DNA of 41,791 nt, from positions 1 through 41,791 of IMG/VR virus record IMGVR_UViG_3300048625_000144. One strand, given 5' to 3'. A program made the translations under genes and the position numbers. The stretch is from a virus. Shown here one piece after another: positions 1-41,791 of the stretch (positions are counted from its first letter, which is position 1; each line of letters opens with the position of its first letter). The notes beneath the pieces are model-generated. The model was given only the letters and a program-made list of their open reading frames with translations. It had not been told where the DNA came from and ran no database searches.

Positions 1-127
1 TCCCACTGCATCTGGAACTGCTGAATCTGATCTGGGGTGAGCTTCTTCATCATCAGATTTTCGCGTGATGCTTGGTTCTCATCTAGCTTGATTAGGTTGT
101 AATACTTCTTCAGCATTCCCATGTCTA
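1..127. repeat. Left copy of the 127-bp terminal direct repeat
   Basis: Bases 1-127 are identical to 41665-41791. The portal reading frame passes unbroken from base 1 to base 41664, so the molecule is circular as assembled and unique length is about 41,664 bp. The exact length of 127, a common assembler k-mer size, suggests a closure overlap rather than a biological terminal repeat. Circular closure usually reflects a headful-packaged, circularly permuted genome or a circular replicative form. Confidence 0.95.
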
Positions 128-1781
128 GGATTGCAAGACCATCCTGCGGCTGAATAAAGCCAAGCTTCATCCAGTCAGTGATTAGTGCCTGACGAGCAGA
201 CTTAGAAGTAGGCAGAGCAGAGCCTGACTCAACGCGAATATCAGTTCCGGATGCAATGTCAGAGCCGGAAACTACCATTGCATCAAACGCACCATCGTTA
301 CCGACAGTCTTGATAATGCGTGGCTGATCTACATACTGAACAAATAAACTGAGCGACTGATTAGCTACCTTTTCAACACCAGCTTCAATTGCTGCAAAGA
401 CTGTAGTTAGGTAAGCATCATCGCGTTCCTGCAAGTAGTTGATCGCAGTAGCTGCAGTAACTCCACCGGATTCACCGCGTGATACTTGGTGCTGACCAGA
501 GATATCTTCAAAGTCTGCTTGCAACTGCTGAACTTCATTGAGCACATAGTTTGGTAGTGGCTGAATAGGCACTGGGCTTGGGTTTGGGAATCCGGGGCGG
601 ACTGGAATGTAAACACCAGCACGAGCTGTGATTCGGCGTGGGTCTACAGCGCCTTCCTGATAGAACATCTGTGGCTTAGCCATAAGGTTCTTAGCCTGAA
701 TGATCTGCGAGCGTAGGCGGTTGTATTCGCGCTGAATTGGAATCAATGAGCGGATAACGCTTCGGCGGTAGAACTTACCAGTAGGAATGCTGTAGAAGTG
801 TGCGAATGGATACTGCTTATGCATGTAAGGAATGCCGTTATCAGCAAGCTGAACGATTTCATTATCCACAATAGTTACTAGACCGCCATTAGGAAGCATG
901 GGGCATCCGTTTGGCTTAGCCCACATCTCGATAACTAGCACGCTATCTGGCTTAGAAGTATCGTTTCCCTTCAAGTCCAGCAGGGCAGCATTCATAATCT
1001 CTGAGGAAGCTACCTTGGCAGGCGTAAAGTCCTTTGGAAGAACAGAACCAAAGTTGCTACGGACCCACTGCTCGCTCTTGGTATAGACATTGAAGATGTA
1101 TGGCTGATCTTCGATGCTTTCAGTAGCAAGGTCTGGCACAAATAGGTGGAATGGTGAAACTACTTCGAAAGAAACATCTCCCATAGCAGTTACCTTTTGA
1201 GAAACTGACTGCTGACCAGTGAAGGGATTCATAGTTGAAACTGGCTCAACCTGCTTAACGCTTGGATCCCAGTAAGTCTTGATGAATGAAGTTCCACAAG
1301 TTGCACGCCAGAACTCAGCTGACTGAAGAATACGAGCATTGAAGCTATGGCGGTCGTAGAGTGATTCCCAAATCTGCTCAGCTGCTTGAGCTGCCATTAG
1401 GTCATCGTCATCGTTTGATGATGGGAGAACAGTTGCGCTTGGGCGACCGGAAGTAGTCTTAGCGATCTCAGTTCGGATGATTGGTTCAATGCGGTTCACA
1501 GTAACGCGAGGCAAGTTAGCAGGATTAGCTTCTTCAGATAGAACCTGACCCTGACCCTGAGTGCGCCAAGAGTGATACTGGTAGCCGTTATAGAACGCAA
1601 GCTGCATATACCACTCTTGTTCTTCAGGCTTACGAGCCATCTTGCACTTCTCGTATTCAGCCTTTACCCATGCAACAAGTTTCTTTGCATCCTGCTGCTT
1701 CTTGAACTGGTTGATAATGTTGCTATCAGCCATTTCACCCTCTTGTCTATTGACTTGAGGTGGAGTTGTGTAATCAGCCAT
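1..1781 (-). CDS. Portal protein, N-terminal 593 codons (continues at 41664)
   Basis: Portal vertex protein, the dodecameric channel for DNA entry and exit. With the C-terminal part at 41334-41664 it is about 703 aa, close to P22-type portals. It opens MADYTTPPQVNRQEG. The early segment has a P22-portal-like pattern: a helical start, then LPRVTVNRIEPIIRTEIA and a GRPSATVLP stretch. The start at 1781 overlaps the upstream stop as TAATG with an upstream GGAAG; a second start at 1733 (MADSNII) also has a good ribosome site. It sits between terminase and scaffold genes, the expected order. The window edge splits the gene artificially; it is not broken. The function call rests on pattern and context, and I am fairly sure of it. 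Confidence 0.85.
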   Translation of the reverse strand, partial: MADYTTPPQVNRQEGEMADSNIINQFKKQQDAKKLVAWVKAEYEKCKMARKPEEQEWYMQLAFYNGYQYHSWRTQGQGQVLSEEANPANLPRVTVNRIEPIIRTEIAKTTSGRPSATVLPSSNDDDDLMAAQAAEQIWESLYDRHSFNARILQSAEFWRATCGTSFIKTYWDPSVKQVEPVSTMNPFTGQQSVSQKVTAMGDVSFEVVSPFHLFVPDLATESIEDQPYIFNVYTKSEQWVRSNFGSVLPKDFTPAKVASSEIMNAALLDLKGNDTSKPDSVLVIEMWAKPNGCPMLPNGGLVTIVDNEIVQLADNGIPYMHKQYPFAHFYSIPTGKFYRRSVIRSLIPIQREYNRLRSQIIQAKNLMAKPQMFYQEGAVDPRRITARAGVYIPVRPGFPNPSPVPIQPLPNYVLNEVQQLQADFEDISGQHQVSRGESGGVTAATAINYLQERDDAYLTTVFAAIEAGVEKVANQSLSLFVQYVDQPRIIKTVGNDGAFDAMVVSGSDIASGTDIRVESGSALPTSKSARQALITDWMKLGFIQPQDGLAILDMGMLKKYYNLIKLDENQASRENLMMKKLTPDQIQQFQMQW

Positions 1782-2119
1782 TATTCTTCCGAATCACTAG
1801 AAAAGCTCTGCCAAGCAGCGTCAAGCTCGCGTTCACGCTGTTGGAGCAATTCTAGCTCATCCCCAGTCAAATAGGGTCCGATGTCTGAGTTACTTGTGAG
1901 TGGCTGAGATTCGCTTACTGCCATAAGCTGCTGGAACGCTAGCGGATCCTTTGATACTAGAAGGTTTGACTGGTGCTTCAGCGCTGACATCTGCTGGCTT
2001 GTCACCTTTGTCATCTGCTGAGTTATCTCCTCTAGCGTCTTGAACAGGGCTCTCGACATTACGAATACTGCTGTTAGAAACAGCAACAACAAAATCAGTG
2101 AGATTACTACGAACTCCAT
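1781..2119 (-). CDS. Small single-pass membrane protein, nested out of frame in the previous gene
   Basis: A 112-residue protein with a clear N-terminal hydrophobic segment (residues 3-26, VVISLILLLLFLTAVFVM), then a heptad-like Gln/Thr-rich helix and an acidic tail ending SSDSEE. Its start has a good ribosome site (AAGGA, 8 nt spacing) but lies inside the upstream gene, so 1890-2119 is read in two frames. Its stop overlaps the portal start as TAATG, which argues that it is real and feeds ribosomes into portal translation. The function is unknown. The membrane anchor plus coiled coil could suit a spanin, an infection-exclusion protein or an assembly factor, but nothing decides between them. 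Confidence 0.6.
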   Translation of the reverse strand: MEFVVISLILLLLFLTAVFVMSRALFKTLEEITQQMTKVTSQQMSALKHQSNLLVSKDPLAFQQLMAVSESQPLTSNSDIGPYLTGDELELLQQRERELDAAWQSFSSDSEE

Positions 2120-2390
2120 TGATAAATCCTTCGGTTAGGTTTGGAACTGCATCGAGCAGTTCAGTTAGCTTATTGATTTCGCTAGTCTTGTCTGCGATGG
2201 TTGCCTCATATGGTGCGCGTGGAGCATAGCCAATGTTTTCAGCTAGCTCACTAACGCAACCAGTGCAGATCATAAATGATCCGCCTCTAGCATGCTCTAC
2301 AGCAGTGTCCCAAAGCTCTTTAGTAATTCCACAGAGCGCACAGGTTCCGGGGAATGGTCCGCCATTTTGGTAGTAATTGAAGTGTCTCAT
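1890..2390 (-). CDS. Hypothetical zinc-ribbon-like protein in the packaging operon
   Basis: A 166-residue protein, not assigned to a family. Residues 17-20 form CALC and residues 42-45 form CTGC, a two-knuckle arrangement typical of a zinc ribbon. A helical middle (KTSEINKLTELLDAV) follows, then a low-complexity hydrophilic tail rich in Ala, Asp, Lys and Pro. The start overlaps the terminase stop by 4 nt (ATGA), so it is translationally coupled to terminase. Its disordered C-terminal third is encoded by the same DNA as the start of the membrane protein in another frame, which may explain the loose composition. Confidence 0.65.
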   Translation of the reverse strand: MRHFNYYQNGGPFPGTCALCGITKELWDTAVEHARGGSFMICTGCVSELAENIGYAPRAPYEATIADKTSEINKLTELLDAVPNLTEGFINGVRSNLTDFVVAVSNSSIRNVESPVQDARGDNSADDKGDKPADVSAEAPVKPSSIKGSASVPAAYGSKRISATHK

Positions 2391-3925
2391 CCTTCTAGCT
2401 CTCTAACTGAGGCAACGCCTCTCCAGTTCGATCCCCATTCATCTTGATTGTCATAGTCAGCTAGCTGGTGTGATACCGAGCCAAAGGTTTCTGTGAACTT
2501 CTCGTGGAATGCGTCTCTATTTTCTTGTTCTAATGATACAGCTGGAGCAAGATTTGGCATAAATGTCATTGCATACTTCAGCGCATCGTAGCAATGATTA
2601 TCCTTGTCACGAATATCTTCAAGCTTATTCTTTTGCTCTGCCACCTTGGGAGATGCATGCTTTTTCCATTTTAGTTTTGGAAGTTCAGCAATCAAGTTTG
2701 GGCAGTCATCGGTAATCATAAGCATTGGCTTGCCAGTCTTAGGATTTGTTTTCATGTATTGCTGAATGCGCTCAAGACCAATACGCCTATCAGTAGGAAT
2801 AGCATCAACTGCGATGTAGATTCCATGACTTTGATACTCCTGCAAGATGCTAGTTCCAGTATGCTCTTTAGTCTGCTTGATAGCTGGGTCGCCAGTAGTT
2901 AGATAAAGATCAGCGCCTGACTCACGAAGCACCTGCCTAGTTATCTTGTTTACTACCTCTGAGTGCTGAGCAACATTCCATTTTGACTGGTAGTGCTCCT
3001 TGAACACGACAATAGTTCCATCTTCAGCAACGGAGAGCCAGAGCCAAACTGTTGGGTTGGTGTATCCGCTATCCATTGTTCTAACAATTCGACAGCTTGA
3101 ATTGGGTTTGAATTCTCCGCGAGGAATACAGTGTGTTGTAGGGCTGAATTCTGGAAAGACTGAACCACCAAGATGGATGTATTGTCCGAGTTTTCGGATA
3201 GCTTGTTCTTCCGGCGAGAGCGAGTCCATGTAACGCGCGATAGCCTCTTTGGAAAGCGATGGGTTGTCATCCATGCTTGCTTCAACGATGCCAATGTCTT
3301 TTGTTCCTTCTTTAGCTGGAAGATATACATCTTCATAAATCCATTCCATACCCTGCACAGGGGTCTGGCTCATCCACCAATCTCCATTGGTATCAATCAA
3401 ACGCGCTAGGCACTCTTGCCAGATCGATTTAGGGCATTCCTCATCAAAGTGAACCCAATGACGCGATGAACCAGCGAACTTATCTAAGTCCTGATCTTGC
3501 GACATAAACTCTACAAAGTTGCCATTTGCTAGTGTTAGCACATGGCGCTCTCGGCTATAGGAATCTTCCCATGAGCCATTGATTAGATACTTCTTTGGCA
3601 GCCACTGTTTCCAGAGCGGAAGAATAATCTTATCAACACCATTTAGAAAGTCCACTGCAACTACTCGACCGCGAATCTGACCTTCCGGCATTTTGCGATA
3701 GGGATGAGTGCCAGTTGCATACCAGATGCCTTCAATAGTCGAGCCAAGTGATTTACCGGAGCGGTTTCCACCAATGTATAAGCGTTCCTTTTGTGGCAGC
3801 TTGTGGAATAGCTCCTGCTTAGAAGATGCAATGTAGTTGTAAAGGTTTGGGGTATGGACAGAATCATTGAGCCCTTCTCCAAGTTGGAGAAGAACATCAT
3901 TGAGATCAAAAGATTCTTTAGCCAT
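2387..3925 (-). CDS. Terminase large subunit (packaging ATPase and nuclease)
   Basis: DNA-packaging motor of 512 aa. The N-terminal ATPase has Walker A GGNRSGKS at residues 52-59 and Walker B ending HFDEE (catalytic acid about 162). The C-terminal RNase H-like nuclease shows the expected spaced acids: D285 in RTMDSGYTN, D346 in TTGDPA and D448 in NHCYDALKY. Length and motif order match P22/T4-type TerL proteins. It overlaps the upstream nuclease gene by 8 bp and the downstream Cys protein by 4 bp, so all are co-transcribed leftward with portal and scaffold. The likely small subunit is far away, at 24399. Confidence 0.93.
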   Translation of the reverse strand: MAKESFDLNDVLLQLGEGLNDSVHTPNLYNYIASSKQELFHKLPQKERLYIGGNRSGKSLGSTIEGIWYATGTHPYRKMPEGQIRGRVVAVDFLNGVDKIILPLWKQWLPKKYLINGSWEDSYSRERHVLTLANGNFVEFMSQDQDLDKFAGSSRHWVHFDEECPKSIWQECLARLIDTNGDWWMSQTPVQGMEWIYEDVYLPAKEGTKDIGIVEASMDDNPSLSKEAIARYMDSLSPEEQAIRKLGQYIHLGGSVFPEFSPTTHCIPRGEFKPNSSCRIVRTMDSGYTNPTVWLWLSVAEDGTIVVFKEHYQSKWNVAQHSEVVNKITRQVLRESGADLYLTTGDPAIKQTKEHTGTSILQEYQSHGIYIAVDAIPTDRRIGLERIQQYMKTNPKTGKPMLMITDDCPNLIAELPKLKWKKHASPKVAEQKNKLEDIRDKDNHCYDALKYAMTFMPNLAPAVSLEQENRDAFHEKFTETFGSVSHQLADYDNQDEWGSNWRGVASVRELEG

Positions 3926-4358
3926 GTTTGAAAAGCTTTACTAGGTCGCTTAGAAGAATGCGAACGATAGTGCCACGAGGATGCCACTCAGTGTGAGTAG
4001 TAAGGGAAATAACATCAGAAAGGTCGGCGTAAGCCCACCATTCCCCAGATCGGGGATATCCCACTCCTGCTCGCTGGGTGACAAGGAATCCATATTTGGC
4101 GTTGGCATTCTTCTTCTCCGTTTCAGCTTCTTCAAACCACTTCAGCATCTGGTTATGCGATGCTGTTTTTGCAGCATTACCGCCCTTGACTTCAAAAATA
4201 ATCAAGCCATGCAGACCTTCGCGAAGCCAAACATCGCCTTCATCATCTGAGCCTTTGAGGACATTTCGATGTGCATCTAGTTCGCTGTATCCAGCGCTCA
4301 ATAGATAATTGCGGACTGCTGTTTCAGCGCGCGTGCCAATACTCTTTGCTTTGCTCAT
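3918..4358 (-). CDS. PD-(D/E)XK nuclease, Holliday-junction-resolvase-like
   Basis: A 146-aa protein with an early helix containing E12 (GTRAETAVRNYL), then D42 in DEGDVW and E56-V-K58 in IIFEVKGG. This is the core of Hjc/VRR-type PD-(D/E)XK nucleases, which cleave branched DNA and can trim replicative concatemers before packaging. Being first in the late operon, directly ahead of terminase, fits a role in resolving packaging substrate. The start at 4358 is chosen over upstream codons because an ideal AAAGGAG lies 6 nt before it and the next gene diverges from this point. A restriction-like role remains possible. Confidence 0.75.
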   Translation of the reverse strand: MSKAKSIGTRAETAVRNYLLSAGYSELDAHRNVLKGSDDEGDVWLREGLHGLIIFEVKGGNAAKTASHNQMLKWFEEAETEKKNANAKYGFLVTQRAGVGYPRSGEWWAYADLSDVISLTTHTEWHPRGTIVRILLSDLVKLFKHG

Positions 4359-4391
4359 GCCGTCTCCTTTGGTATGCGATACAATGCTAAC
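4359..4391. promoter_or_regulatory. Divergent promoter region between late leftward and fibre rightward blocks
   Basis: Only 33 bp separate the two divergent starts. Rightward, TACAAT (4380-4385), with TG five bases upstream, is a good -10; it ends 7 nt before the ATG at 4392, which has no Shine-Dalgarno, so the transcript is probably leaderless. The repressor gene at 23658 shows the same geometry. The leftward promoter for 4358 must overlap the start of the rightward gene. No clear -35 was found. Confidence 0.45.
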
Positions 4392-4646
4392 ATGCTTACA
4401 ATTCCACCAACTGATGAAGTCAATGCATTTCATTTGAACTCGGATAGGGATTCAAGCGCGGTTGCGTTACACCATACTTTAGGAAGCAAGCCTTACCAAG
4501 CTGCTGCTGGAAACCATGCTCATGATGGAAAAGATTCAGTTCAACTTGATTTCAATAACTTGCTGAATGGCTGGATCAATATGGATGGCGGACTTGCTAA
4601 TACTGTTTATGGCGGAATGACCGCCATTGATTGCGGAGGACTCTAA
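4392..4646 (+). CDS. Hypothetical short protein ahead of the fibre gene
   Basis: An 84-aa protein starting [18 protein letters not shown]. It contains the phage-fibre-like sentence [22 protein letters not shown], with the His-containing pattern seen around tail-fibre N-termini and connector peptides. The start at 4392 is preferred over 4374 because a -10 box lies 7 nt upstream and there is no ribosome site, implying a leaderless mRNA. It ends TAATG, overlapping the fibre start by one base, so it may be a fibre-attachment or small virion protein. No family was recognised. Confidence 0.6.
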
Positions 4647-7204
4647 TGGCTATTCATCTGCAACTTAGGCGCGATACCGCTGCCAACTGGACTGCTGCTA
4701 ACCCTACTCTTATGCAGGGCGAGATGGGCATTGAGACCGATACGCTCAAAATCAAAGTTGGAACTGGAACGACTAACTGGGTTAGCCTTGCATACTTTAC
4801 GCAAGGAACTGCAGGTCTATCAGCTTACCAAGTAGCAGTTGCTAATGGCTATGTTGGCACTCAGACTGCTTGGCTAGCTTCTCTTGTTGGCGCAACTGGA
4901 GCTGCCGGAGCTGCCGGAGCTGCCGGAGCTGCCGGAGCTGCCGGAGCTGCCGGAGCTGCAGCTACTATCGCTGCTGGAACTACTACTACTGGAGCTGCCG
5001 GAACTTCAGCAAGCGTTACTAATAGCGGAACTTCTTCAGCCGCTGTATTTAACTTCACCATTCCTCAAGGTGCTGCTGGAGCTACAGGAGCTACTGGTCC
5101 TACAAACTCGCTATCTATTGGAACAGTAACTAATGGTGGCACAGCTGCAGCCACTATCACTGGAACTGCTCCTTCGCAGACTCTAAATCTTACGCTTCCT
5201 ACGGGCGCAACTGGTGCAACTGGAACTACTGGAGCAACTGGTGCTACTGGTCCAGCTAATACTCTAAGTATTGGCACTGTTACTAATGGTGGCTCAGCTG
5301 CAGCAACTATTACTGGCACTGCCCCAGCACAGACTTTGAATCTTACGCTTCCTGCTGGACCGACCGGAGCTACAGGAGCAACTGGACCTATGGGTGCTGG
5401 TGTTCTTGTTGGCGGAACTACTGGGCAGCTTCTTGCTAAAGCATCGGCAACTGACTATGACACTACTTGGGTGAATGCGCCAAGTAGCGAGACTCTTTTA
5501 CTTACTGTAAAAAATAGCACTGGTTCAACAATTCCAAAGGGTGCAGCAGTTTATGTTTCCGGAGCTAACGGAACAAATGTTCTTATCAGTTTAGGTAAGG
5601 CAGATACTGAAGCTACATCAAGCAAGACTCTTGGTCTAACTTCAAACTCTATGATCAATAATGCTGTTGATACTGTTGTAACCCAAGGTCTCCTCAGTGG
5701 ACTAGATACTTCTGCAGCAACTATTGGTGACGCAGTTTGGCTATCTGGAACTACTGCTGGTGGACTTGTTTATGGTTTAGCGAATAAGCCAGTTGCTCCA
5801 ATCCATATGGTTTATATTGGCGCAGTTACGCGAGTATCAAGCACTAATGGTGAGATTTTTGTTCGCGCACAAAATGGTTTTGAGCTTGATGAACTACATG
5901 ATGTTCTAATCACCTCAAAGACTAATGGCGATCTGATTCAGTATGAATCCTCAACTGGACTCTGGAAAAACAAGGCGCAGTCTACTCTTGCTATCGGACC
6001 ATCGCAGGTTACTGGCACTGCAGTTATCACTACTGATAGCCGACTAAGCGATGCTCGCACTCCAACTGGAACTGCTAGTGGAGATCTAACCGGAACTTAT
6101 CCAAACCCAACCCTTGCTGCCACTGCAGTAACTGCTGGTTCTTATACTTCTGCAAACATTACTGTAGATGCCAAAGGTCGAATCACTGCTGCAGCTAATG
6201 GATCCGGTGGCGGTGGTGTTTCACTAACTGTTGCGAACACTTGGTCAGCAACTCAAACCTTTACCCCGGCGGCAACTACTGGTGTGCCAGTAATCACAAA
6301 GGGGCTTGCGTCACAAACTGGTGATCTTCAACAATGGCAGTCATCTGCAGGAACAGTTTTAGCAAAAATAACATCTGCTGGAGCATTCAACGCCTCTACT
6401 ATTGATGCACCAAGTGCAGGAAGCACAGTTGCTTTATTTAGCGCCAATGCTGCTAATGGGGCAATGTTTGGTGGCATTACTGGAACACTTACCTTTGGCA
6501 ACTCAGGAAATGCCAGCAGTCTTATTGATGCTACTTCTACTATCCGTCTAAAAGCTGGAACTGCTTCATCTCTGCCACCATTAGCTATGCAGGCTGGTGT
6601 CCTTGCTTCTGGATCATTCTTTTCACCAGCAACATTTGAATATGATGGAGATGCTGCTTACTTCACTCCTGACAACGCAGCAACTGCTACGACTAATGGT
6701 GGTCGTGCGGTTTTGCAGTCCGCGCACGTTTGGGTTCTAAGCGCCGCAAGGTCTTTGACATCCGCAATAACTGCTCAACCTATTTTCAGCGGCTCTGGTG
6801 CGTTCACTGCGTCTAGCTCAACTACTTACCTCATGGAAATGGATTTGCACATCACTGCGGCTACCTCGGCCACCGTGTCCCTCAGTTTCGCTGGAACTGC
6901 GACTTATACCTCGCTTGTCTGGTCTAGCACTAGCGTCCAAGTGGCTTATGGAAACAGCGGAACTAGCACTACTTATACGGGTTCAGCAGCCAACTCGGTT
7001 TCCGCCGTATTGGTTGCCGGAGCAGGCACTAACCCCAAACACATCAAGGTTTCTGGCGTTGTTCGTGTGAACGCCGCTGGAACCATCATCCCTAACATCG
7101 CTTTCAACGCTGGCCAGACTGGCGCGACTACTGACATTGGTTCGTATTGGAAAATGACACCAATTGGATCAAACACTATGACCACTGTCGGCGCATTCGC
7201 ATAA
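4646..7204 (+). CDS. Collagen-like tail fibre / receptor-binding protein
   Basis: An 852-aa fibre protein. Residues 1-50 ([20 protein letters not shown]...) match the conserved N-terminus of many phage fibres and tropism proteins that docks onto the tail. Residues about 80-250 are collagen-like Gly-Ala-X and GATGATGP runs separated by three small beta-type modules, the last two nearly identical in sequence. A central beta-rich region contains a bacteriophage-lambda-type [12 protein letters not shown]-like sentence ([15 protein letters not shown]). The C-terminal 250 residues are Ser/Thr/Ala-rich and probably form the trimeric receptor-binding head. The start overlaps the upstream stop as TAATG with GGAGG before it. 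It is the first large gene of the rightward block. Confidence 0.85.
4898..4960 (+). repeat. Tandem 9-bp repeat (GGAGCTGCC) in the collagen-like region
   Basis: Six perfect copies of GGAGCTGCC run from 4898 to 4951, followed by a seventh differing in the last base. They encode Gly-Ala-Ala triplets. Perfect repetition at DNA level, with no synonymous drift, indicates recent slippage expansion and probably length variation within the population. Confidence 0.9.
5091..5396 (+). repeat. Two 153-bp imperfect repeat modules in the fibre gene
   Basis: The segment beginning CTACTGGTCC at 5091 recurs at 5244. Both copies encode a 51-residue unit: SIGTVTNGG(T/S)AAATITG, then QTLNLTLP and a Gly-Ala-Thr collagen linker. 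A more diverged third relative lies just upstream ([20 protein letters not shown]). Synonymous changes between the copies show that the duplication is older than the 9-bp expansion. Confidence 0.8.
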
Positions 7205-7218
7205 TAAGGAGATAAAAA

Positions 7219-7461
7219 ATGGCATTCAACATCACTAACGAAGAAAAAGTAGCGATCAATACTGAGCGCATTGCTCAGCTAAATCGAGAAGGCTACGACA
7301 ATGAGATTGCGCTAAAGACTTCTGAAAGCGCGCTTGCTGTTGATGGCTTGACTGAGGAGCATGTAGCTGAGATCACTACTCAGATCAACCAGTATCGCAA
7401 GAACATCTCAATCATTGAGGCTGCCATCCGCGTAGCTGAGGAAGAAATTGCAGGAGCATAA
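7219..7461 (+). CDS. Small coiled-coil protein between fibre and adhesin genes
   Basis: An 80-aa, strongly charged and helical protein (starts MAFNITNEEKVAINTERI). It has repeated acidic/basic heptad patterns and no cysteines or membrane segment. A strong AAGGAG site sits 8 nt before the ATG, and its stop overlaps the next start as TAATG. Its position between two receptor-binding proteins suggests a fibre chaperone or connector. No family was recognised. Confidence 0.7.
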   Translation: MAFNITNEEKVAINTERIAQLNREGYDNEIALKTSESALAVDGLTEEHVAEITTQINQYRKNISIIEAAIRVAEEEIAGA

Positions 7462-8471
7462 TGATCCCTTTAGGCATCATAGGTGGCAGCAGCTTTATTG
7501 CTACTGGTGGTAACTTTACTGTTACTTCTGGTGGCTATAAATATCATGTCTTTACTAGCAATGGAACTTTTGCGGTAACTGCTGGAGCAAAAACCTGCGA
7601 GATTCTTGCAATTGGTGGTGGTGGCTCCGGTGGTGCTGGAGTGAACTCAACTTCACAGTATTGGGCTGGCGGTGGCGGTGGAGCTGGTGGTGTTATTACT
7701 GCAAACATCTTCAATTCAATGGGTGCATCTCTGCCAATAGTTATTGGTGCTGGTGGCTTAGGTGGATCATCTAACGCAAATGCGAATACTTCTCTTGGTC
7801 AGGCAGGGTCTAATGGTGGCGATACTACTATCAGTGGAACCCTATTTGTAGCTAAAGGTGGTGGTGGCGGTGCATCTGGTGGAACAACTGCTACTAATGG
7901 TGGTAATGGTGGTTCTGGAGGTGGAGCACATGGTGGTTCAACTGCAACTGGAACTGGCGGAACTGCTAATGCTGGCTCTGGAACTGGCATAACTGGTTAT
8001 GCTTTTGCAGGTAGTGCTGGTTTAGCAGGAAGCACAAACTTGCTTACTGCTGGTGGTGGTGGTGGTGGAGCTAGTTCAGCTGGTGTAGCAGCATACTCAT
8101 TATTCTTCTCTGGTCCTAATGAGACTAGATCACTTGGTGGAGATGGTGGAACTGGATTTAGTTCTAGTTGGCTATATGCCATAAGCAGTGGGATGCCTAC
8201 TGCTTGGCAAAATGCTTGTGGAGCTACTGGAGTTATTGCTGCTGGTGGTGGTGGTGCTGGTTATTATGGTGGAACTGGATCAGCTGCTGGAACTGCAACA
8301 ACTCCGGGAGCAATGGGTGGTGCAACATCAGGACAAGTTGGTCAAGGATCTGGAGATGCTTTGCCTAACTCTGGCTCTGGTTCTGGTGGCTCTCGAAGCA
8401 CTACAACTGCTATTGGAAACTATGCTGGTGTTGGTGGATCTGGTTTGGTTATTATCCGTTACGCAGCCTAG
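7461..8471 (+). CDS. Glycine-rich virion adhesin
   Basis: A 336-aa protein, with most of residues 50-310 made of GG-rich repeats (GGGGSGGAG, AGGGGGAGGV, GGGGGGASS). It opens with a short beta segment (YKYHVFTSNGTFAVTAGAKTC) and closes with GGSGLVIIRYAA. That architecture and ending are typical of the glycine-rich domain of phage tail/adhesin proteins, which form polyglycine-II sandwiches with receptor-binding loops. It is co-expressed with the fibre gene by TAATG overlap. It is probably a second receptor-binding or fibre-tip protein. Confidence 0.75.
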   Translation: MIPLGIIGGSSFIATGGNFTVTSGGYKYHVFTSNGTFAVTAGAKTCEILAIGGGGSGGAGVNSTSQYWAGGGGGAGGVITANIFNSMGASLPIVIGAGGLGGSSNANANTSLGQAGSNGGDTTISGTLFVAKGGGGGASGGTTATNGGNGGSGGGAHGGSTATGTGGTANAGSGTGITGYAFAGSAGLAGSTNLLTAGGGGGGASSAGVAAYSLFFSGPNETRSLGGDGGTGFSSSWLYAISSGMPTAWQNACGATGVIAAGGGGAGYYGGTGSAAGTATTPGAMGGATSGQVGQGSGDALPNSGSGSGGSRSTTTAIGNYAGVGGSGLVIIRYAA

Positions 8472-8482
8472 TGCTATAGGAT
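8472..8482 (+). promoter_or_regulatory. Possible extended -10 promoter before the 8512 gene
   Basis: TGCTATAGGAT lies about 30 nt upstream of a gene with a good AGGGAG ribosome site. It resembles the TGCTA-type extended -10 elements at 23643 and 40440. No convincing -35 is present. Confidence 0.3.
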
Positions 8483-8511
8483 AACGCTATAAACCATAGT
8501 TAGGGAGACGC

Positions 8512-8733
8512 ATGCTTGAGGGACTTGAACCTAAGAAAAGCGATGCACTTTGTGTTGTCGGCAAGGAAGCTGCAAAGCTAGATAAAGAAGATCTAAAGAT
8601 TTTTCTTGATGCTATGGCTGATCCACGCTGGACTACTAATGCTCTTTCTGATGCTCTTGCAGAGCGTGGTTTTGGTGCTAGGCGCAACTCAATAATGCGG
8701 CATAGAGCGAATAAGTGTAGTTGTGCTAGGTAA
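8512..8733 (+). CDS. Small HTH-like DNA-binding protein
   Basis: A 73-aa protein. After a charged N-terminus it reads PRWTTNALSDALAERGFGARRNSIMRHRANKCSCAR. The pattern W-x-x-x-x-L-x-x-A-L-x-x-R-G-F ... HR ... C-x-C recurs in small phage proteins that look like resolvase or sporulation-type HTH domains. It starts at 8512 with AGGGAG upstream and overlaps the phosphoesterase gene by 11 bp. The function is not established; DNA binding is inferred from the motif. Confidence 0.6.
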   Translation: MLEGLEPKKSDALCVVGKEAAKLDKEDLKIFLDAMADPRWTTNALSDALAERGFGARRNSIMRHRANKCSCAR

Positions 8734-9685
8734 TCTTCCAGTTCCAACAACTAAGTGGGATCCAGTGCAAAAAGCTCAGCAAGTCACCATCAAGCCATTA
8801 CGCCAAGCTAAACAGGTTGCTACTGAGCATAAGGTCTATGCGATTCTGCCGGACCCACAGATCGGTTATCGAAACCTAAATGGCGTGCTTGACCCATTCC
8901 ATGATGAAGCTGCTATGGGCGTTGCTATCAAGATGGTTGATTGGCTTTATCACAATGATCGCATTGATGCTGTAGTAAACCTTGGCGACTTTCTAGATCT
9001 ACCAAGCCAAGGGCGCTTTGAACAAGAAGCTGGCTTTGCTGGTATGACCCAGCGAGCTCTAGACCGCGGGCATTTATTCTTGCAGGAGCAGCGAGCTGCA
9101 GCTGGTGAAGGCGCTGAGATTGTTCTTATTGAAGGCAACCATGATAGGCGCATGGAAAAGTTTATCCAGATCAATGCAGCAGCAGCTTGGGGATTGAAGC
9201 GAGCTAATGCTGATGAGCTTCCGGTAATGAGCATTCCTTACCTTCTGCGCCTAGACGAGATTGGCGTTGATTACATCGATGCCTATCCAGCAGGTGCGTA
9301 TTGGATTAGTAAGAACCTACGAGCTATTCATGGGCATAAAGTGCGCTCTGGTGGCTCAACTGCTGCTGCTTACACTAACGATATGCCGCACATCTCTACT
9401 GTGTTTGGTCACATTCACCGCCAAGAAGTGCAGTCTAAGACTGTGTTTGACCGCGATGGATCGATTCGTAGCCAAGCTATTTCGCCCGGCTGTCTTTGCC
9501 GCGTAGATGGAGCTGTGCCATCTGTGAATGGTTCAACCAAGATCGATGGCAGCACTGCTAAATACTGGGAGAACTGGCAGCAGGGTATTGCTGTTATCAC
9601 TGTTGATGGTGATGAATTTTCAACTGAGCTCGTTCAAATTGTTGAAGGCGTAGCTTGGTTCCGAGGCAAGAAGTTTACTGCTTAG
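8723..9685 (+). CDS. Calcineurin-like metallophosphoesterase
   Basis: A 320-aa protein with the metallophosphoesterase signatures in order: DPQ (44-46, in place of the usual D-x-H), LGDFLD (87-92), EGNHDRR (137-143), IHGHK (202-206) and FGHIHRQ (228-234). These residues bind two metal ions and hydrolyse phosphoester bonds in nucleotides or DNA. Phage members are common and mostly uncharacterised. The start is a GTG inside the upstream gene, chosen because no later methionine precedes the conserved domain with a ribosome site. The gene ends convergently with the HNH gene, overlapping it by 11 bp with no terminator between. Confidence 0.85.
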   Translation: MLGNLPVPTTKWDPVQKAQQVTIKPLRQAKQVATEHKVYAILPDPQIGYRNLNGVLDPFHDEAAMGVAIKMVDWLYHNDRIDAVVNLGDFLDLPSQGRFEQEAGFAGMTQRALDRGHLFLQEQRAAAGEGAEIVLIEGNHDRRMEKFIQINAAAAWGLKRANADELPVMSIPYLLRLDEIGVDYIDAYPAGAYWISKNLRAIHGHKVRSGGSTAAAYTNDMPHISTVFGHIHRQEVQSKTVFDRDGSIRSQAISPGCLCRVDGAVPSVNGSTKIDGSTAKYWENWQQGIAVITVDGDEFSTELVQIVEGVAWFRGKKFTA

Positions 9686-10286
9686 CCATTCTTTCGGCTT
9701 CAGACTTTAGCAACTCAGCTTGGGTTGCTTTAGTTTTTGCATCATGAGGTTTCCAGTCGAACCCAGTAGGGATAAATGGCTTAGTGTGCTCTGGGCGCTC
9801 CCCATAGAACGGATCATTGACAGCATGCCAAGTGTTGTGGCAGAAGTCACAGATCCGGTGAAGATTTTCAGGCGCATTATTCATAGTGTTTTTATCCGGA
9901 CCATGATGGCGATCTGAAGCTGGGCGACCGATGCATCCGATGATGGGTTGCACGCCACCGCCAGCAAACTTGAGTCCAGCCCACTCACATGTCATGCCAG
10001 CAACAATTGGATACATTTCTTTAGCGCGCTTACGACCAGTAGATACTGGGTCTTTATACTCTGAAATGTCCTTCTGTGCCGCGTAGCCGTCACTGATGTA
10101 GCCAGTATCAGCAGAATCCCCATCTGAAATAATGTCAGCTTCTTGAGCCTTTACAGAGCCATCTGCGGCAAACTTTACTTCGCCGCCACAGCAGCAGTCA
10201 AGGGAGTCAGCTTCCCAGAAAGTATCGCATTCATTGTGGAAACTAGCGCGACAGGCTAGGCATGGGTCACTTCCAGTATTCGTCAT
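9675..10286 (-). CDS. HNH endonuclease-like protein
   Basis: About 203 aa. The C-terminal half contains DRHHGPDK ... NAPENLHRICDFCHNTWHA, an HNH fold with the first His pair, central Asn and final His plus zinc-binding CxxC. The N-terminal 40 residues hold two further Cys clusters (CLAC, CCC), so this may be a two-zinc protein. The start at 10286 is used because GGAG lies 5 nt upstream and it overlaps the primase end by 20 bp. It could be a homing-type nuclease, or an integral phage function such as genome nicking. It is last in the early leftward operon. Confidence 0.75.
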   Translation of the reverse strand: MTNTGSDPCLACRASFHNECDTFWEADSLDCCCGGEVKFAADGSVKAQEADIISDGDSADTGYISDGYAAQKDISEYKDPVSTGRKRAKEMYPIVAGMTCEWAGLKFAGGGVQPIIGCIGRPASDRHHGPDKNTMNNAPENLHRICDFCHNTWHAVNDPFYGERPEHTKPFIPTGFDWKPHDAKTKATQAELLKSEAERMAKQ

Positions 10287-12765
10287 TAGACTCCTCAAGG
10301 ATATCCATCACAGATGAGATGTTATTTGCCGAGCTAACTTTCATCAAGTCAATACCTAAGAAGATCTTGGAGCCAGCGGCTTCGGATTCAGTAACGCCAG
10401 TGCGCGACTTGATCTCACGACTAAGCATGTTCTGAGTAACTGACTTCTCGCCATTCTCCTCACACCATTCGCGGTAGGCATTGTAAAGACTGAGGCGGGT
10501 GACAGATGCTCGGTCTGCAAGGATAGTTTTCTCATCAATGAACTTGGCGATGTGATCTTCCTCATGGCGATAAGACTGGGTGCTTACCTTGATGCTCTCT
10601 GGCTCGCTCATACCTTGGTTGGTAATGCGAACAGCGCCTTCAACGATCCACTGCAAGATGCCAGCGCCCTCTGATTCGACTAGAAGCTTGGAGAAGTTTT
10701 CTTTGCGGCGCTCTACTGGAACTGTTTTGCGGAAGTCAATCTTGCGTAGTCGCCTCCAGAAGCCATCACCACCGGATTTTACTTCTGGCAAGTGGTTCAC
10801 TGCCATAAATAAAGTATGGGTTGGCTTGAAGTCAAAGAAGTTCTGACCCATGAATCGGGCAGAGAGCATGTCTCCACCAGTAAGCATCTTTACTCGTGAC
10901 TCATTGAACTTGCCATCAGGTCGAGTCTCTGACGCAACAGCAAGGCGGACTCCTCGGAGACGCGCAATGTCTGTGGGGTGTGCAGCGCCTTTAGTATCGA
11001 TAAGGAAATCTTCAGGCATCGTTGCAGAATAGTCACCAAGAATTTCTCGAACCACTTCAAGGAGTGTGGATTTTCCGTTAGCTCCTGTGCCAACAAAGAC
11101 AGGGAGAACATGGTAACGGCTATCTCCAAATAGCGATGCTCCGAGGAGTTCTTGGATGTATTGAATGCGGTCATCATCTTCAATAATGTCTTTCAGGAAG
11201 GCGCTCCATAGCGGAGTCGGCATGGTCTTTGGCGCAACTGTTGTAGCGCGAGTGTTGAAGTCTTTACCCTTGAGCGATTCGCGAAGCTCTCCAGTGCGTA
11301 GGTTTACGATGCCAGAAGGCGTGCATAGGTCATCTGCCATTGAGTCCATGTCGATTGACTTGACCTGCACTACAGGATCAGTGGATGCAACAATGAGGCA
11401 ATTGTTCAAGCGGTCTTTGTTGAGCGAGTTCTCAAGCCAACTGAGTTCATCCTTTTCAAGCACCATCTGCTTAGCAAAGCCAATAGAGTCGATGACTGCT
11501 TGGATAGATGACTTATTGCCATCGAATACATAGCGCACGCCATCCCACTTGTGCCATCCCACTTCAGGAACGAACTTGTAGGTATTATCCATGTGCGCGA
11601 TAAAGCGGTTAGCGTTTGCATGGTCAGAGCAACCAGTGCTGTCGAACGAATCGATGTAGAACTTAGCCAGCTCCGCTGATGTGTATCCGCCTTCAGCGCG
11701 GACAATACCAGTGCTGTCGGGCTGACCATCGCTAAAAAGGTCTGTGTGAAGATGCCCTCTTAGTTCCTGAGATAGCTTCGCATCATCCATTGTCTCAACC
11801 TTGGCGATAGCCCAGCGGTTAGCTGAGCGGACTTCGCCGGGGGTTAGTTCGCGAGATGGGGAGAGCTTTAGGAAGTTAGTGAACTGATCAGAGATGTCTG
11901 CTACTAGGACATTGGCAGTAGGTTCAGTGATACATCCATTGCGGTGTGCAGCATTGACTCGGATTAGTTGCTGTAGCAACCATCCATGACGCGACTTAGG
12001 TGGCTGCTGTGGGTGAACCGATGCGAGCAAGTGCCCAGTCCAGTGGCAGTCTACTTCTGCATAGCTCCAGTCCTTTGATGACTCAATGGCGCTGAAGTCA
12101 TTAGGCATAGTAGCGACTGATGCAAAGCCATGAGTTACTAGGATGTCATCGATCTCGGCATAGCTCACTGGTCGCCAGTGCTCTGGGAACTCAGAGCCTA
12201 CTGCTACTGGGTGCTCAACTGACTTGTAGTTGATTGAGCCGGGGGCTCGGAAGATACGCGGTAGGTCGAATACTGAATCGAGTTCGCCGCCCTGAGACTT
12301 AGCTACCCAGCGAACGAATCCGCCCCAGCGCTGAAGCAGGCTAGTAGCCATCTCTGGGGTAATTTCTTCTTCTGGATCAATAGCCCAATAAGGCTGTAGT
12401 CCATGACCAGATGCAATAACTGCTGATGGGTTTACCCCAATGAGTTCAGCAATGAGATCAACTAACTGGTGTGCATTCTCTGGTGACTGAACGCCAGTAT
12501 CTTTGAAGTCGATGTCGATCCAGAGCGCAGATAGGCGAATAATCTCATTAGCCTTGGCTCTGGTCTGAACGGATGATGGGTTGATCTCATACCAGATGTT
12601 TACATCTAGGTCATTGAGAGTTTCGACTACTAGGTCAGCATAGGCAACAGTAGTTTTCTTTGTGCGGAAGCCCTGAGCGGCACTCTGGTAGCAAATGATG
12701 ACATCATCTTCGGTATTGCGATCTAAGCGCTCTAGCAGTTCTTGGAATGGCTTGGTGATTGCCAT
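10267..12765 (-). CDS. Primase-polymerase / SF3 replicative helicase
   Basis: An 832-aa two-part replication protein. The N-terminal domain has archaeo-eukaryotic primase (prim-pol) motifs: DID at 84-86 (metal binding), SGH at 119-121, and D167-LPRIFRAPGSINYK. The C-terminal domain is a superfamily 3 (D5/P4-type) helicase: Walker A GTGANGKST at 559-567, Walker B near VASE (610-613), sensor Asn in AVNHLP (657) and arginine finger RR at 671-672. It should prime and unwind the phage origin, and possibly polymerise. The start at 12765 follows AAAGGA and removes 20 unlikely residues. No DNA polymerase gene was found elsewhere, which raises its importance. Confidence 0.88.
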   Translation of the reverse strand: MAITKPFQELLERLDRNTEDDVIICYQSAAQGFRTKKTTVAYADLVVETLNDLDVNIWYEINPSSVQTRAKANEIIRLSALWIDIDFKDTGVQSPENAHQLVDLIAELIGVNPSAVIASGHGLQPYWAIDPEEEITPEMATSLLQRWGGFVRWVAKSQGGELDSVFDLPRIFRAPGSINYKSVEHPVAVGSEFPEHWRPVSYAEIDDILVTHGFASVATMPNDFSAIESSKDWSYAEVDCHWTGHLLASVHPQQPPKSRHGWLLQQLIRVNAAHRNGCITEPTANVLVADISDQFTNFLKLSPSRELTPGEVRSANRWAIAKVETMDDAKLSQELRGHLHTDLFSDGQPDSTGIVRAEGGYTSAELAKFYIDSFDSTGCSDHANANRFIAHMDNTYKFVPEVGWHKWDGVRYVFDGNKSSIQAVIDSIGFAKQMVLEKDELSWLENSLNKDRLNNCLIVASTDPVVQVKSIDMDSMADDLCTPSGIVNLRTGELRESLKGKDFNTRATTVAPKTMPTPLWSAFLKDIIEDDDRIQYIQELLGASLFGDSRYHVLPVFVGTGANGKSTLLEVVREILGDYSATMPEDFLIDTKGAAHPTDIARLRGVRLAVASETRPDGKFNESRVKMLTGGDMLSARFMGQNFFDFKPTHTLFMAVNHLPEVKSGGDGFWRRLRKIDFRKTVPVERRKENFSKLLVESEGAGILQWIVEGAVRITNQGMSEPESIKVSTQSYRHEEDHIAKFIDEKTILADRASVTRLSLYNAYREWCEENGEKSVTQNMLSREIKSRTGVTESEAAGSKIFLGIDLMKVSSANNISSVMDILEESNDEYWK

Positions 12766-12788
12766 AGTAATCCTTTCGATAGGGGTGA

Positions 12789-12827
12789 AAATGGGCAGCG
12801 GATTGAGGTGTAATCCGCTGCCCATTT
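12789..12827 (-). terminator. Intrinsic-type hairpin between the OB-fold and primase genes
   Basis: Perfect 16-bp inverted repeat (AAATGGGCAGCGGATT and its complement) with a 7-nt loop, followed on the minus strand by only TTTTC. It lies 7 bp beyond the upstream gene stop and 24 bp before the primase start. It may partly terminate, or stabilise the 3' end, so that the single-strand-binding gene is expressed above primase. Confidence 0.75.
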
Positions 12828-12834
12828 ACTTCTT

Positions 12835-13455
12835 TTAGAAGGTTAGGGCTGCTAGAACATCTTCTTCAGCAACACCAAGGGTTGAAGCGATTTCGCTGGC
12901 ATCAAAACCAGCGGCATCAAGCTTGAGCGCCTTAGCGTGCTGCTCATCAGATAGTTTACCAGCAGTTGAACCCTTTACGACTGGCTTAGCGCCAGCTTCT
13001 AGGAGTGCATCTACTGCAGCGTTGGACTTAGCGGCGGCAAGGGTGATGCTGTAAAGCTTTACATCGTTGAAGCCCTTGGTCTTGGCAGGCTTAGTGCCCG
13101 ACAAGGTAATGGTGAACTCCATGCCGATCTCAAACTTCTGAGCTCCGGCTTCCTTGAGTGCCTGACGCGCAGCGGATAGCTTCTGACCGAAAAGGTAGAC
13201 GCGGCGAGTGCCATCATCTTCGTCTAGATCAGCATCGGTGTAAGCGGTGTCGAGCGTTACCTGAACCTGCATCTGTGGCTTGCCGTCATCCCAGAACTTA
13301 GGGTCTCCGGTGGCGAAGTCACGAACCTGAACAGAGTCGAGACCGATGATGGTTCCGGTGAACGAGTCGCCCACCTTGGCGTTCTTGAACGAGATGGATG
13401 GAACAGATACGGATGACAGTAGGTCATCTACGCTAGGGAGATTTACATCAACCAT
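12835..13455 (-). CDS. Putative OB-fold single-stranded DNA-binding protein
   Basis: A 206-aa protein. Residues about 20-130 look like an OB-fold: FKNAKVGDSFTGTIIGLDSVQVRDF, then MQVQVTLDT, RRVYLFGQ, and later FTITLSG ... VKLYSITL. This sentence resembles a family of actinophage proteins placed with replication genes. The C-terminus (LDAAGFDASEIASTLGVAEEDVLAAL) resembles a small HTH/UBA-type helix bundle and lacks the acidic tip of bacterial SSB. Neighbours are a Cas4-like nuclease and the prim-pol, consistent with ssDNA coating during replication or recombination. Assignment is by pattern only. Confidence 0.55.
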   Translation of the reverse strand: MVDVNLPSVDDLLSSVSVPSISFKNAKVGDSFTGTIIGLDSVQVRDFATGDPKFWDDGKPQMQVQVTLDTAYTDADLDEDDGTRRVYLFGQKLSAARQALKEAGAQKFEIGMEFTITLSGTKPAKTKGFNDVKLYSITLAAAKSNAAVDALLEAGAKPVVKGSTAGKLSDEQHAKALKLDAAGFDASEIASTLGVAEEDVLAALTF

Positions 13456-13494
13456 GAGTTATTTTCCTTTGTTTAGTGTTTCGTTTTTTATTAG

Positions 13495-14244
13495 TTAGAT
13501 CAGCGATGTTAGGTCGCTGTTTTCTTCTTGCTCATACTTTTTACAGTCGAAGCAGAAAGAAGCTTTTGGCTGCTTGTCTATGACTGCATCCCAGCCGATT
13601 AGCTCGGCGGCATCGATCATAACAGCCAACTTATCCAGTGAATCAATTGCAACCTGCTCATCATAGCGAAGCATCACTACTTCAGCAGCAGATAGATCCT
13701 GATTCCTTGGTAAGAATGTGAGTGCAACATGGGTTACATTTTCCCCCTTGTTGCGCCAGCCCATGCCGTAAAGCATGGCTTGAATGCGGTATTGAGCCTT
13801 GATTTTGCCACTGCCAGCTTCTCGCAATGGGGTATCGCCAACTACTTTCCAGTCGTTCACGATAAGTGCATCACCATTACGGCTAATAGCAGCCATGTCG
13901 CATGATCCACCGAGACTCAAGCCCTTGTATTCCCAGACCTGCAGGCGCTCCTCAAGCTTGTAGTTATCCCACTTAGCAAAGCCTTCTTCAAGGGCAGCAT
14001 GGACTGCTGTGCCTACGAATGGGAACCAGCCGCCGGATGGCTTCTTGTAAACCTGAGCGAGCTTGCGTGCTACACACTTGCGGCAGTCTGAACCTACTTC
14101 GCTGATACCTATCTGCTTCTGGTGCGAGCGCTCAGTGATAAATAGTTCGCGGATCTTGAGCAGCCATTCCTCGGCAGTTGCATGAGCATCAGTATCGGAA
14201 TCGGTATAGTCTTTAGGCTTTACGCCAAGAATGTTGATAGGCAT
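13495..14244 (-). CDS. Cas4/RecB-type PD-(D/E)XK exonuclease with probable Fe-S cluster
   Basis: A 249-aa protein. Nuclease residues: H82, D116 (GSCDMAA), D131-W-K133 (IVNDWKVV) and Q151-x7-Y159 (QYRIQAMLY). Cysteine pairs C54/C57 (DCRKC) and C231/C234 (CFDC) frame the domain as in Cas4 and AddB iron-sulfur nucleases. Such phage enzymes resect double-stranded ends for recombination with a single-strand annealing or OB-fold partner, and the next gene downstream could be that partner. The start at 14244 overlaps the upstream stop as TAATG. Confidence 0.8.
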   Translation of the reverse strand: MPINILGVKPKDYTDSDTDAHATAEEWLLKIRELFITERSHQKQIGISEVGSDCRKCVARKLAQVYKKPSGGWFPFVGTAVHAALEEGFAKWDNYKLEERLQVWEYKGLSLGGSCDMAAISRNGDALIVNDWKVVGDTPLREAGSGKIKAQYRIQAMLYGMGWRNKGENVTHVALTFLPRNQDLSAAEVVMLRYDEQVAIDSLDKLAVMIDAAELIGWDAVIDKQPKASFCFDCKKYEQEENSDLTSLI

Positions 14245-14501
14245 TAGTTGCTCCTAACAGAGCGCGTCTCGAATGTGGCAATTAGATGTTTGCCGTTTTT
14301 TAGTTCATTGAAGATGAAGGCTTGATTAGTTCCAAGTGTGTTCCAACTATAGCCGAGACTGCGGATAATAAAGCCTCTGCTTTGCATCTCACGCTCAATA
14401 CCCTTGATGATGTCAGCTAACTCAATGGAGTTGATAATGATTGACTTGTTTACTGGCTCTCCAAGGATCTTGATGAACCGGACTTCGGTTGCTACATCCA
14501 T
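14244..14501 (-). CDS. Hypothetical protein, 85 aa
   Basis: No family recognised. It has a mixed alpha/beta appearance (VRFIKILGEPVNKSIIINS ... AFIFNELKNGKHLIATFETRSV) without cysteines or membrane segments. It overlaps the upstream zinc protein by 10 bp and the nuclease start by 1 bp, so it is firmly embedded in the operon. Short accessory protein, function unknown. Confidence 0.65.
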   Translation of the reverse strand: MDVATEVRFIKILGEPVNKSIIINSIELADIIKGIEREMQSRGFIIRSLGYSWNTLGTNQAFIFNELKNGKHLIATFETRSVRSN

Positions 14502-14698
14502 TGAAGCCAGCTCCCATACTTGCGCTTATCTTCGATCTCATCGCATCGGCACTTAGGTAGACCGCATGACTTACAGTCGCTTACTTGGGTGACTACGCTC
14601 CAAGCATTCTGGCAAACAAAGCAGACATCTGACTTGTTGTGTTCGCTTGAGTATTCAGAAAAGTTGCATTCGTCACAGTGGCTAAAGTATTTAGTCAC
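14492..14698 (-). CDS. Small double zinc-ribbon protein (GTG start)
   Basis: A 68-aa protein with eight cysteines in CxxC pairs: CDEC (8-11), CFVC (26-29), CKSC (42-45) and CRC near residue 50. This suggests one or two zinc ribbons. The start is GTG at 14698, forming a GTGA overlap with the upstream stop and preceded by AAAGGAG. Such tiny zinc proteins may bind nucleic acid or host polymerase; no specific role can be claimed. Confidence 0.7.
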   Translation of the reverse strand: MTKYFSHCDECNFSEYSSEHNKSDVCFVCQNAWSVVTQVSDCKSCGLPKCRCDEIEDKRKYGSWLQWM

Positions 14699-14716
14699 TT
14701 GTTCTCTCCTTTGATA
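14695..14716 (-). repeat. Copy 1 of a 22-bp stop / ribosome-site / start cassette
   Basis: Identical 22 bp occur at 15076-15097. On the minus strand the cassette contains AAAGGAG, GAACAA and the overlapping GTGA, so it ends one gene (both proteins end IKGENK) and starts the next. A related, shorter version lies at 15168-15180. Confidence 0.85.
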
Positions 14717-14913
14717 AGCCAGTTCTTCGGGGCAAAAAGAAACTCAACACCAATCACATTGCCTTGTTCATCTAGGTCATAAAGAACTTTGCCTTCAACC
14801 TGTTTGACAGACTGCGGATTTCCACCAAGGTATAGGTAAGCCATACCGTATTCATCTGGACCTATTAGGTTGAGATGTGCTTGTGGGTCTTGACCGCCGT
14901 AAGTTCTATTCAT
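14695..14913 (-). CDS. Hypothetical protein, 72 aa
   Basis: A 72-residue protein with a beta-rich look: YGMAYLYLGGNPQSVKQVEGKVLYDLDEQGNVIGVEFLF. This 'tyrosine-leucine ... V.YDLDE.GN..GVE' pattern resembles the DUF2283 family of small bacterial proteins, whose function is unknown. It overlaps the upstream gene by 8 bp and the downstream zinc protein by 4 bp. Confidence 0.6.
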   Translation of the reverse strand: MNRTYGGQDPQAHLNLIGPDEYGMAYLYLGGNPQSVKQVEGKVLYDLDEQGNVIGVEFLFAPKNWLIKGENK

Positions 14914-15079
14914 TATTCTTTACTTTGATAAGAGCAAGAAATCCTTTGAGACTAAACTCAACTTCCCATTCTTGCGGAATGTGACTAACTAAGTCACTAA
15001 GGCTAGTGCTAGCGTCCTGCCCATTAAGTTCAGGGTCTCCCAGCCATGCCTCAATCATTTCAATAAGTTCTTTATTCAC
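14906..15079 (-). CDS. Hypothetical protein, 57 aa (GTG start)
   Basis: A short acidic protein (MNKELIEMIEAWLGDPELNG ... VEFSLKGFLALIKVK) with no known motif. The GTG at 15079 is taken as start because the 22-bp cassette supplies AAAGGAG and the GTGA overlap; longer readings from 15112 lack a ribosome site. Confidence 0.6.
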   Translation of the reverse strand: MNKELIEMIEAWLGDPELNGQDASTSLSDLVSHIPQEWEVEFSLKGFLALIKVKNNE

Positions 15080-15097
15080 TTGTTCTCTCCTTTGATA
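15076..15097 (-). repeat. Copy 2 of the 22-bp stop / ribosome-site / start cassette
   Basis: Same 22 bases as 14695-14716. It ends the 31-residue Cys protein and starts the 57-residue gene. The two copies flank the 14695-15079 gene pair, as expected if this segment arose by duplication, or if an exchangeable unit is bounded by identical junctions. Confidence 0.85.
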
Positions 15098-15171
15098 GCC
15101 TTGCAGCAGCACCTATTTGGCACACTATCCCATAGGCATTCTCCGCAACACTTGCCCTTATGCTCACTCAC
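15076..15171 (-). CDS. Cysteine-rich microprotein, 31 aa (GTG start)
   Basis: Starts at GTG 15171, overlapping the helicase stop as GTGA with GGAGGAAGATAACAA upstream. The peptide begins MSEHKGKCCGECLWDS and later has CCCK, six cysteines in all, in a zinc-knuckle or disulfide-like cluster. The length is very short, but start and stop are both locked into stop-start junctions shared with neighbours, which supports real translation. Confidence 0.55.
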   Translation of the reverse strand: MSEHKGKCCGECLWDSVPNRCCCKAIKGENK

Positions 15172-16685
15172 TTGTTATCTTCCTCCGTTACTTGGGCAAG
15201 GATCTTCCTTGCAAAATCAATTCCGCGACTACCATCTAGCAGTTCGCGCGTTACCTTGTAACGCTTAGATACCTTCTCGGCAATTGCTTCATCGATGGTG
15301 TCCTTAGCCAGCAGATTCCAGATAGTTACATTGTGCATGTTCGATGCGCGGTGCACCCTATCTTCGATCTGTTCAATGCGGTCTGGGTCATAAGGTGAGT
15401 CCAGCATGATTAGATCATCGGCACGATCCAGATTGATGCCAACGCCCATGTTGCCAGAAAGTAATACAACCCGTAACTGCCCTTGCTGGAACTGCTGCTG
15501 AATGTGAATACGCTGCTGAGCGCCAGTCCTACCATCCAATACAGCACAGCTGATGCCAACATTTTTTAGCTCCTCTTGTAGCCAGTCCAGAATCTTGCCG
15601 AACTGGGAAACGATTACAACACTAGAGTCCTCACTCATTGCGTCTTGTTCTATGAATGAGCGCTCGCTAAGCCACTCGATAAGCCACTCAAGCTTTGCGG
15701 ACTTGCCGCCGATGACTGGCTCTGGTGGGGTTACTAGCGGATTCCACATGCAGGTTGCATTCTGACGGAATCGGATAGCGGCAGTCATAGCTTCTGCCTT
15801 ATCAATACCCGATGCATCGCGCTCGCGGATTGCTTCCTCATAGCGCATCTGAACATCAAAGTAACGAGCCTTCTGTTCATCGGGCATCGGTAGCAGAACA
15901 TCTACATAGCGCTTAGGTGGTAACTGGGTAAGCACTTCGTTCTTTGTGCGTCTGATCATCCATGATCGGTCGCGCTTGAGCCACTCATCAGGGTCTTTGA
16001 GCGTAGTAGGAACTTTGATAGTGCGAGTGCGAGATACCTGCTGCTCAACTACCCAGAAGTTCTGCTCAAGCCATGCCCACTTGTTGTGTGGCATTAGTTC
16101 AGTGAACAAGAATCTCCAAGTGCCATAGCGGTTCTCAAGCTTGCCTCGGTCTGGTGTTCCAGAGATGGCTACGCGCATAGTGTTAGGTCGCATGACTACC
16201 TTGGCTAACCCTTTTTGGAAGTTGGTATAGCCATTGCCAGTAATAGGCAACACTAGGTGCGATTCATCAACGATCACTGCGTCATAGACTTCCTGAATTA
16301 GCTCAGGCACTCGAACACCAGACTTTGTTAGATCAATGGCGTTATGGTTTGCGATAACAAAAGTTGGTCCATAAACCTTAGTCTGCTCAAAAGCCTTGGA
16401 CTTCCTAGCACTACTACCTTTGCTCGCATCAATGATGTTGATCGGGTAGCGCGGTGCGATAAAGCGCTCAAGCGAATCGATCCATGTAGTCTGCGCGTTC
16501 ACGATAGGTGTCAGCACCAAGATGTTGCATGGTCTATCTAATGCACCATCAAGCTCTAGTGCACCTAGAACTTCAAGTGTCTTACCCAATCCCGGCTGAT
16601 CTGCCAAAAGAATCCGTCTCGATTCATTTATTCTCTTGGCTGCTTCAACTTGGTAATCAAACAGAACTTCAGATACGAGAGTCAA
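15168..16685 (-). CDS. SNF2-type DEAD/H superfamily 2 helicase
   Basis: A 505-aa protein with motif I QPGLGKT (30-36), motif II DESH (140-143), motif III SGTP (175-178), and late motifs GNMGVGINLDRAD and QIEDRVHR (near 445-455). This is the SNF2/helicase-like two-RecA arrangement, without extra chromatin domains. Phage members translocate on double-stranded DNA and are found among replication/recombination genes. It overlaps the upstream zinc-finger gene by 4 bp (ATGA) and is followed by a coupled Cys microprotein. Confidence 0.88.
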   Translation of the reverse strand: MTLVSEVLFDYQVEAAKRINESRRILLADQPGLGKTLEVLGALELDGALDRPCNILVLTPIVNAQTTWIDSLERFIAPRYPINIIDASKGSSARKSKAFEQTKVYGPTFVIANHNAIDLTKSGVRVPELIQEVYDAVIVDESHLVLPITGNGYTNFQKGLAKVVMRPNTMRVAISGTPDRGKLENRYGTWRFLFTELMPHNKWAWLEQNFWVVEQQVSRTRTIKVPTTLKDPDEWLKRDRSWMIRRTKNEVLTQLPPKRYVDVLLPMPDEQKARYFDVQMRYEEAIRERDASGIDKAEAMTAAIRFRQNATCMWNPLVTPPEPVIGGKSAKLEWLIEWLSERSFIEQDAMSEDSSVVIVSQFGKILDWLQEELKNVGISCAVLDGRTGAQQRIHIQQQFQQGQLRVVLLSGNMGVGINLDRADDLIMLDSPYDPDRIEQIEDRVHRASNMHNVTIWNLLAKDTIDEAIAEKVSKRYKVTRELLDGSRGIDFARKILAQVTEEDNK

Positions 16686-17029
16686 AACATCACTCTCCTA
16701 CCCGATGATCCATTGATACCTAGATCGCTAACAACCCATTCCCAGAACTTAGCGGCATGCGCTTCAACTGAGATGGCTTGCTTTACTACTCCATTAGTTT
16801 TGGACTTGTTACGGAAGAATGCCATGTAACAACTCCGGCACATGTTCTTGGCGTAGTAGCTATTGCCACAGTCACAGAGAGGCTTTGGTGCGCGGACAAT
16901 AACTATGCCCTGCTCTTGGATGTAGTGCTTGTAGCAAAGCTTCCTGCGGTGAACAACTCGGATGCATTCAGGTTCAGTGCAACGCTTCTTTTCAGATTCA
17001 GGAATTGGATTCTTCGATACCCTTGGCAT
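16682..17029 (-). CDS. Zinc-finger protein with two Cys clusters
   Basis: A 115-aa basic protein. Cluster one: CTEPECIRVVHRRKLCYKHY (C-x4-C-x9-C-x2-H). Cluster two: CDCGNSYYAKNMCRSCY. Both resemble the 'C..C....R.LC..HY' fingers found in phage DNA-binding and HNH-related proteins. Three consecutive ATGs occur; 17029 has the best spacing from GGGAG. Its N-terminal 32 bp overlap the preceding gene. Probably DNA-binding; partner unknown. Confidence 0.7.
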   Translation of the reverse strand: MPRVSKNPIPESEKKRCTEPECIRVVHRRKLCYKHYIQEQGIVIVRAPKPLCDCGNSYYAKNMCRSCYMAFFRNKSKTNGVVKQAISVEAHAAKFWEWVVSDLGINGSSGRRVMF

Positions 17030-17171
17030 CATCATCTCCCATCAATTCGGCAGGGAGCTGCTCAAAAATGAATTCATCAGCTTCCGGTTCGACTTCGTAG
17101 TTACCGATGTTGATTAGGAATGCCGCGGCGGTTGTGATCTCAGCGTCAGTCGCTGGAATGTTCTCAGTCAT
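16998..17171 (-). CDS. Small acidic protein, 57 aa
   Basis: Begins MTENIPATDAEITTAAAFL; about a quarter of its residues are Asp or Glu, with only one Lys. The start lies 2 nt after the preceding stop, and the end overlaps the zinc-finger gene by 32 bp. No family recognised. The strong acidity is compatible with a DNA mimic or a partner of the basic zinc-finger protein next door, but this is inference. Confidence 0.6.
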   Translation of the reverse strand: MTENIPATDAEITTAAAFLINIGNYEVEPEADEFIFEQLPAELMGDDDAKGIEESNS

Positions 17172-17173
17172 CG

Positions 17174-17563
17174 TTACTTCTTGATGTTGAGGCGTGACTT
17201 GGCTACGCGCTTGAACATCTCAGGGTAGTCCGCTACAGGGAAGTTCTCCTTGATGAAGTCGCTGTTCAGCTGGGTCTCGCGCCAGCGAGAGATGGATGCT
17301 ACTTCTGCGCCATGCACAGTGAGGACATCCGCCTTGCCGATTAGATCCTTGATGATGGCATCGATCTCAGACTTCTTCTCTGAGAGTGGCTTCATCTGAT
17401 CTTCGATGTTCTGGCGTGCCGCGAGGAGCTCGTTGATGATGGATGGGTCGCTGGCTTCAACCAGATCTTTGTCATCCTTGGTTTCGCGCGGCTTGATGAT
17501 AAGCGCCTTGGCGCTGGCGATTAGATCAGTGGTGCTAGTTGCCACTTCGGTCTTTTCGGTCAT
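17174..17563 (-). CDS. Recombination-accessory-like helical protein
   Basis: A 129-aa protein with a helical N-terminus (IINELLAARQNIEDQMKPLSEKKSEIDAIIKDLI), then a beta segment and the C-terminal LNSDFIKENFPVADYPEMFKRVAKSRLNIKK. The last part resembles the 'F...P..Y..F.....SR.L.I' ending of small phage proteins adjacent to YqaJ/Cas4-type exonucleases, whose role is not settled. A Cas4-like nuclease lies in the same operon. Weak ribosome site (GGAAAC). Confidence 0.55.
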   Translation of the reverse strand: MTEKTEVATSTTDLIASAKALIIKPRETKDDKDLVEASDPSIINELLAARQNIEDQMKPLSEKKSEIDAIIKDLIGKADVLTVHGAEVASISRWRETQLNSDFIKENFPVADYPEMFKRVAKSRLNIKK

Positions 17564-17573
17564 TTTAGTTTCC

Positions 17574-17825
17574 TTAGTTTTTGTAGTTGATGTAAGGGTT
17601 TTTTAGTAGTTCCTCAAGTCTTGTGGAATTGAGTCGCAAACTATTTATAGCACTGTTGCTAGACATTTTGGAGATTTGAACAGAAAATTCTCGATTGAGT
17701 CCGGGAATGATGTCAATTTCAAAATCATCCTTGACCCAAGTGTAAAGAGGAGCACCGACATTTTTGGGTTTCCAGTCGGAGCGAGCGAGCGCATCGCGGA
17801 TGAATGCAGGCAATTGCTTAGCCAT
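17574..17825 (-). CDS. Hypothetical protein, 83 aa
   Basis: No family recognised. It contains FIRDALARSDWKPKNVGAPLYTWVKDDFEIDIIPGL. Its 'P.YTW.KDD' sentence is similar in spirit to the neighbouring 65-aa gene (ADTTWVNKELKD), so the two may be related small proteins. It starts at 17825, overlapping the neighbour's stop. Confidence 0.6.
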   Translation of the reverse strand: MAKQLPAFIRDALARSDWKPKNVGAPLYTWVKDDFEIDIIPGLNREFSVQISKMSSNSAINSLRLNSTRLEELLKNPYINYKN

Positions 17826-18022
17826 CAGAACTTCAGCTCCTTGATGAAGGCTTTGAGTTCAGGACTAGCTTCTTCTCGGAATCGAACATCCTTTAGTTCC
17901 TTGTTCACCCATGTAGTGTCTGCCACTGGATTGCCATCTTGTTTGATCTCGCCATACCAAGTTGTTGCGCCTTGGTAGTAGCGTGCGCTGTTTCGCGAGT
18001 GAGTAAAGTTTGGTGCGGTCAT
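17825..18022 (-). CDS. Hypothetical protein, 65 aa
   Basis: Starts MTAPNFTHSRNSARYYQGATTWYGEIKQDGN; aromatic-rich, no cysteines. AGGAG lies 6 nt before the start, and the ATG overlaps the stop of the upstream 44-aa gene (TAATG). Function unknown. Confidence 0.6.
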   Translation of the reverse strand: MTAPNFTHSRNSARYYQGATTWYGEIKQDGNPVADTTWVNKELKDVRFREEASPELKAFIKELKF

Positions 18023-18156
18023 TAGTTGCTCCTTATGAATTGAATGATTGCCCTGATAAAACGCGGCGACACATACTTATAGATTGATTTTCGCGTGGAT
18101 CTATGCTTTGCTTTATCTCGTTGGGTTGGTTGCCCATCGGTCTGGATGCTACGCAT
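18022..18156 (-). CDS. Small very basic protein, 44 aa
   Basis: Begins MRSIQTDGQPTQRDKAKHR and ends IRAIIQFIRSN; 12 of 44 residues are Arg or Lys. The start has GAAAGGATCAAA upstream, in the recurrent AACCGAAAGGA leader, and the stop overlaps the next gene as TAATG. Both ends are therefore supported, although a longer frame (18033-18257) covers the same DNA. A small DNA- or RNA-binding role is possible from charge alone. Confidence 0.55.
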   Translation of the reverse strand: MRSIQTDGQPTQRDKAKHRSTRKSIYKYVSPRFIRAIIQFIRSN

Positions 18157-18175
18157 TTTGATCCTTTCGGTTGGT

Positions 18176-18207
18176 GCTCCCCGATCTGCTTCGGTAGGTC
18201 GGGGAGC
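18176..18207 (+). terminator. UUCG-tetraloop hairpin with T-rich tail, antisense to the operon
   Basis: Read on the plus strand: a 14-bp stem (GCTCCCCGA outer arm, two G-U pairs inside) closed by C(TTCG)G and followed by ATTTTCTTTTT. The G-U pairs and U-rich tail work only in plus-strand RNA. On the minus strand the stem has two mismatches and no U-tract. No plus-strand gene precedes it, so it may stop antisense transcription, or act as a weak stem for the leftward unit ending at 18217. Confidence 0.6.
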
Positions 18208-18216
18208 ATTTTCTTT

Positions 18217-18570
18217 TTAGATGTTTTCTTCATCCCAAGGCTTAGCCCATCGGTCATACTCTATGTCTCCGACCTTCCAGCGCCCAGTGTCGGCGTTGAT
18301 GTAGACAGTTGGGTTATCTGCCCATTGTTCAGGGAATGAGCCCTTAGCGAGCGGCTGGATGCCCATACCAAGTGTGCCATCGTAGTTGTTTTCCTCGAAC
18401 GCCATCCTGATGATCTCAGCAGTTAGGTATTCAGGATCTCCGATGCGCTGAGTGAATGTAAGAACATTGACTGCAACAGTCACATTGGTAGTGCCGCCCC
18501 AGTGTGAGTAGATGGCGATGTCTGATACGAACTTATCGGATTCGATAACGATGTAACTGCGGTCTCCCAT
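18217..18570 (-). CDS. Conserved-type phage hypothetical protein, 117 aa
   Basis: Opens MGDRSYIVIESDKFVSDIAIYSHWGGTTN. The 'MGDR..I.. ... IY.HWGG' opening resembles a group of small actinophage proteins of unknown function that I recall only loosely. The C-terminus is acidic with several Trp. It overlaps the neighbouring gene by one base. It sits among uncharacterised early genes. Confidence 0.65.
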   Translation of the reverse strand: MGDRSYIVIESDKFVSDIAIYSHWGGTTNVTVAVNVLTFTQRIGDPEYLTAEIIRMAFEENNYDGTLGMGIQPLAKGSFPEQWADNPTVYINADTGRWKVGDIEYDRWAKPWDEENI

Positions 18571-18869
18571 TAGTTCTGCCCCAATACATACTTAGCGTGC
18601 TGAGCAGTGGTGGTGTTTACTACATCCCATAGCCAGTTATCGGACTCGATTATCTCGCATGTCTCCTCAAACTGCTCAGCGGTCAAAGGCTTGTCGCTTA
18701 GGTCAGACTCCTCAAGGCATAGTTCCTCGTTGAGCCATGAGCGAGTGATGAACATCGGGTAAAACAGTTCATCATCATCGAAAAACTTCTCGATGTAAGC
18801 AAGCATCTGCGCCTTGGTGCGTGATGTGGTGAACGGGGTGTGTCCTAGTGGGTTGGTTGCTTCGGTCAT
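18570..18869 (-). CDS. Hypothetical acidic protein, 99 aa
   Basis: Starts MTEATNPLGHTPFTTSRTKAQML. The start at 18869 is preferred because AAAGGAAAAG lies just upstream; a longer reading would overlap the HTH gene. Acidic helical body (SDLSDKPLTAEQFEETCEI) and a central Trp/Cys segment. No family recognised. Confidence 0.6.
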   Translation of the reverse strand: MTEATNPLGHTPFTTSRTKAQMLAYIEKFFDDDELFYPMFITRSWLNEELCLEESDLSDKPLTAEQFEETCEIIESDNWLWDVVNTTTAQHAKYVLGQN

Positions 18870-18880
18870 TTTCTTTTCCT

Positions 18881-19516
18881 TTACTTGGTTTCTTTTAGTG
18901 GTGGGACATCGCCTACTGGTAGCGCGAGGATCTCGGCATCGGTTACATCCCATCCGCGAGCATCAGAGTAGATGCGGCGAATAGCTTGAGTAGTGCCGTA
19001 GTAATACTGTTCAAAGTGCTCACCAGCGACCGATGCGTTGCCGATAAAGGTTAGCTCGGTCTCCGGTGCTCCCTTGAATAGCGAATAGAACTTGAGTTGC
19101 AGATCCATCAGTCGAGTGTGGACTTCACCGCGACCTACCATTTTGTTGATCATTGGTAGATAGGTCACAACATGGTTAGCGGTTGTGATCTTACGCAACT
19201 CAGTAAGTGCGGCGTGCTTATCAGGTGTCATCGATTCATCCATCGGTGCGCGAACTGCATTAGGCGCTTCTGAACGGATGAACATGGATGAACCAGTGGC
19301 TTCTTTACCATGCTCAAGTAGCCATGCTTCGATGTCCGCTAGGCGATACCAGATGGCACTGCTAGACGGGTGAGTGTATTCATCGAACTTGGCTAAGTGG
19401 CGATAGGCATCCCTGCGCCATGATCTTAGAGATGATTTTGAGATGCCAGTTAGCGCTGTAACTTCATCGATCTTGATCAGTGTGCCAAGTTTGGAATCTT
19501 CGATACGGGTAGTCAT
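18881..19516 (-). CDS. Winged-helix/excisionase-type DNA-binding protein
   Basis: A 211-aa protein. Residues 10-70 read as an excisionase/MerR-like HTH: LIKIDEVTALTGISKSSLRSWRRDAYRHL, then AIWYRLADIEAWLLEH. The C-terminal two-thirds is helical and may dimerise. It is the second gene downstream of the intergenic control region at 19801-20046, so it could regulate the early operon or load at the nearby dyad. The next gene looks like a smaller HTH relative. Confidence 0.65.
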   Translation of the reverse strand: MTTRIEDSKLGTLIKIDEVTALTGISKSSLRSWRRDAYRHLAKFDEYTHPSSSAIWYRLADIEAWLLEHGKEATGSSMFIRSEAPNAVRAPMDESMTPDKHAALTELRKITTANHVVTYLPMINKMVGRGEVHTRLMDLQLKFYSLFKGAPETELTFIGNASVAGEHFEQYYYGTTQAIRRIYSDARGWDVTDAEILALPVGDVPPLKETK

Positions 19517-19518
19517 GT

Positions 19519-19800
19519 TTAGTGTGTCTCCTTAGTTGGGTCGGATGGTCGGAATACATAATCGCATTCAATGTCAATGTCTATGGCTTTAGAAAGCTCC
19601 AAGATCTCATTCAAGTCGAACCAAACTCCAGTAGTTCCAAAAGCTGTAAACGCTGTTGCCTTGGCGTAACTAAAGTTCCTTTTTCTGCTCCATCCATTTA
19701 GTTCATCGAGTGTTTTGTTGAGCAATTTTGCCGCTAAAGGTGCGCGGATGAAAGCTCGGTGATCTGATGTCGCTATGGCGGATAGTTCGGTGTTTGGCAT
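19519..19800 (-). CDS. Small HTH-like protein, 93 aa
   Basis: Its body reads AAKLLNKTLDELNGWSRKRNF, then GVWFDLNEILELSKAIDI. This is the same order of elements (helix-turn-helix, then a W/F-based wing and final helix) as the adjacent 211-aa protein. It is the first gene downstream of the large intergenic region, so it is a good candidate regulator. Its C-terminus is acidic. DNA binding is inferred, not proven. Confidence 0.55.
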   Translation of the reverse strand: MPNTELSAIATSDHRAFIRAPLAAKLLNKTLDELNGWSRKRNFSYAKATAFTAFGTTGVWFDLNEILELSKAIDIDIECDYVFRPSDPTKETH

Positions 19801-19811
19801 GTTTTTCCCTT

Positions 19812-19829
19812 CTGCTCTAATCTTACTAA
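19812..19829 (-). promoter_or_regulatory. Early promoter/operator motif, copy 1
   Basis: Plus-strand CTGCTCTAATCTTACTAA matches 21760-21777 at 15 of 18 positions. On the minus strand it contains TAAGAT, a plausible -10, about 20 nt before the start at 19800. A nearby inverted partial copy (TAGAGCAAA, 19855-19863) flanks it. Confidence 0.5.
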
Positions 19830-19986
19830 GACTCTATTGGGAAGTTGGTAAAACTAGAGCAAACTGATGTTTTTTGTTGTAGTGGTTGAAAAGGTAGCAT
19901 ACTTTTTTGCTAAAAAAAGTTTTATGTTAGTTTTTTTGAATACTTTTTTCAATAAAAACTTTTTGCTAGTCGGGCTATATAGGAAT

Positions 19987-20036
19987 CAAGTTAGAGTTAG
20001 TAATCCTAGAGCTCTAAGAATACTAACTCTAACTTG
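19987..20036. repeat. 50-bp co-centred double palindrome (candidate origin or operator)
   Basis: Arms of 16 bp (CAAGTTAGAGTTAGTA at 19987-20002 and its exact complement at 20021-20036) surround a central perfect palindrome TAGAGCTCTA (20007-20016). Outer and inner symmetry axes coincide at 20011/20012, with 4-nt non-palindromic spacers on each side. TTAGAG/CTCTAA is repeated within it. It is not followed by a T-tract, so it is not a normal terminator. It suits an initiator or dimeric regulator site. Confidence 0.85.
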
Positions 20037-20046
20037 CTCTATAGGG

Positions 20047-20181
20047 TTAGCGACCTTCAAAAGCGTTATCGGCTTTTCCAGTCGGGTCGAGCGCACTATG
20101 CGCTGGGCATCCGCATCTATCGCATGCGGAATCCGGCGTGCCTATAAAGATCTCTTTGCACCATGCACATTCTCTGATCAT
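20047..20181 (-). CDS. Zinc-ribbon microprotein, 44 aa
   Basis: Begins MIRECAWCKEIF and contains CDRCGCPAH, giving a C-x2-C-x13-C-x2-C ribbon. The start overlaps the preceding stop by 4 nt (ATGA), so it is translationally coupled. It ends just beside the double palindrome. It may be a regulator or host-factor-binding peptide, but no function is established. Confidence 0.65.
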   Translation of the reverse strand: MIRECAWCKEIFIGTPDSACDRCGCPAHSALDPTGKADNAFEGR

Positions 20182-20666
20182 GCGCTAGCCCAGAGATCCG
20201 TAGTTGCGTCATCGTTTAGCATGCCACCTTGAATCAGACTTGCTTCAAGATCTGCGTCAAGCTCAACATGGTAGAGAGGCAGTGACTTGAGCCATGCGAG
20301 GATGGGCTCTGGCGGGCTAGTCCAAGTGCTAGCATCCTGCCACTCATCCGATTCATTCCAATAGTCCACAACTAGCTTCATTGCGTCATGTCTGCCGTTT
20401 GCTAGATCTTCAAGGATCTGCCTATCGGTGAACAGATGCTCAGGGTTATCCCAATACTCAGAATCAAGTGCGTAGCGGATGGCTTCGGCATGCTCAGGTC
20501 GATTCATGAACAGACTTAGGGATAGAGGCGAACCTTTGTAACTATGCGTCAAGTAGATCGGGAATCCATGAACATCGATGTTGCCAGTCCATGTCAAGGG
20601 ATAAGCGGTTATGTTTACAGTTCCATTGAATGCGTAAACATTCAGGTCGTAGTTATTCCAGCGCAT
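20178..20666 (-). CDS. Hypothetical protein, 162 aa
   Basis: Beta-rich N-terminus (NLNVYAFNGTVNITAYPLTW-like pattern), then an acidic helical C-terminus with several Trp and the ending DLWASA. A good AAGGAAGATCAAC site precedes the ATG. No family recognised. It lies between the clamp homologue and the zinc-ribbon microprotein in the same leftward unit. Confidence 0.65.
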   Translation of the reverse strand: MRWNNYDLNVYAFNGTVNITAYPLTWTGNIDVHGFPIYLTHSYKGSPLSLSLFMNRPEHAEAIRYALDSEYWDNPEHLFTDRQILEDLANGRHDAMKLVVDYWNESDEWQDASTWTSPPEPILAWLKSLPLYHVELDADLEASLIQGGMLNDDATTDLWASA

Positions 20667-20677
20667 GTTGATCTTCC

Positions 20678-21280
20678 TTATCTAACGATGTTTGGTTGGA
20701 GTAGTACCTTGAATTCAGGGCAACCTAGGGCAGTGATGATGAACGGGGCAGGTCGGTCGCTAGTGCGAGTAGTCTCAGTGAAAACTAAGGTCTCTACCTT
20801 TTTGCCATTGCGGTCGATGACTTTACTGATGTCGGCTAGATGCTTTACCGATAGCGCAAAAGCTTTGGCAGGTTGCTCAGGGATGTCACCAGTTGGGATG
20901 TAACTGGCAACCTTAGTCATGAATTCAGAGTCCAAACTGAATGCGCTAATGAACGATGAACCAACATAAGTTGCCCTTAGTTCTTGCTCATTGAGATCAA
21001 AATCGATGCCATGTCCACGAGAATCCTTTGGCAACTTGATGGCGGTTAGCCACTTAGCCATTGCGGGAGTGATGCCGAATTCGATGGAATCGGTTTCATC
21101 AGTGTCGATGTTTTCGGTAGTCCAAGTGCCGATTTTGTAGCGGTCTGTAGCGATGGCAAAAGCTTTACCATCCTCGATGCGGACATGGATGTTTGCCATG
21201 CGCTCCATGTCTTTGTCGGTGAACGAGATCAAACTGGCGATTGAACGGCAGTCGTTAGCGCTAATGGTGAATGTAGTCAT
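20678..21280 (-). CDS. DNA polymerase sliding-clamp (DnaN-like) homologue
   Basis: About 200 aa, roughly half the size of bacterial DnaN. It shows clamp-like repeats: IHVRIEDGKAFAIATDRYKIGTWT, then FDLNEQELRATYVGSSFISAFSLDSEF, and ends PFIITALGCPEFKVLLQPNIVR, close to the 'YLIMPVRL' ending of beta clamps. It would tether a polymerase to DNA. The start at 21280 is chosen because AAAAGGATAAAAGAATC precedes it, and a longer frame would overlap the upstream gene by 107 bp. With only about two clamp domains it might form a larger oligomer or bind the host clamp loader. Confidence 0.65.
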   Translation of the reverse strand: MTTFTISANDCRSIASLISFTDKDMERMANIHVRIEDGKAFAIATDRYKIGTWTTENIDTDETDSIEFGITPAMAKWLTAIKLPKDSRGHGIDFDLNEQELRATYVGSSFISAFSLDSEFMTKVASYIPTGDIPEQPAKAFALSVKHLADISKVIDRNGKKVETLVFTETTRTSDRPAPFIITALGCPEFKVLLQPNIVR

Positions 21281-21314
21281 GATTCTTTTATCCTTTTCGG
21301 TTGGTTGGGTTGGT

Positions 21315-21713
21315 TTAGTGGTCGGCGAAAGCGTAGCCGTTTTCAGAGATGGTGAATTCATAGCAAAGATTCCTATCCCAAGATGACTGCCAGTCGATAA
21401 CCATCCATGATGGAATTTCACCCATTTCGGTCATGTAGTTTTCGGCAAAGTATTCGGCAAACTTTGCTCCGCCATCAAGTCCGTCAAAGCCAGATCCATA
21501 GTTAGTTTCGCAAGCGCTAGCGATCCAGTTTGCTAGGTGTTCACGCAACATGGCTTCAGTGGTAAGCCATTCATCGTTAGCGCCTTTTGAGATGTAACCA
21601 AAAACCTCGATGTAACCAAAAACCATGTCTAGATCAACGACATCTAAACAAAGTTCTTCTGCAACAGATTCGATTAGTTCGGCTTCAAAATAGCCGTATT
21701 GGGTAGTAGCCAT
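21315..21713 (-). CDS. ArdA-like acidic antirestriction protein (probable)
   Basis: A 132-aa, highly acidic protein. The segment FAEYFAENYMTEMGEIPSWM, then VIDWQSSWDRNLCYEFTISENGYAFAD, resembles the C-terminal domain of ArdA antirestriction proteins, which mimic B-form DNA and block type I restriction enzymes. The N-terminal domains of full ArdA are shortened or diverged, so it could be a related DNA-mimic. It is first in its unit behind a recognisable promoter, fitting early expression against host defence. The ribosome site is AAGGAG. Confidence 0.5.
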   Translation of the reverse strand: MATTQYGYFEAELIESVAEELCLDVVDLDMVFGYIEVFGYISKGANDEWLTTEAMLREHLANWIASACETNYGSGFDGLDGGAKFAEYFAENYMTEMGEIPSWMVIDWQSSWDRNLCYEFTISENGYAFADH

Positions 21714-21759
21714 GATCTTGCTCCTTAGTTCGGTTGAAAATTGGAGTGGTTTGCTCCAA

Positions 21760-21777
21760 CTGCTCTAACATTACCAA
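21760..21777 (-). promoter_or_regulatory. Early promoter/operator motif, copy 2
   Basis: Plus-strand CTGCTCTAACATTACCAA; on the minus strand a -35 TTGCGT (21791-21796), exactly 17 nt spacing and a -10 TAATGT (21768-21773). The predicted start is near 21761, about 48 nt before the ArdA-like gene. The -10 half is shared with the 19812 copy. Confidence 0.6.
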
Positions 21778-21829
21778 CTTTACCAAGGTTACGCAAGTTC
21801 TAATGCAACTTTTTTTGATAACGGAATGG

Positions 21830-22060
21830 TAACGATGCCTAACGATGCTTTTGGCAGGTTAGGGCTAGCCAACCCGCCCATCGCTTGCACAATTTTTTGA
21901 TCTCACTGCCTGCAACGATGTCTAGCAAGCTCCGCAACTGAGCTAGCCCTGCCAGATCAAGCCGAATCAAGCTAAACGGGCATAGGAGCTCCGTAGGCGG
22001 CACAAGCCCCGCAACTGGGCACACATTCCATCCGTCACCTGAAAAGGCTTCAGCGAGCGC
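21830..22060 (-). other. Noncoding, repeat-rich stretch upstream of the ArdA-like gene
   Basis: About 230 bp without a convincing long gene. It contains tandem TAACGATGC (21830-21838, 21840-21848), a 15-bp near-direct repeat CAAGCYCCGCAACTG (21926-21940, 22003-22017), and a long-range stem GGGCTAGC / GCTAGCCC (21862-21869 with 21942-21949). A micro-ORF begins at 22031. The structure may be an untranslated leader or small RNA, but this is uncertain. Confidence 0.4.
21972..22031 (-). CDS. Cys-rich micro-ORF A (19 aa)
   Basis: Reads MECVPSCGACAAYGAPMPV. Its start lies inside a 20-bp element shared with two other sites, in which AGGTGA precedes ATG GAA TGT GTG. Very short; translation is unproven. 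It may be a leader peptide or a decayed copy of the longer relative at 22827. Confidence 0.35.
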   Translation of the reverse strand: MECVPSCGACAAYGAPMPV

Positions 22061-22126
22061 CTAGAGGCTGTTTAGGCTATGCCTGCCCTGATCGCGTCAC
22101 ACACCACACACATCACACATTCCATT
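22061..22126 (-). CDS. Cys-rich micro-ORF B (21 aa)
   Basis: Begins MECVMCVVCDAIRAG, with Cys at positions 3, 6 and 9. The ribosome site AAGGTGA is 4 nt before the ATG. The 28 bp covering ribosome site and first codons match copy C at 22810-22837 with one mismatch. It lies just downstream of a strong terminator, so it would open a new transcript. Confidence 0.35.
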
Positions 22127-22136
22127 CGTCACCTTG
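22109..22136 (-). repeat. 28-bp repeat element (copy B; copies A 22021-22040, C 22810-22837)
   Basis: Core ACACATTCCATCCGTCACCT (plus strand) occurs exactly at 22021-22040 and 22817-22836, and with one change at 22116-22135. Copies B and C extend to 28 bp with a single mismatch. On the minus strand the core is a ribosome site plus ATG GAA TGT GTG. A weaker relative sharing CCGTCACCT is at 23565-23584. Confidence 0.85.
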
Positions 22137-22162
22137 GTTCTGCCTCGCAGAGCACAAAAAAA

Positions 22163-22194
22163 CCCTGCCAGCGCTGGGGAGAGCGCTGGCAGGG
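22163..22194 (-). terminator. Strong rho-independent terminator
   Basis: Perfect 13-bp stem CCCTGCCAGCGCT with a 6-nt loop, followed on the minus strand by seven T residues (22156-22162). It closes the unit containing the genes at 22476-22748 and 22210-22476, just before repeat element B. Confidence 0.9.
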
Positions 22195-22209
22195 TTGGCT
22201 TTTGTTGGG

Positions 22210-22476
22210 TTAGTCCTCCTCTCTCTGAATGCCGGATGAGCGCGAATCGCAGTAGTTGCTTTCGCAAGTGCCATCGCACTCGCCATCATCGCAGGTTGTG
22301 TCGAAGAAGTCGCTCCATAGGTCGCACTCCTCGATTCCATCGCCGTAGACTTCATCGCGCAGGTATTCTAAAACATAGCGTGCGCCGTCTTGGAATGCTT
22401 TAGAACAGATTCCGCAGGTTTCAGTGTATGAATCGATTCCGCAGTTTATGCAAGGGCTTTTGGCTAGCTCGCTCAT
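22210..22476 (-). CDS. Small acidic Cys-rich protein, 88 aa
   Basis: Starts MSELAKSPCINCGIDSYTETCGICSKAF, a clear zinc-ribbon N-terminus (CINC, CGIC). The middle is acidic and helical; the C-terminus has CDDGECDGTCESNYC, five Cys in 15 residues. The ATG overlaps the upstream stop (TAATG); a longer start inside the neighbour is unnecessary. Possible zinc-binding regulator or host-takeover protein. Confidence 0.65.
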   Translation of the reverse strand: MSELAKSPCINCGIDSYTETCGICSKAFQDGARYVLEYLRDEVYGDGIEECDLWSDFFDTTCDDGECDGTCESNYCDSRSSGIQREED

Positions 22477-22748
22477 TAGAGTGCCCACGCTTTCTTCACT
22501 AGGTTGGCGTGCTTGCTGGTGGTGGTGCTGTAGTTGTAGGCACTTGGATTCACTGCAGGGATTCCGCCAGATACCCAAGCGATTAGAACGCCATAAGACC
22601 GAACGGCATAAACCATGCCGTCAATGTCATCTTCGGATTCCCAAGAGGCGCTAAGCGTGCCAGTGTGGAATGTCTCCCTGTTAGCGAGGTATTCGCTAGC
22701 CTGCGCCAGCGTTGCCCCGTAGTTGAACGGATTAGTTAGGGTTTTCAT
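22476..22748 (-). CDS. Hypothetical protein, 90 aa
   Basis: Begins MKTLTNPFNYGATLAQASEYLANRETF. Contains GMVYAVRSYGVLIAWVSGG and ends in TTTSKHANLVKKAWAL. The pattern '..SY...IA' followed by Ser/Thr-rich 'S.TTSKH' is common in phage proteins of unknown function. The AACCGAAAAGGAATCAGTA leader supplies the ribosome site. The 3' end of micro-ORF C overlaps its start by 17 bp. Confidence 0.65.
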   Translation of the reverse strand: MKTLTNPFNYGATLAQASEYLANRETFHTGTLSASWESEDDIDGMVYAVRSYGVLIAWVSGGIPAVNPSAYNYSTTTSKHANLVKKAWAL

Positions 22749-22827
22749 TACTGATTCCTTTTCGGTTGTGTAGCCGAGTGGCTACGAGATAAGTTTTGCA
22801 AACGGCGCAACACATCACACATTCCAT
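22732..22827 (-). CDS. Cys-rich micro-ORF C (31 aa)
   Basis: Begins MECVMCCAVCKTYLVATR, with four Cys in the first ten residues. It uses AAGGTGA four bases before the ATG. It shares its ribosome site and first codons with micro-ORFs A and B. It ends inside the next gene, as expected for a coupled leader peptide or a tiny zinc protein. Length and location make translation plausible but unproven. Confidence 0.45.
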   Translation of the reverse strand: MECVMCCAVCKTYLVATRLHNRKGISNENPN

Positions 22828-22855
22828 CCGTCACCTTATATAAAAAGAAAAAAAG

Positions 22856-22930
22856 GGCGAAGCCTCCTTTTTCTCCCGGCTCCGCCGGGCAAAAGGGTGA
22901 TGCCCGGCACTGGGGGGAGTGCCGGGCATC
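22856..22930 (-). terminator. Cluster of three hairpins with T-tract
   Basis: Outer element: 13-bp stem GATGCCCGGCACT with a six-base loop (22899-22930). Second: CCCGGC-TCC-GCCGGG (22875-22889). Third: GGC-GAA-GCC (22856-22864), flanked on the minus strand by a run of seven T and further T-rich sequence. Together they should stop the transcript from 22977-23471 just before repeat element C. Confidence 0.75.
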
Positions 22931-22976
22931 TGGGGGAGAGTAGTTTTACGACTTGCTCAGGTCGCCTTGGAGCGGT

Positions 22977-23471
22977 CTAGATGGTCTCGACTGATACCGA
23001 GTAGTCGTCTTGCTCCATGCTCCACGACTGCGCAATTTCAAACGCTGGGTCGTTTGAGGTGAAAGTTTGACCGCTTGACCATTCAATAGCACTCTGGATT
23101 GCATCCTCGCTGGTGCCACGAGGGGCAACCACATCAAGGCAGTAGGTCAAGGTGATTTCGACCCTGAAGGTCTCCTCAAGGGCTATGTCAAGTAGGTTTG
23201 CTAGGCGCTGGAGTGAGCCGGGAATGTCATCGCCACTGCTTACAAACTCATCAGCCAGTTCGAGAATCATGGATGAAGCTGAGATGCGGTTGTCGCGCTC
23301 CTTGGTTGCCCAGCGCTCGTTGCTTTCGGCTAGCATCTGGGTCTGGGCTGCCAGCGTGGTGTAGCGCTCCTTGAGTTCATCCATCAGGTTGGCGTGGCTT
23401 GCTAGGTCTGGTGCTTGTGCGAATCGTGCGATGAAAGTCTCGGCATCTTCGCGGATGGTGTAGTTGGTCAT
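22977..23471 (-). CDS. Hypothetical early protein, 164 aa
   Basis: First gene of the leftward early block, divergent from the repressor-like gene. Acidic and helical: DAETFIARFAQAPDLASHANLMDELKERYTTLAAQTQML, then a beta segment RVEITLTYCLDVVAPRG and an acidic tail. It has a good AAGGAGCAAAAA site and its own terminator cluster, so it is a single-gene unit. No family recognised; position suggests an immediate-early host-takeover or regulatory role. Confidence 0.65.
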   Translation of the reverse strand: MTNYTIREDAETFIARFAQAPDLASHANLMDELKERYTTLAAQTQMLAESNERWATKERDNRISASSMILELADEFVSSGDDIPGSLQRLANLLDIALEETFRVEITLTYCLDVVAPRGTSEDAIQSAIEWSSGQTFTSNDPAFEIAQSWSMEQDDYSVSVETI

Positions 23472-23657
23472 TTTTTGCTCCTTGGTTGGTGGTGCTATTT
23501 TGTTGATACCCCGTCAGCGCTCGGTGGCTGACAAGGACTACGCTACGCTCATCGATGTTGTGCCGAACTTTCTAGCCGTCACCTATCATTAGCCACCCCC
23601 CTCCAGAAATTGCATTTGAAACACCTGTCTAGCATCTATGCCTGCTAAACTCTCAGT
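23472..23657. promoter_or_regulatory. Divergent control region between early gene and repressor-like gene
   Basis: 186 bp without a gene. It contains a small hairpin GTCAGC-GCTCGGTG-GCTGAC (23512-23531), a weak relative of the 20-bp repeat sharing CCGTCACCT (23565-23584), and an extended -10 TGCTAAACT (23643-23651) ending 7 nt before the ATG at 23658. No ribosome site precedes that ATG, so the repressor message is probably leaderless. The leftward promoter is not clear. Confidence 0.5.
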
Positions 23658-24158
23658 ATGAGCCGAATACCAGATCACCCATTGAGACTTGCCAGACTGC
23701 AAAGCAATTTGAGCCAAGTCGAGCTTGCTAAGCGCGCCGGAGTGCAGCGCAGCGCCATCTCAGCTATTGAGGATGGGCGCACCCGTAATGTTTCGCCAGC
23801 GTTGGCTGACAAGCTGAACGCCATCTTTGACACTGACATCGATAAGGAGATTGCTAAATGGTCAGAAAAGCCCTTGCAACCGCATTTGCGTGGATCGGCA
23901 CAAAACTTGATGCTGATACCGCCATACACACTTGGGCAGTATTACAAGACATTTCGGCAGTGGAGATCAGAGATTGCTGCTACCCCAACAGCGTTTGCGA
24001 GTATGTTGCGTATAAATCCTGCCATTGTGAAGTCGTATGAATCCGGCAAGTATGAGACTTTGCCTGATAATCTGGGCGCAAGAATGTTGGAAGCGTTTGG
24101 CTCTTTTGGTTTCACTACTGACTATCTCTCTGAGCTTGAGAAGCTAGGTCGATCATGA
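23658..24158 (+). CDS. Repressor-like protein with two HTH domains
   Basis: A 166-aa protein. Residues about 8-55 are a classic XRE/Cro-type HTH: RLARLQSNLSQVELAKRAGVQRSAISAIEDG. Residues about 95-145 look like a second HTH (FASMLRINPAIVKSYESGKYETLP), joined by a short linker. It is the divergent partner of the early leftward block, the usual place for an immunity or early-gene repressor. No integrase was found, so it may control a lytic switch or pseudolysogeny. The stop overlaps the DUF3310 start (ATGA). Confidence 0.8.
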   Translation: MSRIPDHPLRLARLQSNLSQVELAKRAGVQRSAISAIEDGRTRNVSPALADKLNAIFDTDIDKEIAKWSEKPLQPHLRGSAQNLMLIPPYTLGQYYKTFRQWRSEIAATPTAFASMLRINPAIVKSYESGKYETLPDNLGARMLEAFGSFGFTTDYLSELEKLGRS

Positions 24159-24427
24159 GAAATTGGCATTACGAATCCCCTATAGCGGTTACTAAGACTT
24201 CTACTTCTTCTTCTATTACAGATCCAGTGAATCGCCCAGCTCATTACACAAGTGACCCTAGCGGCGTTGAGTGCATTCAGATTACGCGCCACCGGACATT
24301 CAACATCGGTAATGCATTCAAGTATCTTTGGCGCGCTGGCTTGAAGGATGAAGCTGCAACTATTCAGGATCTAGAAAAAGCGATTTTCTACATAAAGGAT
24401 GAAATTGAGCGACTTAGAAAACTTTGA
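24155..24427 (+). CDS. DUF3310 family phage protein
   Basis: A 90-aa protein matching the DUF3310 signature: DPVNRPAHYT, GVECIQITRHRTFNIGNAFKYLWRAGLKD, and DLEKAIFYIKDEIERL. Members are common in phages and sometimes fused to nucleotide-metabolism domains; the activity is unproven. It overlaps the repressor gene by 4 bp and the probable small terminase by 29 bp. Confidence 0.9.
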   Translation: MRNWHYESPIAVTKTSTSSSITDPVNRPAHYTSDPSGVECIQITRHRTFNIGNAFKYLWRAGLKDEAATIQDLEKAIFYIKDEIERLRKL

Positions 24428-25145
24428 TTTAGAGAAGTTTGATACCAAGCTCTATACCCCTAAAAAGACTAAAGAGCAGGTTCTTTTTGACAAGGTGCTA
24501 GCTGCAGCTATTGCAGCTGACCGCCAAGGTTTGTTCTGTGAGACTCAGACACTGCTTGATCAAGACCCAGCGCTGACTAAGAAAGACATTGAAATTGTCT
24601 GGGGGTCTAGCAAGTTACAGCGTGCATTGGATGACCGCGGAATCAAAACCACGCAAAATCCAAACCTGACGCTACGCCAAGAGATGTTTTTGCAGGCTTA
24701 TTTGAGCCCGATGAACCTGAAAACTCCGCAGGTTATTGCTAAGCAGATGAAGATTGGCATTCCAGAGCTCGATGGCTGGCTAAGGCAAAAAGAGTTTGCT
24801 AGCGCTATGTCTACAAAGTCTGCTGAGAATCTAAAGACTTACATTCCTATTGCGGATAAGGCTTTAGGAGACCTAGTTCAGCAGGGCGATATGAAGGCTA
24901 TTACCTTCTTGAATCAGCTCACTGGGCGCTTTGACCCCAATGCTAAGGCTAATCTTGATGTTCCAGCACTACTTATGCAGGTTCAGGACATCATTTTGCG
25001 CCATGTTCTAGATCCAGCAGTAAAGCGTAATATTGCTAGAGAGTTGATTGCTTTGGCTTCAGGGCAGTCTCATTTTGCTGCGCTTCCTGAGCCAACTCAT
25101 GCTAGTGTTGAAGTCGAGACGGACATCATTATCATTGACGATTAG
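24399..25145 (+). CDS. Probable terminase small subunit
   Basis: A 248-aa protein with an HTH-like segment LTLRQEMFLQAYLSP ... TPQVIAKQMKIGIPELDGWLRQKEF, then a helical region IADKALGDLVQQGDMKAITFLNQLTGRFDP. This is the standard small-terminase pattern: DNA-binding HTH plus 'GD.KAI.FL...TGR.D' oligomerisation helices. A C-terminal acidic tail (VETDIIIIDD) could contact TerL. It is distant from TerL, which is unusual but occurs. Start MKLSDLENFDL overlaps DUF3310; other starts are possible. Confidence 0.7.
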   Translation: MKLSDLENFDLEKFDTKLYTPKKTKEQVLFDKVLAAAIAADRQGLFCETQTLLDQDPALTKKDIEIVWGSSKLQRALDDRGIKTTQNPNLTLRQEMFLQAYLSPMNLKTPQVIAKQMKIGIPELDGWLRQKEFASAMSTKSAENLKTYIPIADKALGDLVQQGDMKAITFLNQLTGRFDPNAKANLDVPALLMQVQDIILRHVLDPAVKRNIARELIALASGQSHFAALPEPTHASVEVETDIIIIDD

Positions 25146-25153
25146 GAAATGAC

Positions 25154-25684
25154 ATGTCTTACACTACGACAACAAACCTGTCGTTGCAGAAAGCTGTTCC
25201 GGGCTCGAATCAGGCTTTTGAAACTGCCAGCATCAATACCAACTGGGATAATGTTGATTCGCATGCTGGCTCTGTAAATACTTCTATCACCACCATCAAT
25301 GGCAATGTTACGACTGTAACCAATAACCTTGCTACTGTAACTGGAACTACTATCCCAGCTCTTGCAGCTCGCGTTACAACCCTTGAAGGTGAAGGAGCGC
25401 TTAGCTCTAAGTCAGCTTCTTATAGCCTTGTAGCCGGAGATGCAAACAAGGCTATTGCTTTCACTAGCGCTTCAGCTCAGACTGTAACTGTTGGAGCAGT
25501 GCTAGGTGCTGATGGAGACCGAGTGGACATCATGCGTAATGGTGCTGGAGCAGTTACCTTCGCAGCTTCAGGTGTGACCTTGCAGTCTAAGAACAGCGCA
25601 TTGAGCATCTCAACTCAGTATGCAGCAGCTACTGTCATACGAATCTCCTCATCTGTTTACCAGATCATTGGCGACCTTGCATAA
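25154..25684 (+). CDS. Short fibre-like structural protein
   Basis: A 176-aa protein. N-terminal half is Thr/Asn-rich (MSYTTTTNLSLQKAVPGSNQ), then a coiled-coil-like run NGNVTTVTNNLATVTGTTIPALAARVTTLEG and a small beta domain AQTVTVGAVLGADGDRVDIMRNGAGAVTFAAS. The combination resembles short phage tail-spike or fibre proteins. Ribosome site AGGAAATGAC. The next gene is started by TAATG overlap. Confidence 0.65.
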   Translation: MSYTTTTNLSLQKAVPGSNQAFETASINTNWDNVDSHAGSVNTSITTINGNVTTVTNNLATVTGTTIPALAARVTTLEGEGALSSKSASYSLVAGDANKAIAFTSASAQTVTVGAVLGADGDRVDIMRNGAGAVTFAASGVTLQSKNSALSISTQYAAATVIRISSSVYQIIGDLA

Positions 25685-25932
25685 TGACCGAAAACCAGCA
25701 GACGCATGTGAAGATCACTATTGAAGATCTTTACCGCGAGCAGCAGGAAATGAAGCAGCTTCTTACGCGCATGAGCCAGCAGCTTGACGCGTTTGGTGAT
25801 TTGCCAACGCGAGTTACCAAGCTTGAGATAAACCAAGCTCGTGATGCTTGGGTAACTAAGGTTGTTTGGGCAGCTCTGGCATCAGGCGTAGCTGGCTTCC
25901 TAGCCTCTATCTGGCAGGTTGTATCTAAGTGA
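25684..25932 (+). CDS. XhlA-like lysis accessory membrane protein
   Basis: An 82-aa protein. N-terminal coiled coil (IEDLYREQQEMKQLLTRMSQQLDAF ... RVTKLEINQ) and one C-terminal membrane helix (VVWAALASGVAGFLASIWQVV). This is the layout of haemolysin XhlA-type phage proteins, which help holins and endolysins. It is coupled by GTGA to the endolysin gene, confirming a lysis cassette. Confidence 0.7.
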   Translation: MTENQQTHVKITIEDLYREQQEMKQLLTRMSQQLDAFGDLPTRVTKLEINQARDAWVTKVVWAALASGVAGFLASIWQVVSK

Positions 25933-26360
25933 GTAGACTTCCATTTCCTAAAACCAAGATCACTTGTAAGTTTGGCGTTGTAGATAAAGCTCACCCTAAT
26001 GGGCATCGCGGCACTGACTTTGGTATTGCAGCCGGAACCGATATCCCATCAGCTACTGATGGCATCGTAGCTCTATCTCAGTGGAGCGATGTGCTTGGCT
26101 GGGTTGTAGTTGTAGCTCGTAAGAAGAATAGCTTCTGGGGATACTGCCACATGGAGCATAAAGGTCTTGCTGTAGGCAGTAAAGTTCATGCTGGCAAGAC
26201 CTTCATTGGCAAGGTTGGCGATACTGGATCTGCTAGTCATGGAGACCATTTACACTTCACGCATGGAGATACTGTAAATAGTGTTTTCTATGGCAAAGTA
26301 GACGACCCAGTGAAAGCCATTGCTAAACTGGTAGCAGAGGAGAAATTGAAGAATGCATAA
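25929..26360 (+). CDS. M23 (LytM-type) peptidoglycan endopeptidase endolysin
   Basis: A 143-aa zinc peptidase. Zinc ligands and catalytic residues are visible: H26-x3-D30 in HRGTDFG, H74 in GYCHM, and H107-L-H109 in HGDHLHF. It cleaves peptide cross-links in peptidoglycan. It has no signal peptide, so release depends on the neighbouring membrane proteins. The start is a GTG in a GTGA overlap. It lacks a separate cell-wall-binding domain. Confidence 0.9.
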   Translation: MSRLPFPKTKITCKFGVVDKAHPNGHRGTDFGIAAGTDIPSATDGIVALSQWSDVLGWVVVVARKKNSFWGYCHMEHKGLAVGSKVHAGKTFIGKVGDTGSASHGDHLHFTHGDTVNSVFYGKVDDPVKAIAKLVAEEKLKNA

Positions 26361-26601
26361 ACTATCACCAAGCACCATTGCACAGTTGAAGAAGGCTTTT
26401 AGGAGCTATGTTCGCTCTGCTATTGCTACTGTAGCTATGACTTTGTTTAGCCCGGATCCAGCTTCATTGACTGGCTGGGCGCTTCTCGTAGCTTTTGTTG
26501 GACCACTTGCCCGCGCTATTGACCCAACTGATGATGCTTTTGGTATTGGAGCCGCTGTCACAAAGGCAGCTAAAGAGTTCACTGGAAAGGTAACTAAGTA
26601 A
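26353..26601 (+). CDS. Holin-like membrane protein
   Basis: An 82-aa protein with a basic N-terminus (KLSPSTIAQLKKAFRSYVRS), then hydrophobic segments SAIATVAMTLFS and WALLVAFVGPLARAID. Ends in charged residues. Position right after the endolysin and overlapping it by 8 bp is typical of a holin. It could equally be an antiholin. Two membrane-protein candidates flank the lysin. Confidence 0.65.
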   Translation: MHKLSPSTIAQLKKAFRSYVRSAIATVAMTLFSPDPASLTGWALLVAFVGPLARAIDPTDDAFGIGAAVTKAAKEFTGKVTK

Positions 26602-26930
26602 TGGCTGACAACAAGGAAACCTATAAGAAGGTAGCAGTGCCAAACACTATTCTGCCTCCTATGAAGAAGCCTGATGGCGCTGAGGATCCTAACAAGATGG
26701 ATTCTCATGACAAGATGAAAACTCGCAAGCCTGAGCAGGATAGCGAGCATCTGAACAAGACTCCTGAAGAAATGCAGAAGCGTCAGGCAGAGTTTGCCAA
26801 GCGCAAGGCTCAGAGGGATATGGAACGAAAGAAGCGCGGTCTGAAGATCGGTCCAAACATTTATGGTGGCGGGATCAACCCAGCTGCTGCAACTACTACT
26901 TCAACAGGAACGAAGGTCTCTAATGTCTAG
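26601..26930 (+). CDS. Hydrophilic hypothetical protein, 109 aa
   Basis: Lys/Glu/Asp/Met-rich, with a repeated charged-helix look (TPEEMQKRQAEFAKRKAQRDMERKKRG), then a Gly/Ala/Thr tail. No membrane segment, Cys or known domain. Follows the holin-like gene by TAATG overlap. Could be a virion-associated or intracellular accessory protein. Confidence 0.6.
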   Translation: MADNKETYKKVAVPNTILPPMKKPDGAEDPNKMDSHDKMKTRKPEQDSEHLNKTPEEMQKRQAEFAKRKAQRDMERKKRGLKIGPNIYGGGINPAAATTTSTGTKVSNV

Positions 26931-27201
26931 CTCAAACCCAAAGACTTCAAATGCTGAAATTGATAATGAATCAGGTTCAGCAGTAAGTAATGCTACTTAT
27001 GCTCAGTATGAAGCCTATAAAAAGACTGATGCATATAAGAACTCTAAAGAGGGTAAGCGCATTGCTGCTGCCAAACTAGAGATTGCTGCTAAGAAGGCAT
27101 TGCATAAAAAGGGTGGCTGGGAGAATGCAAAAAAGAAGATGGACAAGATCGTAAAGACTTCTCCAAATAAGTCTGGCATCCCTGCTTCACCAACTCACTA
27201 A
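26923..27201 (+). CDS. Basic hypothetical protein, 92 aa
   Basis: Starts MSSSNPKTSNAEIDNESG after an AAGG site, overlapping the previous stop by 8 bp. The central YAQYEAYKKTDAYKNSKEGKRIAAAK is basic and aromatic, and the C-terminus is Lys-rich. It may bind DNA. Its stop overlaps the next start as TAATG. Confidence 0.6.
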   Translation: MSSSNPKTSNAEIDNESGSAVSNATYAQYEAYKKTDAYKNSKEGKRIAAAKLEIAAKKALHKKGGWENAKKKMDKIVKTSPNKSGIPASPTH

Positions 27202-27338
27202 TGCCCTACAAGTTCACCAAAAAGCAGGCTTACCACATGGTAGGCGGCAAGCGCGATTACCTGCCTAAGAAGCAGGCTATCGCTATTCAGCTCTCTAAGC
27301 TCCGCAAAGAGGGCAAAATACCGCCTAGAAAGGGCTAG
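27201..27338 (+). CDS. Small basic DUF6496-like protein, 45 aa
   Basis: Reads MPYKFTKKQAYHMVGGKRDY and ends AIQLSKLRKEGKIPPRKG. The 'KKQAIAIQLSKLRKEGKIP' sentence resembles the short DUF6496-type phage/bacterial proteins ('KQAIAIALSEARKAGAKIP'). Starts by TAATG overlap. Function unknown. Confidence 0.6.
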   Translation: MPYKFTKKQAYHMVGGKRDYLPKKQAIAIQLSKLRKEGKIPPRKG

Positions 27339-27340
27339 AG

Positions 27341-27742
27341 ATGCCGTCAGAAGCCGAGATGGAACAGCAGGAGTGGGAATCACTCAATGAGCGCCAGCAG
27401 GAGCTTGCTAAGGAGTATGCAGAGACAGCACTGGAGTTTGGTATGTTTGACCAGACTTCAGGCGCTGATGGCGCTCACTACGCTCCTGCAGCTAAGAATC
27501 CGTTCAAGGCTGATGGTCTTATCTGCAAGAACTGCATTTTCTACAACGAAGAAAACTCTCAGTGCAAGATTGTAGCTGGCAAGATTGAACCGGAAGCTAT
27601 CTGTAAGCTTTGGATTATCCCTGAGAACCAGCTAGCTGGTAACTCTAAGCAGGATCAGGTGAAGAAGCTTCTTCGTCAGACTGGTGGAGATCAGAAGGCT
27701 CGTCAAGCTCAGATTGATCAGCTGATGTCGGAGCTGGACTAA
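27341..27742 (+). CDS. HiPIP/zinc-ribbon-like four-Cys protein
   Basis: A 133-aa protein. Helical N-terminus (EMEQQEWESLNERQQELAKEYAETAL), then CKNCIFYNEENSQC-KIVAGKIEPEA-ICKLWIIP. This C-x2-C-x8-C-x12-C sentence is seen in phage proteins and protease fusions with a high-potential-iron-sulfur-like ribbon. The C-terminal helix may oligomerise. It is last in the rightward block, and its 3' end overlaps the convergent gene by 98 bp. Confidence 0.65.
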   Translation: MPSEAEMEQQEWESLNERQQELAKEYAETALEFGMFDQTSGADGAHYAPAAKNPFKADGLICKNCIFYNEENSQCKIVAGKIEPEAICKLWIIPENQLAGNSKQDQVKKLLRQTGGDQKARQAQIDQLMSELD

Positions 27743-27974
27743 CACTAAAGTTTTCCAAGATAACCTGCATAGTTGGGCATGGCGCAAGGATTACTTCGCC
27801 GGATAGCTCACTGCAGCATAGGCAAACAATAGGCTCTGTTTCACCTTCAATAGTGCCATCTTGATGCAGGTCTACAACATTCTGAAGTGTTGAGTAAAGC
27901 ATTGCAGAGCCAGCACGAAGCTGGTCTACTAGAGTCTGCATCTCGGTCAAGTTCATCTGCGTCTCAAGTGGCAT
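27645..27974 (-). CDS. Hypothetical acidic protein with Cys cluster, 109 aa
   Basis: Starts MPLETQMNLTEMQTLVDQLRAG; central CLCCSE, then an acidic low-complexity tail (SELDEPSDLHQSDEEASSPDPA) that overlaps the convergent rightward gene. The start overlaps the giant protein stop as TAATG, supporting coupled translation. The tail may be a by-product of the overlap. Function unknown. Confidence 0.55.
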   Translation of the reverse strand: MPLETQMNLTEMQTLVDQLRAGSAMLYSTLQNVVDLHQDGTIEGETEPIVCLCCSELSGEVILAPCPTMQVILENFSVSPAPTSADQSELDEPSDLHQSDEEASSPDPA

Positions 27975-30900
27975 TATTTTCCTTTATTCTGTGTAATGAT
28001 TCGCTTTTGGCGTTGCGTTCTCTGGTTAGAACCAATCTTTAGATTAGCAGGAGTATTTACGCGCTGCATCTTCATACCAGTTAGGAAGTTTATCAACTTC
28101 TGCTGGCGATCAGCTGGAGTTAGCGGATTTCCGCCAGTTTCAACATTCTTAGCTGGAGTATAAGCACCAATTCCAGCACCAAGCTGACTAACAATTGGGA
28201 ACAACTTAGCCAAATAATCAGCTTGTCCCTGTGGAGTATCAGTTCCAGCAGGCTTGTTTGTATCTAGGTCATGGTTAGCCATAAAGCCATAAGCACTCTT
28301 ACCAATAACATTGCCCATCTTGGCAACATTTAGGAACTGCTGCTGACCAACACTAATCATGTTCTCTTGGAAGCTCTTAGTTGGATCCCAAGTAAAGTTC
28401 CAAGTCTCCATTACATCTAGAGGCAGGATTGGTGGGCGGACTAGGGTTGGGTTAGATGGGTCAAATGATGGTCCATATGCACTCTTAGTTAGGTAGTCCG
28501 GCAGCATTTCTTTCTGCTGCTTACTCCAAGGAACTGCAGCACTAATGTTACCCATCTGATTCTGCTTAGCAGTCTCATACTGGAGCTGTGGGTAAACAGC
28601 CATCCATCGACCATGATTCAATGCCATGTCAATCATTGCTGAGTGGGCAACTCGAAGCCATGTGTAGTAGGTAAATAGCGGGCGCATTACCTTACGCTCA
28701 CCGGATGCCAGTGACTGAATAGTCGGGTGGGTCAGGTGGATTTCCTTAGCCATAGCTGCAAACATCTCATCAGTGCTACGCCATGACCGCTTAGCGCCAA
28801 CAGAGATAGCATGAGCTGCACGAGGAACATTTCCATAAAATACACTCAAGTCACCAGCAGGTTTAGCTAGTCGGTTTGCTTGGAAAATAGCATGGTTGAT
28901 ACTCTGGAACATTGTTTTCTTTGCGCCAGTAACAGTAGCAGCATCAGATAGAACAGATTCGGATAGTCCAGCAATTTCATCGTTGAAGATGTTGCTAATA
29001 GTAATTCCGCGAGCTTTGAACTCCTGAGTTAGATCTTCAATGCTGATGTGCTGCATCTTGCCACCAATGTTGAAGCTTACGAATCCCTTGTTCATATCTT
29101 CAGCATGATTCAAGAACTTGCTTGACTTATCGTAGTTTTTGGCAACCATAGCAACTTCTTCTACAAGCTTGTTGCCTAGATACTCAGTCTTTAGGATTTC
29201 ATTAGCAATGTTTTTAGCAACCTTTGCTCCGGCTACCCAGTGTTCAACATTGCGAGTTCCATAAACAACAGCAATACCATTGTCGCCAACGATGTTGATG
29301 ACATGGTGGCGTGGCGTAAAGATGGTCTGTTGTGCCTTTAGCAAGCTCATAAGACCCATTACTGGCTTTAGCCACTGAGGAGATCCGCTAGCGATAGAGT
29401 TCCATTCTCGGTTTAGCGCACCGATCTGTGGAGCAATGTCTGGATGGAAGTAAGCTGCATTATCACCAGTTGGGAAGTGAGCAGTTAGGTTGATCCCCTT
29501 TGTCTCATTTACTGCCTTTACCTGAACCCAGCCACGCTCAGCAGCTTGCTTTGCAGTAAGCCCAAATGATTCATGACCAAAGTTTGCAACTAGGGAATCC
29601 GCCATTGATTTTTCAGTTCTGGCATGCTGAACTGCCATACCAAAACGAGACAAGATTACGAATGGGTCTGAACCAGAATCAACAAATGCCTGAGTTCTGT
29701 TAGCCCAGTCAGCACCTTCAATAGTAGTTAGGTCGCCAACCCAAGCTGGCTTAGGGGCAAATGGCAAAGTCTCAAAATACTTCTTTAGTTGATCTTGAGT
29801 CATGCCGGATACTTTTGCAAAACCAAGACCTTCACCAAGACCATAGTGGCTGAATGCGTTCTGCAGTGCCTGAGAGCTAAAGCCTTCTTCAGTTAGAGCT
29901 TGGCGAACTGGCTGTAGGGCATTATTTAGGTTGCTAACCAAATCATGCATGATTGGGTCAGTAGCCTGATCTGGCATTGTCTGAGCAGCCCAGTGACCAA
30001 ATGCAGTCATAAAGCCGTCACCCTCAAGGGCTCCCTTATACTTCTTCTTCATCAAGTCGAGAGCATGCGAGAGGCTTGAGTTTACCATCTGCTTTTCTGA
30101 CTCAGCCATTGCCATGTATGGGGCAACATCAGCCTTACCAGCAGTTGCATCTAGGCGGTTTCCTAGCTGAGATAGCCTTCCAGAGTTGATAGTTCCGGGA
30201 AGATTAGTAGCCCTTCTAGTTCGGTCATAAGTTGTATAGACGCGAATAACAGAGTCATTTAGTGGCTTGTCATAGAACTCTTGAATACTACGGAGCTGAG
30301 CGACATTCATATCGCCTTCGGCAGCCTTAGTAATGTCTGCAGCAGAATCTAGAACATGCTTAGCGGCATCCTGTGTAGCACCCTCAGCAAGCTTCTTTCC
30401 GCGTGCCTGACGGACTGGTTCATCCTGCTCCCAGATCTGCTTCTGCTGGGCTTTAGTGGTCTTTCTAGGGCGCTTAGCAACTGTATCTACAACTTCTCCA
30501 GAAAGGTTTGCAGTTCCATCTTGAAGGATGATTCTGTCCATACCCTGAGCTGCTGTAGTAGATGCGGTGTGGTCGAACTTTGAACTATCAACCCAAGTCT
30601 GAGTAGCAACATCAAAGTGCTTGGTATCAATCCAGTTATTCCAAGCAGTCTCGCGAGCTGCATCTAGCTTCTTCTGCAGGCTACGCTGCTTTGTAAGCCA
30701 AGTCTTTACTTCAGCTTTGGTAGTCAAAGCCAAGCGGTCAGCAAAGTGCTTTTCATAGGCAAGCATTACTTCAGTTAGCTTATTTTGAGCTGCAGCTTTT
30801 GCTTCTGGCTTTGGGAATGGCAAACCTTCGCGACCCATTGGTGCTGCTGCTTCAGGGTTTTCATGGCGGAACATAGTGTTCATGAGATCGCGAATCTTGA

Positions 30901-33900
30901 CAAATTCTTCTCTGGTAACTAGATCGCTGCCAGTGATATATTTCTCACCCTTTGCAGTGATATCGCGAATTTTGCCGCCCTGCAAGTAAATCATGCTTAG
31001 GGCTCTAAGCATTGACTCCGCTACATCGCCGCGTGACTGCTTCAAAACATTGCTGGCATAAGCTAGCTTTGCAAATGACTCACGAAGCAAGGTCAAGCGG
31101 TCAGCATTGTTGTCAATGTTCTTGTCGCGCAGGATACGCAAACCTTCAGAGAGGTTGTCCATAACATTGCTGTTCATGGTGTGCGCGATTTCCATGTTGC
31201 TTTCAACATCAGCAAGAGCTCGCGTATTGTGAATCTTCTCTAGCTGGTCAAGGACTGCTGGCTTGTTTATCTCATTGATAAGAGATGTAGCACGCTGCTC
31301 AGCAGTCTTAGCAAAAGCCTTTGACCAAACCTTCTGGGTCTCACCCTTCATTTTTAGAGTCTTTACTAGATCCTTTAGGTCTAGCACTTCTCCAGTCTGG
31401 CGAGCCTCAAGGAGTCGGCGCACAGTGCTACCAAGAGCAATAGTAGAGAAGCTATCTACTACTTCGCCTTCCTTAGTAATAATGCCTTCTCCAAATGGGA
31501 AGAAGCCATCAATAAATGCCTTCTGACCATTTTCACCGGACTTATAGAGAACAGATGAAACATCGCCAATGTGAAGGTAAACAAAGTGCTTGTTCTCTGC
31601 CTTGCCCGCAGCTTGCTTTACCCACTTGTTATGAGTAAAGCGGCTACCAAGTGTTGCATAAACAACATCATCTGCAGCTTGCATCTGGCTAGCTAAATAA
31701 AGCATCTTTTCTTTAGCAACAGATAGGGCATCTTTTGTAGCTTTTGCTCCCTTAGCATTAGCTACTCGCCAAGTTTTCTTAGCAACAATGGAACCAAATA
31801 CCTTAGCTTCTAGTGACTGGTTAGTCTGTAGTCGCAAAGCAGCCTTAGTATCGCTCATGTAGGCTTTTTCAGTTGAGCGAATAGCGATGTCATTCAAGCT
31901 AGAAACATGCTCAAGGTAATCTGGCGATGACATGATTTCACGCATGTAGTCGAAGTTTGATTCGAATCCGCGCGAAAGTGAGTTGAAAACATCTGCCATA
32001 TCAGCAGCATTAGAGTCCATTAGCTGTGCAACATGCTCAGCTGCAGCCTGTCGAGTCTTAGTTAGGACTTCTGGTAATGCTGGGATCTTATTCATCAGGC
32101 GACCATCAGCATAAGCTGCTACGCCATCTGCAGCATGGATTCCAGTTGCATTGAAGAAGGTTTTTGCGTTCATCATGCTCCAACGCTGCTCCATAGCTGC
32201 AATGGTATTTACATTACCCATTACAACGCTGCGGAGCATGCTGGTGTAATCCTTAGCAGCAGCAGTTTCAGCCTGCTTTAGAACAGCATTTTGCGGATCG
32301 ATAGCCTTGACGATCTGCTCAAGTTTGTTCATTGGAATCTCATGACCAGACTGCAGACCAGAGATAAGTTCTTGCATCGAACTATACTTGGTTACTTGAC
32401 CACCAGATGCTGCTGGAATCTTTGCTAATACAGCATCAATAACATCCTTGCTTGGAAGCTGCTTTACATTGAACGCACCAGCAGTCTTTAGCTGCTTTGC
32501 AGCATCTTCTCCAACTAGCGAAGTAATACGCTTTAGAGCATCAGCAGATGCGGTCTTAGCATCTGATCGAATAAGCAAGCCCTTTAGCTGGTTAGCAACC
32601 TGCATCGCCATCTGTGGATCAGCTTTAGTTAGTGTTGCAAAGTTTCCACCATGCTTGGTCATCACTTCACTAATAGTGGTGTAGCCACTGCCATCAGTAA
32701 GACCAACTCGGCTCTTTAGCAAAGACTCAGCAAGAATCTGGCGTGGCTTTGTCTGAGAATTAGCAAAGTTATCAATCAAAGTAAATGGATTGATTCCATC
32801 ACCCTTGACTGCAGCATCAATGTTTGTGCGGATGCTTGGTTCAAGATTACGCAAGAACTGGTTCTCTGGAGAATGGAGCTGAGAGATCAGACCACGCACA
32901 TTGGTAAGGATGCGTTCACTTCCGCGAGTAGATCCTTCAGTAGTTTTAGCAATTTTGTTTACCTTGCTAAGGACACTTTTGATTACCTTGATATCAGTAG
33001 GCGTAGTAGTTTCAGCAATGTTGCGAAGTATTGGAGCAGTATCAGCAATAGCTTTTTGTCCAGAAAAAACATTAGGGTTTGCTGGAGTAACCTGCTCTGC
33101 TACTGCTGAAGGCTTAGGAACATCTGTAGTTGAATGGATGTAATTTTTTCCATAATCTCCAGCCTTTGCCTGCTTAGCAAACTTTTCAATTAGCTTTGCG
33201 CTGCGCTTGGCTTCAAGGACTGATCCGGCAGCCTTACCAAATGCACTCAAGCTAGATGTAAGAATCTCATATTTTTTAGCAGCTTCACTTCCAGCAGGAA
33301 GATTTACAACTTCATAGTTGAGTTTGCCTGTTAGCTTTTCATTTAGTTTGGCAAGCTGCTTGGCTCCCTTAGTGCTAGCTTCAGAAGTAGCAAGCATACT
33401 TGGAGTTACTGCAGCCTTCTTGGTATATCCACCTAGTGCATCAGTAGTCAAAGATTTAGCAGGAAGTTTTGCAGCTTCCTCAGCTCCAACTCGCTTTGCC
33501 GCAACCTTTAGGGGAACTGCACCCTTAGTAGCAAGTTTTGCTGCCTTGATTCCAACTTTTGTTCCAACAGTTGCAGCTTTTGCTCCACGAGCAATTACTC
33601 CAATGCCATCAGCATAAGTAAGTGGATCAGTAGCAATGTCCACACCGAGAGCCATAGCAGTATTTGCTAAACCTGCATTTGCATTTTCTACCTGCTGAAG
33701 AGTAATAGGTCCAAACTGAGAGGCTCGACTTCCTCTAGCTAACTGCTTTCCAGCTTTACCAAGATTCTTAGCCTTCTGTTCTAGTCCAAGTTGCTTGATA
33801 ATCTCAGTGCCGGATACAACTGGCTTATCTTCCCAAAGGTTCTTAGCATTTGCAAGTCCACCAGTATAAGAGCCAAGTATCCCAAGGAAGTCGCCCTTTT

Positions 33901-34165
33901 GTGCCTTCTTGATTGCGCTAGAAACAGTTCCAGCACCAAAAGCAGACGATGTAAGCAAAGCCTTTAGTCCGGTCTGAACAAGACTTACAGTAGCATTTTC
34001 AGGAGCTTTAGCTGCTGACTTCTTAGCTGCTGGCTTTTTTACTACTGGCTTAGCTACTGGCTTTTTACCTGCTGATGAAAGGTTTCCATAAGGTCCTACT
34101 GGCTTAGTAGAAGGGGTAGGAGATGCAGAAACACCAGATCCATACGCATTAGGGTCAAACGCCAA
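27974..34165 (-). CDS. Giant internal virion / DNA-ejection-type protein, 2063 aa
   Basis: The largest gene. Low-complexity Ala/Lys/Pro-rich N-terminus (KKPVAKPVVKKPAAKKSAAK), long alpha-helical coiled regions, then an Arg/Trp-rich C-terminal domain containing FTPRHHVINIVGDNG and RPLFTYYTWLRVAHS. Position after adaptor, nozzle and two Ala/Gln-rich proteins matches T7 gp14-15-16 ejection proteins; the length lies between gp16 and N4-type virion polymerases. No lysozyme or polymerase motif was seen by eye. The start is TTG, with AAGGA 8 nt upstream. It may carry cryptic catalytic domains. Confidence 0.7.
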   Translation of the reverse strand: MAFDPNAYGSGVSASPTPSTKPVGPYGNLSSAGKKPVAKPVVKKPAAKKSAAKAPENATVSLVQTGLKALLTSSAFGAGTVSSAIKKAQKGDFLGILGSYTGGLANAKNLWEDKPVVSGTEIIKQLGLEQKAKNLGKAGKQLARGSRASQFGPITLQQVENANAGLANTAMALGVDIATDPLTYADGIGVIARGAKAATVGTKVGIKAAKLATKGAVPLKVAAKRVGAEEAAKLPAKSLTTDALGGYTKKAAVTPSMLATSEASTKGAKQLAKLNEKLTGKLNYEVVNLPAGSEAAKKYEILTSSLSAFGKAAGSVLEAKRSAKLIEKFAKQAKAGDYGKNYIHSTTDVPKPSAVAEQVTPANPNVFSGQKAIADTAPILRNIAETTTPTDIKVIKSVLSKVNKIAKTTEGSTRGSERILTNVRGLISQLHSPENQFLRNLEPSIRTNIDAAVKGDGINPFTLIDNFANSQTKPRQILAESLLKSRVGLTDGSGYTTISEVMTKHGGNFATLTKADPQMAMQVANQLKGLLIRSDAKTASADALKRITSLVGEDAAKQLKTAGAFNVKQLPSKDVIDAVLAKIPAASGGQVTKYSSMQELISGLQSGHEIPMNKLEQIVKAIDPQNAVLKQAETAAAKDYTSMLRSVVMGNVNTIAAMEQRWSMMNAKTFFNATGIHAADGVAAYADGRLMNKIPALPEVLTKTRQAAAEHVAQLMDSNAADMADVFNSLSRGFESNFDYMREIMSSPDYLEHVSSLNDIAIRSTEKAYMSDTKAALRLQTNQSLEAKVFGSIVAKKTWRVANAKGAKATKDALSVAKEKMLYLASQMQAADDVVYATLGSRFTHNKWVKQAAGKAENKHFVYLHIGDVSSVLYKSGENGQKAFIDGFFPFGEGIITKEGEVVDSFSTIALGSTVRRLLEARQTGEVLDLKDLVKTLKMKGETQKVWSKAFAKTAEQRATSLINEINKPAVLDQLEKIHNTRALADVESNMEIAHTMNSNVMDNLSEGLRILRDKNIDNNADRLTLLRESFAKLAYASNVLKQSRGDVAESMLRALSMIYLQGGKIRDITAKGEKYITGSDLVTREEFVKIRDLMNTMFRHENPEAAAPMGREGLPFPKPEAKAAAQNKLTEVMLAYEKHFADRLALTTKAEVKTWLTKQRSLQKKLDAARETAWNNWIDTKHFDVATQTWVDSSKFDHTASTTAAQGMDRIILQDGTANLSGEVVDTVAKRPRKTTKAQQKQIWEQDEPVRQARGKKLAEGATQDAAKHVLDSAADITKAAEGDMNVAQLRSIQEFYDKPLNDSVIRVYTTYDRTRRATNLPGTINSGRLSQLGNRLDATAGKADVAPYMAMAESEKQMVNSSLSHALDLMKKKYKGALEGDGFMTAFGHWAAQTMPDQATDPIMHDLVSNLNNALQPVRQALTEEGFSSQALQNAFSHYGLGEGLGFAKVSGMTQDQLKKYFETLPFAPKPAWVGDLTTIEGADWANRTQAFVDSGSDPFVILSRFGMAVQHARTEKSMADSLVANFGHESFGLTAKQAAERGWVQVKAVNETKGINLTAHFPTGDNAAYFHPDIAPQIGALNREWNSIASGSPQWLKPVMGLMSLLKAQQTIFTPRHHVINIVGDNGIAVVYGTRNVEHWVAGAKVAKNIANEILKTEYLGNKLVEEVAMVAKNYDKSSKFLNHAEDMNKGFVSFNIGGKMQHISIEDLTQEFKARGITISNIFNDEIAGLSESVLSDAATVTGAKKTMFQSINHAIFQANRLAKPAGDLSVFYGNVPRAAHAISVGAKRSWRSTDEMFAAMAKEIHLTHPTIQSLASGERKVMRPLFTYYTWLRVAHSAMIDMALNHGRWMAVYPQLQYETAKQNQMGNISAAVPWSKQQKEMLPDYLTKSAYGPSFDPSNPTLVRPPILPLDVMETWNFTWDPTKSFQENMISVGQQQFLNVAKMGNVIGKSAYGFMANHDLDTNKPAGTDTPQGQADYLAKLFPIVSQLGAGIGAYTPAKNVETGGNPLTPADRQQKLINFLTGMKMQRVNTPANLKIGSNQRTQRQKRIITQNKGK

Positions 34166-34206
34166 AGTTCACATCCTTACTAGATGCTATAAGTTTACTA
34201 GGCTAC

Positions 34207-35448
34207 TTACTTGTAGTAGCCAGAACTGATGTAATCAGAAACAGGACCGGACCAAGTTTTGTTGCCATAAATTCTGTTCCACTGATTGATAATTTGAGTC
34301 TTAGTTGGAGCACCAGTTGTGCCAGCTTTTACAAGAACAGCCTTAGCTGCATCATATGCTTTCTGAACCTGATTGCGGATTGAAGTGATATTTGACTGCG
34401 TGCCACCAGAATCAATAATTTTCTGAGTCCAACCGCTCACATTACTTGCATAAGTTTTAGGTTTAGGAGCCGGAGTCTTTGGAGCCCCCTTACTCTTTGC
34501 AGCAGAAGTTCTTGCATTAGCGGCAATCTGAGCTGCAGTCATTCGAGCATTAGCGCCAATATTTGCAACATCAGTTGCAGTTTGGTTCTTAGCAACAAGG
34601 TTTGCAGACTCCTGAGCCATCTCAGCAGCAGATGATGCAGCACCCATCTTAGACTGAGCAATTTGAGACTGAGTGCCAGCAATGTCGCCATTGATCTGAG
34701 CAAGTCGATCTTCAAGTGAACGCTGCATCTGAAGCAAAGCAGAACTCTGCTGGGCATCATAGCCATACTGTGCATTACGCACATTTTGCTGGTCCTGAGC
34801 AGACATAACCTGCTGAAGTGCATTCCAAGTAGTCTGGTATGCGTTGGCATCAGTATTTGCGGCTGTTCCTGCCTGAGCAGAGAGCGAGTTAGTTGGAGCA
34901 GGCATATCTGCTCCACCAAGCTCTGCCCCGGCTGTAGCAGCGCCCTGAGCGCCTTGCTGAGTCTGAACATTCTGTAGCGCCATGCGCTGAGCTACAGCAT
35001 CCTGCTGCTGCTGAATCGAAGTTGCATACTGCTGCTGAATCTTTGGGATATCTGCTGCACGCACAGTAGACAAAGTTCCAAACAGATTAGTAATGTCAGC
35101 TTTGTTCTGACCAAAGCGATCCTGAGCAGCAGTTGCCTGCGACTTTAGAAAGTCCATCACAGGACTATAAGCAGAATCAATGCTTGCATTTATGCTTGCC
35201 ATTGGGTCTACAAACCCACCACCGCTATTGCCACTAGTGTCAGTAGGGGTCGCTGCAGTAGGGGCTCCTACAGCCTTGATAGCCTTCTGAACTTGAGCAG
35301 CCTGAGTCTTGCTTAGACCTGCAGTGCTGCCAGTAGACAGATACTTGTTGATCGCATTAGCGGAATATGAAGATGAAAGCTTTGATCCATTTGCAGCCTT
35401 ACTAACTGCTGCTGCGATCCACTCTGGGGTTGCTGTTATTCCTGCCAT
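34207..35448 (-). CDS. Internal virion (ejection) protein, Ala/Gln-rich, 413 aa
   Basis: Mostly Ala/Gln/Ser-rich helices (KIQQQYATSIQQQQDAVAQRMAL ... AEMAQESANLVAK), long coiled coil in the middle, then a small C-terminal domain (TKTQIINQWNRIYGN). Resembles T7 gp15-type internal core proteins in position and composition, not in detectable sequence. Start overlaps the neighbour's stop (TAATG). Confidence 0.6.
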   Translation of the reverse strand: MAGITATPEWIAAAVSKAANGSKLSSSYSANAINKYLSTGSTAGLSKTQAAQVQKAIKAVGAPTAATPTDTSGNSGGGFVDPMASINASIDSAYSPVMDFLKSQATAAQDRFGQNKADITNLFGTLSTVRAADIPKIQQQYATSIQQQQDAVAQRMALQNVQTQQGAQGAATAGAELGGADMPAPTNSLSAQAGTAANTDANAYQTTWNALQQVMSAQDQQNVRNAQYGYDAQQSSALLQMQRSLEDRLAQINGDIAGTQSQIAQSKMGAASSAAEMAQESANLVAKNQTATDVANIGANARMTAAQIAANARTSAAKSKGAPKTPAPKPKTYASNVSGWTQKIIDSGGTQSNITSIRNQVQKAYDAAKAVLVKAGTTGAPTKTQIINQWNRIYGNKTWSGPVSDYISSGYYK

Positions 35449-36101
35449 TATGCCACTCCGTAGGTTGCGAGCTTAGCTGCAAGTGCTTGCTGCAAAGCTT
35501 GGTTTCTGTATTGCTGACCGATGTTAGTCCCAGTCCAGTCTGTTCCAATAGCTCCATAGTTACTAAGGAAGTTCTGGTTTAGAGTTGCAATCTGATCTTT
35601 GATGTCAGTCTGCTGAGCAATCTGCTGTGCATTGGCCGCATCCTGTGCGCGGTAGTAAGCGCCATAAGCTCCACGCTGCATACCACGAGATGCAAAATTT
35701 CCAGCAAGCTGTCGGCGTGACTGCTCTGAACCTTGCTCGATGTTAGCATTCTGTCGGTTTAGCCCAGTAGTTTGGTTCTGCATGTTAGCCAAAGCATCTG
35801 CACGCCCAACATTGAATGCGCTCTGACCCTGCAGCATTGCTGACTGGTAAACAGGGTCATTCTCTAGGTTGTAGACAGCAGCATTAGCTGGAGAAGTTGT
35901 AGTTGGTGTAGCCGGAGCAGAAGCTGGAGCAGCAACGCTAGGAGCTGCTGCTGGAGTGTTTGGAACTACTAGGTTTCCACTAGCTGTATCTACCGCAGTA
36001 GTAGTGCTAGTTGGAGTTTGAGTAGTCCAAGTTGGAGTCTTAGTTTTGCCTACTGGGATGTAGTCGCCATACATAGGCTTTGGGTTCATTGCGACTGCCA
36101 T
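35448..36101 (-). CDS. Internal virion protein, Ala/Gln-rich, 217 aa
   Basis: N-terminal Pro/Thr/Ala linker, then helical, Gln/Asn-rich body (LANMQNQTTGLNRQNANIEQGSEQSRRQLAGNFASRGMQRGAYGA split by short turns). Composition and position fit a T7 gp14-like membrane-penetrating ejection protein. No transmembrane segment is obvious. Coupled to both neighbours by stop-start overlaps. Confidence 0.55.
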   Translation of the reverse strand: MAVAMNPKPMYGDYIPVGKTKTPTWTTQTPTSTTTAVDTASGNLVVPNTPAAAPSVAAPASAPATPTTTSPANAAVYNLENDPVYQSAMLQGQSAFNVGRADALANMQNQTTGLNRQNANIEQGSEQSRRQLAGNFASRGMQRGAYGAYYRAQDAANAQQIAQQTDIKDQIATLNQNFLSNYGAIGTDWTGTNIGQQYRNQALQQALAAKLATYGVA

Positions 36102-36334
36102 TAGTTCACGCTCCTAATTGCTGCTGGATTAGCATAAGCGCCAACACTCATTGCCTTCATCTTTGCCAGAACTGCGCTTTTGCGTGCTTTGATAGCGCGG
36201 TCACGCTCAGCATACCCAGCCTTATCTACTGGACCAATAGTCGGAGCAGAAGAAACCTGTGAGTAAATCTTTGACCCAGCAGCATACGGGTTGAACGAAA
36301 TGGTCTTGAGTGCAGAGCTTTTCTGGACTGCCAT
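36101..36334 (-). CDS. Small structural protein, 77 aa
   Basis: Starts MAVQKSSALKTISFNPYAAG. A basic helix (ERDRAIKARKSAVLAKMKAM) ends the protein. Coupled by overlap to nozzle and ejection genes; likely a minor virion component. No family recognised. Confidence 0.55.
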   Translation of the reverse strand: MAVQKSSALKTISFNPYAAGSKIYSQVSSAPTIGPVDKAGYAERDRAIKARKSAVLAKMKAMSVGAYANPAAIRSVN

Positions 36335-37989
36335 TAGTTTGCTCCCTTGGAGACCTTGGCTTTAGCACTGATCATTGGGATGATGCTAAAGAGCTGAACT
36401 GGTGATGTGGCAGCCGTTCCGTCACAGTCCAAGTATAGCTCAAAGTAGATGCGGCGGAAGCGTAGCCCTTGGTTTAGCTTTACTTCAGTTCGCAAAGGAT
36501 AGGTAGTTGAACCTAGATCTACAACAGTTCCAATACCGCCAGATGGAGCTTTCAAGAAATCCCAAGTTCCAAAAACTGGATCTACTGGACTATCCTTTGA
36601 AAGCTGATCCCAAGTATAGAAATTACTTTCAAGCGAGTAATCCTTAGAAATCTCATCCCAAGTTACAACTGGCTGAGTAGCTGGCAAAGATACTGGATAA
36701 ACAATTGCCTTGATAGGTAGAGCAGACTGAACATCAGCTCCCCAGAAGAATAATCTTTTCCATTCGACTGGGCTATCAAAGTCGTAGATTTTGCTTTGAA
36801 TAGTGCACTTGAAACTTTCAGAGCCATTGCTACTTACTGCTTTATCCTCAATGCGCCACAAAGCAAAGTCTGATGCGCCCGGCACAACAGCTGCGTTGCC
36901 GGAGATGCCGTAGTAGCGAGTTTCTTCAGTTTCTTCTGACTTGCGTGGAGCTTCAATGAAGTAGGCAGCATTAGTAGTTGTCTCCCACTCTGACCAAGTT
37001 TCAGTATCAAGGTTGTAAGAGTAGGTAGCACCATTGTGCCAAACAAAGCACCTGCGCCCAATAACACTCACTGCATGCTGGAATCGGCTAGTAAATGAGC
37101 CGTAGGTTTCCATCTTTACGCGCTGAGCATTTAGTGGGTAATAGAGCCAGTTCTGATACTTATAGAGAATGCCGCCAGTAAAGACAAAATGAGCATTTTC
37201 AAACTTTACTACTGAGTGTTTACTCTCAGCTCCAATGTCCTGCTGCATTGCCTGCATTGTTCCAAATGCGGGATCATCGCCATAGGAGTATCGGTAGGTA
37301 GATTTGTTGCGGAACAAGACAATATCGTTATAGCCCTGCTCCATTGCGGTGATCCATTGACCATCACCAGTGCCAATTTCTACATAGAAGTAGTTTCCAG
37401 TGCTATCAGTCCAACTCCAGATTGAAGTTAGCTGACCGGATGGACCAAAGGTTGTGATGTCAGACCAATAAAGTGTATTTGCTGTGCCAGTTCCCTGCAC
37501 GCCATAGCCAAACAAGCGGTTCTGGAAAAGCTCAATGCCACCGAGAAATGGCATAGTAGTTGAAGCAGTCCAAACTCCAGCTTCCCAGTAGCCTCCGCGC
37601 TGAGTTGTGCAGCAAAGAACAAGTTTGTTGTCATATTGCGTGCAGTCTGATGCACGAAATGTAGCAACTTGAGTAAAAGCCTTGGTCGATAGGTTGTAAA
37701 TCCAAGTTTTTGCAGTAGTAACTATAACTAAATAGCGATCTCCGGCAGCAGTTGTATAGGTTCCAAGGATATCCATAGATTGCCCAGCTACAGGAGTAAC
37801 TATTGGCGTGCTTCCGTTCTTTTCAACCCAGATCGGTGGGCGAGAAGTAAGCGCGCCAGTTGTAGTCAGCTCCATATTGATAAGGCTTGCTAGTTCATTA
37901 TCCTGAATTGATGACTGATCCCAGTAGTTGTTCAAACCACCGCTAAATTGCTTGAGAGATACACTCCGCTGTCGAATAACATCAGACAT
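36334..37989 (-). CDS. Tail nozzle protein (gp10/gp12-like), 551 aa
   Basis: N-terminus LKQFSGGLNNYWDQSSIQDNELASLINMELTTTGALTSRPP matches the opening of phage-stabilisation/tail-tubular B proteins. The rest is beta-rich with many Trp/Tyr and propeller-like repeats (YLVIVTTAKTWIYNLSTKAF, LFQNRLFGYG). It forms the tip of the short tail tube. Starts by TAATG overlap with the adaptor gene. Confidence 0.75.
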   Translation of the reverse strand: MSDVIRQRSVSLKQFSGGLNNYWDQSSIQDNELASLINMELTTTGALTSRPPIWVEKNGSTPIVTPVAGQSMDILGTYTTAAGDRYLVIVTTAKTWIYNLSTKAFTQVATFRASDCTQYDNKLVLCCTTQRGGYWEAGVWTASTTMPFLGGIELFQNRLFGYGVQGTGTANTLYWSDITTFGPSGQLTSIWSWTDSTGNYFYVEIGTGDGQWITAMEQGYNDIVLFRNKSTYRYSYGDDPAFGTMQAMQQDIGAESKHSVVKFENAHFVFTGGILYKYQNWLYYPLNAQRVKMETYGSFTSRFQHAVSVIGRRCFVWHNGATYSYNLDTETWSEWETTTNAAYFIEAPRKSEETEETRYYGISGNAAVVPGASDFALWRIEDKAVSSNGSESFKCTIQSKIYDFDSPVEWKRLFFWGADVQSALPIKAIVYPVSLPATQPVVTWDEISKDYSLESNFYTWDQLSKDSPVDPVFGTWDFLKAPSGGIGTVVDLGSTTYPLRTEVKLNQGLRFRRIYFELYLDCDGTAATSPVQLFSIIPMISAKAKVSKGAN

Positions 37990-38648
37990 TAGAAGTCCTG
38001 TGGATCAGGCATGATGCTCATGTATGAGTCAGAGTTAGAGATAGCATCTTTCTGGCTCAATCGGTCAAGACCATCGCGGAATTGACGAGTCTTTACAGCT
38101 GCAGCTGAGTAATTTTCATCTAGTTCTAGCGCCTGAGCTGTGACATAGTTCACTAGCTCATTGAAGTAGCGATCAGGGATAGACAAAATATCTGCAAAAG
38201 CAGTAATCGAAGTTGGAACCTTGATATATTCAAGCTTCAAACCATTGGCGACAGTAGTATCTGCTACCGGATAGAAGCTAATGATTCCGGCACGCTCCCA
38301 CCAAACATCTGGAGTAGGAGAATTGACAATGTTGAGTGGGTCTTTTGTCTTGATGTATTCGCGCGCCTCTTGGGGGCTAATAGCAGTGATTGGGTAGCCA
38401 TTGATGTAGATAGCCTCAATAACTAGAACTTTGTCGGTTGGGAATGAGTAGTCCTGCTGACCAGCAATGTAATCAGTAGTCTTTGTTGCCCTAAGAATCG
38501 GATTGCTATTTACTATCTCTCGCTGACCATCATTGATCCAGCGGATGATTGCAGCATCTGCTACTTGTGCTCCAGAAGTATCACCAAACTGTGCACGAAT
38601 GCGGTCTGCAACATCTGTTCCAGTATGAGTGAATTCTTCTGCTGGCAT
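37989..38648 (-). CDS. Head-tail adaptor / tail tubular A-type protein, 219 aa
   Basis: Sentence ADAAIIRWINDGQREIVNSNP, then YIAGQQDYSFPTDKVLVIEAIYINGYPI and WWERAGIISFYPVAD. This helix-plus-beta pattern is the head-tail adaptor fold of P22 gp4 and T7 gp11-type proteins. It docks between portal and nozzle. The start lies 1 nt past the upstream stop. Confidence 0.8.
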   Translation of the reverse strand: MPAEEFTHTGTDVADRIRAQFGDTSGAQVADAAIIRWINDGQREIVNSNPILRATKTTDYIAGQQDYSFPTDKVLVIEAIYINGYPITAISPQEAREYIKTKDPLNIVNSPTPDVWWERAGIISFYPVADTTVANGLKLEYIKVPTSITAFADILSIPDRYFNELVNYVTAQALELDENYSAAAVKTRQFRDGLDRLSQKDAISNSDSYMSIMPDPQDF

Positions 38649-38649
38649 C

Positions 38650-39081
38650 TTACTTCCTTAGCGTCTGCCCGTTATGGGTCCATGTGTGCTTCTTAGAAGC
38701 CATAGCGCTTTTCATCATGTCTTTCTTTTCCGCTAGGACTTCTTCTTCACGCTTCGCCTCAGTTAGCGCATAAGACATCTCAAGTAATTGTATCTTACTA
38801 ACTTCAGAGTTTGGGTCATGCATGTTATTTCGAAGTAGCTCTGCTACTAAGCGGTGATCAATCTCTGACTCAGCAACTGTGCGGATTAGATAGTGGGGTA
38901 GATCTAAGCGCTCTGGTCTGTCATAAAGTCCATACGGGCGCTCTGGGTTGAAGCCATCCAGATTTGAATCCATACGAACTAGATGCACATTTGGAAAAAC
39001 ATCTTGGATTACCTGTGCGATTCGGCGGTGGTCATCGCGGTAAAGTCCGCCTATGCGAGAGAAGTCTAAGTATTCGGTCAT
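38650..39081 (-). CDS. Hypothetical protein between coat and adaptor, 143 aa
   Basis: N-terminus MTEYLDFSRIGGLYRDDHRRIAQVIQDVFPNVHLVRMDSN; C-terminal charged helix (ALTEAKREEEVLAEKKDMMKSAMAS). Position suggests a minor structural or head-completion protein. It follows the coat terminator, so its expression depends on read-through or a separate promoter, which I did not identify. Confidence 0.6.
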   Translation of the reverse strand: MTEYLDFSRIGGLYRDDHRRIAQVIQDVFPNVHLVRMDSNLDGFNPERPYGLYDRPERLDLPHYLIRTVAESEIDHRLVAELLRNNMHDPNSEVSKIQLLEMSYALTEAKREEEVLAEKKDMMKSAMASKKHTWTHNGQTLRK

Positions 39082-39092
39082 GTATCTATTCT

Positions 39093-39144
39093 AATAAAAA
39101 ACCGCCGGATCCCATGAGACGGCTGGGATCCGGCGGAGTTTTTT
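39093..39144. terminator. Bidirectional terminator after the coat gene
   Basis: Perfect 13-bp stem CCGCCGGATCCCA / TGGGATCCGGCGG (39102-39114, 39124-39136), flanked by T-runs in both directions: TTTTTT on the minus strand and TTTTTT at 39139-39144 on the plus strand. It is 11 bp beyond the coat stop. Confidence 0.92.
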
Positions 39145-39154
39145 ACGCTAAGGC

Positions 39155-40354
39155 TTATAGTTCCTTGATGTTGGTTAGCTTAGCGTGAGCGTTGCGGCGG
39201 TAGGTTCCAAGTTCTGAATACTGGAACAGGCGAGCCTGATACGCATCGGTTTCGCCAACGCGGTTCCACATCGAACCATCGCGGTCCATCCAAGCCCAGT
39301 CGCGCTTGCGGTTTAGCACAAGCTCGCTGCTCGATAGAGCATAAAGGGTGTTAGATGGTGCTGCGTAGTCCGAAACGAACTTGATTGGCTTACCTAGAGC
39401 CTCGAAGGTGAACGAACGCTGACCACCAGTTAGACCTGCGCCATTGGTGAACTGGCGCATGCCCTGAAGCAAGTTCCAGTAAGCGTTGTAAACACCCGGC
39501 GATGCTAGGAACACATCAACCTCGCCACCCTGCTTGTCTACCTTCTGAACCAAGTTGATCAAGTCAAGCTCAGTTAGGGTAGCAAGCGTTGGAGGAGTTC
39601 CAAGTGCAGTTACATAGGATGACCATACTGGAGTGCTAGCAGGGTCAATGCCATGTAGCGAACCGCTAGCAGCAACGATCTTTCCAAGACCAGTGATTTC
39701 CTTGTTGTAGGAAGTAGCACCATTCGAGGAACGAACTAGGATGTCGCCAACCTGAACAGTAACCGATGCCGAGAAGGTAATGGTCTTAGCAGATTCGCTG
39801 ATCGAGCTAATAGTCACCTGCGAGCCAACAACTGCACCAGCGCGGATGAAAGAGACAGTCATGTCTACATCAGCCCAAGTTACCTGATCGAAGGTGATGG
39901 TGGTTCCGGTAAGGGTTCCAGCAACAACAGTCGAAATGGTTCCAGTGCCATCACCATAGATCTGGCGGTTGAAGTCACGAGCAAGGTCCTTCTTCAGACC
40001 CTTGATTTCAGCATCTACAACATTGATGAATGCGTTGTAGTTGTCTGCAGCCTGCTCGAACAACTGACCATCAACCTCAATAGCACCATAAAGGTTCTTG
40101 AGGTATAGGCTTGCCTGCTTATACTTCTGTGCGCCAGCAGAAGGAAGGGTTTCGCGAACATCGCGAGCACCAATACCCTGATTGCGACCCACATGGGTAT
40201 CAAAGATTGCCTGCTTACCATTCTGGGTAAGGTGGGCAGCGCTCGACTCAATGAAGTCCAGTGCTGGGGTTTTGTCTCGGAGCTGCTCGTGGATGTCACC
40301 ATACACAAGCTTTAGAGCATCCGAGGCGAAAGTCAGAATTCCCTGACCAGCCAT
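39155..40354 (-). CDS. Major capsid (coat) protein
   Basis: A 399-aa protein with a HK97-fold-like layout: N-terminal helix, YKQASLYLKNLYGAIEVDGQLFEQA spine segment, then a beta-rich insertion (residues about 135-220, TISTVVAGTLTGTTITFDQVTW ... VQVGDILVRSS split by turns), then VDVFLASPGVYNAYWNLLQGMR and the C-terminal core. An inserted beta domain at this place recalls P22-type coat proteins. TTAGGAGAG gives a strong ribosome site. The gene stands alone between two terminators with its own likely promoter, matching high-level coat expression. Confidence 0.85.
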   Translation of the reverse strand: MAGQGILTFASDALKLVYGDIHEQLRDKTPALDFIESSAAHLTQNGKQAIFDTHVGRNQGIGARDVRETLPSAGAQKYKQASLYLKNLYGAIEVDGQLFEQAADNYNAFINVVDAEIKGLKKDLARDFNRQIYGDGTGTISTVVAGTLTGTTITFDQVTWADVDMTVSFIRAGAVVGSQVTISSISESAKTITFSASVTVQVGDILVRSSNGATSYNKEITGLGKIVAASGSLHGIDPASTPVWSSYVTALGTPPTLATLTELDLINLVQKVDKQGGEVDVFLASPGVYNAYWNLLQGMRQFTNGAGLTGGQRSFTFEALGKPIKFVSDYAAPSNTLYALSSSELVLNRKRDWAWMDRDGSMWNRVGETDAYQARLFQYSELGTYRRNAHAKLTNIKEL

Positions 40355-40439
40355 ATTTCACTCTCCTAAGTGATAGAAAAAAAGATATTTTGCATCACGA
40401 TGCCCCTGACCGAGTAGGCTGTAGCACTGACTTGCTCCG

Positions 40440-40448
40440 ATACTAGCA
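40440..40448 (-). promoter_or_regulatory. Coat-gene promoter -10 (extended)
   Basis: Minus-strand TGCTAGTAT, an extended -10, lies 85 nt upstream of the coat start and directly downstream of the preceding terminator. No good -35 at 16-18 nt spacing. The leader between it and the ATG may be structured (GCATCGTGATGC is a short palindrome). Confidence 0.5.
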
Positions 40449-40456
40449 CAAAAAGT

Positions 40457-40496
40457 AAAAAGCCCTGCACTTTTCTAGAAAATGCAGGGCTTTTTT
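40457..40496. terminator. Bidirectional terminator between scaffold and coat genes
   Basis: Stem GCCCTGCA / TGCAGGGC (40462-40469, 40483-40490), extended inside by the self-complementary TTTTCTAGAAAA with one bulged base. T-runs flank both sides. It is 13 bp beyond the scaffold stop and separates scaffold from coat transcription. Confidence 0.88.
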
Positions 40497-40503
40497 ATTA
40501 GAA

Positions 40504-41334
40504 TTACTGTCCAGATTTTTGATACTGCTCAAACATGCGAGCAAGCATTTCCTTCTTACCCTTGTCATCGCGTGGAACGCTTAGATCCGGAGACACAACT
40601 CCGGCTCCACCAGCATTGCCAATAACCATTGGAGCTGACTGGGTTTGAGATCCACCAATAGGGGAGAATCCACCAACCATTTGCTGCAACTGCTGAGCTG
40701 CTTCAGAGATAGTCATGTCCTGACCTGCTCCCATAGCTGCATTCATCAAGTTGTAGATAGCAATTTCATGCGCTTCAGTAATGCTATACGCAGACTTTAG
40801 GTCAGCCATCTCGCGCTCAAGGTCAGCACTGGCTTCTTCAGTAGCCTTTGCTAGCTCCTGATCGTAGATACGCTGTTCCTGTTCGGAGCGGAACTGCTTT
40901 AGTTCTTCGATCTCCTGCTTGTATGCGTCTGGAATATCACCAAAAACATTAGAGTCATCTGCTTCATCCATCATGTCACTAGCAACTGCAGCAGCTTCTT
41001 CAGCCATCATGCCGTTCTGCTCTAGGTATTCACGAAGCGATGCATAGACTTCCTGTGGGTTTGATTCAATTGCGCGCGCAATGTTCAAGCCACCGGAGAT
41101 TAGATCAGCAGATACGCCTTCATCCACATACTGCTTGAATGGGGTGAACTTCTCAAGCTGATTCTGGAAGTTGCGGTCAGCTTCTTGAAGGAATGGCGCT
41201 ACCTTTGAGTGCCATGCCTCTGGAATTTCGTTCAGCAGGTTATCCCATGCTGGGTGGGTTTTTGGTGAATCGCTTGCTTCAGATGCCAGATTATCCGGCT
41301 GGTCTGGAATTGCCTGCGTCTCTTGTTCAGACAT
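40504..41334 (-). CDS. Scaffolding protein
   Basis: A 276-aa acidic protein. Long coiled-coil middle (KQEIEELKQFRSEQEQRIYDQELAKATEEA), a second helix ending QAAQQLQQMV, and a basic C-terminal tip (DDKGKKEMLARMFEQYQKSG) as in scaffolds that bind coat. Lies between portal and coat, the standard place. Start overlaps the portal stop (TAATG). Confidence 0.8.
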   Translation of the reverse strand: MSEQETQAIPDQPDNLASEASDSPKTHPAWDNLLNEIPEAWHSKVAPFLQEADRNFQNQLEKFTPFKQYVDEGVSADLISGGLNIARAIESNPQEVYASLREYLEQNGMMAEEAAAVASDMMDEADDSNVFGDIPDAYKQEIEELKQFRSEQEQRIYDQELAKATEEASADLEREMADLKSAYSITEAHEIAIYNLMNAAMGAGQDMTISEAAQQLQQMVGGFSPIGGSQTQSAPMVIGNAGGAGVVSPDLSVPRDDKGKKEMLARMFEQYQKSGQ

Positions 41335-41791
41335 TAGTTACCTAACTGTTGTGGGTTTTGGGGCTGGGCTCCCTGAGCAGGTGCGCCTTGAGCCTGTGCT
41401 TGCATTGCCATATCTGCTGCCTGCTTCTGCTGTAGAGCAGTTTGGTGCATCTGGATATGCTTCTGGAACTCTGCCTTTACTGCATCTGGTAGAGAATCAA
41501 AAGACTGTGATTTGCGGAATCGGTTATGAACTTCAACATGAACCGCATGGTTATCGTAATCATGAACTGAAATAACTGCTGGGATTGCAAGACCAATAGG
41601 CTGACCATTAGCATCTACTGCGCCCGGAACAGTCTTGTCCATCTGACCTTGAGCAGCTCCTTGTTCCCACTGCATCTGGAACTGCTGAATCTGATCTGGG
41701 GTGAGCTTCTTCATCATCAGATTTTCGCGTGATGCTTGGTTCTCATCTAGCTTGATTAGGTTGTAATACTTCTTCAGCATTCCCATGTCTA
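41334..41791 (-). CDS. Portal protein, C-terminal part (continues from base 1)
   Basis: In frame with the segment at 1-1781 when the circle is closed. The last 127 bases duplicate 1-127. This part ends in a Gln/Ala-rich, low-complexity tail (QQKQAADMAMQAQAQGAPAQ), similar to barrel or disordered C-termini of P22-type portals. It is not a separate gene; an ATG at 41786 is internal. Confidence 0.85.
   Translation of the reverse strand, partial: DMGMLKKYYNLIKLDENQASRENLMMKKLTPDQIQQFQMQWEQGAAQGQMDKTVPGAVDANGQPIGLAIPAVISVHDYDNHAVHVEVHNRFRKSQSFDSLPDAVKAEFQKHIQMHQTALQQKQAADMAMQAQAQGAPAQGAQPQNPQQLGN
41665..41791. repeat. Right copy of the 127-bp terminal direct repeat
   Basis: Exact match to bases 1-127. 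See the left copy for interpretation. Confidence 0.95.

Follow-up and report, generated by a model that had tools for sequence, protein, structure and literature searches.

The window analyzed here, i.e., the whole 41,791-nucleotide viral record IMGVR_UViG_3300048625_000144, ends in an exact 127-b terminal repeat, which indicates a circular assembly of 41664 b. It is the genome of a tailed phage, whose capsid protein is 36-37% identical to the capsids of Arthrobacter phage Jasmine and Microbacterium phage Shocker. We read it as an actinobacteriophage (actinophage) of the group with this Arthrobacter/Microbacterium-type capsid, and its freshwater origin we infer from the kind of its relatives. 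Protein profile scans identified a D5-type prim-pol/SF3 protein, in agreement with the prim-pol/SF3 helicase that the first-pass annotation had recognized. Within the gene for a collagen-like tail protein starting with an Mtd N-terminal domain, a 9-bp tandem repeat (GGAGCTGCC) is present at 4898-4958, while the product of 20678-21421 (-) has, by eye, the look of a DNA polymerase sliding clamp, with no sequence match in Pfam or PDB.

Four related contigs were compared with the window: G1 (3300046328_000317), G2 (3300022746_000035; ~85% identical to the window overall), G3 (3300022746_000031; only ~70% DNA identity, where alignable), and G4 (3300022748_000291). Two more distant ones, L046 and L047, were reached through their prim-pol homologues (62% identity). 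The prim-pol alignment took in a third contig, L048, which has no HTH homologue in the stretch examined, and the comparison of dyads thus covers L046 and L047. No study on gene control or on the start of replication in this freshwater actinophage group was found.

The locus under study (Table 1) comprises a two-gene HTH operon, its leader, an A/T-rich tract, and a long dyad. The 211-aa product of the operon matches HTH_17 below the Pfam cut-off and PHROG 66, annotated as 'excisionase and transcriptional regulator', with an E-value of 1e-5; by profile and fold, its HTH is also weakly MerR/CarH-like. The AlphaFold model (mean pLDDT 67, no significant fold match) is too weak for a fold assignment, and a tblastn search of the named phages of INPHARED with this protein gave no matches. 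The 93-aa protein is weakly similar to the 211-aa one (E = 0.005). The C-terminal tail of the latter, LPxGDVPPLKET, is almost identical in proteins that share only 31% identity overall and is absent from the G3 homologue; it is probably a conserved contact site, judging from this conservation.

Table 1. Positions of the features discussed, in coordinates of the window.
Feature	Position	Strand	Remarks
Prim-pol hairpin	12789-12827	-	perfect 16-bp stem, 7-nt loop; z -7.95
211-aa protein	18881..19516	-	N-terminal HTH_17/excisionase-like wHTH; proposed dyad-binding protein
93-aa putative HTH protein	19519..19800	-	first gene of the operon
Half-site copy 4	19814..19829	-	TTAGTAAGATTAGAGC; 13 bp ahead of the 93-aa gene's ATG; forms a divergent pair with copy 3
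Half-site copy 3	19845..19860	+	TTGGTAAAACTAGAGC; HTH-operon leader
Putative -10 region of the HTH operon	19894..19902	-	GTATGCTAC; between the putative operator pairs; prediction
A/T-tract DNA	19898..19966	.	separates the putative promoter from the distal dyad; belongs to the window's lowest-GC stretch
Conserved block around the dyad	19975..20056	.	reaches past either end of the palindrome (CTATATAGGAAT ... CTCTATAGGGTTAGCGACCT)
Distal dyad	19987..20036	.	50 bp; 16-bp perfect outer arms, 10-bp inner palindrome
Outer arms of the dyad	19987-20002 / 20021-20036		CAAGTTAGAGTTAGTA / TACTAACTCTAACTTG
Inner palindrome	20007-20016		TAGAGCTCTA; axis 20011/20012
Half-site copy 1	19997..20012	+	TTAGTAATCCTAGAGC; in the dyad
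Half-site copy 2	20011..20026	-	TTAGTATTCTTAGAGC; in the dyad; convergent with copy 1, 2-bp overlap
Half-site copy 5	21762..21777	-	TTGGTAATGTTAGAGC; upstream of the gene starting at 21713

The geometry of the dyad is exactly as first described, with the outer repeat and the inner palindrome sharing one axis and separated by equal 4-nt spacers (ATCC and AGAA). When every axis of the window was scored with 25-bp arms, 23 of the 25 positions of the dyad paired, as compared with 18 for the runner-up, a terminator, and with at most 18 in any of 60 dinucleotide shuffles of the whole window. Conservation in relatives, named by the first-pass annotation as a check, was found: the dyad is the best palindrome also of G1, G2, G3, and G4. 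The conserved block around it has hardly any differences in G1 and G2; over the whole of 20040-20110, in contrast, identity with G2 is ~50%. In G3, the core TCCTATAACTCTAAGAA is kept and the arms differ yet mostly pair; likewise, the G3 homologue of the 211-aa protein keeps the HTH domain (~62% identity with the window) and not the C-terminal part. Outside these relatives, nothing resembling the dyad was found among the best palindromes of the whole Jasmine, Shocker, and DS1 genomes, a pattern search with a single arm returned, apart from two relatives, 11 unrelated chance loci, a search with the proximal site returned three such loci, and an Rfam search gave no match.

The dyad and the HTH-operon leader, when compared, proved to have a 16-bp half-site in common, TTAGTAANNNTAGAGC. 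This half-site appears to be the functional unit, the dyad then being two convergent copies of it, and the initial division into outer arm, spacer, and inner palindrome cuts across this unit. To avoid circularity, the probe was built as a consensus of the two dyad halves alone. It found two matches in the 170-bp leader, where permuted probes gave a mean of 0.006 and none of 1000 reached two; genome-wide outside the dyad, two copies with no more than two mismatches were detected, against 0.09 for permuted probes (0.5% of permutations). The convergent pair of the dyad and the divergent pair of the leader lie on either side of a conserved promoter-like block (the promoter itself being predicted), and their axes are 174.5 bp apart. 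The same four half-sites, in the same order and orientation, are present in G1 and G2, where copy 5 carries 2-3 mismatches; in G3, the proximal pair is not recognizable with the window motif.

In L046 and L047, the best and joint-best palindrome, respectively, pairs at 16 of 25 positions, which alone is not above chance level. It is located ~225 bp upstream of the homologue of the 211-aa HTH protein (31-32% identical), which ties the dyad to the HTH gene and not to the prim-pol gene; a dyad at the gene of the presumed binding protein is thus found in the window, G1, G2, G3, L046, and L047. Upstream of this homologue, the arrangement -> <- ... <- -> is kept in both contigs with a different half-site, YTACTMATCTRCTC, placed in L046 at 666+, 682-, 822-, and 842+, i.e., convergent, then divergent, with the gene downstream. 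As YTACTMATCTRCTC was derived from the L046 sequence itself, its count is descriptive; in an independent test, the 20-bp stretch common to dyad and leader of L046 was better than in any of 200 shuffled leaders. Since the architecture is kept and its sequence changes as the HTH protein diverges, a protein-DNA pair is indicated.

Since the half-sites of the dyad recur in the leader and their arrangement is kept at the HTH gene in L046 and L047, it seems rather probable that the two-gene (93 aa + 211 aa) HTH operon has a bipartite autoregulatory operator, with the dyad as its distal half. From these sites and their linkage to the HTH gene, we infer the binding protein, the promoter, the looping, and the repression as follows. 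The binding protein would be a wHTH protein, the 211-aa product being the likeliest, and it would occupy the 16-bp half-sites at the convergent dyad pair and at the divergent leader pair, ~175 bp apart, with the presumed promoter between them. Occupation of both pairs, with the A-tract DNA probably looped out between them, would adjust the level of the operon (autoregulation), and through copy 5 this control would extend to the gene starting at 21713. The axis-to-axis spacing differs between the window (174.5 bp) and L046 (158 bp), and so does the helical phase, which lends no support to looping.

The putative -10 element is invariant in the window, G1, and G2, and has no good -35. Identity with G2 amounts to 93% in the proximal block, 88% in the -10/leader block, and 90% in the dyad (98% between G1 and G2) despite its flip described below, and it drops to 70% in the A-tract and 50% in the stretch upstream. 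With 70% identity against 90% for the dyad, it is the composition of the A-tract rather than its sequence that is kept. The adjoining T/A tracts with repeated TACTTTTTT, pointed out in the initial description, are indeed present, but their sequence is poorly conserved and the repeat is not kept in G2.

It could be argued that the half-site is not an operator but a promoter element for host RNA polymerase together with a phage activator. The proximal copy and the copy at 21762 contain the -10-like TAAGAT and TAATGT and end near a plausible transcription start, the two forward near-gene copies precede start codons by 13 and 48 bp, and TTGCGT is found 17 bp upstream of TAATGT at 21762. A promoter, however, needs neither the convergent pair of the dyad nor the divergent pair of the leader, the proximal copy is without a good -35 nearby, and sigma-70 sites within 19400-20700 are no more numerous than expected by chance, so that we regard this explanation as quite improbable. 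Long dyads are also known from terminators, attachment sites, telomere-resolvase sites, and partition centromeres, and each of these was considered. An intrinsic terminator consists of a G+C-rich stem and a T-run; the dyad is free of a T-run, as had been noted at first reading, and the terminator scan of 19400-20700 was empty. Among the proteins scanned there was no integrase, protelomerase, or ParA, as would be expected for the other three, and it is very hard to believe that the dyad is an element of any of these four kinds.

Another feature of the dyad is its inverted core. The core between the 16-bp arms (20003-20020) is the exact reverse complement of that of G1, with the flanks in the same order, and it is inverted relative to the flanks in comparison with both near relatives, G1 and G2. 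Four symmetric substitutions would be a less simple explanation than a single inversion, and a core can be inverted at short inverted repeats by template switching or by the resolution of a cruciform. The alignment suggests a hairpin-type event in this lineage, without implying a function. An inversion that arose artefactually during assembly or amplification of one record is possible, although it is less expected because the 127-b end overlap suggests a word length well above the 50 b of the dyad.

The first-pass annotation had taken the dyad for a candidate replication origin. The dyad proved real and conserved, with an AT-rich flank, but its half-sites recur before the HTH operon and, 1.7 kb away, before another early gene, which fits the outcome foreseen there as fatal, a dyad that is only an operator. 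Nevertheless, an origin is possible: a HTH initiator or the prim-pol/SF3 protein might bind the dyad, perhaps as an extruded hairpin, with the A/T tract melted and the helicase loaded, and the leader sites might serve autoregulation of the initiator, as in plasmid Rep proteins. Plasmid initiator proteins bind both the origin and their own promoter, so that shared half-sites are compatible with an origin too. The 100 bp next to the best dyad are the lowest in GC content of the window and of G2, and in G3 they rank second lowest, although promoters are AT-rich too. The phage encodes the D5-type prim-pol/SF3 protein, the inverted core implies that hairpin-type events occur at the dyad, and plasmid pRN1, whose replication protein has the same domains, needs a 100-nt stem-loop, as also proposed for phages (PMC4234260).

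On the other side, it is the HTH gene to which the dyad is linked, the prim-pol gene being 7 kb away, and the folding energy of the dyad in G3 is unremarkable. GC skew, suggested as a check, did not single out the dyad: cumulative extremes were found at differing distances from it in the window, G2, and G3, and gene orientation confounds them. Moreover, a rival site exists. Relative to GC, no other fold of the window is as strong as the hairpin that separates the prim-pol start from the gene before it, and a hairpin is present at the same place in all five genomes (the window, G2, G3, L046, and L047), with similar or, in G3 and L046/L047, diverged sequence. It is followed by T4 in the window, T5 in G3, and no T-run in L046; thus, it may be a weak terminator, and it is a candidate terminator, attenuator, or alternative origin, competing with the dyad for the latter role. 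The origin reading is therefore less well supported than the operator reading, nothing tested favours an origin specifically, and we hold it to be a doubtful, if real, possibility. More speculative still, and in our opinion unlikely, is a dual element serving as operator and origin, bound by a wHTH initiator unrelated to the known ones, with a core that flips via hairpin extrusion or copying during prim-pol/SF3 replication.

The early region contains one more repeated element, GGTGACGGATGGAATGTGTG, found in intergenic gaps at 22020-22039, 22114-22133, and 22816-22835, all on the (-) strand; the element is diverged in its copy near 23584 and in G1 and G2, and G3 has GGGGACGGCTGGAATGTGCG twice. 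These repeats are candidate promoter, stoperator-like, or iteron-like elements.

In summary, the dyad represents a known general type of regulatory element, is well conserved, and has a new motif, and the operator reading provides a precise binding-motif candidate and a candidate regulator for the freshwater actinophage group. The gal and lac operators are separated palindromic operators that flank a promoter and act by looping. The phage locus resembles them in two separated palindromic operators around a (predicted) promoter, with one half-site common to both. It differs in that the distal pair is convergent, the proximal pair divergent, and the spacing unequal, as well as in its protein, a wHTH of the excisionase/MerR type and not LacI, and looping is putative here. 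In phage 186, Apl is an excisionase-type wHTH protein that also regulates early promoters (PMC7498355). The likeness lies in a small excisionase-kind phage DNA-binding protein at early promoters, which in our case is a prediction; the sites of Apl are direct repeats one helix turn apart, whereas those of the phage studied here are inverted pairs, and no integrase was seen among its proteins scanned. The third system is pRN1, the replication of which needs a stem-loop that measures ~100 nt, has a large loop, and lies just downstream of the gene encoding the prim-pol/SF3/wH replication protein ORF904 (PMC4234260). The dyad, in contrast, lies 7 kb upstream of the prim-pol gene, is perfect-armed, and has half-sites recurring in a gene leader, and the conserved prim-pol hairpin, unlike the pRN1 stem-loop, sits upstream of its gene. 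What the phage shares with pRN1 is the class of replication protein and a large dyad without strict sequence conservation (PMC4234260), and if the dyad were also an origin, the stem-loop origins of prim-pol/SF3 replicons would extend to actinophages.
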